Shown piece by piece: positions 1-59,669 of a stretch of 59,669 bases of DNA; within the stretch, counting starts at the first letter, position 1, and every line of letters begins with the position of its first letter. The translations under genes and the position numbers were made by a program. The DNA is from Spirochaetales bacterium. GTDB lineage: Bacteria > Spirochaetota > Spirochaetia > DSM-2461. Below the pieces are notes generated by a model that worked only from the letters and a program-made list of their open reading frames with translations, was not told the DNA's origin and did not search any database. Location of the stretch: positions 1 to 59,669 of the forward strand of contig JAFGXR010000084.1 in the NCBI GenBank assembly GCA_016936555.1, read 5' to 3'.

Positions 1-197
1 AGTATGCCGTTTTTCAAAGCCGTGATTCTGAAGAGATCCGGTGTTACTTTGATACGGCTCTGACCGGAGAGGCGGTCTATCTCCTGCATGATATCCTGCT
101 GTTCTTCCGCCGAGATGATATTGTCCCCTCTGGGGGCCGGTACGGGAGGCAGTTTTTCTTCTCTGTAGCTTTCAGCAGCCTGCAGCAAACTCTTCAC
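1..197 (-). CDS. Hypothetical protein, N-terminal fragment cut by window edge
   Basis: An open frame runs leftward off the window. It begins with GTG at 197-195, four bases after the TAG of the upstream lipoprotein gene, so it is probably translated by coupling as the last visible gene of the 1-4035 operon. The 65 visible residues (starting VKSLLQAAESYREEK) are hydrophilic, with a proline-rich stretch near residue 20 (PPVPAP) and no signal peptide or known motif. The purine-rich AGGG about 10 bases upstream is a weak ribosome site. The frame is open in this window, but most of the protein is missing, so no function can be given. Confidence 0.5.
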   Translation of the reverse strand, partial: MKSLLQAAESYREEKLPPVPAPRGDNIISAEEQQDIMQEIDRLSGQSRIKVTPDLFRITALKNGI

Positions 198-201
198 GGT
201 T

Positions 202-1146
202 CTAATCCCTAAAAGGGGCTCTCTCCTTTCTTATGATGTTTTCATCCCAGTCGACCAGATAATAGTATTCACAATCGTAATCGATCGTGACGATCTCACC
301 GGAGGAATCTTTATTCTCGATATACTCCATTTCATTACCTCCGTAATCGAAAAGCACGAGATTTCTGTCGTCACGGGAAACGAAGTATCCAAGACTGCAA
401 CGGGTTACCCATTCTGTTAAAGACCCGGAATTCACTGATGTTTCGGGCATAAAATCGACAATGTTCAGTGAAACTGCACCGGCGGCGTGATCATATATTG
501 ATTTTTTGGTCAGGGAATATATATTACCGTCCATTGTTGCGAGTTTGATTTCTTCCAGCGAATTATCGGATTGGGGTATAAGCATGAAATCCGGCATGAT
601 GGGGACGGGATTCCCTCCCAGAGGATTCCAGTTCTCATCGAAATAATAGAAATACAATTCCTGGGTTGTATAATCGGGATAAATCTGGAGATAGTAATCC
701 TTCTCCCCATCGCTGTAGGGGAGAATGGCATAATTGCTTTCCGGATTCGGAACACTGACAGAATCAAGTCCGTCATCGCGCAGTGTCCCCGATTTTGTCA
801 GCCTGATTGCTCCGATAATAAAATCACCTGCATGATCCACAAAACCGGGCCCTACGGCATCGGTCGGTCTGTCGGAGTTATCAGCAGGATCTGCCGTCAG
901 GTAGGAACGGATATTCAGAGAGGTGTCGAGAATAAGTGTTTTTGTAAAACCGTTCTCTTCCTTTACAAGAAACAGCAAGGGCTCATCTTCTCCGTTATCA
1001 AGAATATAAAACTTTCTCATTGATCCTTCTTTTATAAACCAGCTTAAATCCATGGACAGGGCAGAGGGAAAAACGGATGAACCGAAAAATGCGCAGGATG
1101 AGAGAGTCAGAACAGCGGCATAGAGAACTAAAAGGCGATTTACCAT
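202..1146 (-). CDS. Putative lipoprotein of unknown function
   Basis: The protein starts MVNRLLVLYAAVLTLSSCAF, a lipoprotein signal peptide with lipobox LSSC, so it is predicted to be lipidated and exported. An in-frame start 39 bases further upstream exists. The inner ATG is preferred because it places the charged n-region directly before the hydrophobic core and has a GGGTG ribosome site inside the end of the upstream gene. Its ATG overlaps the stop of that gene, which suggests coupled translation. The mature part (~295 aa) is rich in Asp, Glu, Tyr and Gly and looks like repeated beta strands. I recognise no family. It sits downstream of a barrel protein and a cyclase, so an envelope role is likely but unproven. 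Confidence 0.7.
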   Translation of the reverse strand: MVNRLLVLYAAVLTLSSCAFFGSSVFPSALSMDLSWFIKEGSMRKFYILDNGEDEPLLFLVKEENGFTKTLILDTSLNIRSYLTADPADNSDRPTDAVGPGFVDHAGDFIIGAIRLTKSGTLRDDGLDSVSVPNPESNYAILPYSDGEKDYYLQIYPDYTTQELYFYYFDENWNPLGGNPVPIMPDFMLIPQSDNSLEEIKLATMDGNIYSLTKKSIYDHAAGAVSLNIVDFMPETSVNSGSLTEWVTRCSLGYFVSRDDRNLVLFDYGGNEMEYIENKDSSGEIVTIDYDCEYYYLVDWDENIIRKERAPFRD

Positions 1147-2348
1147 TTTCTCATCACCCCCAATGAAATCTGCGGGACATTCCATTCCGACAGGGATATT
1201 CCGCCCTTATTAAGGGAACTTTCGCCGATTCCGAGAAAAATTCGGAGCTCCGGCCTCAGGTAAAAACTCCAGTCATCAAGATTCAGTTCCAAAGCCAGGT
1301 TAACAGCATTGATATAAGTATCAAAATAAACCTCGTTGCTGTTAAGGGGATAGGACACGATGATCCCCAGCCCGAGAGAAGCGCTGACCCGGAAAATACT
1401 GCCGGGACCCAATCCCAGATACAATCCCCCGAGCAGCCGCAAATCGTTATGGGTCATCTCGAGGCCTGAATCGGAGGAAAAATCCTTCTGAAGATAAAAG
1501 TAACTGTCAAAGCTGACATAGAGCCAGTCCGGTATGGGATAAAAACGGATACCCGTTCCCGCACCCATCAGCTGGGTATATGTCCAGTTAAACTCCAGTG
1601 CCAGGGTCTGGGCTTTTACAAGATCGCCCAGAGGCGCAACTGATCTCTCCCTGTCAAGATAAACATACTGTTCCGAGGACCTGTAACCCTTCAGTTTTTT
1701 TACAATCAGCAATCTGGTGCCGATCTCATACTCTCTGTCCGTCACATTCAGGACAGAATGAATAATGGTCCCCAGAAGCTCGCCGCTGGAGAGATAGACC
1801 TCCATTCCCTCCTGGTTGGAAAGAAAAGTGATTTTTCTGACTTTCGGCTCTTCCATGGCAATCTGGACCCCGTACTCTCCGGTCAGCTTGCTCACGATCC
1901 GCGTTATCGAAGAATCGATCATGATATACTGGGTGATCTCCGATTTGCTGACGCTTCTCTCAGTCGCTATAGCCTTTTTGCCAGCTATATCCCAGGCAGT
2001 TATGGCTATCTCCAGAAGAGATCCTTTTTCATGAACGGAAACCACCAGGACGACAGGTACGTCGGCTGCTTCTCCGAGCTGCAGCACCGTTTCGCTCCTA
2101 TCGTATTCTTCGGGCTTGTTATTCGCTGAAGCAATGGCGGAGGCGACATAGGTTTCATCCCGGTAGAGAAGATTCTGCCTCTCCAGTTCTTCAGTCAGTT
2201 TCTCCCTGACCTGAGCCTTGATTTTTTCCAGCGAGGCTTCATTGCCTATGCTGATGTTTTCCAGAACAAGGGCGGCCTGCTCTCCGAAGAGCGGGAAGGA
2301 GATAGCGGTAGAGACAATAAATATGAGTAAAAACGCTGTCTTTTTCAC
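1140..2348 (-). CDS. Exported protein with PEGA-like domain and C-terminal outer-membrane beta-barrel
   Basis: I chose the GTG at 2348 (VKKTAFLLIFIVSTAIS), because GGAG lies nine bases upstream and it yields a clean signal peptide ending near FG-EQ; a longer frame from 2375 lacks such a signal. Residues ~20-165 form a mixed alpha/beta region ending in a segment about sensing or building a value (DVPVVLVVSVHE). Residues ~170-240 resemble a PEGA domain (VYLSSGELLGTI and KKLKGYRSSEQYV). Residues ~245-402 alternate hydrophobic and polar with many aromatics and end in an aromatic (RKW), as expected for a BAM-inserted barrel. This architecture is common in spirochaetes. It lies 28 bases after the cyclase stop, so the two are probably co-transcribed. 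The exact function is unknown. Confidence 0.7.
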   Translation of the reverse strand: MKKTAFLLIFIVSTAISFPLFGEQAALVLENISIGNEASLEKIKAQVREKLTEELERQNLLYRDETYVASAIASANNKPEEYDRSETVLQLGEAADVPVVLVVSVHEKGSLLEIAITAWDIAGKKAIATERSVSKSEITQYIMIDSSITRIVSKLTGEYGVQIAMEEPKVRKITFLSNQEGMEVYLSSGELLGTIIHSVLNVTDREYEIGTRLLIVKKLKGYRSSEQYVYLDRERSVAPLGDLVKAQTLALEFNWTYTQLMGAGTGIRFYPIPDWLYVSFDSYFYLQKDFSSDSGLEMTHNDLRLLGGLYLGLGPGSIFRVSASLGLGIIVSYPLNSNEVYFDTYINAVNLALELNLDDWSFYLRPELRIFLGIGESSLNKGGISLSEWNVPQISLGVMRKW

Positions 2349-2376
2349 AGGCAGGCACTCCTTTCCCAAAACCACC

Positions 2377-4035
2377 TCACTTTGTTTTCATCACTTTTAC
2401 GCCATCCCACTCTTCGGGAGGCGGTGTTCTCAGGTATTCACTGCAGCGTTCTTCCATCATAGCGGAGACTTTATCTCCGGGGAGGATTTCCCGGACCCGT
2501 TGAAAACAGGAAATACCTTCATTGAATCTCCGGCCGAGATAAAAATCCATACCGGTGGCATGTATTTCCCAGGCCTTTTTTTCCTTGTCGTTCAGCGATT
2601 TTTTGGCTGAATAGATCCTCACACCTTTCGTTTTGCCCTTTACGGCAACAGTATCGAGAAACCGGCAGGGTATTTTCCCCTCAACCTCACCGAAGAGAGT
2701 TTCGGATATAATCAGATCCTGGCCGTATTCCTTCGTCAGCCCTTCCAGCCTCGAAGCCAGATTCACCGCGTCGCCGATGACCGTGTAATCCATCTTCTTT
2801 TCGGTTCCGATATTTCCGACAGTCACTTCTCCGTAGTTGACTCCGATACCGGTTTTAAATTCCGGTTTACCCAGTTTGATCTGCTGCTCGTTAAAGCTCC
2901 TTATGCCGTCGACCATTTCCAGCGCGGCGTACACTGAATTGATGGTGTCATTTTCATAGGCCACGGGAGCGCCGAAAAAGGCCATTATGGCATCGCCGAT
3001 ATATTTGTCGACAATCCCGTTCTTATCCATGATGATATCGACCATAATATCAAAATAGCGGTTGAGCGAGTTGACCAGATCGTCGGGAGCGAGCCGCTCC
3101 GAAATAGTTGTAAACGATCTGATATCTGAAAACAGAATGGACAAATACCGGTTGTTACCTACCAGCATGGATTCCGGATTTGCGAAAAGGCTGTCAATAA
3201 GATCCTGGGGAACATACTTTTCGAACATGTTACGGATTTTCCGCTCTTTTTTCCTGGCTATGACCGCATCCATGGCGAATTCCTTGATTTTTGAATATGC
3301 ACCTTCGAGCTCTTCGGACATGATATTGAATGTATGGGCCAATTCTCCTGTTTCATCGTTGAACTCGACCTTGACACGTCGGGACAGGTCATTATCGGCG
3401 ATAATCTCCTTCATGGTCCTGACGACATCGTTAAGGGGCCTGGTCAGATAATTGGCGAGCCAGGCGAGCATAATAACAGCGATAATGACGCCGATGGCGA
3501 TAATGTAAATTGTCTGGGTGGTTATCCGGTTTACCGATGAGTAGAAAGTCTCTCTCTCTTCGGTGAGAAAGATGTACCACTGAAACGGCTCGAACCAGAA
3601 GCCCTTGCCAACCCGTCCGATATTTCCGAGAGAGATTTCTTTCATATCCGTCGACTGGTCAGCGATAAGCTGAAGAACAGGGCCCATTTCATCGGGAGTT
3701 ATTTCCAGATCCCCGGTCTTCATCTGGAGCTCTCCATCGCCGTTTAAAGCGACAATCAGCTCCGTATCACTCCGGATAATGCTATAGGCAAAAGCTTCCA
3801 CACCGGCTTTTGTCGCGGCAACCATATCGGGGCGGTCCGTGAAATTGTTATCAACCAGCAGCTTCCACTGATTGTCCGTATATTTCTCCAGTTCTTCCGC
3901 TTTAAATCCCAGAAAATTCCGTGCGATTTCAGAAATACCCGAAGTGGAAGCAAAATACGCACTGAATCCGGCGAGGGTCAGAGTAACAATTATCAACGGG
4001 AGAACTATGGAGATTATTTTGGTTCTGATTCTCAT
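2377..4035 (-). CDS. Membrane class III adenylate cyclase with periplasmic sensor and HAMP domain
   Basis: Likely makes cAMP from ATP in response to a periplasmic signal. Order: membrane segment ~7-29, periplasmic Cache-like region ~30-174, second membrane segment ~175-197, HAMP ~195-250, coiled linker, catalytic domain ~295-475. Catalytic residues are complete: metal aspartates D304 (FSDIRSF) and D348 (GDAIMAFFG), adenine-selecting K344 and D416, and transition-state N425 and R429 (VNLASR). The Lys/Asp pair argues for ATP rather than GTP as substrate. The ATG at 4035 has AGGGATC seven bases upstream. It is the first gene of the leftward operon, followed by the PEGA-like barrel gene after 28 bases. 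The ligand sensed cannot be told. Confidence 0.93.
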   Translation of the reverse strand: MRIRTKIISIVLPLIIVTLTLAGFSAYFASTSGISEIARNFLGFKAEELEKYTDNQWKLLVDNNFTDRPDMVAATKAGVEAFAYSIIRSDTELIVALNGDGELQMKTGDLEITPDEMGPVLQLIADQSTDMKEISLGNIGRVGKGFWFEPFQWYIFLTEERETFYSSVNRITTQTIYIIAIGVIIAVIMLAWLANYLTRPLNDVVRTMKEIIADNDLSRRVKVEFNDETGELAHTFNIMSEELEGAYSKIKEFAMDAVIARKKERKIRNMFEKYVPQDLIDSLFANPESMLVGNNRYLSILFSDIRSFTTISERLAPDDLVNSLNRYFDIMVDIIMDKNGIVDKYIGDAIMAFFGAPVAYENDTINSVYAALEMVDGIRSFNEQQIKLGKPEFKTGIGVNYGEVTVGNIGTEKKMDYTVIGDAVNLASRLEGLTKEYGQDLIISETLFGEVEGKIPCRFLDTVAVKGKTKGVRIYSAKKSLNDKEKKAWEIHATGMDFYLGRRFNEGISCFQRVREILPGDKVSAMMEERCSEYLRTPPPEEWDGVKVMKTK

Positions 4036-4109
4036 TGAGATCCCTTTTCCCTTCTTTTATCGGCATCGCAACCTATAAACCGCCAGTTTTCTGTTACCAA
4101 TGCCTTAAT

Positions 4110-4115
4110 TATAAT
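4110..4115 (+). promoter_or_regulatory. Possible -10 element for the M42 peptidase gene
   Basis: A consensus TATAAT lies 41 bases before the ATG of the peptidase gene, in the 121-base divergent gap with the cyclase gene. A matching -35 is poor (TTTTCT at 17-base spacing), so this is a candidate only. Confidence 0.3.
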
Positions 4116-4156
4116 ATATTCTGAATCATAAGAAAAATTGTTGAGGCAGGTAAAAA

Positions 4157-5176
4157 ATGATTAAAACAATTATGAAAGACATTCTGAATCTGTGTAAAAT
4201 CCCCAGCCCGACCGGTTACACCGAAGAGGCGGCCAATTATATTGAAAAAAGACTGACCGAAGCCTCTGTTTCATTCAGACGGACAACCAAAGGATCGATC
4301 CTGGCAGAACTGGGAGGAGAAGGATCCCCCTTAATTCTCTCAGCCCATATCGATACTCTGGGGGCTATGGTCAGATCGGTGAAAAGCAGCGGCCGGTTGC
4401 GCATAACCAGAATCGGAGGTTATCCCGAAGCCAATTTGACAGGTGTTAACTGCACCATACACTGCCGGCTTACGGGAAAATCCTTCAGCGGGACATTCCA
4501 GGCTACTGAACCGGCCGTGCACGTCAACAACAAGCTGGGAGAGGAAAAAAGAGATGATACCAACCTCGAAGTTGTTCTGGATGAAAAAGTATTTGACTCT
4601 TCCCATGTGGAGGAGCTCGGGATCACAGCGGGGGATTTTATCAGCATCGATCCCGCGACTGTCGAAACAGCATCGGGATTCATCAAGAGCCGTCACCTCG
4701 ACGATAAAGCCGGAGCCGCTCTTCTCCTGGGAATTGCGGAGGGTACGGATTTAACAAAACTGAGCCGGAAAGTCTACCTCTTCTTTTCAAATTACGAGGA
4801 GACCGGTCACGGCAGTGCGGCGGCTCTCCCCGAAGATGCGGTTGAAATTCTCGCCATAGATATGGGCGCAGTGGGAGACGACCTTTCTACCGATGAATAT
4901 AAAGTCGCAATCTGCGCCAAGGATTCGAGCGGCCCCTATAACTATGAAGTGACAACGGATCTGACCAGACTGGCTGTCAGACTGAAAATCAATTATGCGG
5001 TTGCCGTTTATCCCTACTACTCCTCCGATGCCAGCGCCGCTCTGTATGCGGGAGCCGATCTCAGACACGGTCTGATCGGTCCTGGTGTATCAGCTTCCCA
5101 CGGTTACGAAAGAGTACACAGGGACGGGCTGGAAGCCACCTACAGACTGATGGAAGCCTATATTACGGTCTCTTAA
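4157..5176 (+). CDS. M42-family metallo-aminopeptidase (glutamyl/tetrahedral aminopeptidase type)
   Basis: A cytosolic two-metal peptidase of the M42 family, which trims peptides from the N-terminus, usually as a dodecameric tetrahedron. Visible motifs: SAHIDTLG (~residues 59-66, metal His and Asp), SRHLDDKAG (~178-186, bridging Asp), EETGHG (~213, catalytic Glu-Glu) and the C-terminal SHGYERVH metal/active-site region. The length of 339 aa is normal for the family. The ATG is preceded by AGGT and is the first in frame. It stands alone on the plus strand; its 3' end overlaps the end of gsk by four bases. Substrate preference (acidic or neutral residues) and close relatives annotated as cellulase M cannot be distinguished by eye. 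Confidence 0.9.
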   Translation: MIKTIMKDILNLCKIPSPTGYTEEAANYIEKRLTEASVSFRRTTKGSILAELGGEGSPLILSAHIDTLGAMVRSVKSSGRLRITRIGGYPEANLTGVNCTIHCRLTGKSFSGTFQATEPAVHVNNKLGEEKRDDTNLEVVLDEKVFDSSHVEELGITAGDFISIDPATVETASGFIKSRHLDDKAGAALLLGIAEGTDLTKLSRKVYLFFSNYEETGHGSAAALPEDAVEILAIDMGAVGDDLSTDEYKVAICAKDSSGPYNYEVTTDLTRLAVRLKINYAVAVYPYYSSDASAALYAGADLRHGLIGPGVSASHGYERVHRDGLEATYRLMEAYITVS

Positions 5177-6468
5177 AGGTCCCAATAAGCATCCTTCAGG
5201 TTTTCCTCTCTATCGGGCAGGCCTCTCGACAGACGGGGAGAGTTCTGACTGAGGACTTCATAACTGACCCTGTTGGCGTATTTGCTTATCTGATGGATAG
5301 AGGAGTAAGTCAGAAACCTGGCTGTATGCTTAGGCGAAGAGGGCTGGAGCTTTTTATGGAACGCATTGGCTGCTATGTCATGGAGTACCGCGGCCAGGGC
5401 GGCATCTCCCGCTCCGTTTGTATTTCTTATAGCTCCCGGCCCCCCCATATAGGGATTGATATGGGTGTAGATTTTAACAGGTTCCCTGCAGTCTCGCCGT
5501 TCCATGGACCGGCTGTATTCGTATTTATTGTACTCGGCTAAGGATTTGCTGTGGATCTGGTCACGGGTTTCCCGGGCGAACTCCCGATCGACGTAGCCGC
5601 ACATATAAAGCCCCTGTGAACCGACGGTGAGCAGAACCAGATCCGTCAGGTCCAGAATCTGTTCTCCAGCCAGCAAAGGATCGTTCTGACCGGAAAGAGC
5701 CTTTGCCTCCTCATCATTCATGGCAGCCACATTCACATAGTCGTGAATAAACCGTACCAGAAAGTCGTGCTTCTCCTCAATCAGAAAGCTGGTGCCCATA
5801 GTCAGAATAACGGGGACCTGGCTTTCCCGGGCAATGGATACGGCTTTCATGGTGGAATGGTAGATCGGGGCATTTTCATCGCGGAGAAGATAGGCTGTTA
5901 TCAAAAGGGCCGAACTGCCCCGGATGACCTCCTCGTTCACATAAGCCGGATCAAGCTCGTTCATGATCCCCTTGCTGATACAGAAAGTTCTCTCCTTGTC
6001 GGGAGTGACGAAACAGATGGCTTTTGCCATGTCACCTTTTACCGGCTGAAGATAGGACAGACTGACATGGCTGGACGTATTGCAGACATATTTAAAGGCG
6101 TAATCCCCCACCTTCATGGTCTCGCAGATCGTTCCCAGCAGGACCGATCTGTCATCGGTTAAAACGGAGTAGTTGTGCAGCGTATTTCCGATTGTCCCGC
6201 CGGCGAATTCCGCAACGATCTGATCATCCTCCAGACGAGATAGTATAGAGGCAACCATGCGGTCATCGAGGACCATCGACTGCCCCTTGGTTATACCGTA
6301 TTCTTTTAGGAACTCCTCGCTTACGTTGACTTCAATATCGATAAGAAGCTGCTCTATACCGGTTATATAGCTGTCATTCTGCTGCTCCAGCATCTGGTCC
6401 AGAGGTATTCGGCCATGACTGGCCACAGGGAAATAGTGTTTTGATTTTCTTCTGCCGGGGAATTTCAT
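5173..6468 (-). CDS. gsk: Inosine-guanosine kinase
   Basis: Phosphorylates inosine and guanosine to IMP and GMP (purine salvage) and belongs to the PfkB/ribokinase fold. The N-terminus MKFPGRRKSKHYFPV and the blocks FAGGTIGNTLHNYSVL, PYMGG and NTNGAGDAALAA (anion hole with catalytic Asp) follow enterobacterial Gsk closely from memory, and the length (431 aa) matches the ~434 aa of E. coli Gsk. The C-terminus RGLPDREENLKDAYWD is also family-typical. Its ATG overlaps the TGA of the SET-domain gene (ATGA), so it is translated by coupling as the last gene of the operon. Gsk is best known from gammaproteobacteria, so its presence here may reflect transfer; codon use looks like the neighbours. Confidence 0.93.
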   Translation of the reverse strand: MKFPGRRKSKHYFPVASHGRIPLDQMLEQQNDSYITGIEQLLIDIEVNVSEEFLKEYGITKGQSMVLDDRMVASILSRLEDDQIVAEFAGGTIGNTLHNYSVLTDDRSVLLGTICETMKVGDYAFKYVCNTSSHVSLSYLQPVKGDMAKAICFVTPDKERTFCISKGIMNELDPAYVNEEVIRGSSALLITAYLLRDENAPIYHSTMKAVSIARESQVPVILTMGTSFLIEEKHDFLVRFIHDYVNVAAMNDEEAKALSGQNDPLLAGEQILDLTDLVLLTVGSQGLYMCGYVDREFARETRDQIHSKSLAEYNKYEYSRSMERRDCREPVKIYTHINPYMGGPGAIRNTNGAGDAALAAVLHDIAANAFHKKLQPSSPKHTARFLTYSSIHQISKYANRVSYEVLSQNSPRLSRGLPDREENLKDAYWDL

Positions 6469-7097
6469 TTTAAATCCCTCCTTTTACCGAGCTCATCGAA
6501 CTCTCTGAATCCACCGTTCCAGTATTCTTCACCATAGGATACGAAAAGCTGCTCATCTTTTTCGATATCCCTGTTGGCCACGAAAAAAACAACCCAGAGC
6601 CCTTTGTGAAGAGTGTGTTCCACATCGAGATTGCAATCATTTCCATGGTTGACGAATCTGAGTTCATTTCCTTCCAGTCTTCCGTTTATTTCCAGTTCGA
6701 TATCCCCGACTTCATCGGGATAGTCCCAGGAAAAATCCGTTTCCCAGGAGCCGTCTTCAAAGGATTCCGTCAGTTCGACAGTCTCCCTTACCACACCGGT
6801 ATACTCGCCGATAAAATCACCTTTCTTGAGGCCTGTCGCTGCAAAAAGACCATAACCGACCTTTTCATTGATTTTTCTTATATAGACAGGTGCCATTTCG
6901 GAGTTATCAATCTGCTTTCCGTACTTTTCATCGAGTTCACAGAACTCTGCTCTGTTCTCAATATAATAGGGACTTTTATATAACTTCTTTTTCAGAAGCG
7001 GCTTCCACTCAACCCGGCTCCTGGCCAGATAGCGGATTTTTCTATCACTGAAAAATTTCAGGATTTCCTCTTTACCTTCAATTATTTCCGATGACAT
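6465..7097 (-). CDS. SET-domain protein (putative protein-lysine methyltransferase)
   Basis: A compact bacterial SET protein of 210 aa. The SET core spans ~70-193: GYGLFAA (81-87) binds S-adenosylmethionine, RFVNHGNDCN (147-156) is the pseudoknot motif, and QLFVSYGEEYW (183-193) carries the active-site Tyr188. No cysteine-rich post-SET is seen. The first 65 residues are basic and may bind partner proteins or nucleic acid. The family transfers methyl groups from SAM to protein lysines; the target here is unknown. Its ATG shares a base with the stop of the upstream STAND/TPR gene (TAATG) and its stop overlaps gsk, so the three are one coupled unit. Confidence 0.85.
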   Translation of the reverse strand: MSSEIIEGKEEILKFFSDRKIRYLARSRVEWKPLLKKKLYKSPYYIENRAEFCELDEKYGKQIDNSEMAPVYIRKINEKVGYGLFAATGLKKGDFIGEYTGVVRETVELTESFEDGSWETDFSWDYPDEVGDIELEINGRLEGNELRFVNHGNDCNLDVEHTLHKGLWVVFFVANRDIEKDEQLFVSYGEEYWNGGFREFDELGKRRDLK

Positions 7098-10045
7098 TAA
7101 ATAAAATTCCTCTTTACCGATTCCTCGGTTATCCGCTTGTTCCAGACATTATAGTTCAGAAATGAATGTTTCATCTTCTGATCATCAAAACGGCCGGCTC
7201 TGGATTGTAGGAGTTTTACAGAATTGGAGAGGATTTTCAACCTTCTCTCTTCATCGCTGAAAGTATCGGGCAGAATATCGGAATAGAGATAAAAATACTT
7301 ATGGAAATAATGATTGGTTCCCTGTGTGTTATACCGTCCCGTCAACTCGGAGAAACCGGCGGCGGCGTTTGTCAAATCCCCTCCCCGTCCCCTCAGGTAA
7401 TAGCGGAGCGCCTGAATCTGATTCAGAAGAACATCATTCTCACTGTCTCTGGAGAGAGAATAGCCTTCGATCGAAGCGAATCCATCCCGCCACAAAGGAG
7501 TTTCCCCCGGAAAATAATCAATCCTGCGGTATTTCAAACCCGCATCATTAAGATGTTCCAGAGCATTATCCTCCCGCCTTCCGAAATAGGCGGCTTCTGC
7601 GAGAAAAAATAGAGATTCATCTGTGTATTCCATTTCTTCAAGCAGCTCTATACCGTCGCGGTATCTCTCATTATAAATAAGAGACCGGGCTATCCACCGC
7701 TTTAAAAGCAATGCGGCATTTTCCATACCGTAATAACAGGCCGTATTATATGCGTCTCTGTAAATATCTTCACAATCCCTGTATCGTCCAAGATCGAAAA
7801 GAATCCTTCCCTTCAAATGAATCAGCATCAATTGCCATTCTCTTCTTCCGGCTCTTTCGGCAACAGGAAGTATATCATTGACACCTCTCAGAGCCATGGG
7901 GATATTCCCGAAAATGAAATCGGACAGAGATTTGAAAAAGGAACTTCTGATCTGACAGAGAAGATCTCTGGACTGGAAACTGGCTCTCCGGGAAATCTCG
8001 AAATAATCCTGGGAAGTCCGGATTTTTCCCTGTCCCAGAAGAGCTGTGGCCAGCTCAATATTCGCCTTAGCCTCTCCTGCGCTGTCTCCGGACTGCTGAA
8101 ACTCGAAAAGGGCTTCCTTTGCCAGATTCAAACCGCGGCTGTAATCTCCCATGCTGTTCATATAAAGGGAATGCTGAAGGGAAGTATGGGAAGAATAGGA
8201 GGATTTTTTGTGGACTTTGATAATCTCGCTTTCACTGATGATGCTCTGGACCTCCCGGTAATCCTCTTTCAAAAGAGCTGAACGCATTCTGCCGGCAAAA
8301 ATGATATTTTTCAGAGCATCTTTTTCACCAACCGAAAGTGCCTCCATATCAAAGAAATCCCTGGAGAGATAAAGATCGGCCAGCTTGAACTGCTTGTTAT
8401 TGAGAAACCGGTCCAGAACGACCTGATAAATCTGAAGGCTTTTCCCTACCTGACCGTATCCGAGAATGACCAGAAAGAGATTCTCGATATTCAGATGAGT
8501 CCCCTTCTCCCAGAGAGAAAAGAGATAATTGGTGAAACTGTTGACCAGCTCCTTTTTCTGTTCACTCAGAGTTGCCTCTACAAAGCTCTTCAAATCACCG
8601 AATACCGGCCTGGGATACCGGGACCCTTCAATAAGAGTGAAAAGGTAGAGATGCTCGAGTCTTTCGCTGATTCTTGACCGGGAAAAATTTCTGCTTTCAA
8701 AAAACTCGAGGTAATCCTCCTTCCTGATCAACCCGCCGGCTACCTGAATCAGATATAGCAACGTGAGTGTCAGCTCATCAAAACCTTCGAGGACACCTTC
8801 TGCCGCATGGCAGTTCTCCCTGTAATATCCTCTTTCAAGATAGGAAATAAGACTATGGAACATGGGGATTGTGCGGGCGTCACAACTTTTATAGATGGAA
8901 TAAAGCTCCCTTTCCTCCAGGTTAAGATCGGGAAAAGCCCCTGCTATCCTTTTTCTCACTTCTTCCACCGAATAGGAACGGAAATGGATTGTTTTGACTT
9001 TTCCCTGTCTCATATATTCCGACCAGTCGACTTCATCGCCCGAACAAAGAGGAATCAACCCCTCCCCCGGGATCAGAAGATTAAACAGTTCAGCCAGAAA
9101 CCTGCGGCTCTCCTCTTTCCATTTATCAACATTCTTACAGATGATAAGAGGAAGGAGATGATTCTCTTTTCTGATTTTGATATAAGCTTTCAGATAAAGA
9201 GAATAAAGTGTAAAAAAATCCTTATCAATAAAATCGCTGCACTGCTCGGCGTTCCAGGAATTACGGAACAGATCCATAGCCGAGGAGAGAGAGCGCCATA
9301 AATCCAGCTCTCCGTTATCGAGATGAGGAGAAACTTTCTCTTCGATCTCTTTATTGATGCTCCAGACAAAGGGATCAAGAGGATTTTCACTGCTGCAGTT
9401 GCTGAGAAAAATCAGGGGGATATTTTCATCGGGACATAGGTTCCCGAGAACAGCGTCCAGGTTATAATCAACTCCATTAAGAGGATGCCCGTTCAGCTGA
9501 ACAAGCGCTTTCTCTCCCAGCGGGTTGCCCATCTCCCTGATTGTTTCGACAATACTGTCAATATGAGCCTCTCTGCGGCAGAAGAGGCGCATCCTTTCAT
9601 AGGTACCGGGAAGTTCTTCCTTCTTATCGAGAATTCTCGTCATTCCCTTTGTGAGGGCTGTCGTGACATGAGTTTCCAGATTTTTCTTCCGGTCTTCGAA
9701 GAGCCAGATACTGTTTTCTTCTGGAATCCTGTATATATAGTTTCTTATCCTGCTCTCGACTTCTTCATCGTACCATTCGGAATCGGAGAGGACCAGAGAA
9801 AAACCATAAAGCTTATCAGCCAGAGCGGACAGATGTTTGAAAATCTGAAAGGTCGCGCTGATAAGGGCAAGGGATGTTTCCCGGAATGTCGAGTGAAAAC
9901 AATACAGACCCGGTACAGACCGGTACGGCTCTCCCCCGGAAACGGAAATAATCTGCTCGATCTTTTTTTCCAGAGGTTCAATTCTATCGGGAATGATTAT
10001 TTTCAACTGCTTGTAATTCGTAATTTCCACATGCAGATAAAACAT
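7097..10045 (-). CDS. Large STAND-like NTPase/TPR protein with degenerate cyclase-like N-terminus
   Basis: About 982 aa, cytosolic, with no signal peptide. I place the start at the ATG at 10045, because GGGAG lies 10 bases upstream; an in-frame TTG three codons earlier is too close to it. Residues ~1-100 resemble a cyclase-homology fold but lack catalytic aspartates. ~160-420 looks like a STAND/AAA region with a decayed Walker A (VQLNGHPLNGVD) and hydrophobic strand LLPLIICKN. The C-terminal half (~480-930) is helical TPR-type repeats (GDYSRGLNLAKEALFEF). This order resembles soluble adenylyl cyclase and MalT-like regulators, but with the enzyme parts lost. Probably a signalling scaffold. It heads the operon with SET and gsk and is divergent from the HATPase/STAS set. 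Confidence 0.6.
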   Translation of the reverse strand: MFYLHVEITNYKQLKIIIPDRIEPLEKKIEQIISVSGGEPYRSVPGLYCFHSTFRETSLALISATFQIFKHLSALADKLYGFSLVLSDSEWYDEEVESRIRNYIYRIPEENSIWLFEDRKKNLETHVTTALTKGMTRILDKKEELPGTYERMRLFCRREAHIDSIVETIREMGNPLGEKALVQLNGHPLNGVDYNLDAVLGNLCPDENIPLIFLSNCSSENPLDPFVWSINKEIEEKVSPHLDNGELDLWRSLSSAMDLFRNSWNAEQCSDFIDKDFFTLYSLYLKAYIKIRKENHLLPLIICKNVDKWKEESRRFLAELFNLLIPGEGLIPLCSGDEVDWSEYMRQGKVKTIHFRSYSVEEVRKRIAGAFPDLNLEERELYSIYKSCDARTIPMFHSLISYLERGYYRENCHAAEGVLEGFDELTLTLLYLIQVAGGLIRKEDYLEFFESRNFSRSRISERLEHLYLFTLIEGSRYPRPVFGDLKSFVEATLSEQKKELVNSFTNYLFSLWEKGTHLNIENLFLVILGYGQVGKSLQIYQVVLDRFLNNKQFKLADLYLSRDFFDMEALSVGEKDALKNIIFAGRMRSALLKEDYREVQSIISESEIIKVHKKSSYSSHTSLQHSLYMNSMGDYSRGLNLAKEALFEFQQSGDSAGEAKANIELATALLGQGKIRTSQDYFEISRRASFQSRDLLCQIRSSFFKSLSDFIFGNIPMALRGVNDILPVAERAGRREWQLMLIHLKGRILFDLGRYRDCEDIYRDAYNTACYYGMENAALLLKRWIARSLIYNERYRDGIELLEEMEYTDESLFFLAEAAYFGRREDNALEHLNDAGLKYRRIDYFPGETPLWRDGFASIEGYSLSRDSENDVLLNQIQALRYYLRGRGGDLTNAAAGFSELTGRYNTQGTNHYFHKYFYLYSDILPDTFSDEERRLKILSNSVKLLQSRAGRFDDQKMKHSFLNYNVWNKRITEESVKRNFI

Positions 10046-10077
10046 CGATTGCAATCTCCCTGTTCACTGTTTAAGAT

Positions 10078-10602
10078 ATGTCTATGCGGATGATTCGATT
10101 CAGAGGAAAGGAATACAAACACATCAATTTCAACATCAACAGCCGTTCCGAACTGAGCTCTATTCTGGACAATCTGGGAGAAATGGAAATCCCCGGACTG
10201 AAAATAGATAAAGAGCTTTTTTTTCACTCTATTTCCGAACTGGTCAACAACTCCATATGCGCCCATCGCGAGAAAAGCGTCAACCATCCCGTCCGGCTGC
10301 GTTTTTCTATTGACAGTGAAGATCTGGTCATCACAATCCGGGATAAAGGAAAGGGATTCGATACGAATGATCTTCCGTACAATCTCGATGATCCTGTTTC
10401 CGCTATTGATATTAACGGCAGAAAATTCCAGATTTACAGGGAAAAATACAATTACAAGCGCTTCGGAACAGGTTTATTCAATGCTAAAAGAATATTTGAC
10501 AGCTTTCAACTGGATTTTTTTGACGAAGAAGGAACTCTGATACCCTACGATGCCTATCCTGTTGAAGGAACACTTATCGTACTAAAATCAAAACTTTCTT
10601 GA
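10078..10602 (+). CDS. HATPase-domain protein, anti-sigma-factor/serine kinase type
   Basis: A stand-alone GHKL ATP-binding domain of 174 aa, as in SpoIIAB/RsbW-type regulators. The N-box is ELVNNSICAH (E54, N58 hold Mg-ATP), G1 is DKGKGFD (89-95), and G2 is FGTGLFNAK (129-137). There is no dimerisation or receiver domain, so it is not a normal histidine kinase. Three ATGs stand close together (10078, 10084, 10090) and none has a good ribosome site; the first is used here. It is followed at 100 bases by a STAS gene and then a second HATPase, so it likely acts in a partner-switching pathway. Whether it phosphorylates the STAS protein is inferred. Confidence 0.8.
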   Translation: MSMRMIRFRGKEYKHINFNINSRSELSSILDNLGEMEIPGLKIDKELFFHSISELVNNSICAHREKSVNHPVRLRFSIDSEDLVITIRDKGKGFDTNDLPYNLDDPVSAIDINGRKFQIYREKYNYKRFGTGLFNAKRIFDSFQLDFFDEEGTLIPYDAYPVEGTLIVLKSKLS

Positions 10603-10702
10603 CTGTGCCTTTTATACAGTGATAAAATCGCATTAAAAAACAACTGGTTCATTCCGGCCATTCATCCGGGTTTTCGAAATTCAAATTAATGAGGATATCA
10701 AT

Positions 10703-11044
10703 TTGGAATTAAAAATCATGAAGAGCAATGACATTTATATCATTGATGTAAATGGAGAGATGGATCTGTACAATTCGTACAAACTCAAAGATCTCGTAAT
10801 CAAAATGCTTGATAAGAAGGTTAATAAGTTCATTATCAACCTGAATAACGTGGAATATATCGACTCAAGTGGTATCGGTGCATTGATTTTTATCTGCTCC
10901 ACATTAAAAAAGAGCAATCTTCATCTCTATATCAGCAATATCAGAGGCTCTGTTAAAAAAGTTATCGAGCTGACTAAACTCACAGGATACCTTCCTCTGG
11001 CGGGGACGGTACAGGACGCTCTGGAACTGCTGAAAAAAGTATAA
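10703..11044 (+). CDS. STAS-domain anti-sigma-factor antagonist
   Basis: A single STAS domain of 113 aa, as in SpoIIAA/RsbV. The phosphoacceptor loop is YIDSSGIGAL, with Ser56 just before Gly57 as the expected phosphorylation site. The start is TTG at 10703, chosen because GAGG lies eight bases upstream and the frame begins with a normal beta strand. The unphosphorylated form would bind its HATPase partner and free the target; phosphorylation would break the interaction. The next gene, a HATPase, begins 10 bases downstream and is likely its partner. No sigma factor or PP2C phosphatase is visible in the window, so the output must lie elsewhere. Confidence 0.9.
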   Translation: MELKIMKSNDIYIIDVNGEMDLYNSYKLKDLVIKMLDKKVNKFIINLNNVEYIDSSGIGALIFICSTLKKSNLHLYISNIRGSVKKVIELTKLTGYLPLAGTVQDALELLKKV

Positions 11045-11054
11045 GAGGTAAACT

Positions 11055-11597
11055 ATGGCAAAAATGATTTTGAAAGATAATAATCACCCCCTGTTTAATA
11101 CGGATCAAATGTTTTATAAGGAATTCCCCAGCGATTTCCGGCAGATCCGTTATTTCACACTTTTAATTGTCCAGAAAGCTCCGCCGGAAATTAAAGAACT
11201 GAACCTTCTCGAACAGCAGATAAGCGAGCTGATTAAAAACGCCGTTAAGCACGGAAATAAAAGTGATCCCGATAAGAAGATAAAGGTCTGGTATTACTTT
11301 TCACAGGAAGAGACGCGGCTGATTGTCGAAGATGAAGGAAAGGGCTTCACCAAAATTGATGAATGGAATGATTTTAACGCCAAACGTCAGGATTGTCTGA
11401 AAAATAATGATTTTGAGAAACTGGCTGACTACGTTGCTTATACAACAGAGGACAGCGATTATCACGATGGCGGTAACGCCATGTTCGCCGCACTGGAATT
11501 CTGGAATGAAGGAGTCGTTTTTACAGAAAAAGCCAACTGTGTGGCTGTCGGAAAAACATATCCCCGGAAACAGAAAGGGATCACAATCGGCGATTAG
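11055..11597 (+). CDS. Second HATPase-domain protein, anti-sigma-factor type
   Basis: A 180 aa GHKL ATPase domain. The N-box ELIKNAVKHGN (58-68) and G1 DEGKGF (93-98) are clear; the G2 region is GGNAMFAAL (~139-147), where the usual GLG glycines are replaced by GGNA. An insert between G1 and G2 (~100-138) is long and charged. RBS: AGAGGTAAACT before the ATG. It is co-transcribed with the STAS gene 10 bases upstream, and the unit ends in a terminator. Having HATPases on both sides of one STAS protein suggests that they compete or act in sequence on it. Similar proteins with a HATPase core are found in spirochaetes, but their roles are unclear. Confidence 0.8.
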   Translation: MAKMILKDNNHPLFNTDQMFYKEFPSDFRQIRYFTLLIVQKAPPEIKELNLLEQQISELIKNAVKHGNKSDPDKKIKVWYYFSQEETRLIVEDEGKGFTKIDEWNDFNAKRQDCLKNNDFEKLADYVAYTTEDSDYHDGGNAMFAALEFWNEGVVFTEKANCVAVGKTYPRKQKGITIGD

Positions 11598-11614
11598 TGA
11601 TAAAAAGGAGTTCA

Positions 11615-11640
11615 GGCGGCTTTCGGGCCGCCTTTTTTTT
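11615..11640 (+). terminator. Rho-independent terminator of the HATPase/STAS operon
   Basis: A six-base-pair stem GGCGGC/GCCGCC with the six-base loop TTTCGG is followed by eight T residues, 17 bases after the HATPase stop. Confidence 0.92.
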
Positions 11641-11644
11641 ACCC

Positions 11645-12352
11645 TTAATACCCCATGGGGAAGGGATTTACCGAAGGTACCCATTTCTCGACTTCAACCG
11701 CCCCCTGAAGCACATCTTTTAAATCAATTTCCAATCCGGAGATTTTCCAGATTTCATCCTGACTTATCACATAAATACGTCCCGCTCTATTATCGGGTTG
11801 TAAAAGAATATTGACTTCATATTCCCTGCCCGAACTGCGGGGATCACCGAATTGAAAAGCATCGAACTGTTTTATTTCCCCGATGTAGTACTCCCAGAAG
11901 CTCCTGATTTCCTCAACCCTTTCATCAAGTACCAGAGTCTCTTTGAAATTTCTCCCTTTCAAACCTGATAAAAATTCAGTGCAGACATCGATAATCTTCC
12001 GATTTTCTGCAGAGCTCAGATAGCGATTGTACATGACACCTATAGAAAATCCCCGGGAGGAGATCCGCTTTTCCACAGGAAGAGCCAGAAGATCGGTTCG
12101 ACCGCTCAGAAAAAAACGGCTCTGCTGCGGAAGAATATCTCCGGGTTCCCCGGCTTCAGCCTGATTGTCGCGGACATTATCATTTTTTATAACCGGAACC
12201 TCCGGAACCGGAACTCTGATCTGATTATTGACCGTGAGATTGACCGTATTCTCTTCTCTGTTCTTAACTTCCGGTTCTTTATCTGCGTTTCCCCGGCAGG
12301 AGATCAATTGCGCGGCGACCAGAGATATCAGCAAAAAGTATTTCAATTTCAT
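11645..12352 (-). CDS. Putative lipoprotein of unknown function
   Basis: Begins MKLKYFLLISLVAAQLISCRG, a lipoprotein signal with lipobox LISC at Cys19. A longer in-frame start upstream (12391) is rejected because it buries the signal peptide. The mature protein of about 215 aa has a low-complexity, Glu/Asn-rich linker (residues ~20-70) and then a folded region (~85-235) with mixed strands and two aromatic clusters (SFWEYYIGEIKQF). No family is recognised. It is single, convergent with the HATPase operon and divergent from the HD protein gene; the gap to that gene is 98 bases. Envelope location is the only firm inference. Confidence 0.65.
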   Translation of the reverse strand: MKLKYFLLISLVAAQLISCRGNADKEPEVKNREENTVNLTVNNQIRVPVPEVPVIKNDNVRDNQAEAGEPGDILPQQSRFFLSGRTDLLALPVEKRISSRGFSIGVMYNRYLSSAENRKIIDVCTEFLSGLKGRNFKETLVLDERVEEIRSFWEYYIGEIKQFDAFQFGDPRSSGREYEVNILLQPDNRAGRIYVISQDEIWKISGLEIDLKDVLQGAVEVEKWVPSVNPFPMGY

Positions 12353-12450
12353 ATCCGTTGATATTATGGCCTTCCGTGATGATGCAGTCAAGAAAGACAG
12401 GGTGGTAAAAACAGGGCGGAGCCTATATTATTTGCTTTGAGGAAGAAATT

Positions 12451-13686
12451 ATGAGATCAGAAATTATAAGTTATCTGGAAGAGCAGTTTTCCGTTCCGGT
12501 TCGCGATCCGCTATGGAAACATATATATATGACAAAAGGACATAGGGATATAATAAATCACAAGGACTTCAGGTTTCTCGACGGCCTGAGACAGCTTGGT
12601 CCAGCGAGTCACCTGTACCCCGGAGCAATTCACACGAGACTGAATCACAGCATCGGTGTTTTTTATCTGGCCAGACAGATTATGCGTGCTCTTGTCATCT
12701 CCCCGGACTGCCCGCCCCTGACTCTAGACGGAGTAAAGGCATTCCTCTCTGCAGCCCTGCTTCACGATCTCGGGCACTTCCCCCATGCCCATGCACTGCA
12801 GGATTTTCCATTGAAAGACCACGAGGAATTATCAGGAGAGATGATACGGAACGGTTCGATCAGAAAAATCATCAGGGATTCGGCTCATACAGATCCTGAT
12901 ATGACAGCCGCTATTATCGACAAAAAAAGCGAGTGGCAGGGTAACAGCGAAATACTCTTTTTCAGGAATATTCTTTCCTCTCCTGTCGATCCCGATAAAC
13001 TGGACTACCTCAATCGCGATGCCTATTTCTGCGGAGTTCCCTACGGAACCCAGGATATCGATTTCGTCATTTCACAGATTTACCCCACCAGAGAAGGCAT
13101 TGCCATCAGCCGTAAAGGAACATCAGCCCTTGAAAACGTCCTGTTTTCAAAATATCTTATGTACAAGTCGGTCTACTGGCATAAATCGGTAAGGATCTCA
13201 ACGGCCCTGATCCGAAAAGCTATATATGAAGCATTGAAATTCGGTTATCTGGAAAAGGAAAAGTTCTACCGGATGAACGATCACGATTTTCACAAGTTCT
13301 GTTCCGAAAGCGGAGAGGAAGCCCTTCAGCTTGTCGATAAGGCGGAGTTTCCCTGGAAATACAAAGTTATTGAAGATGTCTGTTTCGACAGGAATTCTCA
13401 GCTCCACAGAAACCTGACTGATGAGGAGTTCAAATCAGATTATGAAAAAGAACTGAACCGGCGGATAAAAGAAGACACGGGCTACGATTCGGGAATCTAC
13501 GATGTTCTAATCGATGTCCCGTCAAAAATATCCTTCGAGCTACCCTTTGAATCGGAAACCGTATTTACAAGACCGGTCGTCGACGGCTTTACTGAATCGC
13601 TTAGAAGGGTCCGCCTGATCGTGAAGGAGGAAGCCGCAGTGAAACTGAAAGAGAAAAAGATTCTGCTGAAGGGCTTATCATCCTAA
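12451..13686 (+). CDS. HD-domain phosphohydrolase, SAMHD1/YwfO-like
   Basis: A 411 aa cytosolic metal-dependent phosphohydrolase. Metal ligands: His66 (RLNHSIGV), His105-Asp106 (LLHDLGHFPHAH) and Asp182 (VDPDKLDYLNRD), the pattern of dNTP triphosphohydrolases and the SAMHD1 family. The motif DYLNRDAYFCGVPYG is the usual family signature after the last Asp. The RBS is GAGGAAG, eight bases before the ATG. The substrate (dNTP, or another nucleotide) cannot be told by reading. Its 3' end overlaps the 3' end of the voltage-sensor gene on the other strand by nine bases. The family name is well supported by motifs. Confidence 0.88.
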   Translation: MRSEIISYLEEQFSVPVRDPLWKHIYMTKGHRDIINHKDFRFLDGLRQLGPASHLYPGAIHTRLNHSIGVFYLARQIMRALVISPDCPPLTLDGVKAFLSAALLHDLGHFPHAHALQDFPLKDHEELSGEMIRNGSIRKIIRDSAHTDPDMTAAIIDKKSEWQGNSEILFFRNILSSPVDPDKLDYLNRDAYFCGVPYGTQDIDFVISQIYPTREGIAISRKGTSALENVLFSKYLMYKSVYWHKSVRISTALIRKAIYEALKFGYLEKEKFYRMNDHDFHKFCSESGEEALQLVDKAEFPWKYKVIEDVCFDRNSQLHRNLTDEEFKSDYEKELNRRIKEDTGYDSGIYDVLIDVPSKISFELPFESETVFTRPVVDGFTESLRRVRLIVKEEAAVKLKEKKILLKGLSS

Positions 13687-14793
13687 GAGACTCGACAGAT
13701 CTCCGAGGTCTTCCAGTTTAAGAACGCTTTCGCCTTCGCTGTTCTCTTCATTCTCTCTCGCCTTGAGGGTTAGAAATTTATCATTGTACTCTGCGGAAAG
13801 ACGGAAAATATCATCCTTTTTATATCTGCCGGGAATATCCACTTCGAGGTTGTAGTTTTTTTCTTTCATTCCCTTCAGCATGACAAAAACAGGATCGGAG
13901 ATGGTCATGGCAAAGTGGGGGCTGTAAAACAACATCAGGACAACGACCGTAAAAACAATAGTGAGGAGAAGCAGCATACCGGGCAGAGCCTCTTCGGCAT
14001 TCTGGTACCGGAGATCAAAGAAAACCTCTGTTTTGTTTCTGTATTCATACTGATAGTCTCCCGGTCCGAAATCTCTCTCGTACTGGCTGTCGGTGAATCG
14101 GGAGAAAACAGACTTTCCGTTGTTTTTGACCAGAAGGATATCGGTTCGTGTATTGAGAATCCGGCTCAGACTCTCTCCTTCTTTTAAAGAAGAATCGATC
14201 TGCTCGACGACTTTTCCGCGGACACTGTTTTTAACTTTCATCGCCGGAGAGGCGATCAGGGCTTCGGAAAAAAGAAGAGAGCCGAAAAACATAACGGCAA
14301 TGACCGAAACGACAACTGTCGAGATAATTCTGGTCATATGCCTCTGTGTCATAACCGAATCGACAGATTTGATACTCCGGAAGATTTTCAGGACTCTCAG
14401 CATCCTGAGTATTCGTGCGACCCGAACGGCTTTGACAACTTTGAGTATGTTCAGAACACCGGCACCGCCGGCAAATGCCGCTCCGGAAAGGAGAAAAAAT
14501 ACCGTAGGACCCGAATTGAAAAGCAGAAGCGGAACTGATGCGACAAAATCGACCCAGCCTCTTTTGTGAACAAGATATTCAACCGTATCGCCTTTTGCAA
14601 TGGAGGCCGTATAGCGGAAGATGAATTCGAGTGTAAAAAACAGATCAAAGCCGAAACCCGTAAAGAGCAGGACTTTCCTGATGTTCCAGTCCCACATCAA
14701 ATAAGTAGCCAGATCTTCTACAAATGTAAACACTATGACCAGCGTGATAGCGATCATGACCAGGTTTTCCAGAAATTTCTTGAAAGCTTTCAT
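13678..14793 (-). CDS. Voltage-sensor-like membrane protein with periplasmic loop and HAMP-like segment
   Basis: Membrane protein of 371 aa. Residues 10-32 (S1), 41-62 (S2, with D50, E56, R60), 80-94 (S3, D82) and 113-140 (S4) form a voltage-sensing domain. S4 has basic residues at every third position: K118, K121, R124, R127, R130, R133, K136, R139. A fifth membrane helix (~153-178), a ~90-residue extracytoplasmic loop (179-268, with DILLVKNNGKSVF resembling a small sensor strand pair) and a sixth helix (~270-292) follow. No pore loop or selectivity filter (TVGYG or similar) is seen. Residues ~300-345 look like a HAMP segment (KDDIFRLSAEYNDKF). It is followed by a C-terminal acidic tail. A pore may be too divergent to see; annotation as plain ion channel would be unsafe. 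Confidence 0.75.
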   Translation of the reverse strand: MKAFKKFLENLVMIAITLVIVFTFVEDLATYLMWDWNIRKVLLFTGFGFDLFFTLEFIFRYTASIAKGDTVEYLVHKRGWVDFVASVPLLLFNSGPTVFFLLSGAAFAGGAGVLNILKVVKAVRVARILRMLRVLKIFRSIKSVDSVMTQRHMTRIISTVVVSVIAVMFFGSLLFSEALIASPAMKVKNSVRGKVVEQIDSSLKEGESLSRILNTRTDILLVKNNGKSVFSRFTDSQYERDFGPGDYQYEYRNKTEVFFDLRYQNAEEALPGMLLLLTIVFTVVVLMLFYSPHFAMTISDPVFVMLKGMKEKNYNLEVDIPGRYKKDDIFRLSAEYNDKFLTLKARENEENSEGESVLKLEDLGDLSSLLG

Positions 14794-14800
14794 AATCTTT

Positions 14801-15730
14801 CTACCATCCGTTTTCCACTGATATGTTATATAACTCGCTCAGCATATCTTTATCGAATCCGTTGAAGCGGTAGTTTTTCCTGGCGATATTAAACCAGCTG
14901 CTGTCAGCCGAGACGGCTCCGCGGTCTATCTTCATGGATGGTCTGTACCCCGTGCCCATGGATGCGAAAAGAGACGCCATCCTGGCTGTTGCTTCAATGG
15001 TATTGTTATCCTGAAACGAGAGATTGCTATTAATTCCGCTGCAGATAACATCTTCGGGAACCAGAGTCAGTTCCTTTTTCAGTTCTTCGATGACTTTCTG
15101 AACATAATGTGTTTGAACCATCCCGGAATTGCTTTTATTGGCTCCCATCTTTCCCGGGGGTTCCATCAGGTGTATGGCCGGCCGCAGAAGCATGGATAGA
15201 TAGATGAAATTCTGGATTTCCGACTGAGCCATTCTGAGGCGCTGAACTTTGGTCAGTTCGAACAGAACATACTTTCTCCGTTCAAATGCCGGAACAAGAT
15301 ATTTGACAGGCAGGGCTGTGCTTATGGCCCGATGTGGACCCGTCAGATTCCGCCTGATAATGGGTTTCTTTATATTCTTTTCCAGAAACTTGAAAATCTG
15401 AAACCGTATTCCCTCTTCATTGAGAGATTTTGCTCCCAGAAAAGCGAAAAAGGAATAATTTATTTTTTCATAGATAATTGTTCTCAGTTCCGGAACAAGC
15501 AGGGAATCGGTTATATCAAAAAGAGCGGTATAGAGGATATTGCTTATATCCATCAGATTCCTGCCCGGGAAAAAGGCGGGAGAGCTCAGCGTCGGATATA
15601 ATTTATTCCCGTTAATGTGGAGAAATTGTAAAATCTGCTCTTCCTTCTGCAATTCTGAAAGATCAGAAAGAGTGGGATTAGCCAGAAGCTTCAGTATAAA
15701 TTGTTTCGCTTTTTCCTGTTCACTTATCAT
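14801..15730 (-). CDS. Conserved-type hypothetical protein upstream of the voltage-sensor gene
   Basis: A 309 aa, mainly helical, cytosolic protein without signal peptide or membrane segment. I recognise no domain. It starts MISEQEKAKQFILKLLA, with no Shine-Dalgarno sequence but with a TACAAT hexamer nine bases before the ATG (minus strand). The downstream gene, the voltage-sensor protein, begins seven bases after its stop, so they form an operon and may act together. Some stretches (ILYTALFDITDSLLVPELR, GANKSNSGM) look conserved in feel, but this cannot be tested here. Confidence 0.6.
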   Translation of the reverse strand: MISEQEKAKQFILKLLANPTLSDLSELQKEEQILQFLHINGNKLYPTLSSPAFFPGRNLMDISNILYTALFDITDSLLVPELRTIIYEKINYSFFAFLGAKSLNEEGIRFQIFKFLEKNIKKPIIRRNLTGPHRAISTALPVKYLVPAFERRKYVLFELTKVQRLRMAQSEIQNFIYLSMLLRPAIHLMEPPGKMGANKSNSGMVQTHYVQKVIEELKKELTLVPEDVICSGINSNLSFQDNNTIEATARMASLFASMGTGYRPSMKIDRGAVSADSSWFNIARKNYRFNGFDKDMLSELYNISVENGW

Positions 15731-15739
15731 ATTCGGTAA

Positions 15740-15775
15740 ATTGTATTTGCACCATTCCTGTTTAAAGTAAATAAT
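15740..15775. promoter_or_regulatory. Divergent promoter pair between the 309-aa gene and the giant outer-membrane gene
   Basis: The gap between the two genes is only 53 bases. On the plus strand TTGCAC (15747-15752), 17 bases and AATAAT (15770-15775) precede the GTG at 15784 by eight bases. On the minus strand TACAAT (15740-15745) precedes the ATG at 15730 by nine bases. Transcripts would start at or next to the start codons. Confidence 0.4.
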
Positions 15776-15783
15776 AATACGAA

Positions 15784-18700
15784 GTGAGATTATTTACATA
15801 CTTTTTTTCAGTTCTGATTCTCATTTCCTCAAGCGTTCATTATATATTCGGTCAGGACACCGCATCAATTGAGCGGGAAGAAGCACCGACAGCCCTGTGG
15901 CAGATGGATATTAATGACGCAGATGTGGATCTGTATATTGCCGGTTACTGGAAAATCGGAGTCATTGGTGGTCTTTCGATGGAATCAGGACCCGATGGAA
16001 TCATCTTTCCCGCCGCCTTTCCGGGACTGACCGATTTCAGGTTCTATCAGGAACCCGATATAACAATCTCCCTCTGGCTTAAAAACCGTTATTATCTCGA
16101 AACAACCTTTCTCGAAGGCTTTGACAAGAATATTTATGCCATAGGTTACCGGGGCGAAGAGGGAGAAATCCTTCAAGCCGTCCGCATCGGCAATTCGGAA
16201 ATCGCTATAGAGAACTATGAGGGGATCAGTGTACCGGCTCCCGAATACAACACTCCGGGGCTCAGTGCGGATTTTCAAACAGGGATTTCAACTCATGATG
16301 TCATGATCAGGTACGATCCTTCAAGTGAACAGAAAAAAACCTTCCTTGGCGAATACGAAGTCACGGAAGAGCTTCTGGAGCTGGGCGATTTCAAGCGGGG
16401 ACAGTACTTTATTCTGCCCGACGATAATATCGATACAGGTTCTCTGGAAATCTATATTGCTGATAAAAACGGCATTTACACATCTATTGACGGGAACGGC
16501 GATCCCTACAGGAATTTCCGGAAAGCATCTGCTGATGAGTATTCCTTTTCCAATGCCAGAGGGACTGTAACTCTGACGGAGCCGGCGGAGAGCGATGTTG
16601 TTGTTTATTATGCAAAGAGCGGTTTGCCTGTAGGTAATATTTCACTTGGAGCAGGATTTATCGTCCCCCTCATTAATGGAGAACCGGATCCTTCCGATAC
16701 CCCGGAGGATTTCAATTGGACCGAACCGGATTCATGGTTTCCCGATCTGGGTAACTATAACGTCAGCCGGGCGGTTACGGTCAACAGTCTGACCGGTTTG
16801 AAAATATTCTCACCTGGCACAATTTCGCCTTTTGAAAGCTACAATATCTATGACATAGATACGGCGCTCCCATCGGAAAAGTGGAAAACCGAAGCCTATC
16901 TGGCTGACAACAGTTTGCGGGAATCCGATGACTCCGGAAACTATAGTTTTACACCGGAATCTGACACATCAAGGCTGATTGTTAACTACAATAGTGAATC
17001 AGATCCACGTTCCGCTTTTAACCGCTATCCCTTTGCTGATTCCTATCCTCAGATTTACACTGTCGCCTCTACTGAAAGATCAAAAACCGGACGCGTCATA
17101 CTGCTTTCGGTGCGGAGCGGTTCAGGTATATCTCTAGGTCCGGGAGTGGTGCCGGGATCTGAACAGATTTCAATAAACGGTGCTCAGACAGGAGCGGCTG
17201 CTATCGACTACAGCTCCGGAAAAGTGACATTCAGCCGCTACATCTACCCCCATGACCGCATTGAAATCCTCTACAGAACCGAAACAACCGATATGGCCGG
17301 AGGAGATCTCCTGGTCGCTCAGGGGAACCGGTTCTACCCGAATGAGAATCTTGAACTCTATTTCGCCGAAATGTTCCGCTGGAATATAGCCGGAGACGCG
17401 GCTACAACCGAATCGGAGAGCTCTCCGGGGGGGATAACGGTCGCGGGAGGACTGAGCTATAAAAGAGAGAACTTCAATCTTTCGGTCCGGGGGAGCGGAG
17501 GATTCTATACGCCCGATACAACCGGGACTCTCCGCGTCTCAGGTATGGAGGAAAGCGGTTACAGCTTTTCTGCGGGGAGAGATCTGGTAAAACCTGTTCC
17601 GGGAGAGATTTGGAACGGGTCCGCCCCCCTTTCAACAGGAAGAGCTGATTTAACTTACAAAGATTATCTGTCTACAGATGGATTGGGTCAGTTTTTCCTG
17701 AATTCCTACAACTGGTCAGGAGCTGCCGAAAATGGTGATTTTGAAGGGCCTTCTCCTGCTGCTGAATTATCCTCAGATCCTTTCGGCGGTAATGTGATGG
17801 TTTTCGATTATGATCTAGCCCCGGGAGAATGGTCTGCGGGAGATCTACTTCTCACCTCGGACGGTCCGATTGATTTATCGAATTACGAATCAATATCCCT
17901 CTACATACAGACGGAGAATCCTGCAGATATTACAGCAAAAATCCTGCTGGGCGAAAATGGTGAAGCAGATGATTACGATGGGGACGGATTTACGGAGAAT
18001 TATAATGAATCCCTAATCGTAGCAATCGGTCCCGTCGACCTGACCGGCACTGCGAACCAATGGAAAGAAATCGAACACAGTTTCACTTCCGAAGAAAGGA
18101 AAAAACTGACGAGAAGCCGTTCGGTGAGAATTCTCATCGAATCTGCCGGAGGGGCGACCGGCCGGTTGATGGCAGGCGGCCTTCTTTTCGAAGGATCGAT
18201 ATTCAAAGGAACCGTTTCCGATGGGGATTCATCGGGTAATGATAATCTCTACACAGAAGAGAGAAGCGATATCGACTCAACGGTAGCGGCTCTCTCAACA
18301 TCATTTTCAGAAATTAACGAAATCTTTCACGCTGCAGGAGAGGAGCAGAAAGCCCTCAGAATTAAATGGGAATTATCCGATGCCGCTCAGGACGGCTGGA
18401 CTGCCGAAACACATACGCTGTCGGTTTCTCCCGATTCCTACAGCACTTTCAGCTTTTACATTCAAAGCGCCTATACTCCGGGAATTTATAATATTGAACT
18501 GACCGACAGCCGTAACCGTGGGTATCACTTCTCCTATACCATAACGTCATCAGATTGGGAAAAAATCAATTTGTCTCTGGAAAGCGGAATCGTAACCCTA
18601 AGTGACGGGACTCAAATAACGGCGGCCGCCATTGATGCCGATAGGGGTGAGCTCAACAGATTTTCAATTGAGAGCAAGAGCCTGCCTTCCGACACAGGCA

Positions 18701-20430
18701 CAATCTACCTCGATGAACTGCATTACAGCGACCCTTCTTTCTCCCTGGCCGGAACAATTGAACTCCTAACCGATTACACACGTGCCGGTCCTCTTCTGCA
18801 ATCATCAGGAGGATTTCCCTTTTTTGCAGACTTCTCCATCTCAAATGAGTTCACCTATTACGGAGGAACAGTTCTCTCCGATGCAGCGGAACCCTACAGC
18901 TCGATGAGGAACTACACATCCATCGGCATAACCATGCTTCTGCTGGAAATTCAGGCGAACGGGGAAGTCAATTATGGAGAATCGGGAACACGTCTTTCGG
19001 GAAGTCACTCACTCCTTTTCCCTTCGGGCTTCCCCTATGCTCAATTTTCTGACAGCTACAGCCGTTCGGGGACAAATGATTCTTCGGCGATGACAAGAGC
19101 CAACAATTTTAAGCTGAGTTTTCCCGGTTACGGAAATTTGTTCATATCAACGGCTGCAGACGGGAATGAGGACAAGCTTGTTCAGAACTGGTCAGCTGAA
19201 ACAGACTGGAATCTCTTTGATAAATTGATGATCAGGTTGAAAAGCCGTCTGGAACAAACAGAAGATTGGGATTTCCGTAATAAAGGCAATTATTTTTCCA
19301 ACTGGATCAATGATTATTCCCTGATCGCCCCCTATGACGAGAATGTGTCAAACAGGAATTTCAATGTTTCATTCAAAATCGCCCTTGAAACGGTACCCCT
19401 GGGCTTTATTTTCGACCCGGCCTTATCTTTCGATCTCGATGAGAATTCCGGAGGAAGACAGACAGATTATGGAACATTTGGATTTTCCATTCCCGTCACG
19501 TTAGTATCTTCCGATGAAAGGACGTGGGTCATAACTCCTTCATACAGCAGGGATTTTATGGAACGGAGAGACTCAGTTGATTCGGGATCGTTCCGGCAGG
19601 GGTTTAAAAACCTGTTCGAAGACCTATCAAACTGGATGCCTCTGACCAGCTTCATCCCCTTTTATGAATTATTCGCCGATGATCAGGTAAATCTTTTTGA
19701 AGAAAAAACATCCTCCCTCAATTCTGCGGCCTACACACCGGGATTCGCCATCAATTTCGCGACAGAATCGGGTTCAGGAATTAAAGATCTGTTTATTCCC
19801 AACAGCTTCGAAGCTTCGGCCACAAGGACATTTACGAAAAAAGATGACGGCTTTTCCAGCATAAACAAATTCAATTTTCAGCTCAAGCAATCTGCCATCA
19901 ATCTGTTCGGCCGTTTCGGTGTGTATGAAACTTTCAGTTTTTATGACAGCGAAGATATAACATCATCACTTCAGTTTCTGATGGAAGGGGAAAATGGAGA
20001 TTTCCCGGTTCCGAAAGAACTTGTTTATCAGCACTATCTGGCTTTTTATGGGGCAGAGAACAGGACCTTGATTCTTGAAAACCGCTTTTCATCTGATTTT
20101 GCAGAAGCTGTCCTAAGCGACACGCTCGACTTAAACTTCCTGTGGCGCCGGGAAACCCGGGAGAAATTCAGTCTCGATTTCCTGAACAGACTTATAAAAA
20201 ACGAACATTACTGGTCACATGAGGAAAGAGTGCAACTCGACATCATCCTGCCCGGAGAGGATAATGATGACGGGCTGACATCATTAAATATCTTCCTGAA
20301 GCACATATCCACCGCCCATGTTCCGGGTCTCGGAGCCCTCAAAGGCTGGCTCACCCTGGGGTTCTACAAAGATGAGGAACGGTTCAGGACCGGTTTCGAA
20401 GCGGGAATAGAAATGGAGATCAGCTTCTAG
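15784..20430 (+). CDS. Giant exported outer-membrane protein, SprA-like in style
   Basis: A 1548 aa protein with a signal peptide (MRLFTYFFSVLILISSSVH, cut near FG-QD). The N-terminal two thirds consist of beta-rich modules. A recurring pattern of a loop followed by a strand such as AAIDYSSGKVTFSRYIYP, then DRIEILYRT, recalls Bacteroidetes SprA-type proteins. Residues ~700-800 and ~920-960 look like carbohydrate-binding jelly-roll modules (ISLYIQTENPADITAKILL). From ~970 on the sequence alternates polar and hydrophobic residues and ends in Phe (MEISF), typical of an outer-membrane barrel. The start is GTG without ribosome site. It is the first of three consecutive exported barrel genes. The relation to SprA is by eye only and uncertain; no catalytic motif was found. 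Confidence 0.65.
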   Translation: MRLFTYFFSVLILISSSVHYIFGQDTASIEREEAPTALWQMDINDADVDLYIAGYWKIGVIGGLSMESGPDGIIFPAAFPGLTDFRFYQEPDITISLWLKNRYYLETTFLEGFDKNIYAIGYRGEEGEILQAVRIGNSEIAIENYEGISVPAPEYNTPGLSADFQTGISTHDVMIRYDPSSEQKKTFLGEYEVTEELLELGDFKRGQYFILPDDNIDTGSLEIYIADKNGIYTSIDGNGDPYRNFRKASADEYSFSNARGTVTLTEPAESDVVVYYAKSGLPVGNISLGAGFIVPLINGEPDPSDTPEDFNWTEPDSWFPDLGNYNVSRAVTVNSLTGLKIFSPGTISPFESYNIYDIDTALPSEKWKTEAYLADNSLRESDDSGNYSFTPESDTSRLIVNYNSESDPRSAFNRYPFADSYPQIYTVASTERSKTGRVILLSVRSGSGISLGPGVVPGSEQISINGAQTGAAAIDYSSGKVTFSRYIYPHDRIEILYRTETTDMAGGDLLVAQGNRFYPNENLELYFAEMFRWNIAGDAATTESESSPGGITVAGGLSYKRENFNLSVRGSGGFYTPDTTGTLRVSGMEESGYSFSAGRDLVKPVPGEIWNGSAPLSTGRADLTYKDYLSTDGLGQFFLNSYNWSGAAENGDFEGPSPAAELSSDPFGGNVMVFDYDLAPGEWSAGDLLLTSDGPIDLSNYESISLYIQTENPADITAKILLGENGEADDYDGDGFTENYNESLIVAIGPVDLTGTANQWKEIEHSFTSEERKKLTRSRSVRILIESAGGATGRLMAGGLLFEGSIFKGTVSDGDSSGNDNLYTEERSDIDSTVAALSTSFSEINEIFHAAGEEQKALRIKWELSDAAQDGWTAETHTLSVSPDSYSTFSFYIQSAYTPGIYNIELTDSRNRGYHFSYTITSSDWEKINLSLESGIVTLSDGTQITAAAIDADRGELNRFSIESKSLPSDTGTIYLDELHYSDPSFSLAGTIELLTDYTRAGPLLQSSGGFPFFADFSISNEFTYYGGTVLSDAAEPYSSMRNYTSIGITMLLLEIQANGEVNYGESGTRLSGSHSLLFPSGFPYAQFSDSYSRSGTNDSSAMTRANNFKLSFPGYGNLFISTAADGNEDKLVQNWSAETDWNLFDKLMIRLKSRLEQTEDWDFRNKGNYFSNWINDYSLIAPYDENVSNRNFNVSFKIALETVPLGFIFDPALSFDLDENSGGRQTDYGTFGFSIPVTLVSSDERTWVITPSYSRDFMERRDSVDSGSFRQGFKNLFEDLSNWMPLTSFIPFYELFADDQVNLFEEKTSSLNSAAYTPGFAINFATESGSGIKDLFIPNSFEASATRTFTKKDDGFSSINKFNFQLKQSAINLFGRFGVYETFSFYDSEDITSSLQFLMEGENGDFPVPKELVYQHYLAFYGAENRTLILENRFSSDFAEAVLSDTLDLNFLWRRETREKFSLDFLNRLIKNEHYWSHEERVQLDIILPGEDNDDGLTSLNIFLKHISTAHVPGLGALKGWLTLGFYKDEERFRTGFEAGIEMEISF

Positions 20431-20497
20431 TTTTTTGCCGGTACTAGTGTTTTTCCCGTACTTCCGATATATATTATTACTACACAGGAGGATTTTT

Positions 20498-21964
20498 ATG
20501 CCTATTAGAAAAGCCATACTGATTTCAGTGTCGCTCATATTTTTATTATCGCTACCTCTTTTCTCTCAGGAGGATTTGAGCGGAAGTGGAGCCGGTGGAC
20601 TGGATTTCGGTTTCGGACTGGCCATAGGTGCCGTAAATCTGCTTGATGAGAATAATAACAATACAGTCTACAATTCAATCAAACTCAATCCCGATTTATC
20701 CTTCGGAAAATTCGGAATCGGCCTGGACATCGATTTCCGTTTTACCATGGATACATCCAACGGAGATTCCGGATTCAGAATTTATAAACCTGACTGGGTT
20801 CTTGAAGATGGATCACCATCAGACTATCTGAATCTGTATCTGTCGAAATTCGACTATATCCGCTGGGGAATTTCTGGAGACGATCTATTCGCCCAGATCG
20901 GATCACTGGACAGCGTAACTGTCGGAAACGGTTTTATAATCGGCGGTTATACCAACGAGATGTTCAAGCCGGCTAAAAAATATACGGGATTCCGTTTTGA
21001 ACTGGATACAGCTCTCTTCAACTGGCCCTATATGGGTATCGAATTATTTACGGCGAATGTGTCGGAACTGGATCTGATGGCAGCCCGGTACTATGTCAAA
21101 CCGCTGGGCGGCATTAAATCTCCAGTCTTCAGCGGACTGGAAATAGGCGTGACTTTTGCCCTTGATAGAGACCCCTTCTATTTCCTCTACGATCTGGATG
21201 ACGATAATGACGATACAACCGATGGTTCACCTGACGGATACTACGATTATACTTTAATTCCCGGAACAAACGATAGTATTTCAACAAGTGAAACTCCCCG
21301 GACCGTTTTCGTTTACGGTGTTGATCTTATGCAGCCTCTCCTGGATATAAAAGTTTTCACCTTGTCTCTCTATGGTGATTTTGTCCTGCAGGGGCTTCAA
21401 ACTCCGGCTATGGGAGGAACGGCAGGGCTCAACGGCTCCCTATTATCCTTTATCGGATGGAATGCCGGACTGATCTTCAGAGGGGATGATTTCGTTCCGA
21501 CATATTTCAACAGGAGCTACGATCTCGACCGTCTGACAAAATACTATGTCTATAACAATGATGGTTCGGATCCTGAGCTCGCACCGTCCGGAATCGACTA
21601 TAATGCCTCTCTTGGTTTCCATTTCATGGATGGCGGAATCTCTTTCGTCGCTCAGGTAAGCGGTCCCTTTGCGGAACCGACCAGGACAGCAGCGGAAGCC
21701 CCGTTCCAGTATCCTCATCTCATGGCACTCTTTACTATTGCCGAAGGAATTATTCCCTATTTTGATATGAGCTTCTGGTATGATAAACAGGGAATAGATG
21801 AGTGGGCGGCCCTGGTGAGTGCCGAGAACGCCCTGATCGGAGGCCGTTTGAACTTCCGGATGGCACCGGCCGTAATCTCCCTGCAGGTCGATGTAAAATA
21901 TGATCCTGCCCTGGCTGAGTCCTGGGATGTAACAACCAAACTGGAAACAGGAATCCAGTTCTAA
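20498..21964 (+). CDS. Outer-membrane beta-barrel protein
   Basis: The start at 20498 (MPIRKAILISVSLIFLLSLP, cleavage near FS-QE) is preferred over an upstream frame because GGAGG lies six bases before it. The mature ~465 aa is a run of amphipathic strands (for example KFGIGLDIDFRFTMD, YFLYDLDDDNDDTTD loops) and ends in Phe (LETGIQF), the usual BAM signal. Loops are rich in Asp and Gly. A block starting AQIGSLDSVTVGNGFIIGGY closely parallels LKIGNLDNMSIGHGAIMNGF of the next gene, so the two barrels are paralogous. It lies 67 bases after the giant gene and 13 before the FecR-barrel gene, probably one operon. A porin or surface role is likely; the substrate is unknown. Confidence 0.8.
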   Translation: MPIRKAILISVSLIFLLSLPLFSQEDLSGSGAGGLDFGFGLAIGAVNLLDENNNNTVYNSIKLNPDLSFGKFGIGLDIDFRFTMDTSNGDSGFRIYKPDWVLEDGSPSDYLNLYLSKFDYIRWGISGDDLFAQIGSLDSVTVGNGFIIGGYTNEMFKPAKKYTGFRFELDTALFNWPYMGIELFTANVSELDLMAARYYVKPLGGIKSPVFSGLEIGVTFALDRDPFYFLYDLDDDNDDTTDGSPDGYYDYTLIPGTNDSISTSETPRTVFVYGVDLMQPLLDIKVFTLSLYGDFVLQGLQTPAMGGTAGLNGSLLSFIGWNAGLIFRGDDFVPTYFNRSYDLDRLTKYYVYNNDGSDPELAPSGIDYNASLGFHFMDGGISFVAQVSGPFAEPTRTAAEAPFQYPHLMALFTIAEGIIPYFDMSFWYDKQGIDEWAALVSAENALIGGRLNFRMAPAVISLQVDVKYDPALAESWDVTTKLETGIQF

Positions 21965-21977
21965 AAAGGAGGCACAG

Positions 21978-24227
21978 ATGAAAAAACTGTTACTGCCCAT
22001 ACTACTGATCCTGGTTGGACTGCCTGTTTCCCTGATGGCCCAGGAGGAACCGACCGCCGTTCTGGAGTATTTTGAAGATCCTTATGGTGATATGATTATT
22101 ACCGATGATACCGGTACGGCACTCGACTATTTCGATTTCGGAGAAGACCTGCCTCCGGGGTTTTCCATCAGTACGGGAAACGGTATGGCCGAGATCCGAT
22201 TGTATCCAAACGGCACAATTCTGAAGCTCGCGGAAAATACGGATTTTTCCATCACCAATCTGCAGGGATACAGAGGGAGCCCCTCTAATGAATTTTCCCT
22301 GCTTGCCGGTAAGATGCGAACCATTGCGGCGAGGACTTCAGGCTCAAACTATTACAATGTACGCACGCCGACGGCTGTTATGGGTGTCCGGGGAACGGAT
22401 TTTATAAATGAAGTCGGCCAGGGCGCCGCCAATGTCGTTGTCCGGGAAGGGCTTGTAGAAGTCATTCCGTTCAGCGGGAACCCCGTAATGGCGGGAGCGA
22501 ATCAATCTGTCAACACTCTGTCCGAAGTTTTTCAGGCGACAGATCTACCGCCCCAGCAGGTGAATCAGATGTTCAGAAATATGGGTTTCAAACGGCTTTC
22601 CCCCGCCGATGTTCCCGGTCATACACCTATGGCTGATGAAGAGCCTGTGGCGGAAGCTCCTTTGGAAGAACAACCGGCGGAGGAAGAAGTCGCCGAAGCT
22701 CAAGAGCCTGCACCGGCTCCGGAAGTTCCAACCCTCGACGAACAACAAATGGCCGATGCTCAGGAGACAGAAAAAAAAGAAGAGAATAAGCCCTCAGCCG
22801 ATTCCAAACTGGCGCAAGTCCTCAGAGACATCATAGGGATGGAAATCGGAACGACAACTATAAACGGGAACACCTATTCCAAAGTCGTTTTTCAACCCCG
22901 GGTGGAGTTGGGGAAATTCAGGCTCGGTCTTTTTTTACCCATTATCTATACAGACAATATGTTCGATCCTGCCCAGTGGTACCAGCCCGAAGGGAATCAC
23001 GAATGGTCTTTCGGTACAGATCAGAACGGCATAATTAAAGATGTTTTGCTCGATATACTCAGAGACACGATGCTCAAGCTTAAATATGTCGAATATGGAG
23101 ATCAGGGATGGGATCCTTTCTATCTTAAAATCGGAAACCTCGATAATATGTCTATCGGTCATGGAGCCATCATGAACGGCTTTGCCAATGATGCGGAGTT
23201 CCCGGCCATCAGAAAAGTCGGTCTCAATACGGGCTTTGACCTGGGCGTTTTCGGAATGGAGCTTGTAGGCGACAATCTTGCCGATCCGTCCATAGTGGGT
23301 GGTCGACTCTTTCTCAATCCCTTCAAGGGTTATGATCCTTTCCAGATAGGCGTTACAGGTATTGCCGATCTATTCCCGGCAAGGGGAACCGAGGCGGATC
23401 CCGCTGACTACGGTGACCCCTGGCTCCTGGCTTTCGGCATGGATCTCGAACTGTTCAAAATAAGCAGAGACAACTTCAGGATTCTGATGTTCGGCGATTT
23501 TTCAACCATGATGCCTGTTTTCAGAGAAGAGACGAATCTCGATGGCATTCTGATTGAATCTGGCGTGTCTCCCGGAATCTGGCTTGATGATGGCCAGTTA
23601 AAGAACTACGGAATCGTAGCCGGTCTGAGGGGAAGTGTTTTCAGCTTCAACTGGTCTCTGGAATACAGAATGAGTTCAGGAATATACAAACCGACTCTTT
23701 TCAATGCCCATTATGACAGAAACAAGCTGAATTATCTCTCCGAGATAATCAATTATCTCTGGATGGCCAAAAATGATGATCCCGATACTCAGGAACTGGT
23801 AATGGGTATTTACGGAGAAGCCGGATTTTCCTTAAAAGACAAGATCTCGCTATCTGCCGGTTACTACTGGCCATGGGAAATCAGCAGCGCCGGTGAGATA
23901 TCCTTTGCCGGGGAAGATGTAATAAAGATAACCCTAGCCGTTACGGACAAACTCATTCCCCCCTTCCCTATCCACGGCAGTATCTCCTATGAGAGAACCC
24001 AGCTTATCAACACCTTCAAGGGAGAAGGAGATCTGAGTCTTTTCGATGCCAATACGGTTGTTTACGGAGAACTGGTTTATCCTCTGGCTCCAGTAGTCGA
24101 TCTTGTATTAGGAGCTTCGACGACGATCCTTGTCGATCCCGATACAGGAGAAACTTTGTTTGAACCTGGAACGACACGACCTCAGGTAGCCCCTGTCATC
24201 AACATAGAGACAAGAATCCATTTTTAA
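21978..24227 (+). CDS. FecR-domain outer-membrane beta-barrel protein
   Basis: 749 aa with signal peptide MKKLLLPILLILVGLPVSLMA. A FecR fold occupies ~55-165 (GNGMAEIRLYPNGTILKLAE; NVRTPTAVMGVRGTDF). It is followed by an acidic, Pro-rich linker ~225-275 and then a barrel ~290-749 ending in HF. In FecR proteins of TonB systems the domain senses or regulates a sigma factor; in spirochaetes it is often found at the start of surface barrels, where its role is unknown. The RBS is AAAAGGAGG, seven bases before the ATG. The barrel shares the NLDNMSIGHGAIMNGF block with the upstream protein. Likely co-transcribed with the two preceding barrel genes; mutL follows 15 bases later. Confidence 0.88.
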   Translation: MKKLLLPILLILVGLPVSLMAQEEPTAVLEYFEDPYGDMIITDDTGTALDYFDFGEDLPPGFSISTGNGMAEIRLYPNGTILKLAENTDFSITNLQGYRGSPSNEFSLLAGKMRTIAARTSGSNYYNVRTPTAVMGVRGTDFINEVGQGAANVVVREGLVEVIPFSGNPVMAGANQSVNTLSEVFQATDLPPQQVNQMFRNMGFKRLSPADVPGHTPMADEEPVAEAPLEEQPAEEEVAEAQEPAPAPEVPTLDEQQMADAQETEKKEENKPSADSKLAQVLRDIIGMEIGTTTINGNTYSKVVFQPRVELGKFRLGLFLPIIYTDNMFDPAQWYQPEGNHEWSFGTDQNGIIKDVLLDILRDTMLKLKYVEYGDQGWDPFYLKIGNLDNMSIGHGAIMNGFANDAEFPAIRKVGLNTGFDLGVFGMELVGDNLADPSIVGGRLFLNPFKGYDPFQIGVTGIADLFPARGTEADPADYGDPWLLAFGMDLELFKISRDNFRILMFGDFSTMMPVFREETNLDGILIESGVSPGIWLDDGQLKNYGIVAGLRGSVFSFNWSLEYRMSSGIYKPTLFNAHYDRNKLNYLSEIINYLWMAKNDDPDTQELVMGIYGEAGFSLKDKISLSAGYYWPWEISSAGEISFAGEDVIKITLAVTDKLIPPFPIHGSISYERTQLINTFKGEGDLSLFDANTVVYGELVYPLAPVVDLVLGASTTILVDPDTGETLFEPGTTRPQVAPVINIETRIHF

Positions 24228-24242
24228 AGTACTATCTCTACT

Positions 24243-26063
24243 ATGAATGGTAGAGAAACGATACAATCCCGGAGCGTAAAAAAGCTCCGGGATTCCGTCG
24301 CGAGAAAAATAGCGGCCGGCGAGGTAATCGACCGGCCTAATTCCGTTGTCCGGGAACTGCTGGACAATTCTATCGATGCCGGTTCCACCGAAATTTCCCT
24401 CTATCTGGAAAACGGGGGGATCACCCGGATCCGTGTCGTCGACAACGGGTGCGGTATGTCCGAGGAAGACCTCAGACTCTGTTACCTGCCCCATGCGACC
24501 AGTAAAATCGAAAGTGAAGAAGATCTCCTTTCCATCAGCAGCCTGGGCTTCAGAGGAGAAGCTCTGTCCAGTATCTCGACATGTACGAGGATGGAAGTGA
24601 TCTCCCGGCAGGAGGAAAGCGAGACAGCCTACAGACTGATCGTCCATGGCGGCCGTGAAATTGCCCTTGAGGAATGGCGAGGCAGCCAGGGAACGATTAT
24701 TGATGCCTCTGAGCTTTTTTACTCCATACCTGCCAGAAAAAAATTTCTCAAGCGCTCATCGGCTGAAACGAGCATGTGCCAGAAGACCTTTCTCGAAAAA
24801 ACCCTTCCTTTTCCCGGAATCAGTTTCCGGTTCTACACGGATAATAACCTGAAGCTGTTTCTTCCGGCATCGAGCCGGAAAGAAAGAATACTGGCAGCCT
24901 GGAAGGGAGCTTTCAACCCCTCTCTTCTTCATGAACTGTCCGGCGAAGAAGAAGGGTTTAAAATAACGATCATAGCGGGAAGGCCTGAATTAAACCGGAA
25001 AGACCGCCGTTTTATTCAAATATTCGCCAACAACCGCAGAATCGACGAGTACGCCTTCGTTCAAGCTGTTCAGTACGGTTTCGACGATGCCCTTCCGGGA
25101 GGAGTTTATCCGGTCTGTTTTGTATTTATTGAAGTAGATCCGCATCTTGTGGACTTCAATATCCATCCGGCTAAAAGAGAAGCCCGCTTCCGTAACCAAC
25201 CGGCTATTCACCATAAGATCGTACAGCTGATTAAGGACTTTCTGTCGGAGTACACTTTCCGATTCAGAAGTGAGTCGAAAGTTGTTGAACAGCCTTCCCT
25301 CCCCGCGCGGGATATGCAAAGCCCATCTTTTGCGCCGCCTTCTGAGAAACAGACCAGCTGGAACGAATGGCGGGCTTTTTCCGGCGCCACTTCAAAAATT
25401 CAGGGATCAAAACCGGCGGTACGCTACGAAGAGCATTATAAACCGGTACACTCTGTTACTGAAACAATGAACAGGATGTCACCGCTAGTGGAAAAACCGC
25501 AAGATACATCCGATGATTTCGAAGGATTGCGCTATATGGGCCAGATTATGGATCTATTTCTTCTGGCTGAATACGATAACCGGCTTTTTATTGTGGATCA
25601 GCATGCAGCGCACGAACGGATTCTCTTTGAACAATTCAAGAAAAAAGCTTCGACGGTTCAGGAGCTCCTCATTCCCGTGGAGTTTGAAACAGACGAAGCC
25701 GAAGAAATGAATCTTGAGAAAAATAAGGAGAAATACAGAGAGCTGGGCATTACTGTCAGTTCTTTGGAGACAGGGTTATGGCAGATGACATCTGTCCCCA
25801 AATCAGCGCTTGACATGGAAGGCGAGCTGGTCCAGTTCCTGAAAACCCAGAAGGGCTCCGTCGGAGAACTGGAGAAGCAGCTCTATGCAACCATGTCGTG
25901 CCGCGCAGCCGTGAAAGACGGAGATCCCGTCGATGCACTGTCGGCTATAGAACTGATAAAAGGGGCATTTCAGCTGGAAAGCGCGCGCTGTCCTCATGGC
26001 AGGCCGATATGGTTTGAACTCTCAAAAGATGAATTATTTGAATTGGTCGGGAGAACGATTTAG
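24243..26063 (+). CDS. mutL: DNA mismatch repair protein MutL with endonuclease motif
   Basis: Matchmaker of mismatch repair linking MutS to the downstream nuclease steps. The N-terminal GHKL ATPase is complete: KIAAGEVIDRP, LLDNSIDAG, VVDNGCGM, GFRGEALSSI. The C-terminal part carries the endonuclease motif DQHAAHERILFE (from ~452), plus CRAAVKDGDP and CPHGRP metal-site motifs. So this MutL should nick DNA itself, as in bacteria lacking MutH. 606 aa is normal. The ATG has no Shine-Dalgarno sequence; TACTAT lies seven bases upstream, so a leaderless or coupled start is possible. The DUF1456 gene follows after eight bases. Confidence 0.95.
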   Translation: MNGRETIQSRSVKKLRDSVARKIAAGEVIDRPNSVVRELLDNSIDAGSTEISLYLENGGITRIRVVDNGCGMSEEDLRLCYLPHATSKIESEEDLLSISSLGFRGEALSSISTCTRMEVISRQEESETAYRLIVHGGREIALEEWRGSQGTIIDASELFYSIPARKKFLKRSSAETSMCQKTFLEKTLPFPGISFRFYTDNNLKLFLPASSRKERILAAWKGAFNPSLLHELSGEEEGFKITIIAGRPELNRKDRRFIQIFANNRRIDEYAFVQAVQYGFDDALPGGVYPVCFVFIEVDPHLVDFNIHPAKREARFRNQPAIHHKIVQLIKDFLSEYTFRFRSESKVVEQPSLPARDMQSPSFAPPSEKQTSWNEWRAFSGATSKIQGSKPAVRYEEHYKPVHSVTETMNRMSPLVEKPQDTSDDFEGLRYMGQIMDLFLLAEYDNRLFIVDQHAAHERILFEQFKKKASTVQELLIPVEFETDEAEEMNLEKNKEKYRELGITVSSLETGLWQMTSVPKSALDMEGELVQFLKTQKGSVGELEKQLYATMSCRAAVKDGDPVDALSAIELIKGAFQLESARCPHGRPIWFELSKDELFELVGRTI

Positions 26064-26071
26064 GAGAAGTA

Positions 26072-26338
26072 ATGGGACTGAGTAATAATGATGTTTTAAA
26101 AAAGCTGAGGTATGCCTTGAACCTGAAAGATGATCAGATGAAGAAGATCTTCGAAATGGGGGGGGGGAATACATCTCTGAGCGAAGTAGCAGCCTACCTT
26201 GACAAAGAGGATAACGGCTCTTTCAGGGAGTGTAACGATAAAAACCTCGAGTATTTTCTAGACGGGCTGATAACGTTCCGGAGAGGAGAAAAGGACACGG
26301 GCCGGAAAACCGGCCGTGTGCTCATGCCTAAAGAATAA
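26072..26338 (+). CDS. Single-repeat DUF1456 (YehS-like) protein with in-frame G10 tract
   Basis: 88 aa. The motif SNNDVLKKLRYALNLKDDQM, followed by KEDNGSFRECNDKNLEYFLDGLI, is the DUF1456 repeat. E. coli YehS has two such repeats (~156 aa); here there is only one, then a basic tail. RBS GGAGAAG is six bases before the ATG. Ten G residues (26158-26167) encode Met-Gly-Gly-Gly in the middle of the repeat. Loss or gain of one G leads to a stop within 3 to 17 codons, so the gene can be switched on and off by slippage. It is probably co-transcribed with mutL. No function is established for the family. Confidence 0.75.
   Translation: MGLSNNDVLKKLRYALNLKDDQMKKIFEMGGGNTSLSEVAAYLDKEDNGSFRECNDKNLEYFLDGLITFRRGEKDTGRKTGRVLMPKE
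26158..26167 (+). repeat. Homopolymeric G10 tract in coding sequence
   Basis: Ten consecutive G residues inside the DUF1456 gene. Other G runs noticed in this window are seven bases (near 17,427 and 43,822). A run this long is a likely site of replication slippage. Confidence 0.95.
26289..26319 (-). terminator. Candidate terminator for the leftward TPR operon, inside the DUF1456 gene
   Basis: Read on the minus strand, ACACGGCCGG, loop TTTT and CCGGCCCGTGT (one bulged base) form a strong stem followed by CCTTTTCTCC. It starts 24 bases after the TPR gene stop. The T run is short. Confidence 0.5.
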
Positions 26339-26342
26339 TCTG

Positions 26343-28370
26343 TTACTGGCCGATGAGCGCTTTCAGCTCATCGGCATTTTCATAATCGGGATTGGCCGAA
26401 AGGAGGCTTTTCACTGTTTTAGCCGAACCGTCCCGGTCTCCCGAAGAGAACTGAACGTGAGCCAATCTGTAATAAGCATCCCAATAGGTCGGATCTATAG
26501 CTATTATACTTTTCAGATGGGCGATCGCATCGGTATTTTTTTTCGTTTCAATATAAGCTATAGACAGATTGAACAGGACATCGGTGTCCCCGGGTTTTAC
26601 CGCAGCGGCTTTTCTGTAATACCTGATGCAATTGTCGTAATCTTCAAGGTGGAGATATATCGATCCCAGATTGTTCCAGACGACAAAAGATTCCGAATCG
26701 ATCTTTTCCGCTTCCTTCATATACTGCAGAGCTTCATTGAAGCTTCCCGATTCATCGAGAATCAAAGCCAGATTGATATAGGGTTTGATATAAGTTCTAT
26801 CGAGACTGATCGATTGTTTATACATCTGGACGGCTGAATCCTTCATGGCAAGGGCTTCATTGATTTCACCCATGGTAAAATAATACCGGGGGTTGGATGA
26901 ATCGAGTTTTATCGCTTTGGAGGCATTGACAATGGCTGTCGAATAATCCGCTTTCATCATCTGCACAAGGGCCAGGTTGTGAAAGTTTTCTCCATTGTCA
27001 GGTTCCAGTTCCGCAGCCTTTTCATAATTTATTTCAGCTCCGTCGTAATCCTTTGCCGAGAACTGAGCGAGAGCCAAACTTTTTCTGTACCGTCCGTCAT
27101 CGGGTTCCAGCTCAACTGCCATCTTCAGTGTTTTCAAGGCATCTGAACTTTTCCCCGCCTCCAGATAGAGTTTGCCGGCTTCCCAGAATGAGGGCGCATG
27201 TGTCGGCCTGAGCCTGGAACTCTCAATAAAAGCATTCAGGGCATTTGTGTTCATGGAAAGTTTTTTCCCTGTCAGACCCAGGGCAAAATAGTTACCCTCC
27301 ACTTCAGGATCGAGTATTTCACAGTTTTTAAAAGAAGCCAGAGCATTGCGGTAAAGACCGGCTTTATACTGGTTTTTCCCCAGCTCATAATAGAGAGTAC
27401 CATTCTGTCCATTCAGATCCGCGGCTTTCTGCATCTCTTCGATGGCTCTGTTCAGATCCCCCCGGGCCGCATAAATCTGGCCCAGATTAAAACGGGACTG
27501 CCAGTCGGCCGGATTATCAGCTATCGCTTTCTCGTATTCCCGCTGAGCCCTGTCCCGGTTAGTAGCGCTCTCGGGATTCTCATTGTAATAGGAATCTCCA
27601 ATAATGGCGTAAGCCTCCCCGTTACCCGGATCCATTTCCAGGACCTGTTCAGCCAGATCCCGGGCTCCCGACCAGTTATTTCTTTCCAGGGCTCTTCTGG
27701 CATCACTGAGGAGACTATTGATTCTCTTTTCCCGTTCTTCCCTGGCCTGACGCTCGGCTTCCGATTCAGCTTCCTTTCTCTTCCGCTCGATTTCGACCTG
27801 CAAAGCTCTTGCCGTGCCCGAATCGGGCTTCAGATTCAAAGCCTGTTTGACAAGAGATTCAGCCGTATCGAAATCCTTATCATCCATGGCGTTTCTGGCT
27901 GTGTTAAGGAGGGCATCGACTTCTTTCTGCAGTTTTTCCTCTTTAGCCCGCTCTTCCTCCCGTGCCAGAAGTGCATTCATGGCTTCGGTACTGCCATTGC
28001 TGTTCCCATTCTGGTTCTGAAGGGAATCACCAAGAGTATCAAGACTTTCCTTCAACCCCTCCTGCTGAGCTGCCAGAGCTTCCTGCTCTTTCCGGCTTTT
28101 CTCCTCTTCAAATAACTTTTTCGCTTCTATGATCTCATTGAGAAGAGACCGCGCATCCTGATCGGCGCTGTCTTCGATAAGCAGACCGTTGAGCAGATCC
28201 ATCGCCTGCTGAAATTCGCCATGATCATAGTAATCTTTTGCCAGTGAAATGGTATTGGCTCTCCTGTCCGGTTTTTCACTTCCCCCTCCTCTGAATATGA
28301 AGAATCCTCCTATGCCCAGAACTATGGAAAGTATAGCTGCCCCTATTATTATAATTGTCTTTTTATTCAT
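26343..28370 (-). CDS. Membrane-anchored TPR protein
   Basis: 675 aa. One N-terminal membrane helix (~4-27, IIIIGAAILSIVLGIGGFFIF) anchors it; the short N-terminus is basic, so the bulk should lie outside the membrane on the periplasmic side, or in the cytosol if the helix is reversed. A charged, Gln/Asn-rich coiled-coil linker spans ~85-215 (EEERAKEEKLQKEV, KRKEAESEAERQAREEREKR). About a dozen TPR units follow from ~215 to 660 (PGNGEAYAIIGDSYYNENP; PDNGENFHNLALVQMMKADY). TPR solenoids bind partner proteins. The ATG has AGGAATAAAGA upstream. It follows a second TPR gene by 15 bases in the same operon. No enzymatic domain is visible. Confidence 0.88.
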   Translation of the reverse strand: MNKKTIIIIGAAILSIVLGIGGFFIFRGGGSEKPDRRANTISLAKDYYDHGEFQQAMDLLNGLLIEDSADQDARSLLNEIIEAKKLFEEEKSRKEQEALAAQQEGLKESLDTLGDSLQNQNGNSNGSTEAMNALLAREEERAKEEKLQKEVDALLNTARNAMDDKDFDTAESLVKQALNLKPDSGTARALQVEIERKRKEAESEAERQAREEREKRINSLLSDARRALERNNWSGARDLAEQVLEMDPGNGEAYAIIGDSYYNENPESATNRDRAQREYEKAIADNPADWQSRFNLGQIYAARGDLNRAIEEMQKAADLNGQNGTLYYELGKNQYKAGLYRNALASFKNCEILDPEVEGNYFALGLTGKKLSMNTNALNAFIESSRLRPTHAPSFWEAGKLYLEAGKSSDALKTLKMAVELEPDDGRYRKSLALAQFSAKDYDGAEINYEKAAELEPDNGENFHNLALVQMMKADYSTAIVNASKAIKLDSSNPRYYFTMGEINEALAMKDSAVQMYKQSISLDRTYIKPYINLALILDESGSFNEALQYMKEAEKIDSESFVVWNNLGSIYLHLEDYDNCIRYYRKAAAVKPGDTDVLFNLSIAYIETKKNTDAIAHLKSIIAIDPTYWDAYYRLAHVQFSSGDRDGSAKTVKSLLSANPDYENADELKALIGQ
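26349..26380 (+). terminator. Candidate terminator for mutL/DUF1456, inside the convergent TPR gene
   Basis: A perfect 10-bp stem GCCGATGAGC/GCTCATCGGC with the seven-base loop GCTTTCA is followed by ATTTT. It begins 11 bases after the DUF1456 stop and lies within the last codons of the TPR gene on the other strand. Confidence 0.6.
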
Positions 28371-28386
28371 TCTTTATTCCTGTTTA

Positions 28387-29247
28387 TTAATCATCTATAT
28401 CTGAATCTTCATCAGTCTGATTGATCGTCTCACTCTCAGCCGATATATTTTGTGTTTCTTCACCGATTGTACTGAGAGAACTGAGGATTTCATCCATAAG
28501 TGCCTGCTGCCTTGCTGCTTCTTCGGCTTTTCTCAGTTCTTCCGCCAATCTCAGCCTTTCGGCTTCCGCAGCAGCTTCGGCCAGACGCTTTTCTTCTTCC
28601 AGTCTAAGCCTTTCGGCTTCCGCAGCAGCATCGGCCTGACGCTTTTCTTCTTCCAGTCTCAGCCTTTCCGCCTCCGCAGCCAGTCGCTCGGCCTCCGCTG
28701 CCTCCTGGGCCATCCTGTTTTCGATTAAAGCAATCAACTGAAGGATTTTATCCTTCTGTCCCGAAGCCGGATCGGATTCAAGATATTCCCGGTATAAATC
28801 CACTGCGCCGGCAAAATCCTCCCGTTTCATAGAAATATTCGCCCGGTTCAACATGGCCTGACCTTTTTCAGGGAAGCTCTCTTCAATGACGTGATTATAC
28901 ATGAACAGGGCATCATCGATTCTGCCGACAGAAAAGTAGGCGTTACCGGCATTGAGATAAAAACGGCCTTCTTGAGTACCTTTAAGCTCTGCTCCCTTTA
29001 CAAAAATGGTAACGGCCTTTTCCGCCAGACCATTCTGAATATAGCTCAGACCGAGATACATATAGACATTTTCATTGCCCGGCTCTTCCGACAGGGCTTT
29101 CTCGAAATAAACGGCGGCTTCAGCGGGTTGATCATTCAGAAAAAATTCCTTGCCCTGTTCGAAAGTTCCGCCGAACAGAGGAGCAAGGGCTGATAGAAAG
29201 ATGAGAATTCCCAATTTATTTTTCATACTAATTACAATATTACCCAT
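28387..29247 (-). CDS. Exported TPR protein with repetitive coiled-coil tail
   Basis: Start at 29247 is chosen because AAGGA lies four bases upstream; an ATG at 29226 would also give a signal peptide but has no ribosome site. The signal core is KLGILIFLSALAPLFGG, so the protein is probably periplasmic. Residues ~30-165 contain TPR units (PGNENVYMYLGLSYIQNGLA). Residues ~185-250 are a helical region of near-identical 18-residue repeats (AEAERLRLEEEKR), encoded by 54-bp DNA repeats. An acidic C-terminus follows. It is the first gene of the leftward TPR operon, 15 bases before the membrane TPR gene. The helical tail could act as a spacer; no function is known. Confidence 0.8.
   Translation of the reverse strand: MGNIVISMKNKLGILIFLSALAPLFGGTFEQGKEFFLNDQPAEAAVYFEKALSEEPGNENVYMYLGLSYIQNGLAEKAVTIFVKGAELKGTQEGRFYLNAGNAYFSVGRIDDALFMYNHVIEESFPEKGQAMLNRANISMKREDFAGAVDLYREYLESDPASGQKDKILQLIALIENRMAQEAAEAERLAAEAERLRLEEEKRQADAAAEAERLRLEEEKRLAEAAAEAERLRLAEELRKAEEAARQQALMDEILSSLSTIGEETQNISAESETINQTDEDSDIDD
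28551..28712 (-). repeat. Tandem 54-bp repeat in a TPR gene
   Basis: Three in-phase copies begin at 28551, 28605 and 28659 (the third diverges at its end). Each encodes 18 residues of the Ala/Glu/Arg helix. The first two are nearly identical, so copy number may vary by recombination. Confidence 0.85.
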
Positions 29248-29374
29248 TTCGTCCTTTTTCACATCTGGATTAACAGAGAATTGCTTCACTCAAAAAAAAT
29301 AAATCGGAAATAACTACCAAAAATGATCTATATTTAATATTATAACTAATAGAACATGATCTGATGGTAGATAA

Positions 29375-30745
29375 ATGAGTATCACAATTATTCTTATTAT
29401 TATTTTCGGCGCTATACTGGCGGTTTTTATAACTTTTATGATAAAGGCTTTTATAGCCCCGAAAAAACTGACAGCTCTTGAGAACATGCTCAAACAGGGG
29501 AAATATCCCCAGGTTTCGCGAACAGCCAAGCAACTGCTGGCAAAAGACAACCGCAATGTAGAACTTCATTATATACTGGCTCTATCCTATATATCCCAGA
29601 ACAAAGCGGAACTGGCGCTGATGGAGCTCAAAAAGATTAATGATCTCGGAAATTTCGGAGGGATCTGTTCCGAAGTCAATTTCCGGAAGACCATTGCCGA
29701 GCTGTTCGAAAAATTCGGCAATTCCGAAGAAGCTTTAACGGAATACCTTCTTCTCACGAAACTTGAACCCTATGAAGGGGATCACTTTTTTAAAGCCGGA
29801 TTTCATTTCGAAATGAGGAATAAGGGCGGACAGGCTCATAAATATTACAAAAAAGCCCTGGAGCTGAATCCTCATGATTCGAACGCCCATTTCAGACTCG
29901 GTTATATTCTCTACCGGTCCAAGAGATTAAATGACGCGAAAGTGTCTCTGGAAACAGCCATCAAATTCGATTCCACCAATTACCAGGCGTCCTACTATCT
30001 CGGGAAAATTTTCCAGGAAATGAAGGATTTCCAGGGAGCTCTCAAAAATTTTGAACGGGCCCAGAAAGATCCTGAGTTCCGCACGAAATCCATTGTATCG
30101 AGCGGTCACTGCTATCTGGCCATGAAAAACTATAATCAGGCCGCCAGTGAATTCGAACGGGCCATAAGCATGGCTAAAGACGAAACATCTACCGATATAC
30201 TCTATGCCCGTTATTTCCTGTCGATGTGTTATGAAAAAAAGAGAGATGTCGACGGAGCCATCGACCAGTGGGAAAAGATCTACAAAACGAAACCGGATTT
30301 TAAAGACGTGGCGGAAAAGCTCACTCAGTATCAGGATCTGAGGACTGATGACTACCTGAAGGATTATCTTACAGCCAGCGCTGCGGAGTTTAATGATATC
30401 TGCCTTTCTGTAGCCAAAGTTATGAATTTTTCCGTTCAGGATGTTTCCAAGATCAACGGCGGTTTGAAAATGATTGCCGTTGAACAGGCAAAGAAACAGG
30501 ACTGGAGAAATCTGAAGAAAATGCCTCAGCTCCTCTATTTCTCGCGGATTCCTGAAAATATCGATATGGAAAAGATTAGAGGCTTTCATGAAGATATGAA
30601 GCAGCTCGGTATTACAAGAGGCCAGTTTATTTCCAGTTCCTCTTTTTCGAGATCTTCCATTGAATTTGCCGAATCACGACCGATCATTCTGGTCAATAAA
30701 GAATCTCTTCAGAAATATCTGAGAGTAGCCATGAAGAGTAATTGA
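29375..30745 (+). CDS. Membrane-anchored TPR protein with Mrr-like C-terminal domain
   Basis: 456 aa. An N-terminal membrane helix (~4-27) is followed by TPR repeats from ~35 to 320 (PHDSNAHFRLGYILYRSKRL). A segment (~325-380) links to a C-terminal domain (~380-456) whose end, LGITRGQFISSSSFSRSSIEFAESRPIILVNKESL, resembles the last part of Mrr-type restriction-endonuclease-like domains (xxGxxxTxxFSxxAxxFA, then LxdxxxL). The catalytic DxK core is not seen, so it is probably inactive or binds nucleic acid or protein. Its TGA overlaps the ATG of the metallophosphoesterase gene. There is a weak GGTAGA before the ATG. The resemblance to Mrr is by eye and needs a profile search. Confidence 0.7.
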   Translation: MSITIILIIIFGAILAVFITFMIKAFIAPKKLTALENMLKQGKYPQVSRTAKQLLAKDNRNVELHYILALSYISQNKAELALMELKKINDLGNFGGICSEVNFRKTIAELFEKFGNSEEALTEYLLLTKLEPYEGDHFFKAGFHFEMRNKGGQAHKYYKKALELNPHDSNAHFRLGYILYRSKRLNDAKVSLETAIKFDSTNYQASYYLGKIFQEMKDFQGALKNFERAQKDPEFRTKSIVSSGHCYLAMKNYNQAASEFERAISMAKDETSTDILYARYFLSMCYEKKRDVDGAIDQWEKIYKTKPDFKDVAEKLTQYQDLRTDDYLKDYLTASAAEFNDICLSVAKVMNFSVQDVSKINGGLKMIAVEQAKKQDWRNLKKMPQLLYFSRIPENIDMEKIRGFHEDMKQLGITRGQFISSSSFSRSSIEFAESRPIILVNKESLQKYLRVAMKSN

Positions 30746-31410
30746 TGAAAATTCTATGTGTTGCCGATCAAAGGTCTCCTCTCGTATACTCTACCGGTAT
30801 AAAGGAGCGGTTCAAGGATGTCGACCTTGTTCTGGGTGCGGGAGATCTGCCCATGGACTATTACGGCTATATAGTCAGCAGCCTGAATAAGAGGTTGTAC
30901 TTTGTATTCGGCAATCACAATCTCAAACACTATGACCGTCTGGCCGGGAAAAGCCAGGCTTTTTCTTTCGATCCCTCAAGTGTCAATCTTCACTCCTTCG
31001 GCTCCATACTGGCTACGGGAAGAGTAATCAAAGACAGGAAGACAGGATTGATCATTGTCGGGATGGGTGGATCGATAGATTACAATCACGGCGTTAACCA
31101 GTATACCGATGGACAGATGTATTTCAAGCTTTTCCGTCTAGTTCCAAGATTGTTATGGAACCGCATCAGATACGGTCGCTATCTGGATATTTTCCTGACA
31201 CATTCTCCTCCGCGGGGGCTCAATGACCGGGAAGATCCCTGTCACAAGGGGTTCAAATCCTTTGTCTGGTTTCTTAACAAATTCAAGCCCAGGTATATGC
31301 TTCACGGGCATATTCACCTCTACGAGAGAAACAGTCCAAGAGAGATACAATACAAAGATACAAAAATAATCAATGTTTTCGATTACTATGTATTGGAACC
31401 GGAGTTATAG
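30745..31410 (+). CDS. Calcineurin-like metallophosphoesterase
   Basis: 221 aa. Family motifs: GAGDLP (metal Asp), FGNHN (~residue 57, Asn and proton-donor His), LTHSPPRGLND and LHGHIHLYE. The first motif, usually DxH, is here VADQRSP (DxR), so one metal ligand is altered; this occurs in some members but is worth noting. ATG overlaps the stop of the TPR gene (TGATG), indicating coupling; a ParB-like gene starts two bases after its stop. The enzyme would hydrolyse a phosphoester, perhaps a cyclic nucleotide or nucleic acid; the substrate is unknown. Cytosolic, no signal. Confidence 0.85.
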   Translation: MKILCVADQRSPLVYSTGIKERFKDVDLVLGAGDLPMDYYGYIVSSLNKRLYFVFGNHNLKHYDRLAGKSQAFSFDPSSVNLHSFGSILATGRVIKDRKTGLIIVGMGGSIDYNHGVNQYTDGQMYFKLFRLVPRLLWNRIRYGRYLDIFLTHSPPRGLNDREDPCHKGFKSFVWFLNKFKPRYMLHGHIHLYERNSPREIQYKDTKIINVFDYYVLEPEL

Positions 31411-31411
31411 A

Positions 31412-32332
31412 ATGAACGAATTTATCAAATCACAGGCCAGTGACGATTTTAACAGGGCCAGAAATAAAGCCAGGTTTGATAGCATTTTCAATATAATCAA
31501 TCCTGAAAAAAAGGAGTTGCTTTCCTACTACGATGTCAAGGAGATGGCCAAGCCCCGGAGCCAGACATACAGGGGGATGCAGGTTGTCAAAATCAGGAAT
31601 ATTATTGGATCGGAAGGTCGCTATAAAGATTTCAGTAAAGCTTTTCTGCCGAAAAAAGAACATTTGAGACAGCGATGGGAGAGTATAGACAGGGCACATC
31701 TGGGCGATATTATACTTCCTCCGATCTCCCTTTTTAAAATCGGAGATGTCTATTTCGTCAGAGATGGAAATCATCGCGTTTCTGTAGCAAAAATGCAGGG
31801 GATTCAATCGATTGACGCTGAAGTTGTCGAATTGACATCGGAAATTAAAATTGAGCCCCATATGACAAAAAGCGATCTCCGGGAGGCTGTTCTCATATAC
31901 GAAAGGGAGCAGATGCTGAAAGAGTCGGGACTGGACAAAATGCTCGATATGGATCAGATCCGCTTTACATCACTGGGTCGTTATGACGAAATGCTGCGGC
32001 ATATAATGGGACACAAGTACTATATCAACCAGGGTATAAAAAAAGAAATCTGTTTAAAAGATGCGGCTAAAAGCTGGTTTGACAATGTGTATACTCCTAT
32101 TGTAGAAATTATCCGCAGCGAAAATATGCTCAGCCGTTTTCCCGGAAGAACCGAAAGCGATATTTATATCTGGACGATAAAGCACTGGGACGGCCTGAAA
32201 TGGAAGTACGGTCAGGAATACCCTATGGACGAAGCTGTTAAAGAATACAACAAAATGTACGGGAAAGGTTTTTTCCAGCAACTGAAGGAATTCCTAACCG
32301 GTCTACTGGGAATTCATTCAGAGAAGGAATAA
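31412..32332 (+). CDS. ParB-like fold protein of unknown function
   Basis: 306 aa, start MNEFIKSQASDDF, with GGAG seven bases upstream. An upstream in-frame start inside the preceding gene is rejected. Residues ~85-135 contain the ParB/Srx-type block LPPISLFKIGDVYFVRDGNH followed by RVSVAKMQGI, with the GNHR core used by ParB CTPases/nucleases. The rest is helical, with no HTH domain, so it is not a chromosome-partitioning ParB. It is the third gene of a coupled set (TPR-Mrr, metallophosphoesterase, ParB-like). Its 3' end overlaps the lipoprotein gene on the other strand by 19 bases. Function is unknown. Confidence 0.75.
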   Translation: MNEFIKSQASDDFNRARNKARFDSIFNIINPEKKELLSYYDVKEMAKPRSQTYRGMQVVKIRNIIGSEGRYKDFSKAFLPKKEHLRQRWESIDRAHLGDIILPPISLFKIGDVYFVRDGNHRVSVAKMQGIQSIDAEVVELTSEIKIEPHMTKSDLREAVLIYEREQMLKESGLDKMLDMDQIRFTSLGRYDEMLRHIMGHKYYINQGIKKEICLKDAAKSWFDNVYTPIVEIIRSENMLSRFPGRTESDIYIWTIKHWDGLKWKYGQEYPMDEAVKEYNKMYGKGFFQQLKEFLTGLLGIHSEKE

Positions 32333-32994
32333 GAACGGGTTATTTCTCCCCAGGCTCCCGACTCCGGTTCTGAGTAGACGACAAAAGAAACGGCCCTCCT
32401 GAAAATATTGCGGGCTAACTGATTCCAATCATAAGTGCCGGGACTGTAGGACCGGCTTTTTTCCACTAATTCATTTTCTTCGTTGTAAAACCATATTTGG
32501 AACAGGGGATTATCGGTTTTCACGGAAATCTTATTTTTATCAAATTCTATCTCAGGACTTTCCACTTCATCCAAAGGGGGAATCCGGTTTTTCAAATAAA
32601 ATTCCTTTTCATCCCTTTCTCCGGCCCGGTCTATAAGAAGAATTCTGTAGTCTCCATCGGGGAAATGGCCTTCTCCCGGAGCGAGAATCCCGTTACGGCC
32701 GAACCACATGATATTCTGCTCGCTGTAAACATTCCATTCTTCGGATTTGATTTCCCAGAACAGCTGATGCTCATCATTTATCAGATAGATACTTTCCAGA
32801 TCCTTTTCTCCATCCTCGTCTTCACCATGGACAAATAAGGAAAGAGACTCTGTTTTTTCATTTGCGGATGTATCTTCTTCAATGTTCAGCTGCCACCAGA
32901 TTTCAGAAACTACAGGCGGTTCTCCGGAACAGGAGACCAGCAACAACAGCATCAGAAGAAAGAGATATGCTCCTTCAGCCCTTTTCAAGAACAA
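32314..32994 (-). CDS. Putative lipoprotein
   Basis: The signal peptide core AYLFLLMLLLLVSCSG has the lipobox LVSC. No ATG lies in a useful place. TTG at 32994 is preferred because GGGAG lies nine bases before it and it gives a normal n-region (FLKRAEG); TTG at 33018 and 32988 remain possible. It overlaps the end of the SelB-like gene by about 20 bases. The ~205 aa mature part is acidic and rich in Trp, Tyr and Glu with an alternating pattern (YRILLIDRAGERDEKEFYL), suggesting an immunoglobulin-like or other beta fold. No family recognised. Envelope location inferred. Confidence 0.6.
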   Translation of the reverse strand: MFLKRAEGAYLFLLMLLLLVSCSGEPPVVSEIWWQLNIEEDTSANEKTESLSLFVHGEDEDGEKDLESIYLINDEHQLFWEIKSEEWNVYSEQNIMWFGRNGILAPGEGHFPDGDYRILLIDRAGERDEKEFYLKNRIPPLDEVESPEIEFDKNKISVKTDNPLFQIWFYNEENELVEKSRSYSPGTYDWNQLARNIFRRAVSFVVYSEPESGAWGEITRSYSFSE

Positions 32995-34243
32995 CTCTTT
33001 TATCTCCCTTCCATTCAAAGTAACCCTCTTTATCCATCTCTTCCAGCAGGGGAATAAGTAGCCGCCGGCTCAGAGGGAGAAGTTCCTTCAGCTCTCCAAG
33101 GTCAAGCTCATCTCCTGCTTTGATCCTGGAAAAAAGGGTTTTCGCTAGCATTTCGTAACGCTCCTTGTGGAGAATGATTTCCCCCTCCAGTTTTTTTACC
33201 AGACCAAGCCTGACCAGAGCTCGATACGTATCGGCGACAAGGGGATTACTCACGAGGGAGAGAGAGACGCCCTCTTCCTCCCCTTTCAGATCTTCCAGCA
33301 GTTTCGATGCCATGGGAGAAAGGGACTTTCCGCCTTCTCTTTCACCGTTGAGAATATATCCGTCCCGTTTTACGAGAGTTCCCCGGTCAATCAGCTCTTC
33401 TATGATTTGAAGGATTGCCGGCTTAACTCCGTTAATCTGAGCTGAGAGTTCTTTCTCCGGAACTCCGCCGAAAGCCGCCGAGCGCTTGAGCACAGCATTT
33501 CTTATTCGATCGTATTCCCGGGACATGATAATCCAGTTACCGGAACGGATACTGCCATCGAAATTTTCGCCGAGTAGGAAATCGGGAATATGAACCATTG
33601 AATCGGTTCTCAGGATGATAGAATAAATGGCTTTGAGAGAGGGTCTCCCTCCGTATTTCAATAATCTGTCCGCCAGCCTGGAGCTCTCTTTCTGGTTCAG
33701 TTTACCGGGATATACAAGTGTAACAGGTGTTCTCAGGTCGCGGTTAGTCTCTTCGGCAATAAAATACTTTGCTCCGGGAACAAGAGGGAAATCATAGAAA
33801 AAACGAAAAGAAGCCACCCTGCCGTGTAATGTAACCGCCGCTGACGGTTTGGCATTTTCTCCGTTGTATTCCGGATATAGCCCCCCGCTGACAAAGTAAT
33901 TTCCTTTTTCCAGCCTCTCTTTCGACGAAGGTAGAAGAAAAAAAGCCTCTTTTCCTGCAGAGACCGCATAGGAGAGAGGTACAAGAACCTGTCTTCTTTT
34001 TAAGTCACTCCGGACAATGCCTTTAAGGACGGCAATATACTCGTCTTCTCTTTTTTTTTCTATTTTGCGGACTGTGAGCTTTTTCCCGGCAGGAAGGAGA
34101 ACTGCCTGGCCTGTAAAACCTGATGAATCTTCTCCTCTGGAACGGCAAAGTATGGAAATGAATTTTCCTCCCTCCCCCTGTTCACTGTTATCAAGAATCT
34201 CCAGACATGAAATATTTATCCTGTTTATCCTCTGTTCCGCCAA
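32975..34243 (-). CDS. SelB-like protein lacking the GTPase domain
   Basis: 422 aa, TTG start at 34243 with GGAGG five bases upstream and an in-frame stop 15 codons before it. Residues ~25-215 look like the barrel domains 2-4 of SelB (FTGQAVLLPAGKKLTVRKIE; then ALRTP-like LRTPVTLVYPG). The C-terminal ~220-422 contains winged helices; the last, ELKELLPLSRRLLIPLLEEM followed by DKEGYFEWKGDKRVVLEKG, is the hallmark of the SelB SECIS-binding helix module. G1-G5 GTPase motifs are absent, and SelB is normally ~600 aa. The upstream DNA has no in-frame GTPase remnant. It may be a SelB paralogue with another RNA-binding job, or the gene was split. Translation is coupled to the downstream lipoprotein by overlap. 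Confidence 0.65.
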   Translation of the reverse strand: MAEQRINRINISCLEILDNSEQGEGGKFISILCRSRGEDSSGFTGQAVLLPAGKKLTVRKIEKKREDEYIAVLKGIVRSDLKRRQVLVPLSYAVSAGKEAFFLLPSSKERLEKGNYFVSGGLYPEYNGENAKPSAAVTLHGRVASFRFFYDFPLVPGAKYFIAEETNRDLRTPVTLVYPGKLNQKESSRLADRLLKYGGRPSLKAIYSIILRTDSMVHIPDFLLGENFDGSIRSGNWIIMSREYDRIRNAVLKRSAAFGGVPEKELSAQINGVKPAILQIIEELIDRGTLVKRDGYILNGEREGGKSLSPMASKLLEDLKGEEEGVSLSLVSNPLVADTYRALVRLGLVKKLEGEIILHKERYEMLAKTLFSRIKAGDELDLGELKELLPLSRRLLIPLLEEMDKEGYFEWKGDKRVVLEKG

Positions 34244-34329
34244 TTGGCCCTCCGCAGATTCCTGTACAGAGAGAATCTGTCATGCTAATATTATCTTATT
34301 AATTGTACAGTATCTGACTTATAAAGCCA

Positions 34330-36183
34330 ATGAGTGATCTAACCTATAGTGAAGCAGCGGAATTTCTAAACGTCTCACCGGCAACTATCCGGAACTGGGC
34401 CAGGCAGGGGGTCCTCTCATCAATCTCCGGCTCACTCATTTCCCGGAATTCCGCCAGGTCCTTCAAGAATGAAATGGCAAAGGGAAAGTCCAACAGGCTT
34501 ACGAGCAGAGCAAACAAGTATTCAGCTCACAGGACTTTTATTCCCGGAGAATACGTACCCCCGGAAGTTGACAAATCGAGTCTGTCCGCCATCTCTCATA
34601 TTTCCGAATTAAGGGAAAGCGATCCCGCTACGGTTCTCTTCAGTTTTTTTCAGAACAGAACTGAAAACCTTAAGAGCGGAAATCTCCAGAGAATCCGGAA
34701 TGAAATGGAGATCTGGCACAATGAACTGGGTTTTCCCGATACTGAAATAATCCGGGAAAAAATATCGCGATTGTCCCTTCCGGAAATGCCCGATACAGCC
34801 GGTCTTCTCTACCAGATTCTCCAGAAAGAAGGCCGGAAATCAAAAGAAGGTTCTTATTACACTCCACCACCGATGGCTGAAGAGATTCTCCGCTTCTATT
34901 CTGGAGAATGGAGTACTTTTCTCGATCCCTGTTGCGGCTCCGGCATATTTCTTCTCTCCGCGGCCAGGATCACCGGCTCTCCGCTTCATATATCAGGATG
35001 GGATACTGATGAAACTGCAGTTCACATTGCCCGGTTAAACCTGATGCTCCTTTTTCCGGAGATGGATTTTGAACCGGATATTACTGTCAGGAATCCCCTG
35101 ATTGAGACTTCCTCAAGGGGATTTTTCGACCTTATAGCTTCAAATCCGCCCTGGGGGCATCATTTCTCCAGAAAAGAATTGGAGATCTTAAGAAAAAAAT
35201 ACCCGGAAATTCGCTCGGGAGAGTCTTTCTCTTATTTTTTACAGGCTTCCCTTCCCCTGTTAAATGAAAAGGGAACTCTTTCATTTCTCCTACCCCAGGC
35301 TTTTTTGAATGTGAACACTCATAGAGATATCAGAGCGGAACTTTTAAAGGAATACTCGATTCCCTATGTCGTATATTACGGTAAAGTATTCAGTAAAGTG
35401 CAGACACCTGTTATCAGACTGGATCTTCAGAAAAAGAGAGGGAAAGTGATGACAACTGTATTAAAAGATAACCGCATTTTCTCTGCAGACAGTGCCCGCT
35501 TTTCATTAAATCCCTTCTGTATCTATGATCTGAACATGACGGCTCGTGATACTGACATATTTGAAAGGATTTTCAATCGACCCCATGGAAACCTTAAGGA
35601 AAATGCCGAATGGACTCTCGGCGTTGTTTCAGGTAATAACAGCCGTTTTATAACCCCGTTGCCGGCAGAGAATACCTATCCCATAGTGAGCGGTCAGGAT
35701 ATTGAGCCTTTCAGGATCAGAAAGCCGGAGAAATATCTCTATTACGAAAGAGAGAGGCTTCAGCAGTGCGCACCCTTGAACCAGTACCGAAGAAAACCGA
35801 AAATCGTTTACCGGTTCATTACAGGGAAACCGGTTTTTGCTTTGGACAGAAGGGGATTTGTCACTTTGAATTCCGCCAATTCCTTTTATTCCGAAGATGA
35901 AACTGAACCGGAAGTCCTTGTCGCGCTTTTCAATTCCTCCCTGTACAGATTTATTCTGAAAAAAAAGTTCAACAGTATCAAGGTGCTCCGCAGTCATCTG
36001 GAATATCTGCCGCTGCCGCATCTCTCGGAAGCGGAACGTACACCTTTGAAAGAGCTGGCCCTGGAGGCGGAAAGTGGGAAAAAGTTATCGGAATCACTAC
36101 TGGAGGCAATAGATGTCAAAGTGTTCGATCTCTACAATATAAAACACAGTGACAGAACATATATAAGGAAATTCGTTCAATGA
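34330..36183 (+). CDS. Orphan N6-adenine-type DNA methyltransferase with N-terminal HTH
   Basis: 617 aa. An N-terminal MerR-like helix-turn-helix (~3-50, [20 protein letters not shown]) precedes a gamma-type amino-methyltransferase: YYTPP (motif X, ~176), DPCCGSG (199-205, SAM loop) and NPPW (272-275, catalytic). The C-terminal ~430-617 resembles a TaqI-type target-recognition region ([24 protein letters not shown]). No nuclease gene lies next to it; pth follows at once (ATGA overlap). Upstream of the ATG there is no ribosome site. It could be a solitary regulatory methylase or a type IIG/BREX-like enzyme missing its partner. Sequence specificity is unknown. Confidence 0.85.
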
Positions 36184-36746
36184 TAAAAATGATGGTTTTT
36201 CTGGGTAATCCCGGATTGCAGTATAGAAATACAAGACACAATGCGGCCTGGCTCTGCTGTGAATACATGGATGAACTTAAAAACGGTTCCTGGCAGAAAA
36301 AATTCAAGGGAAGCTGGCTGAGTTCCGGCACCGGTGATAGAAAAGTCGTCTGCCTGAAACCGGAAACCTATATGAATAAAAGCGGAGAATCTGTTGGCGC
36401 GGCCGCATCTTTCTTCAAAATAAAAGCCGATGAGATCCTGGTTGTACACGATGATCTGGAGCTTTCTTTCGGTGAAATCGGTTTCAGAACCGGCGGGGGG
36501 CTGGCCGGTCACAACGGCTTGAAATCGATAGCCGCTCAACTAGGAACGAAAGATTTCCACAGATTCCGCATCGGCATCGGCCGGCCGGTTCACGGCACTG
36601 CGGCCTCGTGGGTCACTGGCCGCTTTACCAGCGAAGAAGAGATACATCTCCCGCTGATTCTGGAAAAGTCCGCCGGAATAATCATGAATTTCCCGGGCAG
36701 GGAAACAGGTACCATTGAGCAGGGCAAAATAAGCGTGATTCAGTAG
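36180..36746 (+). CDS. pth: Peptidyl-tRNA hydrolase
   Basis: Releases tRNA from peptidyl-tRNA drop-off products. [18 protein letters not shown] includes the catalytic His20 and Asn10; [32 protein letters not shown] and [10 protein letters not shown] complete the family signature. 188 aa is normal. The ATG overlaps the stop of the methyltransferase gene, so its translation depends on that gene. This is unusual for a near-essential gene, so another promoter may exist inside the methylase. Its 3' end overlaps the end of ahcY by seven bases. Confidence 0.97.
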
Positions 36747-38155
36747 CGATAGTGGTCCGGCTTATAGGGACCGGTTACATTTACGCCGATATAATCCGCC
36801 TGTTCTCCATTGAGTTGCGACAACTTCACGCCGAGATGATCGAGATGAAGAGCCGCGACTTCTTCATCGAGTTTTCTGGGCAGGGTATATACATCTATAT
36901 CCAGATCTTTCCCCCTCTTCCACAAATCCATCTGAGCCAGGATCTGATTGGAGAACGAGCAGGACATGACAAAGGATGGATGACCTGTCGCACACCCGAG
37001 ATTGACGAGGCGTCCTTCAGCCAGAATGAAAATGGCATGTCCGTCGGGAAAGGTATAGAGATCCACCTGAGGTTTGACTTCCATTCGGGAAACCCCATCC
37101 ATTGCCTTGAGGCGGTTAATCTGAATTTCATTATCGAAATGTCCGATATTGCAGCATATGGCATGATCCTTCATTTTTATCATATGTTCCAGGCGGATAA
37201 TATCGCGGTTCCCCGTCGCCGTAACGAAAATATCCCCTTCTTCAAGAGAATCTTCAATCGGCTTGACCACGTATCCTGCCATGGCCGCCTGAAGGGCGCA
37301 GATCGGGTCAACCTCATTGATAATGACCTTAGCCCCCAGCCCTTTCATCGATTCGGCACACCCCTTGCCCACATCACCGTATCCGCAGATGACGACGGTT
37401 TTTCCGGCGATCATTACATCCGTAGCCCTTTTAATGCCGTCAGCAAGAGATTCGCGGCATCCGTATTTATTATCGAACTTTGATTTTGTCACAGAATCAT
37501 TGACGTTGACCGCGGGCACGAGAAGAGTCTTGTCCTGTGCCATTCTGTAAAGCCTGTGTACCCCGGTTGTTGTCTCTTCCGATATTCCCTGAAGGTTTTC
37601 TGCAACCCGCTGCCAGAAATTTTCATCTTCAGAGTGTATTTTTTTTAATAGTTGCTTTATTACAGTCTCTTCTTCCGATCCCGAAGGAGAATCAACCCAT
37701 GGATCTCCTTTTTCCATTTCCAGCCCTTTATGAACGAGAAGAGAGGCGTCTCCTCCGTCATCGACTATCAGGTGAGGGCCCGAATCTCCATGCCTAAGAG
37801 CCCTGAATGTACAGTTCCAGTAATCGTCCAGTGACTCGCCTTTCCAGGCGAATACGGGAATTCCCGTCGATGCAATCGCAGCCGCCGCATGATCCTGGGT
37901 GGAGAATATATTACAGGATGCCCATCGGACATCGGCCCCCAGCTCAACCAGAGTTTCGATCAGAACCGCCGTCTGTATCGTCATATGAAGGGATCCCGTA
38001 ATACGGGCGCCCCTGAGAGGCTTCCTGTCTCCGTACTTTTTTCTCAGAGTCATAAGCCCGGGCATCTCCTTTTCTGCTATACTGATTTCCTTTCTTCCCC
38101 ACTCTGCAAGTTCCGGGTCGGCTATGAGAAAAGGCACATTGTCAAACAGATTCAT
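36740..38155 (-). CDS. ahcY: Adenosylhomocysteinase (S-adenosylhomocysteine hydrolase)
   Basis: Splits S-adenosylhomocysteine to adenosine and homocysteine in a NAD-dependent reaction. Clear motifs: [48 protein letters not shown] (NAD fold) and [19 protein letters not shown]. 471 aa, like the longer bacterial form. The C-terminus DHYRY is the conserved Lys/His-Tyr-Arg-Tyr end. RBS GAGGAG lies eight bases before the ATG. It converges on pth and is divergent from mtnN across 105 bases. Having this enzyme beside MtnN and LuxS gives two routes for the same by-product. Confidence 0.97.
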
Positions 38156-38225
38156 ATGTAAACTCCTCTACAACTAATAATATTATGGCTCCCCTTTACT
38201 TTTTGGGCAAATAAATCCTTCTCTA

Positions 38226-38254
38226 TTGAATAATGGACAGTCAATGATTACATT
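38226..38254 (+). promoter_or_regulatory. Promoter of mtnN-luxS, consistent with a leaderless transcript
   Basis: TTGAAT (38226-38231), 17 bases and TACATT (38249-38254), then AAAGCC and the ATG at 38261. A start seven bases after the -10 would fall on the A of ATG. No ribosome site lies before mtnN. Confidence 0.55.
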
Positions 38255-38260
38255 AAAGCC

Positions 38261-38986
38261 ATGAAAATAGGAATAATCGGCGCAATGGCCGAAGAAATAG
38301 AAGACCTGAAAAACCGGATGGGCAGTTTCAAAACCGAAGAGCGTGCCGGATTCACCTTCTACAGCGGAAAATTGAAGAACGAGGAAATCATTCTTCTTCT
38401 GTCGGGCATAGGAAAAGTCAACGCAGCTATGGGAACAACTCTTATGATAGAGAGATACAGCCCCGATTGCATAATCAACACCGGATCCGCCGGCGGATTC
38501 TCTCCCGATCTGTCGATAGGCGATGTGGTTATTTCCACGGAAGTGCGCCATCACGATGTGGATGCGACGGTTTTCGGATACGAATACGGACAGGTTCCCA
38601 GAATGCCGGCGGCTTTTATCCCCAACAATATATTAGTGGAGATAGCCGAAAAAGCCGTGGATAAACTGGACAACGTGGGAACCATGAAGGGCCTGATAGC
38701 CACAGGCGATTCTTTCATGCACAAAGATGATCACATTCATGCTGTACGGGAAAAACTGCCGACCATTATGGCGGCGGAAATGGAAGCAGCCTCCATTGCC
38801 CAGTGTTGCCACAATTACGCTCTTCCCTTTGTCATTATCAGGGCTATATCCGATATTACTGGCGACAAGGACAATCAGGTGGAGTTTGAAGATTTCCTGA
38901 AAGTAGCTGCCGTCAATTCCGCGACGATGGTTATGGAAATTATTGCACTGATAAATCAATATGAAATCACACATTTCGGAGATTAA
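38261..38986 (+). CDS. mtnN: 5'-methylthioadenosine/S-adenosylhomocysteine nucleosidase
   Basis: Removes adenine from S-adenosylhomocysteine and methylthioadenosine, giving S-ribosylhomocysteine for LuxS. Motifs: IGIIGAMAEEI (catalytic Glu), NTGSAGGF, AAEMEAASIAQ (ribose-binding Glu/Met), and RAISDITG (catalytic Asp). 241 aa is usual. There is no Shine-Dalgarno sequence; a promoter sits so that the message begins at the ATG. luxS follows after one base, so the two consecutive steps share a transcript. Confidence 0.96.
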   Translation: MKIGIIGAMAEEIEDLKNRMGSFKTEERAGFTFYSGKLKNEEIILLLSGIGKVNAAMGTTLMIERYSPDCIINTGSAGGFSPDLSIGDVVISTEVRHHDVDATVFGYEYGQVPRMPAAFIPNNILVEIAEKAVDKLDNVGTMKGLIATGDSFMHKDDHIHAVREKLPTIMAAEMEAASIAQCCHNYALPFVIIRAISDITGDKDNQVEFEDFLKVAAVNSATMVMEIIALINQYEITHFGD

Positions 38987-38987
38987 T

Positions 38988-39467
38988 ATGGAAAAAATCG
39001 CAAGCTTTACCATTGATCATATCAAACTGATCCGGGGAATATATCTCTCGAGAGTCGATGAGGTCGGAGAAGATTTCGTTTCCACTTTCGATATCAGAAT
39101 GAAGGAGCCGAACAGGGAACCGGTCATCGATGTTCCTGCCCTGCATGCTATGGAGCATCTGGCCGCTACTTTTTTAAGAAATGATCCCGAATGGGCGGAA
39201 AAAACCGTATATTTCGGCCCCATGGGCTGCCGAACCGGTAATTATGTCCTGTTCAAAGGGAAACTCGAATCGAAGGATATCATTGAAATTATGAAAAAGC
39301 TTTTCAGCTTTATAGCTTCATATGAGGGAGAAATTCCCGGGGCATCTGCAAAGGATTGCGGAAACTATCTGTCCATGGATCTTCCCATGGCAAAGTATGA
39401 AGCCCGCAGATTCCTGCAGGAGGTTCTTGAAAACATCAAACCGGAAAATCTCAACTATCCGGAATAA
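38988..39467 (+). CDS. luxS: S-ribosylhomocysteine lyase (autoinducer-2 synthase)
   Basis: Cleaves S-ribosylhomocysteine to homocysteine and DPD, the precursor of autoinducer-2. The start MEKIASFTIDH is favoured by GGAG seven bases upstream; an in-frame start at 38961 inside mtnN is rejected. Metal site: His53, Glu56 and His57 (HAMEH), and Cys124 (DCGNY). Catalytic Cys81 is in GPMGCRTG. 159 aa is normal. It is co-transcribed with mtnN. AI-2 output may serve signalling or just be a by-product; no receptor was seen. Confidence 0.97.
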   Translation: MEKIASFTIDHIKLIRGIYLSRVDEVGEDFVSTFDIRMKEPNREPVIDVPALHAMEHLAATFLRNDPEWAEKTVYFGPMGCRTGNYVLFKGKLESKDIIEIMKKLFSFIASYEGEIPGASAKDCGNYLSMDLPMAKYEARRFLQEVLENIKPENLNYPE

Positions 39468-39495
39468 TTTCCGAGCCTTTTCCCCTGGATTCTCT

Positions 39496-39501
39496 TATAA
39501 T
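39496..39501 (+). promoter_or_regulatory. -10 element of pgl, possible leaderless start
   Basis: A consensus TATAAT ends eight bases before the ATG of pgl, which has no ribosome site. No convincing -35 is seen. Confidence 0.45.
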
Positions 39502-39509
39502 TATATTTG

Positions 39510-40220
39510 ATGAAAGAACTGAAGAACTACAGGGATCTGGACCTGATGAGCACCGATGCCGCTCGGAGCATAAGGGATTATATGATAGAAGTTCTCAGGG
39601 ATAAAAAGTCCTTCTCCCTGATTCTCTCGGGCGGTTCCATACTTCAGCCTCTCTACAGAACACTTTTTTATATCGATTCACTCCCCTGGGAGAAAATTCA
39701 TTTTTTTATAACCGATGAACGCTGCCTGCCCAATAAGGATCTGGAGAGCAACTTTCAAAGCGCTGTGAAAAACCTGCTGAAAAGAAGCAATATTCCGCTT
39801 CAGAATATACACTGGATCAATCCGGAAATAAATCCCCTCGAACAGGCGGCAAAAGAATATGAAAACACTCTGGTACATTATCTCGGTTCTAACGATAATT
39901 CCTTTGATCTCGTTCTTCTGACTATGGGACCTGACGGTCATGTAGCGTCCCTTTTTCCGGGATTTGCAGCTCTAATGGAGAAAAGAAAACTCGTCGTTCT
40001 TACAGATAAAGCATTACTCGATCCCCGGGTTCAGCGAATTACAATGACACTGCCGGCTCTCAATAAAACGAGGAGGATCATGTTTTTCCTCAGTGACGAG
40101 AACTGTTCCTCCATCCTCGAAGAAATAATGGGCCGCCAAGCCGAAGATAAATTCAACTATCCTGCTGAATTGGTACGCGGATCTGAGAATTATCAGATCT
40201 GGTATATTCTGCGCAACTGA
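39510..40220 (+). CDS. pgl: 6-phosphogluconolactonase
   Basis: Hydrolyses 6-phosphogluconolactone in the oxidative pentose-phosphate pathway. SLILSGGSILQPLYRTL, HFFITDERCLP, SNFQSA and MGPDGHVASLFPG are the DevB/SOL-type signature; RRIMFFLSDENC ends the core. 236 aa. ATG at 39510 directly follows a TTG that could also be read as a start. It lacks a ribosome site, with TATAAT eight bases upstream. Glucose-6-phosphate dehydrogenase is not in this window. Confidence 0.93.
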   Translation: MKELKNYRDLDLMSTDAARSIRDYMIEVLRDKKSFSLILSGGSILQPLYRTLFYIDSLPWEKIHFFITDERCLPNKDLESNFQSAVKNLLKRSNIPLQNIHWINPEINPLEQAAKEYENTLVHYLGSNDNSFDLVLLTMGPDGHVASLFPGFAALMEKRKLVVLTDKALLDPRVQRITMTLPALNKTRRIMFFLSDENCSSILEEIMGRQAEDKFNYPAELVRGSENYQIWYILRN

Positions 40221-40221
40221 C

Positions 40222-40227
40222 TATAAT
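40222..40227 (+). promoter_or_regulatory. -10 element of the PilZ gene, possible leaderless start
   Basis: A consensus TATAAT ends seven bases before the ATG of the PilZ gene. It starts two bases after the pgl stop. No clear -35 and no ribosome site. Confidence 0.45.
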
Positions 40228-40234
40228 TTACAGT

Positions 40235-41197
40235 ATGACGACTCCCAATACCCTATCACTATTCGGATCCTGGTTTGCCGGCCCCGGAGAAATTGTCTTT
40301 CTGTCCGCTATGATTCTTCTCCTGGCGGGGATTACAGGCTTCAGCTATTTCTTCTACAAAAACAAACAGCGTCAGGAGCATTCCAGATTGATGAAGAAAA
40401 AGTTCGACACTTATCTCCTCCGGCTGAATCTCAATGACAGAGAGCTGGCCTATATTATGAAACTGACAGCATTTCTTGATTCGGAAGATTTGAAATACCA
40501 TATGCTGACAGATAGAAGGACCTTTTCGTCCTGTGCAGACTCTCTTGGAAAAAAAGAAAAGCCTCCCGAAGGATTGAGGGCTGAACTGGAAAAGAAACTT
40601 AATTTTCCAGCAAAGACGGTTTCTGCTAACTATTTCTCCAGTGAAGAACTGCCCGTAGGGATGCCAGCCCTCATTATTTTAAATGAAACAAACAAATTCA
40701 CAGCTGAAATCGAGGAAAACAGAAAAGACGCTCTCCGGCTGAAAATAAAGAAACAAATCCCGCCTTTGCAGGAAGGCACTCCTCTCAATGTTTATTTTCA
40801 CGATAATCAGAAGATTTTCACCATAAATACAAATGTGCTGGAACAGAAAGAGAACTGGATTTCCGTCTCTCACAGCCTGCTCCAATCGCAGAAACGAAGA
40901 GCTTTTAAGAGAAGACGGGTTAAGCTCCCGGTTATGGTTAAACATCTGGATATGGATGATATGGCCCTGCACTCCTATATAACCGATATAAGCGAAGGGG
41001 GAGCGAGCCTGGAGAACCCTGACTTTCAGTTCAGGAAGCATGACAGGATCATTCTCTATTATCATATAGATACCGATGAAGGTTTCCAGATTCGCGGGGA
41101 GGTTCTGCGCCTTTCCGCAAAAGGACGGATTATTCATATAAGTTTTCTCGATAGAGACTTGACAATAAGGAGCAGAATCAAAACTATTGTAAAATAA
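40235..41197 (+). CDS. Membrane-anchored PilZ-domain protein (c-di-GMP effector)
   Basis: 320 aa. An N-terminal membrane helix (~18-42) is followed by a charged linker and a YcgR-like N-domain (~160-215, PLQEGTPLNVYFHDNQ). A PilZ domain spans ~220-320: KRRAFKRRRVKLPV carries the RxxxR motif and TDISEGGASLEN the D/NxSxxG motif, so c-di-GMP binding is expected. In spirochaetes such proteins influence motility or envelope processes. The ATG has no ribosome site, and TATAAT precedes it by seven bases. Its TAA overlaps the ATG of the CDF gene. Confidence 0.88.
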   Translation: MTTPNTLSLFGSWFAGPGEIVFLSAMILLLAGITGFSYFFYKNKQRQEHSRLMKKKFDTYLLRLNLNDRELAYIMKLTAFLDSEDLKYHMLTDRRTFSSCADSLGKKEKPPEGLRAELEKKLNFPAKTVSANYFSSEELPVGMPALIILNETNKFTAEIEENRKDALRLKIKKQIPPLQEGTPLNVYFHDNQKIFTINTNVLEQKENWISVSHSLLQSQKRRAFKRRRVKLPVMVKHLDMDDMALHSYITDISEGGASLENPDFQFRKHDRIILYYHIDTDEGFQIRGEVLRLSAKGRIIHISFLDRDLTIRSRIKTIVK

Positions 41198-42135
41198 TGA
41201 ACAGCCTTTCCAGAAGCCGGTTAATAAAACGCTCTTCCATTGTCAGTGCCTTCGGCAATGCTTTTCTCTCCCTGTTGAAAATTGTTGCAGGACTGGCTAG
41301 CCATTCCCTGGCTCTCGTCGGAGACGGCATCGATTCGGCAACTGATATCGCCACATCTCTCCTGACTTTTTTCACGGCGTCCATAGCGGCCGAGCCGCCG
41401 GACAGAGAGCATCCATGGGGACACGAAAGAGCCGAAACGATTTCTACGAAAATCCTCTCCTTTATTATTTTCTTTGCCGGTGGACAGCTGGCGATCAAAT
41501 CAATACAGGAAATCATTAGCCGATCTCAGGGAGAGCTGCCGGGCATCTGGGCGATATATGCGACTCTGATTTCCATTGGAGGGAAAACACTTCTGGCCCT
41601 GTACAAATTTCATACGGGAAAGAAAACAGACTCGCCGATGCTTATTGCCGACGGTAAAAACATGAGAAACGATATTATTATTTCCATGACAGTACTAATA
41701 GGTCTGATTTTCACACGGATTCTGGGTATAGCCCTGATAGACTCGATTATAGCTCTTCTGGTCAGCTTCTGGATAATAGGTGTGGCTTTTTCCATCTTCA
41801 GGGAAACATCACTCGAATTAATGGATTCCATTGACGACAAAGAGATCTACAACAGAATTTTCGAAGCTGCCGAACGGGTCGACGGCGCCCTGAATCCACA
41901 TAAAATGCGAATCAGAAAAATGAACCGTTTTTATGTCGTCGATATCGATATTGAAGTTGACGGCTCTCTGACCGTAAAAGAAGGACACGATATATCCCTC
42001 CGCCTAGATGAAGAAATCAGAACTTCCATTGATAATATTTATGATATTATGATTCACATCGAGCCGGCAGGTGCGGGAGAGCACAAGGAGAAATACGGCC
42101 TTAAAAAGGAAGATTTATGGAAATCAGATATATAG
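41197..42135 (+). CDS. Cation diffusion facilitator (CDF) metal transporter
   Basis: Exports divalent metal with proton exchange. 312 aa, six membrane helices, and a cytosolic C-terminal domain (~215-290, VVDIDIEVDGSLTVKEGHDI). TM2 has D46 and D50 (DGIDSATD), as in FieF. TM5 has ADGKNMRND, where FieF's zinc ligand His is an Asn and the last Asp is kept, so metal choice may differ from zinc. HPWGHERAE is the family site. Translation is coupled to the PilZ gene (TAATG), and the GNAT gene overlaps its end by 19 bases. Confidence 0.92.
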   Translation: MNSLSRSRLIKRSSIVSAFGNAFLSLLKIVAGLASHSLALVGDGIDSATDIATSLLTFFTASIAAEPPDREHPWGHERAETISTKILSFIIFFAGGQLAIKSIQEIISRSQGELPGIWAIYATLISIGGKTLLALYKFHTGKKTDSPMLIADGKNMRNDIIISMTVLIGLIFTRILGIALIDSIIALLVSFWIIGVAFSIFRETSLELMDSIDDKEIYNRIFEAAERVDGALNPHKMRIRKMNRFYVVDIDIEVDGSLTVKEGHDISLRLDEEIRTSIDNIYDIMIHIEPAGAGEHKEKYGLKKEDLWKSDI

Positions 42136-42536
42136 TTGCCGACTGGAGCAAACACAAAGAGGAATTGAGCTCGGTCCGTTATGAAGTTTTTGTCCTCGGG
42201 CAGAATGTTCCACTCGAACTGGAAATGGACGAAGCCGACAGCCGGTATAACCATATTCTGGCCCTCGATGGAGAAAAACCGATCGGTACGGCCAGATTGA
42301 CAACTGACGGTCATATCGGCCGGGTTGCTGTCCTGAAAGAGTACAGAAGCCGGGGTATTGGCCGGGAATTGATCCTCCATATCGAGGAGATCGCCTTCGA
42401 ACTGGGTTTTGATCAGGTGGAACTGGGCGCCCAGCTTCACGCGATCCCCTTCTATGAAAAACTGGGTTACGAGCCTTTCGGAGAGACATATATGGATGCG
42501 GGGATCGAACACCGCCATATGAAAAAAACACTTTAA
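42117..42536 (+). CDS. GNAT-family N-acetyltransferase
   Basis: 139 aa, single GNAT fold of the ElaA/YjcF type. The acetyl-CoA loop is VAVLKEYRSRGIGRELI (motif A, RxxGIG), and AQLHAIPFYEKLGYEPFGE is motif B, family-typical. The start ATG lies inside the CDF gene with GGAAG upstream. The acceptor is unknown. Confidence 0.92.
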   Translation: MEIRYIVADWSKHKEELSSVRYEVFVLGQNVPLELEMDEADSRYNHILALDGEKPIGTARLTTDGHIGRVAVLKEYRSRGIGRELILHIEEIAFELGFDQVELGAQLHAIPFYEKLGYEPFGETYMDAGIEHRHMKKTL

Positions 42537-42540
42537 AGAC

Positions 42541-42569
42541 TTGATAAAAGAAATCCAATAGATTATCTT
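42541..42569 (+). promoter_or_regulatory. Promoter of the ferredoxin gene
   Basis: TTGATA (42541-42546), 17 bases and TATCTT (42564-42569), in the 108-base gap before the ferredoxin start. A small stem CGGCAT/ATGCCG follows at 42583-42598, within the leader. Confidence 0.5.
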
Positions 42570-42644
42570 CAAATAAATATTTCGGCATTATTATGCCGGA
42601 TAAATAACTTCTATGATCTTCATTGAAGATTAATGGGGAACTAT

Positions 42645-42818
42645 ATGGCTTATTCAATTGTAAAAGATGACTGCGTGAACTGCGGTGCCTGCGAAGGTGA
42701 ATGTCCCGTTGACGCAATTTCTGAGAAAGATGATGCAAGAATAATCGATGCCGATACATGTATCGATTGCGGCGCCTGTGCAGACGTATGTCCCACAGAG
42801 TGTATTAATCCCGCATAA
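42645..42818 (+). CDS. 2[4Fe-4S] ferredoxin
   Basis: 57 aa. Two cluster motifs are complete: CVNCGACEGECP (first CxxCxxCxxxC with P) and CIDCGACADVCP. Clostridial-type ferredoxin of this size carries low-potential electrons; NifJ in this window is a natural partner. GGGGAAC, five bases before the ATG, favours MAYSIVKDD; an in-frame ATG four codons upstream has no ribosome site. It is a single-gene unit with its own promoter and terminator. Confidence 0.96.
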   Translation: MAYSIVKDDCVNCGACEGECPVDAISEKDDARIIDADTCIDCGACADVCPTECINPA

Positions 42819-42840
42819 GCGGTTTTTTTCAGAAATCATG

Positions 42841-42866
42841 AAGCTCCCTTCCATGGGAGCTTTTTT
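42841..42866 (+). terminator. Rho-independent terminator of the ferredoxin gene
   Basis: AAGCTCCC and GGGAGCTT form an eight-base-pair stem with a six-base loop, followed by a T run, 22 bases after the stop. Confidence 0.9.
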
Positions 42867-42895
42867 AATCTTCATAAAGGATTCAGGAGTAGGGA

Positions 42896-43852
42896 ATGAA
42901 CTGGGAACTTGTAAAAAAGAGATCTGACATAATCAGGAAAATCAGAGATTTTTTTAATGAGAAAGGATACCTGGAAGTCGATACCCCGCTCCTTTCTCCG
43001 GATCTCATCCCCGAATCCAGTATAGAAATATTCAAAACCGAACTTGTCAATCCCTACAGAGGGAACAGAGATCTCTATCTCATCCCCTCCCCTGAAATCT
43101 GGATGAAAAAACTACTCTCCCAGGGCAGTGGAGATATCTTTCAGATCTGCAAGAGTTTCAGAAACAGTGAACAGACAGGACGGCAGCATAATTCGGAGTT
43201 TACCATGCTCGAATGGTATAAAACAGGTTTCAATTATATGGACAATATCAGTGAAACCGAGGATCTTTTCCGTTTTCTGACCGATGAAAACTCGCCGGAG
43301 TACATCAGACCTCCTTTTACCCGCATGACCATGGAGGAAGCCTTCGTCAATTACGCCGGCTTTTCACTGGAAGCTAATTTCGAGAGAGAACAGCTATTCA
43401 GCCAATGCCTGCGCCTCGATCTAAAACCCGACAGGGAGGACAGCTGGGAGGTTCTTTTCAACCGCATTTTCATCGATAGGGTCGAGCCTTCTCTCCCTCA
43501 GGAAAAACCGCTGGTCCTCTACAATTACCCTTCCCGAATCAAAACTCTGGCCCGGGATATAGAAGGGACTGTCTGGTCTGAAAGATGGGAGCTTTACGGA
43601 GGTGGCATGGAACTGGCGAACTGTTTTACCGAGGAGACGGATCAGCGGAAAATCAGGGAATTCTACGCTGAGGAAAAGGCCCTGAAAGATTCATTTTCCC
43701 CTGTCAGCCATCATGTTGATGAAAACTTCTATCGGTTTTTCGGGGTGGGATTTCCCGCCACATCCGGTGTGGCGATGGGCCTGGACCGACTTATCATGTT
43801 ATTAACAGGAGAGAGCACGATCGGGGGGGTGATTTTATTCCCCCTCTTATGA
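42896..43852 (+). CDS. epmA: EF-P lysyl-lysine ligase (GenX/PoxA-type)
   Basis: A truncated class II lysyl-tRNA synthetase paralogue without the anticodon-binding domain. It attaches (beta-)lysine to EF-P. Motifs: RDFFNEKGYLEVDTP (motif 1), CKSFRNSEQTGRQHNSEF (motif 2) and the C-terminal GVAMGLDRLIMLL (motif 3). 318 aa is the EpmA length. GGAGTAGGG is just before the ATG. efp follows 42 bases later, which supports the assignment. The partner EpmB aminomutase is not in this window. Confidence 0.95.
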   Translation: MNWELVKKRSDIIRKIRDFFNEKGYLEVDTPLLSPDLIPESSIEIFKTELVNPYRGNRDLYLIPSPEIWMKKLLSQGSGDIFQICKSFRNSEQTGRQHNSEFTMLEWYKTGFNYMDNISETEDLFRFLTDENSPEYIRPPFTRMTMEEAFVNYAGFSLEANFEREQLFSQCLRLDLKPDREDSWEVLFNRIFIDRVEPSLPQEKPLVLYNYPSRIKTLARDIEGTVWSERWELYGGGMELANCFTEETDQRKIREFYAEEKALKDSFSPVSHHVDENFYRFFGVGFPATSGVAMGLDRLIMLLTGESTIGGVILFPLL

Positions 43853-43858
43853 TATACT
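43850..43858 (+). promoter_or_regulatory. Extended -10 promoter of efp
   Basis: TGaTATACT (43850-43858) is an extended -10, just after the epmA stop. It would give efp its own start besides read-through from epmA. Confidence 0.4.
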
Positions 43859-43894
43859 TTGTCTTCGAAATTAATGTATAAGGAATAAATAGAT

Positions 43895-44464
43895 ATGGGT
43901 CAGATAAAAGCTGGTGCAATTGATAAAGGTATGTTCTTACTTGAAAAAGAAGCACCGTACCTGGTCGTGGAAAGGGAATTCGTCAATCCTGGTAAAGGGT
44001 CTTCTTTCGTCAGACTGAAACTGAAAAACCTCAGAAACGCCTCTGTTTTAAAAATCACGCACAAAACACAGGACAATATCGAGGAAATCGATGTTCAGGA
44101 TGTTGATTCCCAGTTCCTCTATTCCGACGGAACAAGCTACCACTTCATGAACTCCGATACATTCGAACAGTATGAAGTTCCGGTTCTCGGTCTTGAAGAT
44201 AAAGGCTATTTCATGCGGGAAGGTGAATCCTTCAGAGTCGTCAGATGGGGCGATGAAGCGCTCGATATCAAACTTCCGCCTAAAATGGATCTTATCGTTA
44301 CCGAAGCGGAAGACGCCGTTAAAGGCGATACCGTAAACGGTTCCACAAAATTCGTTACCGTTGAAACGGGGTTGACTGTTAAAGTTCCTATTTTCATCAA
44401 ACAGGGTGAAAAGATCCGGATCAACGTGGAAACCAAAGAATATCAGGAAAGAATTAACAATTGA
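43895..44464 (+). CDS. efp: Translation elongation factor P
   Basis: Promotes peptide bond formation at polyproline stretches. 189 aa, three beta-barrel domains. The modified lysine loop is FVNPGKGSSF, with Lys34 at the tip, as in EpmA-type EF-P. The epmA gene upstream should modify it. AAGGA lies nine bases before the ATG. The last codons overlap the start of the methyltransferase gene. Confidence 0.97.
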   Translation: MGQIKAGAIDKGMFLLEKEAPYLVVEREFVNPGKGSSFVRLKLKNLRNASVLKITHKTQDNIEEIDVQDVDSQFLYSDGTSYHFMNSDTFEQYEVPVLGLEDKGYFMREGESFRVVRWGDEALDIKLPPKMDLIVTEAEDAVKGDTVNGSTKFVTVETGLTVKVPIFIKQGEKIRINVETKEYQERINN

Positions 44465-45654
44465 TTCCAAGCGATTTCGTCAATAAGGACGTTCCCTTCA
44501 AATTCAGCGGAGAGAAAATGAAGTATCTTCTCTCCCTGGGTTTATTCAGCAGCAATGATATCGACAGCGGTTCAAAACTGCTTCTTAAAACTGTAGCCCA
44601 ACAGATTGACCGGGATAAAATCAAGTCGGTACTGGATATGGGATGCGGTGTCGGAGTAATAGGAATAAGCCTGAAAATGCACTTTTCCGATGCCTCCGTT
44701 ACCATGAGAGACAGAGACGCCCTGGCCGTCGCCTTCAGCCGGGAGAATGCCCGGATCAACAAGGTGGACGATCTGATTATTGAAAACAGTCTCGGCCTTG
44801 AAAACCTCGATGAAAAGAAGTTTGATCTGCTTATATCGAACATCCCCGCCAAAGCGGGAGAAACGGTTCTCGAAGATTTTTTCAGAAGATCTGTCAATTT
44901 CATAACCCCCTCAGGCCGCGTAGCTGTCGTGATCGTAGCGCCGCTTGCGGAGTTCGCCGAAAACAAAATTAAGCAATTCGGCCATGAAATTCTCCACAAA
45001 GAGGAAACATACCACTACACGGTCTTTCACTACCGGGGAGATAAAAGCTCAAATCCAGATGACGAAATGGCCATCTATGTCCGGAACAGTGAAATCTTTC
45101 AGCTGAAAAAAACAGAGTACAGACTGGAAACAGCCTATAACATTCCCGATTTTGACCAGCCGGGCTTCAGGATTACCCACCAGGCGGAAATCCTCAATCC
45201 CTTTCAGATAGGCGGAACCGGATTGTTCTGGAATCCCGGTCAGGGGCATATTCCCGTTTTTACAGCCGTCAAAAAAAATAACCGTTTCGACAGAATCTTT
45301 TTATCAGGTAGAGACCTGCTTCAGATACGAATGTCCGAGAGAAACCTGAAGAGAGAAAAACCCCAGATCGAGACAGTAGAACTGCCCCTCTATAGAGAAT
45401 CGCAGTTGCCCGATCACATAAAGGAACAGAGCCTCGATTTCGCCTGTTTCGATATCACTCCCGTCAGCAGAACGGAATGGGAACAGGACCTGAAAGAGGC
45501 GGCCCGTAAGATTCTGAAGCCGGGGGGCTGGTTTTTTGTCGTAGGGAAAAGCGCCGATATACACAAGCTGCTCAAAGACAACAAAGGCTTCACCCCCGTC
45601 GAAGACAGAAAGTACAAAGGCATACGGGCGGCGCTGTTCAAAAGAAACAAGTAA
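44461..45654 (+). CDS. Two-domain class I SAM methyltransferase (RsmC-like)
   Basis: 397 aa. The start is TTG at 44461, overlapping the efp stop, with AGGAAAG nine bases upstream. The N-terminal half (~15-200) is an RsmC-like small methyltransferase: VLDMGCGVGVIGISL (SAM loop) and LLISNIPAKAG, where RsmC has NPPFH. The C-terminal half (~230-397) is a second Rossmann-like unit (LDFACFDITPVSRTEW; ILKPGGWFFVVGKS) that lacks a normal GxGxG and is probably degenerate. RsmC-type enzymes are usually duplicated in this way. Substrate may be rRNA guanosine, but the altered NPPF is a caution. It is the third gene of epmA-efp. Confidence 0.75.
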   Translation: MIPSDFVNKDVPFKFSGEKMKYLLSLGLFSSNDIDSGSKLLLKTVAQQIDRDKIKSVLDMGCGVGVIGISLKMHFSDASVTMRDRDALAVAFSRENARINKVDDLIIENSLGLENLDEKKFDLLISNIPAKAGETVLEDFFRRSVNFITPSGRVAVVIVAPLAEFAENKIKQFGHEILHKEETYHYTVFHYRGDKSSNPDDEMAIYVRNSEIFQLKKTEYRLETAYNIPDFDQPGFRITHQAEILNPFQIGGTGLFWNPGQGHIPVFTAVKKNNRFDRIFLSGRDLLQIRMSERNLKREKPQIETVELPLYRESQLPDHIKEQSLDFACFDITPVSRTEWEQDLKEAARKILKPGGWFFVVGKSADIHKLLKDNKGFTPVEDRKYKGIRAALFKRNK

Positions 45655-45655
45655 T

Positions 45656-46810
45656 TTAAAGGGGGAGTTCCGGCTCCCCTTCTTTTTTAATAACATGCAG
45701 ATCGATCTGAGGATAAGGGATCTCTATTCCCTCGCGCTTGAATGCCCGCCACAGTTCCAGATTCACCCAGCCGAGGAATTCATATTTATTGGCGCTGTCG
45801 TTAATCCAGCTGATCAGCTTCATGGTGATCCCCGAATCATCGAAGGAGTGCACACGGGCAACCGGAAGCTCGCTTTTCACCAGAAAGGGACTTCCCTTCG
45901 CCGTTTCCACCATAATCTCAAGAACGCGATCCAGATCGGAATTATAGGAAACCTGGATTTTATTTACAATGACAACTTTCCGGTCGTCGAAAGAGTAATT
46001 GTGGACCACATTCTCCATCAGATGGGAATTGGGAATAATCAGGTTTTCGTGAGTAACCGTGCTGACGATTGTTGAAAGCATTTTAATACTGACAACGGTA
46101 CCTTCACTGTTGTTCACGACTATTCTGTCTTTTTCCTTCACATATCCTGTAGAAATGAGAACGAGACCTGCAAAGAAATTGGAAACTGTTCCCTGTAATC
46201 CGAAACCGAGACCGATACCGAGGACTCCGAAAAGAACGCCCAGAGCCGACAGGTCGATGCCGATGACAGACAATCCGAAAAGAACGATTATCGCCATAAC
46301 GGCATATCGCGTCATGCTGCCGATGGAAAACTTCCTGGCTTCATCGATATTAAGGGTCCGGATAAAGGACCGGTCGAGAAGAACTCGCGTGTATTTCCCC
46401 CCCCAGGACGCCGCCCAGAATACGGGAATCAGCATAAGCAGGGTGACCAGAGAAATTTTGGTATTGCCCGTTTCGAAGAAAGGCTGATTGAGAAGGCTTA
46501 TGAAATGGCCTATATATACAGCTATCTCGGTTCCCAGAAGGGAACCGATAAGAGCAATACCTGCGAAAAATGCGGCGATTCGGAATATCCGGCGGCTCCA
46601 CGAAGAAATACTGACAGCCAGACTATCTTTTACCTTCAGGGCTTTCATCAGATGTTTCAATCCGAGAAGGATCAGTCTGTATACGAGAATGACCGCGATG
46701 AGAGGTAGAAGAACTTTAAGAAGAACATCGATAATACTGAAGGGCAAATTGAAAGTTCCCAGAGCAATATCCTTAAAGAAAATATTGCGCAGTATCTCCA
46801 GTGCAGCCAT
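45656..46810 (-). CDS. MscS-family small-conductance mechanosensitive channel
   Basis: 384 aa. Several membrane helices precede the pore helix LGVLFGVLGIGLGFGLQGTV (~190-210) with the Gly/Ala packing of TM3. The cytoplasmic beta domain starts VLISTGYVKEKDRIVVNNSEGTV and the vestibule domain ends near 370. It would protect against hypo-osmotic shock. AAAGGAAT precedes the ATG, and the pyrFE stop is four bases upstream, so it is co-transcribed with pyrFE. Its 3' end faces the methyltransferase gene, with a one-base gap. Confidence 0.93.
   Translation of the reverse strand: MAALEILRNIFFKDIALGTFNLPFSIIDVLLKVLLPLIAVILVYRLILLGLKHLMKALKVKDSLAVSISSWSRRIFRIAAFFAGIALIGSLLGTEIAVYIGHFISLLNQPFFETGNTKISLVTLLMLIPVFWAASWGGKYTRVLLDRSFIRTLNIDEARKFSIGSMTRYAVMAIIVLFGLSVIGIDLSALGVLFGVLGIGLGFGLQGTVSNFFAGLVLISTGYVKEKDRIVVNNSEGTVVSIKMLSTIVSTVTHENLIIPNSHLMENVVHNYSFDDRKVVIVNKIQVSYNSDLDRVLEIMVETAKGSPFLVKSELPVARVHSFDDSGITMKLISWINDSANKYEFLGWVNLELWRAFKREGIEIPYPQIDLHVIKKEGEPELPL
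45661..45688 (+). terminator. Terminator of the epmA-efp-methyltransferase operon, inside mscS
   Basis: GGGGGAG, loop TTCCGG and CTCCCCT form a strong stem, followed by TCTTTTTT. It starts six bases after the methyltransferase stop and lies within the last codons of the convergent MscS gene. Confidence 0.8.
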
Positions 46811-46814
46811 TTTT

Positions 46815-48233
46815 TTATTCCTTTAATGCGTATTCAGTCATCTCTTCAAACTGTATCTTATCAATGAGTCCCAGTTTCTGACAGGGCTCGAGAAGTTCAC
46901 TTACGTGGGCATAGGCGTGGAGATTGATGGAAGCGGCAGCCATATCCTTTCTTCCCTGGGCTCCCCTCTCGAGAAGTACCACCAGGTCATCAACAACAAG
47001 TCCGGCTTCCCGGAGGATTTCTATGGCTTCAACCTTGCTTTTTCCCGTAGTTATCAGATCATCGAGAAGAACGATTTTCTCCCCTTTCTTATACTCCCCT
47101 TCAATTCTGTTTCCCGTGCCATGAGCTTTCATGGTCATTCTGGGATAGATCATAGGCTTGCCTGTTTTCAGAGAAACAGCTGTGGCAAGCGGAAGAGCCG
47201 CAACCGGGATTCCCGCAATACGGTCATATTCAAGAGCTTCCAGGACCTTTGCGAATGCTTCAGCCACATCGTTTAAAAGGGAAACTGAAGATGAAACCCT
47301 TCTGATGTCGATGTAAAAGGGAGATGTTTTACCGGATTTGAGAACGAATTCCCCCACCTTGAAACACTCCGTATCAATCAGACCTTTGACAACTCTGTCC
47401 ATGAGAAAATCTTTTTTGGCATAGCCTTCGATTTCTCTCTTTTTCATAACAGCGGAACGGGCTTCATTCATTTCATCCCGGAATTTTCTGGCTGCTTCGC
47501 CGGGAGACGTAGCATCGGAAACCGCCCGGGATACATTGGGAAGGATTCCGAGTCCGTCAGCTCTCATACCGGCTTCAACGGCTTCCTTCATATCTCCGCC
47601 CTGTGCTCCTATACCGGGTGCGAGAAACCAGGCATCGGGTGCGATCTCCCTGACTTTAGCCATCGCCGGAATATCATTTCCCGCCACGACAAGCCCGACA
47701 CGATCACTCCAGGAAGTCAATTCAGAAGCCATATACTCGTAAATGGTTCTGTCTCCGGTCATAAGATCCTGTACGGCCTTCGCACTGGGATTTGATGTCC
47801 GGCAGAGCAGAAAAACACCTCTGTCCTCCCATTTCAAAAAAGGATCAGCAGCATCTCTTCCCATATAGGGTGAAAGTGTCGTTGATCCCACATTGTAATG
47901 ACCGAAAATAGAATCGGCATAGGCTTCGGCTGTCGATCCGATATCACCGCGTTTTGAATCCATAATAACGGGAATATCGTCGGGAATCATATTAAGGGTT
48001 GCCTCAAGAGCTTTTAATCCCTCAGGTCCGTAAATCTCGTAAAAAGCGATATTGGGTTTGAAACAGGCCGCATAGGGGGCTGTTTCTTCAATAATCTTCT
48101 TATTCCGGGCAATGATCAGATCAGCCGCCGATTCACCTTCCGCGGGGGAGACTCTCGGATCTAGACCGATACAGAGAAGTGTGTTTTTTTCCCGACACAC
48201 TTTTTCAAGCTTTGTAAAAAAAGTTTCTTTCAT
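46815..48233 (-). CDS. pyrFE: Fused orotidine-5'-phosphate decarboxylase / orotate phosphoribosyltransferase
   Basis: The last two steps of UMP synthesis in one 472 aa chain. Residues ~1-265: PyrF, with LCIGLDPR, FKPNIAFYE and MDSKRGDIGSTAEAYA (catalytic Lys/Asp). Residues ~275-472: PyrE, with FYIDIRRVSS and the PRPP loop IVLLDDLITTGKS. The order ODC-OPRT is the reverse of the animal UMP synthase and matches fusions known from some bacteria and kinetoplastids. It is followed by mscS. A promoter with TATAAT lies 28 bases before the ATG. Confidence 0.95.
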   Translation of the reverse strand: MKETFFTKLEKVCREKNTLLCIGLDPRVSPAEGESAADLIIARNKKIIEETAPYAACFKPNIAFYEIYGPEGLKALEATLNMIPDDIPVIMDSKRGDIGSTAEAYADSIFGHYNVGSTTLSPYMGRDAADPFLKWEDRGVFLLCRTSNPSAKAVQDLMTGDRTIYEYMASELTSWSDRVGLVVAGNDIPAMAKVREIAPDAWFLAPGIGAQGGDMKEAVEAGMRADGLGILPNVSRAVSDATSPGEAARKFRDEMNEARSAVMKKREIEGYAKKDFLMDRVVKGLIDTECFKVGEFVLKSGKTSPFYIDIRRVSSSVSLLNDVAEAFAKVLEALEYDRIAGIPVAALPLATAVSLKTGKPMIYPRMTMKAHGTGNRIEGEYKKGEKIVLLDDLITTGKSKVEAIEILREAGLVVDDLVVLLERGAQGRKDMAAASINLHAYAHVSELLEPCQKLGLIDKIQFEEMTEYALKE

Positions 48234-48260
48234 TATGGCAGACTCCAGGGATTTTTATGG

Positions 48261-48289
48261 ATTATAGTCAAAAACAGCTTTCTGTCCAA
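48261..48289 (-). promoter_or_regulatory. Promoter of pyrFE-mscS
   Basis: On the minus strand, TTGGAC (48289-48284), 17 bases and the consensus TATAAT (48266-48261) precede the ATG at 48233 by 27 bases. Confidence 0.5.
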
Positions 48290-48306
48290 TTAAAATTTCG
48301 CTAATT

Positions 48307-49071
48307 TCAATACTTTCTGAGCAGAGCGGGACCTTCTATCTGCGGTTCTTCCTTCAAATAATCTCCGTTGTAATATATAAGGGCTTCATCTGTACTTTTA
48401 ACTATAAGAGATGTATCGGGAGATAGACGGATCTCGCTTCTCCCCTTCAGATCCAATTCAGCCTTATCTATGAGTAACATCGTACCATCCAGTCGTGAGG
48501 GAGAATCGGAAATAAAGGCAAGACGTTCCGCTCTTCCTCCGAGACGGACTGTTACAGGACCGGAACCTTTAAAATCAATAAGATCGGCAGATAAAAATGC
48601 ATGAAGAACAGAGGGACCATCCAGCAAAAACCTGGCTTCGGGAGTTTCAAAACCTTTGAGATTGAGATAACTGCCGCGCCTCATTGTAACGGACAGGGGA
48701 GCTGAACTGGAAAAACCTCCGGCTTCCATCTCGACAGGCCCCTCCAGATTGATACAGCATAATTCGGGCATGGTTATAACTACGACAGGAGGTGGTGAAC
48801 CGGGAAGCGGTCTATCTCCGATACTGATCTCAAAGATTTCATCTCTGTCTCTGATTTTTATTGAATTGCTCTCTTCACGGGAACAGAAAACCCTCACGTC
48901 CCACTCATCGGCTTTCATAATTCTGATACGGCAAGGTCCGGAGACAGAAACACCGGTAAAACCGGAGAACTCGTACCGTCTCTGTATAAAAGAAGAATCC
49001 ACCTGTCCTTCCGCACCGAGAAATGACAGAATGGAAACGAGATAAAAAAATATAACCGCCTTTTTATTCAG
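48307..49071 (-). CDS. DUF2807-type exported protein with non-canonical start
   Basis: The folded part (~231 aa from GTG 49002, DSSFIQRRYEFSGFTG) is a DUF2807 domain: an N-terminal strand set (VSVSGPCRIRIMKAD) and a repeating beta-helix. Upstream in the same frame are 23 codons encoding NKKAVIFFYLVSILSFLGAE, a good signal peptide. No ATG, GTG or TTG precedes it. AGGGGG lies six bases before a CTG (49071); ATT at 49077 is the alternative. So the real start is probably CTG or ATT, coupled to the upstream gene, which ends 13 bases before. Members of this family are exported surface or periplasmic proteins of unknown function. Confidence 0.6.
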   Translation of the reverse strand: MNKKAVIFFYLVSILSFLGAEGQVDSSFIQRRYEFSGFTGVSVSGPCRIRIMKADEWDVRVFCSREESNSIKIRDRDEIFEISIGDRPLPGSPPPVVVITMPELCCINLEGPVEMEAGGFSSSAPLSVTMRRGSYLNLKGFETPEARFLLDGPSVLHAFLSADLIDFKGSGPVTVRLGGRAERLAFISDSPSRLDGTMLLIDKAELDLKGRSEIRLSPDTSLIVKSTDEALIYYNGDYLKEEPQIEGPALLRKY

Positions 49072-49084
49072 CAGAATCCCCCTT

Positions 49085-49852
49085 TCACTTCTCCTTCATG
49101 GATGAAGCTCCCGAAAGCTCGATCGACCCGAGAATGACATCTCCGGAATAATTGAGTGAAGAAGCCCCCGATGCATCGAGATCCAGTTTACCATTAAGCA
49201 GGATTGCCAGGTCGCTGCTGCCGGAAAGCTCTACAGAAGCACTGGATATTTTAAACTCTTTCAAATTCCCTGAGGAAGCACCGTCCAGATCCGCTTCGAG
49301 ATTTTTTCCCAGACCGATCAGTTCGATGTCACTGCTACCCGATATATCGAGGTATACCTCAGGGGATTCCAGAACAGCTCTTAATTCCGAAGCCCCGCTT
49401 AATTCGAAATCGGCACGGTTCGCAGTGGTATCAATTTCAAGGGAACTGGATCCAGAGATATCAGCGGAAAAATCCCCATCGCCCCTGAAGCCCGCAGCGA
49501 TCATAGATGAAGCTCCGGATAATTCAACTGAGTCAAGTCGGGGCATAGTAATAACAGCCCGGGGAGATTTGCTCCAGGAGAGACCGGAAAAAGGTTTCAT
49601 GCCAAGGGACAGGGTCCGCCCTCTTTTTTCCACAAGTATTTTTGATGCTATGGATTTCTCTGCGAAAACGACGACTGAAAAGCGGTCGCTCTGCTTCACT
49701 TCCAGAATAAATGACGCAGACCCGTCGATCGCATTAAAATTATCTATATCATAGATGATCCTGTCCTTGTCTACAGGATCGCTCTGCCCTCCGGCAATCA
49801 TTAGAAAGGGGATGAGAAGAAATAACAGAAAGCTTATTTTTTTTAATAGCAT
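49085..49852 (-). CDS. DUF2807 (putative autotransporter-head-like GIN domain) protein
   Basis: 255 aa, with a signal peptide or lipoprotein-like core (MLLKKISFLLFLLIPFLMIA). The mature protein is a beta-helix with repeated Ser/Gly/Ala turns: DSVELSGASSMIAAGF, DISGSSSLEI, DFELSGASELRAV, DASGASSLNY. This is typical of the DUF2807 family. The start is the first ATG of the frame. It is followed after 13 bases by a second DUF2807 gene, and the two are tandem paralogues. Function unknown; surface or envelope location inferred. Confidence 0.85.
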   Translation of the reverse strand: MLLKKISFLLFLLIPFLMIAGGQSDPVDKDRIIYDIDNFNAIDGSASFILEVKQSDRFSVVVFAEKSIASKILVEKRGRTLSLGMKPFSGLSWSKSPRAVITMPRLDSVELSGASSMIAAGFRGDGDFSADISGSSSLEIDTTANRADFELSGASELRAVLESPEVYLDISGSSDIELIGLGKNLEADLDGASSGNLKEFKISSASVELSGSSDLAILLNGKLDLDASGASSLNYSGDVILGSIELSGASSMKEK

Positions 49853-49928
49853 ATGTACCTCATTATATATTTCTAACTATATAACAAAAAAAACGGGTTT
49901 CTCTGTCACCCGAAATTATAAACTATTG

Positions 49929-49957
49929 TTTACATTTTTACAGGAAAAAAAGACAAT
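49929..49957 (+). promoter_or_regulatory. Promoter of the SemiSWEET-like gene, consistent with leaderless mRNA
   Basis: TTTACA (49929-49934), 17 bases and GACAAT (49952-49957) are followed by six bases and the ATG at 49964. No ribosome site lies near the ATG. Confidence 0.45.
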
Positions 49958-49963
49958 TCAATT

Positions 49964-50236
49964 ATGATAAGTTCAATCTTCGAAGCTTCCATGCTTATAT
50001 GTTTCGGTCTTGCCTGGCCTTTTTCCATTTACAAATCCTGGACGTCACGGACCAATAAGGGAAAAAGTCTTTTTTTTCTGGCTGTTTTATTTACTGGCTA
50101 TATCTGCGGTGTCCTGTTCAAAATTACGGGACATGCCGATCGTATCATTCTTCTTTATATTCTCAACGGGTCAATGGTATTAACGGATATTGCCATTTAC
50201 TTCCGGAACAGGACCCTGGATAAGAGCAGAATTTGA
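49964..50236 (+). CDS. SemiSWEET/PQ-loop-like small membrane protein
   Basis: 90 aa with three membrane helices (~4-22, ~36-55, ~61-81). The first helix ends AWPFSIYKSW, resembling the PQ-loop kink (usually PQ), and TSRTNKGKSLFFL is the loop that precedes helix 2 in SemiSWEETs. These work as dimers to move small sugars. The classic PQ is replaced by PF, so transport is likely but unproven. It has no ribosome site; a promoter is six bases upstream. A glycosyltransferase pair follows 43 bases later. Confidence 0.7.
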   Translation: MISSIFEASMLICFGLAWPFSIYKSWTSRTNKGKSLFFLAVLFTGYICGVLFKITGHADRIILLYILNGSMVLTDIAIYFRNRTLDKSRI

Positions 50237-50279
50237 AAAAAGGGATTTCTCTGAATTATAGTTTAATCAGGGGGATCTT

Positions 50280-51542
50280 ATGTCTAAAAACATCGGCTTC
50301 ATATCTTTCCGTTTCGCCGGAACCGACGGCGTTTCTCTGGAGACCTATAAATGGGATCACGTCCTGACGGAGTTGGGACATAAATGCTATTATATGGGAG
50401 GGGAACTCGATACACCCGAAGAGATCTCCTATTTCTATGATGAACTTCATTTTCAGCACCGGGAAATCAGAAGGCTATACACAGAATGCTTCAGTCTGAC
50501 GAACAGACCGGAAAGGCTTACCAAAGAACTCCATAAAAAAAGGGAATCCATAAAAAAACACATTTACGGATTTATAAAAAAATTCAATATTGATCTCATA
50601 ATCCCTCAGAATGCCCTAACGATACCTCTCAATATCCCCCTGGGAATGGCTTTGACGGAAGTGATCGCAGAATCGGGAATTCCCGTTATCGCCCATCATC
50701 ACGATTTCTTCTGGGAGCGGAAAAGATTTTTGAGAAACTGTGTATGGGATTACATCAATTCATGCTTTCCCCCGCACCTTCCCAATATCAAGCATGTGGT
50801 CATTAACAGTTCCGCAGGAAACCAGCTGGCATTACGCACCGGCATTTCTTCCACGTTGATACCGAACGTTATGCATTTCGAGCAGGAACCCGATCCGGTT
50901 GATGAGTATTCCTCCGATGTGAGACAAGCCCTGGGAATAGAACAGGACGAACTGCTGGTTCTGCAACCGACCCGCGTCGTCCAGAGAAAAGGGATAGAAC
51001 ACGCCCTGGAGCTGGTCGCAAGACTGAACATGAAAGCCACACTTGTTATTTCCCATGCTTCAGGCGATGAAGGGTACGAATATCAGCAGCGCGTTCAGGA
51101 ATATGCGGAAATGGTCGGAACCAAAACCCTTTTCGTTCAGGACATAATTGCCGATCAGAGAGGAGTAACTTCCGACGGTAGAAAAATATACACTCTTGAA
51201 GATATCTATCCCCATGCCGATCTCGTCACCTATCCCTCTCTCGTTGAGGGTTTCGGAAATGCCTTTCTGGAAACTCTGTGGTTTAAAAAGCCGATACTGG
51301 TCAACAACTATTCGATTTATTCAACAGATATCAAACCGAAAGGATTTCAGGTTATAGAAATGGACAATTTCATATCTTCCGAAACCATAGAGCTGACGAG
51401 AAAACTCATGCATGACAAGGAGGAGGTGGACAGAATGGCCGATATAAACTACAACCTGGGATTGAAATACTATTCCTACGGAGTTGTCCGCCAGAAACTC
51501 CAGACACTTCTATCAGACTTCTTCGGAACCGGAGAGATTTAA
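50280..51542 (+). CDS. GT-B glycosyltransferase (GT4-like)
   Basis: 420 aa, soluble. The N-terminal Rossmann domain has FISFRFAGTDGVSLETYKW and HHHDFFWERKRF. The C-terminal nucleotide-sugar-binding domain has LQPTRVVQRKGIEHALELV and the YPSLVEGFGNAFLETLW signature (the EGFG motif with Glu contacting the donor). GGGGG lies four to eight bases before ATG. It is five bases before a second glycosyltransferase, so both may act on one glycan or compatible solute. Donor and acceptor are unknown. Confidence 0.9.
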   Translation: MSKNIGFISFRFAGTDGVSLETYKWDHVLTELGHKCYYMGGELDTPEEISYFYDELHFQHREIRRLYTECFSLTNRPERLTKELHKKRESIKKHIYGFIKKFNIDLIIPQNALTIPLNIPLGMALTEVIAESGIPVIAHHHDFFWERKRFLRNCVWDYINSCFPPHLPNIKHVVINSSAGNQLALRTGISSTLIPNVMHFEQEPDPVDEYSSDVRQALGIEQDELLVLQPTRVVQRKGIEHALELVARLNMKATLVISHASGDEGYEYQQRVQEYAEMVGTKTLFVQDIIADQRGVTSDGRKIYTLEDIYPHADLVTYPSLVEGFGNAFLETLWFKKPILVNNYSIYSTDIKPKGFQVIEMDNFISSETIELTRKLMHDKEEVDRMADINYNLGLKYYSYGVVRQKLQTLLSDFFGTGEI

Positions 51543-51547
51543 GAGTT

Positions 51548-53101
51548 TTGATACATCTGATAATTTTTCACTACCATTTCCTTCCCGGCGGAGTGACCGA
51601 TGTCGTAGTATCCGCCGTAGAAGCCTATCTCAAATACAGCCTTGAAATAGAGAAAATCACCATAATTTCAGGACGCGTTGAGAATCTTGATAAAATCAGG
51701 GACAGGATTTGCCTCACCCTGACCCCGGCGGAGCAAATGCGCCTGAACACAGTCGTTATGGAAGAGATCGATTATCAGGAACGACTGCAGCCTCCACCGT
51801 CCATAAAAGCATTGAAGAAAAAACTGATCGGAGAATACTGTGGCGACGGAAACATATGGTGGATACACAATTTCCATCTCGGCAAGAATCCCTATTTTAC
51901 AGGAGCTTTGCTGGATATAGCAGAGGAAACATCTCAGAGAATGATTTTCCATATCCACGATTTTCCCGAATGCTCGCGATATGAATTACTCAATAATCTC
52001 CTCTCGACAGTAAAAAGAGACATCTACAGCCTTGTCGGGAATATCCGATACGCCGTCCTTAACAGCAGGGATTACCGATTCCTCATCGAATCAGGAATAC
52101 CGGAAAAAATGCTTTTTCTGCTTGAAAATCCTCTAGCCGTTAATAAGTTGATGACTGGGGACATACCTGATGTATCAAAGATTCTGACAAAAGCCTTTTC
52201 CAAAGATTTTCCGGGCTGGAAATCAGATCAGCCTTACATGCTCTATCCGGTAAGGTCCATCCGTCGGAAAAATGTGGCAGAAGCGGCTTTCATTTCGTCT
52301 CTGTCTGATGCCAATGTCATTGTCACGTTGCCGGGCGTCTCCGATCGGGAAAGGAATTACTCTCATCGTTCCGGTGAAATCTTTGGAACGGGTCTGGCTC
52401 CGGGGCTTTTCGGAATAGGAGCAGATCTGCCGAAAGCCGGTATCAGCTTTTCCGATCTGATTGCAGGGGCGTCTCTGATCCTGTCAACCTCCATACAGGA
52501 GGGGTTCGGGTACCTCTTTCTCAACTCTTTGAACTGGGGGAAACCGCTTATCGCCCGGGATCTGGACGTTCTGGAAAATTTCAAACCGGCCTTTGTGGAC
52601 TTTGATGCCCTGTTTTACGACGGCGTTTCAGTCCCGGCGTCCTGCCTCGATATTCCCGAACTTATCGGTCTGTACAGAAAAAAAGTCCATCGTTTATCAG
52701 CACTGATCCCCGAGGATATGGTAAAAGATATCAATGGTGAAATTGATTCTCTTTTCAGCCGCGAGAATATCGATTTCTCCTATTTATCTCTGGAAATGCA
52801 GATTGATTTTTTAAAACAGATAAAAAATGATTCTGAACTGTTTAATCAGTGCAGAAAAGTGAATGAATCTATTATCAATCACATAAAAAACTTTTTTATT
52901 ACTGACTGCAGTCATCGAAAAGATATTATTGAACAAAACTGGAGTCTTCCTGCATACAGCAAAAGAACTGATGCTATTCTGCACAGTTTTTTCACACAAA
53001 CACCACTGCCGGAACACGACAGGAGTCCCAATCTCATATATGAATCAATTTTAAAACAATTTTTATCACTGCCCTATTTACGGCTCTTGTACGACGAGTA
53101 A
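51548..53101 (+). CDS. Second glycosyltransferase, GT-B type
   Basis: 517 aa. Start is TTG at 51548 (LIIFHYHFLPGGVTDVV). The GGVTDVV loop, FHIHDFPE and LYPVRSIRRKNVAEAAFIS, followed by STSIQEGFGYLFLNSLNWGK, give the two-domain GT-B fold with the EGFG donor-site motif. A ~100 residue C-terminal extension (~420-517) rich in charged residues has no match I recognise. Co-transcribed with the gene five bases upstream. Weak ribosome site (AAGAG). Confidence 0.85.
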   Translation: MIHLIIFHYHFLPGGVTDVVVSAVEAYLKYSLEIEKITIISGRVENLDKIRDRICLTLTPAEQMRLNTVVMEEIDYQERLQPPPSIKALKKKLIGEYCGDGNIWWIHNFHLGKNPYFTGALLDIAEETSQRMIFHIHDFPECSRYELLNNLLSTVKRDIYSLVGNIRYAVLNSRDYRFLIESGIPEKMLFLLENPLAVNKLMTGDIPDVSKILTKAFSKDFPGWKSDQPYMLYPVRSIRRKNVAEAAFISSLSDANVIVTLPGVSDRERNYSHRSGEIFGTGLAPGLFGIGADLPKAGISFSDLIAGASLILSTSIQEGFGYLFLNSLNWGKPLIARDLDVLENFKPAFVDFDALFYDGVSVPASCLDIPELIGLYRKKVHRLSALIPEDMVKDINGEIDSLFSRENIDFSYLSLEMQIDFLKQIKNDSELFNQCRKVNESIINHIKNFFITDCSHRKDIIEQNWSLPAYSKRTDAILHSFFTQTPLPEHDRSPNLIYESILKQFLSLPYLRLLYDE

Positions 53102-53159
53102 TATACCTCTCTTTAATAGTTATTTATTTATCGGATCATCTTCTGCACTCTTCTTTCTA

Positions 53160-53189
53160 TTGCACTGTTATCCGTAAAAATGTTAGCAT
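53160..53189 (+). promoter_or_regulatory. Promoter of nifJ
   Basis: TTGCAC (53160-53165), 18 bases and TAGCAT (53184-53189) lie 44 bases before the start of nifJ, in a 131-base gap. Confidence 0.4.
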
Positions 53190-53232
53190 TTAGCAGTAAA
53201 ATTTAAACTCTATATTAAAGAGGACTGAGTAA

Positions 53233-56200
53233 ATGTCAGATAACAAAAAAATGGTTACCATAGATGGTAACACGGCTGCAGCTCACGTTGCTTACGCGTT
53301 CAGTGAAGTAGCAGCTATCTATCCTATCACTCCGTCATCACCGATGGGTGAGAATTCCGAGATTTGGGCCAGTACAGGTAGAACCAATGTATTCGGCACA
53401 ATCGTAGATGTTGTTGAGTTGCAGTCTGAAGCGGGAGCTGCAGGTGCAGTACACGGGTCTCTTAGTGGAGGAGCTCTTACTACTACATTTACCGCATCGC
53501 AGGGTCTACTACTGATGATCCCCAACATGCATAAAATTGCCGGGGAAATGATGCCCTGTGTCATTCATGTTTCGGCAAGATCTATCGCTGCACAGTCGCT
53601 TTCCATCTTCGGAGACCACTCCGACGTTATGTCAGTCAGAAACACAGGTTTCGCGATGACAGCCGCTTCCTCAATCCAGGAAACAATGGATATGGCTCTC
53701 GTTGCTCACCTCGCGACACTGGAAAGCCAGATCCCCTTCCTGTCATTCTTCGACGGATTCAGAACCTCTCACGAAATACAGAAAGTGGAAGAGATTTCCT
53801 ACGAGACAATCAAGTCCATGGTTAAGCCTGAATACATCGAAAGATTCAGAAACAGATCCATGAGACCTGAAGCGCCTATCGTTAAAGTCGCTGCTCAGAA
53901 CCCCGATGTTTACTTCCAGGGTAGAGAAACTTCCAACAAGTACTACATGGAAGTTCCCGGAATTGTTCAGAAATATATGGATGAAGTTGCCAAAGTAACC
54001 GGAAGAGCCTATCACCTCTTCGATTATGTCGGTGCTGCTGACGCCGAAAAAGTTATCATCGCTATGGGATCGGGATGCGATACCATCGATGAAACAGTAA
54101 GATACCTCAACAAAAAAGGTGAGAAAGTCGGTCTTGTAAAAGTCAGACTCTACAGACCTTTCTCCGTTGAGCATTTTGTGAATGCTCTGCCCTCAACAGT
54201 CAAGAAAATTGCTGTTCTGGACAGAACAAAAGAGCCCGGTTCAATCGGTGAGCCTCTGTTCCTTGACGTAGTAGCGTCCATGGCAGGTAAGGATGTGAAA
54301 ATCATCGGCGGAAGATACGGTCTTTCCTCTAAAGAATTCACACCTTCCATGGTTAAAGCTGTATACGATCACCTCGACGGTGCCGCTTTCCACAACTTCA
54401 CAGTCGGTATCAACGACGATGTAACAAACCTCTCCATCCCCGTAAATGAAGATATCGACGTTTCTGCCGATGACATCAAGAGCTGTATGTTCTGGGGACT
54501 CGGTGCAGACGGAACAGTCGGTGCTTCCAAGAACTCGATTAAAATCATCGGAGATGCGACAGACCTGAACGCTCAGGCTTATTTCTCCTATGACTCCAAG
54601 AAATCAGGTGGTGTAACTGTATCTCACCTGAGATTCGGAAAAAGCTCAGTCAACATGCCCTGGCTCATCGATCACGCGGACTTTGTAGCTTGCCACAATG
54701 ATGCCTATATCGGTAGATATGATATGCTCGGACCTCTTAAGGAAGGTGCGATCTTCATGCTCAACACAGAAACACCCGCCGACAAGGTTTTCGAAACGTT
54801 GACAGCGGAAGAGCAGCAGATCATCATCGACAGAAAAATTAAATTCTACTGTATCGATGCTCTTAAAATCGCTCAGGAAGTAGGACTGGGATTCAGAATC
54901 AACACTGTTATGCAGGCCGCTTTCTTTAAAGTTTCCAACATCCTCCCCGAAGCTGAAGCTATCGGCCTCATCAAAAAATTCATCGAAAAATCCTTCATCA
55001 AAAAAGGTGAAGATATTGTCAAGATGAACTGGAACGCCGTAGACAAAGCCGGTGAAGGACTTCATGAAGTATCTATCCCCGCCTCCGTTGGAAACGCTTA
55101 TGTTCCCAAAGCACTGATTCCCGCCGATGCCGATGATTTCGCGAAAAACATTGTCGAGCCTGTTATGAAACAGAAAGGTGATAACATCCCTGTTTCTCAT
55201 ATGTCTTTCGACGGAGTTCTTCCCACAGGAACAACAAAACTGGAAAAACGCGGTGTTTCAGCTCTTGTTTCAAAATGGATCCCCGAAAACTGTATTCAGT
55301 GTAACCAGTGCTCCATGGCTTGTCCCCACGCCGTAGTTAGAGCGAAACAGATCAACCCCAAAGAACTTACAAATAAACCTGAAGGATTTGTTACACTCAC
55401 TTCCAAAACAAAGAATGAGAATAACCTCGAGTACAGAATACAGGTTTACGTTGAAGACTGTACAGGATGCGGAGTTTGTGTGGATGTATGTCCTGCTAAA
55501 GACAAAGCTCTTGTTATGACTTCTCTCCATGATGAAAGAAAAATCGGTCAGTCTGAAATGGCTCAGTACTTTGAAAACCTGCCCAACAATGTTCTTGAAG
55601 GAACAACGATCGACACGGTTAAAGGTGCCCAGTTCAAGAAACCTCTCTTCGAGTTCTCCGGAGCTTGTGCTGGATGTGGTGAAACACCGTATGTTAAACT
55701 CGTCTCCCAGCTCTTCGGTGAAAGAATGGTTGCAGCTAACGCAACAGGATGCTCCTCTATCTACGGTGGTACATTCCCGACTATCCCCTACACCAAAGAC
55801 GATAACGGAAGAGGACCCGCCTGGGGTAACTCACTTTTCGAAGACAACGCTGAATACGGTTTCGGAATGAGACTGGCTGTAGATTCAAACAGAGAGCTTC
55901 TCAAAACCAATGTTGAAAAAGTTCTTGCTGCAGGTACAACACCTGAACTGACAGCAGCTCTCAATAAAGCCATGGAGCTCTGGACATCTAAAGATGATGC
56001 AGCTTATGAAGCACAGGTTGCCGTAGCGAAGGTTCTTCCCGCGGCTATCAGCGCAGCATCCGGTGAAACAAAAACAGCTCTCAATAAAATTCTCGAATTA
56101 AAAGATTATTTCATGGATAAATCTGTTTGGATCATCGGTGGTGACGGATGGGCATACGACATCGGTTACGGCGGTGTTGACCATGTAATGGCTTCAGGCA

Positions 56201-56757
56201 GAAACGTAAATATCCTCGTACTCGATACGGAAGTTTACTCCAACACCGGAGGACAGGCTTCCAAAGCGACTCCTATCGGAGCAGTTGCGAAGTTCGCCAA
56301 CGCCGGTATGAGACTGGGTAAGAAAAACCTCGGACTTATGGCCATGAGCTACGGTTATGTCTACACAGCATCCATTTCAATGGGAGCTAACAGAGCCCAG
56401 GCTCAGAAAGCCCTTATGGAAGCGGAAGCCTACGATGGACCTTCAATCGTTTTCGCCTACTCTCCCTGTATCGCCCACGGTATTGATATGTCCAAGACTC
56501 AATCAAGACAGAAAGCTGCCGTAGATGCCGGTTACTGGCCTCTCTACAGATACAACCCTGCTCTTGAAGACGGGTCCAAGTTCATCTGGGAGACTAAAGA
56601 TCCCAAAGATGCTTACCAGGACTTCATCAGAGCAGAAAGACGTTACACAACGCTTACAAAAACAGCTCCTGATGACGCAGAAAGACTCTTCGCTGAAGCT
56701 GAAGCTGATGCTAAGAAGAGAATGGAAGTCTACAAAAAAATGGGTGGTCTGCTCTAG
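53233..56757 (+). CDS. nifJ: Pyruvate:ferredoxin (flavodoxin) oxidoreductase
   Basis: Converts pyruvate and CoA to acetyl-CoA and CO2 and reduces ferredoxin. 1174 aa, the single-chain form. The pyrimidine-binding domain starts YPITPSSPMGE. Two ferredoxin-like clusters are CIQCNQCSMACP (~687) and CTGCGVCVDVCP (~742). The proximal cluster begins CAGCGETPY (~811), and TPP binding is GGDGWAYDIGYGGVDH with VLDTEVYSNTGGQASK (~970-1010). AGAGGA lies 10 bases upstream of the ATG. Codon use is strongly biased toward AGA for Arg and other preferred codons, unlike its neighbours, which suggests high expression. A terminator follows. Confidence 0.97.
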   Translation: MSDNKKMVTIDGNTAAAHVAYAFSEVAAIYPITPSSPMGENSEIWASTGRTNVFGTIVDVVELQSEAGAAGAVHGSLSGGALTTTFTASQGLLLMIPNMHKIAGEMMPCVIHVSARSIAAQSLSIFGDHSDVMSVRNTGFAMTAASSIQETMDMALVAHLATLESQIPFLSFFDGFRTSHEIQKVEEISYETIKSMVKPEYIERFRNRSMRPEAPIVKVAAQNPDVYFQGRETSNKYYMEVPGIVQKYMDEVAKVTGRAYHLFDYVGAADAEKVIIAMGSGCDTIDETVRYLNKKGEKVGLVKVRLYRPFSVEHFVNALPSTVKKIAVLDRTKEPGSIGEPLFLDVVASMAGKDVKIIGGRYGLSSKEFTPSMVKAVYDHLDGAAFHNFTVGINDDVTNLSIPVNEDIDVSADDIKSCMFWGLGADGTVGASKNSIKIIGDATDLNAQAYFSYDSKKSGGVTVSHLRFGKSSVNMPWLIDHADFVACHNDAYIGRYDMLGPLKEGAIFMLNTETPADKVFETLTAEEQQIIIDRKIKFYCIDALKIAQEVGLGFRINTVMQAAFFKVSNILPEAEAIGLIKKFIEKSFIKKGEDIVKMNWNAVDKAGEGLHEVSIPASVGNAYVPKALIPADADDFAKNIVEPVMKQKGDNIPVSHMSFDGVLPTGTTKLEKRGVSALVSKWIPENCIQCNQCSMACPHAVVRAKQINPKELTNKPEGFVTLTSKTKNENNLEYRIQVYVEDCTGCGVCVDVCPAKDKALVMTSLHDERKIGQSEMAQYFENLPNNVLEGTTIDTVKGAQFKKPLFEFSGACAGCGETPYVKLVSQLFGERMVAANATGCSSIYGGTFPTIPYTKDDNGRGPAWGNSLFEDNAEYGFGMRLAVDSNRELLKTNVEKVLAAGTTPELTAALNKAMELWTSKDDAAYEAQVAVAKVLPAAISAASGETKTALNKILELKDYFMDKSVWIIGGDGWAYDIGYGGVDHVMASGRNVNILVLDTEVYSNTGGQASKATPIGAVAKFANAGMRLGKKNLGLMAMSYGYVYTASISMGANRAQAQKALMEAEAYDGPSIVFAYSPCIAHGIDMSKTQSRQKAAVDAGYWPLYRYNPALEDGSKFIWETKDPKDAYQDFIRAERRYTTLTKTAPDDAERLFAEAEADAKKRMEVYKKMGGLL

Positions 56758-56780
56758 ACCGTTACATTCAGACAAAAAAA

Positions 56781-56805
56781 CCCGGCTCCGGCCGGGTTTT
56801 TTTTT
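56781..56805 (+). terminator. Rho-independent terminator of nifJ
   Basis: CCCGGC, loop TCCG and GCCGGG form a six-base-pair stem, followed by nine T residues, 23 bases after the stop. A run of A upstream could make it work in both directions. Confidence 0.93.
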
Positions 56806-56840
56806 GCAGAAAAGTCATCTGATAAACCAGATTGAGTGTT

Positions 56841-56865
56841 TAGAGGCGACTCGTGCTCGCCTCTA
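56841..56865. terminator. Stem-loop between nifJ and ktrA ends
   Basis: TAGAGGCGA/TCGCCTCTA form a nine-base-pair stem with a seven-base loop, 14 bases past the ktrA stop. Neither flank has a long T run, so terminator function (probably for ktrBA) is uncertain. Confidence 0.4.
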
Positions 56866-56878
56866 TTTCTTCAGGTTT

Positions 56879-57592
56879 CTACTTCTTGGGAAAAATGAAT
56901 TTGAAAAAGTTTCCCAGACCCTTCTTTTTTTCCGAAAGATCCGCCTCTGCAAAGGAGATAACATTCTGTTCTTTACCGACGACCAGCATTATATCGCCGT
57001 TTTGCAACCGGACTTCCGGTGAAAAAAAATCAAAACTACCGCCTGTCTCTTCATTTCTGATTGCCACAACATTAATACCTTTGGTAGCTCGAATATTAGC
57101 CTCAATAAGCGATTGGCCAATGAATATGTCAGGGACACGGATCTCAGCCATAACAAGGCCATTTCCGATAGCCATATAGTTGAAAAGCAATGATGACACA
57201 AGCATAGGGATGACCCTGATAGCCGCCTCCCGATAAGGAAAAACAACGTGGTCCGCCCCGACTATTTTAAGAATTTCACCATGCTGATCAGTTTCCGCTT
57301 TTACGACAATATTCCTGATATTGTTATTCTTCAGGTATTTTGTGACCAGTATGGAAGCTTCGATATTATCACCAAGATCAACTACGACAGCATCAATATC
57401 TACAGGAATGAGTTTGTTGATCGTCTCTTCATTGATTACATCGGCAATATAGGCACTGGTAACGCTGTCTTTATACAAATCGATGAGATCGCTCCTCTTG
57501 TCGATCAGTATTACTTCGCAATCTACTTCAACAAGCTCATCCAAAACCCTTTTACCGAAAGTACTGACTCCGATTATAGCAAATTGTTTCAT
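56879..57592 (-). CDS. ktrA: Potassium uptake regulator KtrA/TrkA
   Basis: Cytosolic RCK subunit, 237 aa, gating KtrB with nucleotides. The N-terminal NAD-binding RCK-N (AIIGVSTFGKRVLDEL, ~1-130) and the RCK-C domain (~140-215) are complete. The basic tail ends FIFPKK. The ATG overlaps the stop of ktrB (TAATG), so the two subunits are coupled. K+ and osmotic regulation are expected. Confidence 0.95.
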   Translation of the reverse strand: MKQFAIIGVSTFGKRVLDELVEVDCEVILIDKRSDLIDLYKDSVTSAYIADVINEETINKLIPVDIDAVVVDLGDNIEASILVTKYLKNNNIRNIVVKAETDQHGEILKIVGADHVVFPYREAAIRVIPMLVSSLLFNYMAIGNGLVMAEIRVPDIFIGQSLIEANIRATKGINVVAIRNEETGGSFDFFSPEVRLQNGDIMLVVGKEQNVISFAEADLSEKKKGLGNFFKFIFPKK

Positions 57593-58917
57593 TAGCCTAT
57601 TAAAACCTCTCCTTTGGGATAATCTACAAATCTATCTTTGTAACTGACATGCATCGGCATTATCAGTGCAAAAAGGCCGACACGGCCCGCGAACATAGTT
57701 GCGATGACAATTAATTTTCCTCCAACCGAGAGAAAGGGAGTCATACCGGTTGATAATCCGACAGTCCCGAGAGCGGAAAAGCATTCAAAAATAATATCGA
57801 GATGAGAAAACCCTTTACCTGACTCCACTAAAATAAGGAAAAAAATACTTAAAAATAAAATAAAAACGGCTTTTACAAAAAATAGAGCGGCTCGTGTTAA
57901 ATTATCTGATGAAAGGCGACGACCCAGGATTCTAACTTCTCCTTTATCATCAACCCCTTTAAATAAAATAATAAATAAAATAAATGCTGTTGAGACTTTA
58001 ATTCCCCCAGCAGTAGAGCCGGAACCGGCCCCTATAAACATCATTAAGAGCGTAAAGAATTTAGCAGGAGAAGATAAATCGGATTGAGGAATACTGTTGA
58101 ATCCGGCCGTTCGGGTCGTTATAGACTGGAAAAAAATCGGCATGATTTTCTCAGACGTTCTCATCCCGGAAAAAACACCGTTCCATTCAAGAATACCGTA
58201 GATGATAGCACCGAAAAAGATTAGAGACGCTGTAGCGATAATCATCATTTTTGAATGAAAGCGGAGTTTTCTCTTTCTTCCCCTTATATATTCGTAAATA
58301 TCCGAAATTACCATAAAGCCGATTCCGCCGATTATAATCAGTGTAGCTATAGTAAAATTTATAATGCGATTATGTCTAAAAGATTCCAGACTATCGGGGA
58401 AAAGAGAAAATCCTGCATTGCAAAAAGCAGAGACCGAGTGAAAAAGCGCCGAAAAAGCAGGGCTCTCTACGCCGGTAGAGCGAAACTCGATAAATAAGAA
58501 AATAGTCCCTGTCAGTTCTGCAAAAAGAGTTACTGTTAATATTGCTCTTACTATATCCTTAGGTGTAAAATTTGAATCCATGATAAAATATTCACGGATG
58601 ATTTTACTGTTTCGAAGAGATATACGACTCCCCGGTAAAGCCAGGTATATTGTAGAAAAAGTAATAATCCCCAATCCACCAGCCTGAATCAGAATCAGTA
58701 TGATACTTTGACCGAATCTGGAATATTCATCTGTAGCAACTGTTGCAAGTCCTGTCACACAAACAGCCGATACTGCCGTGAACAAGGTGTCTATATATCG
58801 GATCGGCTCTGAACCATTCCAGGAAACCGGTAACTTTAATAAAAAGGAACCTATTAGAATATTGATTATGAAATAGGTGAAAAAGAGCAGTTTACCCGAG
58901 GAGAAATAGCTTTTCAT
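57592..58917 (-). CDS. ktrB: Potassium transporter KtrB/TrkH family
   Basis: 441 aa membrane protein with four MPM repeats. Selectivity loops: SAVCVTGL, SAFCNAGF, TTRTAGF and ALGTVGLSTG. The intramembrane loop at the third repeat is GAGSGSTAGGIKV, family-typical. It moves K+ (often with Na+). The ATG at 58917 has no ribosome site; TATTAT lies seven bases upstream. Confidence 0.95.
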   Translation of the reverse strand: MKSYFSSGKLLFFTYFIINILIGSFLLKLPVSWNGSEPIRYIDTLFTAVSAVCVTGLATVATDEYSRFGQSIILILIQAGGLGIITFSTIYLALPGSRISLRNSKIIREYFIMDSNFTPKDIVRAILTVTLFAELTGTIFLFIEFRSTGVESPAFSALFHSVSAFCNAGFSLFPDSLESFRHNRIINFTIATLIIIGGIGFMVISDIYEYIRGRKRKLRFHSKMMIIATASLIFFGAIIYGILEWNGVFSGMRTSEKIMPIFFQSITTRTAGFNSIPQSDLSSPAKFFTLLMMFIGAGSGSTAGGIKVSTAFILFIILFKGVDDKGEVRILGRRLSSDNLTRAALFFVKAVFILFLSIFFLILVESGKGFSHLDIIFECFSALGTVGLSTGMTPFLSVGGKLIVIATMFAGRVGLFALIMPMHVSYKDRFVDYPKGEVLIG

Positions 58918-58924
58918 AGATTCT

Positions 58925-58930
58925 ATAATA
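58925..58930 (-). promoter_or_regulatory. -10 element of ktrBA, possible leaderless start
   Basis: On the minus strand TATTAT ends seven bases before the ktrB ATG. No clear -35 was found in the AT-rich upstream region. Confidence 0.35.
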
Positions 58931-59040
58931 GAATACTATTAATATTTGATCTAACAAAAAAAAGTTAAATTGGCTAAAAACTGCAATCAGGCTAAAATAT
59001 TACAGTTATCATATGACACTAAAAGTTTTAAAGGGAAAAA

Positions 59041-59295
59041 ATGAATATTCACCAGAAAGGCATTGTTTTAGATCGAGAATGGAATATTCTAAAACTGGGA
59101 AATCCAGTTCCGGGACTATATAATCAAAATGGCAGTGAAGTTGTAAAAGTCAGGGGAACATCCGAACAAATAAATGAGGAATATATTACGGATTATGAAA
59201 TAGTAATTCTTGACAAAGGGCATGTGATTGCAACATATAAAATACATGCAGTAGAATCTGTTGAAGCCACAGACAAGAACTATACATCTATATAA
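59041..59295 (+). CDS. Small hypothetical protein
   Basis: 84 aa, with AAAGGG five bases before the ATG. It starts MNIHQKGIVLDREWNILKLG and is a short, mainly beta protein without signal peptide. Composition is more A+T-rich than the neighbours. No family recognised. It lies alone between ktrB and an rRNA operon, so it may be a recent insertion or a small lineage-specific gene. Confidence 0.55.
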   Translation: MNIHQKGIVLDREWNILKLGNPVPGLYNQNGSEVVKVRGTSEQINEEYITDYEIVILDKGHVIATYKIHAVESVEATDKNYTSI

Positions 59296-59322
59296 TCGTA
59301 ATTATATAAAAAAACCTTCTGC

Positions 59323-59397
59323 CGTTCCGTTCACTTCTCTCACTACCATCGTGCGTTTTGACTTCGTCAAAGCCACACTAGCCCAGGGGTCGTCGCA
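59323..59397. repeat. Copy 1 of a ~75-bp repeat near 5S rRNA
   Basis: It shares CGTTCCGTTC and then a 59-base block (59339-59397) with copy 2, with one mismatch. Inside lies TTTGAC/GTCAAA with a three-base loop. It ends GGGTCGTCGC, like the 5S boundary motif. Confidence 0.9.
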
Positions 59398-59435
59398 GCT
59401 TTAAGAAATCATATAGGTTATTCAACTTATGGCAT

Positions 59436-59459
59436 TATAAATAAAAAAGCCTGGCGACG
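59436..59459. repeat. Copy of the 5S 3' end and T-rich trailer
   Basis: TTATAAATAAAAAAGCCTGG then CGACG (59436-59459) repeats 59567-59590 with one mismatch. The latter is the 3' end of 5S rRNA plus its trailer. It directly abuts copy 2 of the 75-bp repeat. Confidence 0.85.
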
Positions 59460-59531
59460 TTCCGTTCGCAAGCTCACTACCATCGTGCGTTTTGACTTCG
59501 TCAAAGCCACACTAGCCCAAGGGTCGTCGCA
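59458..59531. repeat. Copy 2 of the ~75-bp repeat near 5S rRNA
   Basis: 58 of 59 bases match copy 1 (59473-59531). GCGACG (59454-59459) and CGTCGC (59525-59530) can pair to close the element, and TTTGACTTCGTCAAA forms an inner hairpin. On the minus strand it is followed by TTTTTTATTT. Confidence 0.9.
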
Positions 59532-59580
59532 ATCTAAACCAGGCACAAATTGCATTAGTAAAACTGTTATAAATAAAAAA

Positions 59581-59669
<89 letters not shown>

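Follow-up and report, generated by a model that had tools for sequence, protein, structure and literature searches.

A voltage-sensing domain joined to a HAMP unit, with a conserved partner gene, in Spirochaetota: a candidate pore-less voltage receptor

The receptor gene and its partner

The stretch of DNA analysed here (59,669 nucleotides, hereafter the window) carries on its reverse strand an ORF of 371 aa with an in-frame ATG. Its product joins a voltage-sensing domain (VSD) to a HAMP unit and is called the receptor in what follows. A second gene, FAM1, lies 7 bp upstream on the same strand and belongs to the same operon. The features of the locus are:

13678..14793 (-): VSD-HAMP receptor gene, 371 aa (ORF and family alignment of 30 homologues)
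14704..14772 (-): S1, about residues 8-30; V19 and T23 conserved, E26 and D27 nearly invariant (hydropathy, conservation)
14608..14667 (-): S2, residues 43-62; invariant D50, F53, E56 and R60, the charge-transfer centre (alignment)
14518..14559 (-): S3, residues 79-92; GWxD, with D82 invariant (alignment, Kv1.2 comparison)
14374..14451 (-): S4, residues 115-140; K118, K121, R124, R127, R130, R133, K136 and R139 (alignment, Kv1.2 comparison)
14329..14373 (-): S4-TM5 linker, residues 141-155; DSxM(A/T)QRH, with invariant M148, Q150 and H152 (alignment)
14260..14328 (-): TM5, residues 156-178 (hydropathy)
13990..14259 (-): extracytoplasmic domain, residues 179-268; low conservation, predicted alpha-alpha-beta-beta-alpha-beta-beta (AlphaFold, hydropathy)
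13924..13989 (-): TM6, residues 269-290 (hydropathy)
13756..13923 (-): HAMP unit, residues 291-346; PHFAxTxSDP ... YNLEV ... DDIFxLaxxYN (hhalign)
13696..13722 (-): C-terminal docking-like motif LKLEDLGDL, residues 358-366 (present in 44/47 of all loci with FAM1 and 0/14 without, the loci not being independent)
14801..15730 (-): FAM1, 309 aa, predicted cytoplasmic (alignment A2, co-occurrence)

The receptor is a single-copy gene in the source genome (4.7 Mb, 134 contigs). It is covered end to end by 30 full-length homologues, 35-88% identical to it and all from one bacterial class, which form the family alignment A1. Purifying selection is strong on both genes of the pair: in comparison with the sister-genome orthologue, the receptor has a dN of 0.078 and a dS of about 2.0, which is near saturation, giving a dN/dS of about 0.04, and the dN/dS of FAM1 is about 0.02. 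The initial annotation had proposed a search for homologues with the same fusion, and such proteins were found in many spirochaete families; the fusion of VSD and HAMP spans the sampled Spirochaetota. No relatives were found on viral contigs.

FAM1 is the conserved partner gene of the receptor. The receptor profile has matches in 135 of 248 class genomes and the FAM1 profile in 112, and FAM1 never occurs without the receptor. The two genes are adjacent and in the same order in the class genomes, FAM1 nearly always preceding the receptor, and the same adjacent pair recurs among 198 genomes across the phylum. The neighbour of 309 aa had been described as an unknown protein, and it belongs to no known family: searches of Pfam, NCBIfam and PDB, including a remote-relative search, gave no match. 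AlphaFold models made from two sequences each are too poor for judging packing or for a search by fold (mean pLDDT of 43 for the receptor and 36 for FAM1), and Foldseek gave no significant match.

Sensor, membrane region and HAMP unit

The VSD was recognized initially from eight basic residues spaced by three in S4 (118-139), together with D50, E56 and R60 in S2 and D82 in S3. All of these are seen in the family. K118, K121, R124, R127, R130 and R133 are invariant in the 30 sequences, K136 is nearly so, and almost every sequence has R or K at position 139; the four S2 and S3 residues are likewise invariant in the 30 homologues, as is F53. In the alignment of the family profile with Kv1.2, F53, E56 and R60 match the SFEFLVR segment of S2, the aspartate of S3 is matched by D82, and K118-R133 correspond to the arginine series of S4. 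It is by these residues that a functional voltage sensor is defined in channels (PMC13095418). Every gating residue is fixed in A1 and in the 30 tabulated FAM1-bearing class loci outside a Borrelia-like group described below. Pfam Ion_trans matches residues 6-175 of the receptor (E 1.6e-12), is matched by 29 of the 30 family members, and ends at profile position 148 of 241. Judging from its residues, the VSD is complete.

The membrane segments after S4 are also as expected. A helix, an outside loop of about 90 residues and another helix had been claimed, and family-mean hydropathy gives TM5 (160-176), a charged stretch (177-268) and TM6 (272-293). The S5 - pore helix - filter - S6 arrangement of a 6TM channel was not found at the sequence level. 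No selectivity-filter motif recurs between TM5 and TM6 among the family members, and the Ion_trans match stops short as stated, which agrees with the initial reading that a pore loop and filter are missing. Neither of the two results named beforehand as refuting that reading, a structure model with a pore helix and filter in 179-268 or homologues of proven channel function, turned up, and no homologue shows channel-like features. Two isolated GYG-like matches were considered as a filter and rejected, both being located in the hydrophilic domain and without conservation. The mean frequency of the majority residue is 0.80 in S4, 0.79 in S3, 0.74 in S2 and 0.70 in HAMP, against 0.42 in TM5 and 0.40 in the extracytoplasmic domain. 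These last two are the least conserved parts, the reverse of what is expected for a channel pore. The receptor is thus predicted to have no pore.

For residues 191-260 of the extracytoplasmic domain, AlphaFold gives the order alpha-alpha-beta-beta-alpha-beta-beta at about 65-80 pLDDT, although the overall model is poor. The domain has no matching family in Pfam or PDB, and therefore no Cache or PAS identity is claimed for it. It is missing in one genus (L146; four genomes of f73) and is therefore dispensable there. The member of 298 aa at L146 (7132-8028) lacks the domain and keeps the VSD, TM5, TM6, HAMP and FAM1.

The HAMP unit follows directly after the last membrane helix. Only a HAMP-like piece had been noted initially, and this was borne out by profile-profile comparison: residues 290-346, taken as a family profile, were compared by hhalign with 26 HAMPs from the same genome, which carries 71 HAMP matches, and gave 87% probability (E 4e-6). 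The controls, 20 column shuffles and three further regions from this family, reached at most 3.2%. The alignment keeps its register between the proline of AS1 (DP) and DDIFxLaxxYN of AS2 (cf. DEIGxLaxxFN in the HAMPs). No single sequence reaches the Pfam HAMP cut-off, and one of the 30 matched at E 0.45. After the HAMP unit there is only a tail of 25 residues; Pfam detected no output domain (MCP signal, HisKA, GGDEF or cyclase) and no PTEN-like phosphatase domain in the receptor. The observation made in the initial annotation is confirmed. The parts of its interpretation that can be read from the protein all hold and support it, while a VSD that senses voltage and drives the HAMP unit is what we infer from them.

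The C-terminal tail and the loss of FAM1

The conserved, acidic motif in the tail (residues 358-366) was overlooked initially. In most members the motif after HAMP is of the type LxLxDDLxDLF, and in deeper lineages it is SLSMDDLL. It was scored by one regular expression. Fragmented assemblies are the source of some loci, and two were set aside, L055 (contig end) and L104 (fused, masked ORF). The ORF at L104 (1952-4639) has 895 aa and consists of receptor-like sequence fused to further, partly masked sequence. In the class, the motif is present in all 30 loci with FAM1 and in none of the 11 without; in phylum loci outside the motif definition the corresponding numbers are 11/13 and 0/3.

The loss of FAM1 was followed on a tree built on the receptor core, from which the HAMP and tail columns were left out. 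There are five changes of FAM1 state, four of them forced by well-supported branches; a first count of at least six independent losses was lowered to 4-5 by the tree. The tail changes in the same way as FAM1 in 3.7 of 4 contrasts and never in the opposite way, and four contrasts cannot reach p < 0.05 in a sign test. Lineages without FAM1 have always lost the tail, mostly the HAMP, and often S4, S2/S3 or linker residues. At one locus (L103) both FAM1 and the tail motif have been lost but the VSD and HAMP are intact, and this locus is sister (support 95) to more decayed lineages, in which HAMP and S4 have degenerated. The pattern of decay fits a selection on the voltage sensor that depends on the FAM1 output.

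The reverse pattern is found in two lineages. One, which we name Borrelia-like by inference, has a chromosome of 0.9 Mb and keeps FAM1, HAMP and a tail-like segment, with S4 only partly retained and E56 lost. In the other, a clade of 27% GC (f51; L144 5514-7297 and L145 7386-9178), all S4 charges are lost, and the HAMP half and a very divergent upstream FAM1 are kept. Since the S4 charges are mostly or entirely lost in these lineages despite the presence of FAM1 and HAMP, voltage cannot be the sole input. The constant part would therefore be HAMP-FAM1, and the inputs would be two and separable, voltage and the extracytoplasmic side.

Proposed mechanism, output and alternatives

HAMP units are parallel dimers, and the receptor would therefore also be a dimer. 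We consider it rather probable that the protein is a pore-less dimer that responds to voltage and signals, by way of its HAMP relay, through FAM1 on the tail, with motility or chemotaxis as the most likely target. Depolarisation or hyperpolarisation would shift the charges of S4 past the charge-transfer centre formed by S2 and S3. Through the DSxMAQRH linker this movement would reach TM5, then TM6 and HAMP. A change of HAMP state may then cause the C-terminal tail to present or hold FAM1 differently, and cytoplasmic FAM1, docked on the tail, would carry the signal onward. The extracytoplasmic domain may act as the second, separable input.

Several observations bear on the output. FliG_C is found in 134 of the 135 receptor-bearing class genomes, the exception being an assembly that is 87% complete and has FliG-bearing relatives, and the receptor is present in one of the 39 class genomes without a FliG match (Fisher p 5e-14, a value that ignores relatedness and is confounded by clade). 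The comparison for FliG across the phylum adds nothing, as that sample is nearly all flagellated. There are 75 flagellated class genomes, out of 209, without the sensor, and for this reason it is not a core part of motility. Genes of the che/fli type adjoin the receptor family in two lineages only. The pair of the Borrelia-like lineage lies after flaA-cheA-cheW/cheR-cheX-cheY, on the opposite strand and separated by one short gene. In two genomes of one genus (G005 and G010) a divergent VSD relative belongs to a tight operon composed of CheY, CheX, a MASE6/Hpt/HATPase kinase, an unknown protein and the VSD, with FliG next; in G005 the genes of the operon are separated by about 8-25 bp, and FliG lies about 170 bp further on. 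The genes around the pair are in most genomes not motility genes, but a mixture of DUF503, ComFB, PilZ, HD, STAS/HATPase and MutL-like genes. Given these mixed neighbours and the adjacency in two lineages, an output to motility or chemotaxis is probable and is taken as a lead with moderate support, not as a result.

The mixed neighbourhood may also be read in another way, with the pair sensing voltage or energy state for an output other than motility, such as c-di-nucleotide or envelope-stress signalling. This is possible but on the unlikely side. Many families have PilZ, PilZ-DUF1577 and ComFB genes close to the pair, the window contains HATPase/STAS anti-sigma-like genes and an HD-domain gene not far from it, and in some clades the pair is missing from most flagellated genomes. 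However, the PilZ/ComFB-type neighbours are mostly on the opposite strand and outside the operon of the pair. It also speaks against this reading that the sensor is confined, across the class, to flagellated genomes and that the related subfamily is encoded in a CheY-CheX operon.

If the target of the voltage receptor is indeed motility, an older problem comes into view. In keeping with such a target, the titles of two studies report a role of membrane potential in the chemotaxis of Spirochaeta aurantia and its block by voltage clamp (Goulbourne and Greenberg 1981, 1983; cited in PMC4841586). A 2020 review counts among the unsolved problems the signalling by which flagellar rotation is coordinated from one cell end to the other, and estimates that diffusion of CheY is too slow (PMC7225975). 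We suggest, tentatively and with more doubt than belief, that the pair is the voltage receptor behind membrane-potential signalling in spirochaete chemotaxis; it would read voltage spreading along the long cell and, via FAM1, set motor reversal or help to keep the flagellar motors at both cell ends coordinated. The VSD-HAMP receptor may be how spirochaete cells convert electrical signals to behaviour. If true, it would be a concrete and deletable candidate for a question about 40 years old, the role of membrane potential in spirochaete chemotaxis, and a bacterial voltage receptor would mean a direct reading of membrane potential as information.

The lineages with decayed S4 raise a different explanation, that the extracytoplasmic domain is the real sensor (of a ligand, of the envelope or of redox state) and the VSD is mainly structural, signalling being again through HAMP and FAM1. 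The Borrelia-like lineage and f51 would fit it, keeping the extracytoplasmic domain, HAMP and FAM1 and losing S4 charges. Outside these two, however, the gating residues are fixed and no part varies more than the extracytoplasmic domain, and L146 and its genus lack the domain yet keep the VSD and FAM1, so that we consider this explanation improbable. An ion channel, either a divergent voltage-gated channel with an unconventional TM5-TM6 pore or an Hv1-like proton-conducting VSD, is very unlikely: the Ion_trans match and the nearest solved structures (Kv and HCN channels) point to channels, and conduction by the VSD itself is known from Hv1 and from mutant VSDs (PMC13095418, PMC10651576), but a pore helix and recurrent filter motif are missing from a region that shows the lowest conservation and does not exist in L146, a HAMP unit and a partner-coupled tail follow TM6, and the six invariant S4 charges are unbroken, while leaky VSDs typically lack one or more (PMC10651576).

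Taken as a voltage receptor, the protein shares parts with several known systems. It has S1-S4, the charge-transfer centre and the R1-R6 register of S4 in common with voltage-gated channels (Ion_trans, Kv1.2/Kv3.1 type, NavAb), which have a pore helix and filter where the receptor has TM5 - extracytoplasmic domain - TM6 - HAMP. Ci-VSP, TPTE, Hv1 and the sperm Na+/H+ exchanger, as described in PMC13095418 and PMC10651576, resemble it in having a VSD without, or apart from, a classical channel pore. All of these are proteins of eukaryotes, in which the VSD acts on a PTEN-like enzyme, on proton permeation or on an exchanger, whereas the receptor is prokaryotic and has a HAMP relay and a separate partner; Hv1 is not among the PDB profile matches of the receptor family. 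Chemoreceptors and HAMP sensor kinases share the TM - extracytoplasmic domain - TM - HAMP layout, and the HAMP is homologous to units of the same genome. The receptor differs from them in having S1-S4 before TM5 and in lacking an MCP signalling, kinase or cyclase domain. Voltage sensors are described as controlling channels, transporters and phosphatases, and a VSD wired to a bacterial signalling relay does not appear in the review passages concerned (PMC13095418). A VSD joined to HAMP was not found in the literature within our scope, subscription papers and preprints being outside it.

Some further loci deserve mention. The CheY-CheX operon at L064 (6588-13165) and L063 (4744-11042) holds a second VSD subfamily with the conserved C-terminus xIxxYIKKxx and without FAM1. 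It includes an unknown protein of 384 aa between the kinase and the VSD; fam40, which occupies the position matching FAM1 in the CheY-CheX operon, has no detectable homology to FAM1. A cluster of ComFB, PilZ, PilZ-DUF1577 and DUF503 lies near the pair in several families (L046 10141-17536, L048 1640-9026), a possible c-di-nucleotide connection. In the window, HATPase-like, STAS and HATPase genes are found in a row (10078-11597, +); they look like an anti-sigma/anti-anti-sigma module and are partly conserved beside the pair. Divergent from FAM1 there is a gene with a GTG start for a protein of 1548 aa without a convincing Pfam match (15784-20430, +), whose homologues keep their place beside the pair in most class loci, FAM1-less loci included. 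It is followed by two adjacent, related genes (20435-24227, +; 509 and 749 aa) that belong to one blast cluster, the second apparently FecR-like. Many genomes have them in this position after the gene for the 1548-aa protein, and a MutL-like gene comes next (24243-26063).
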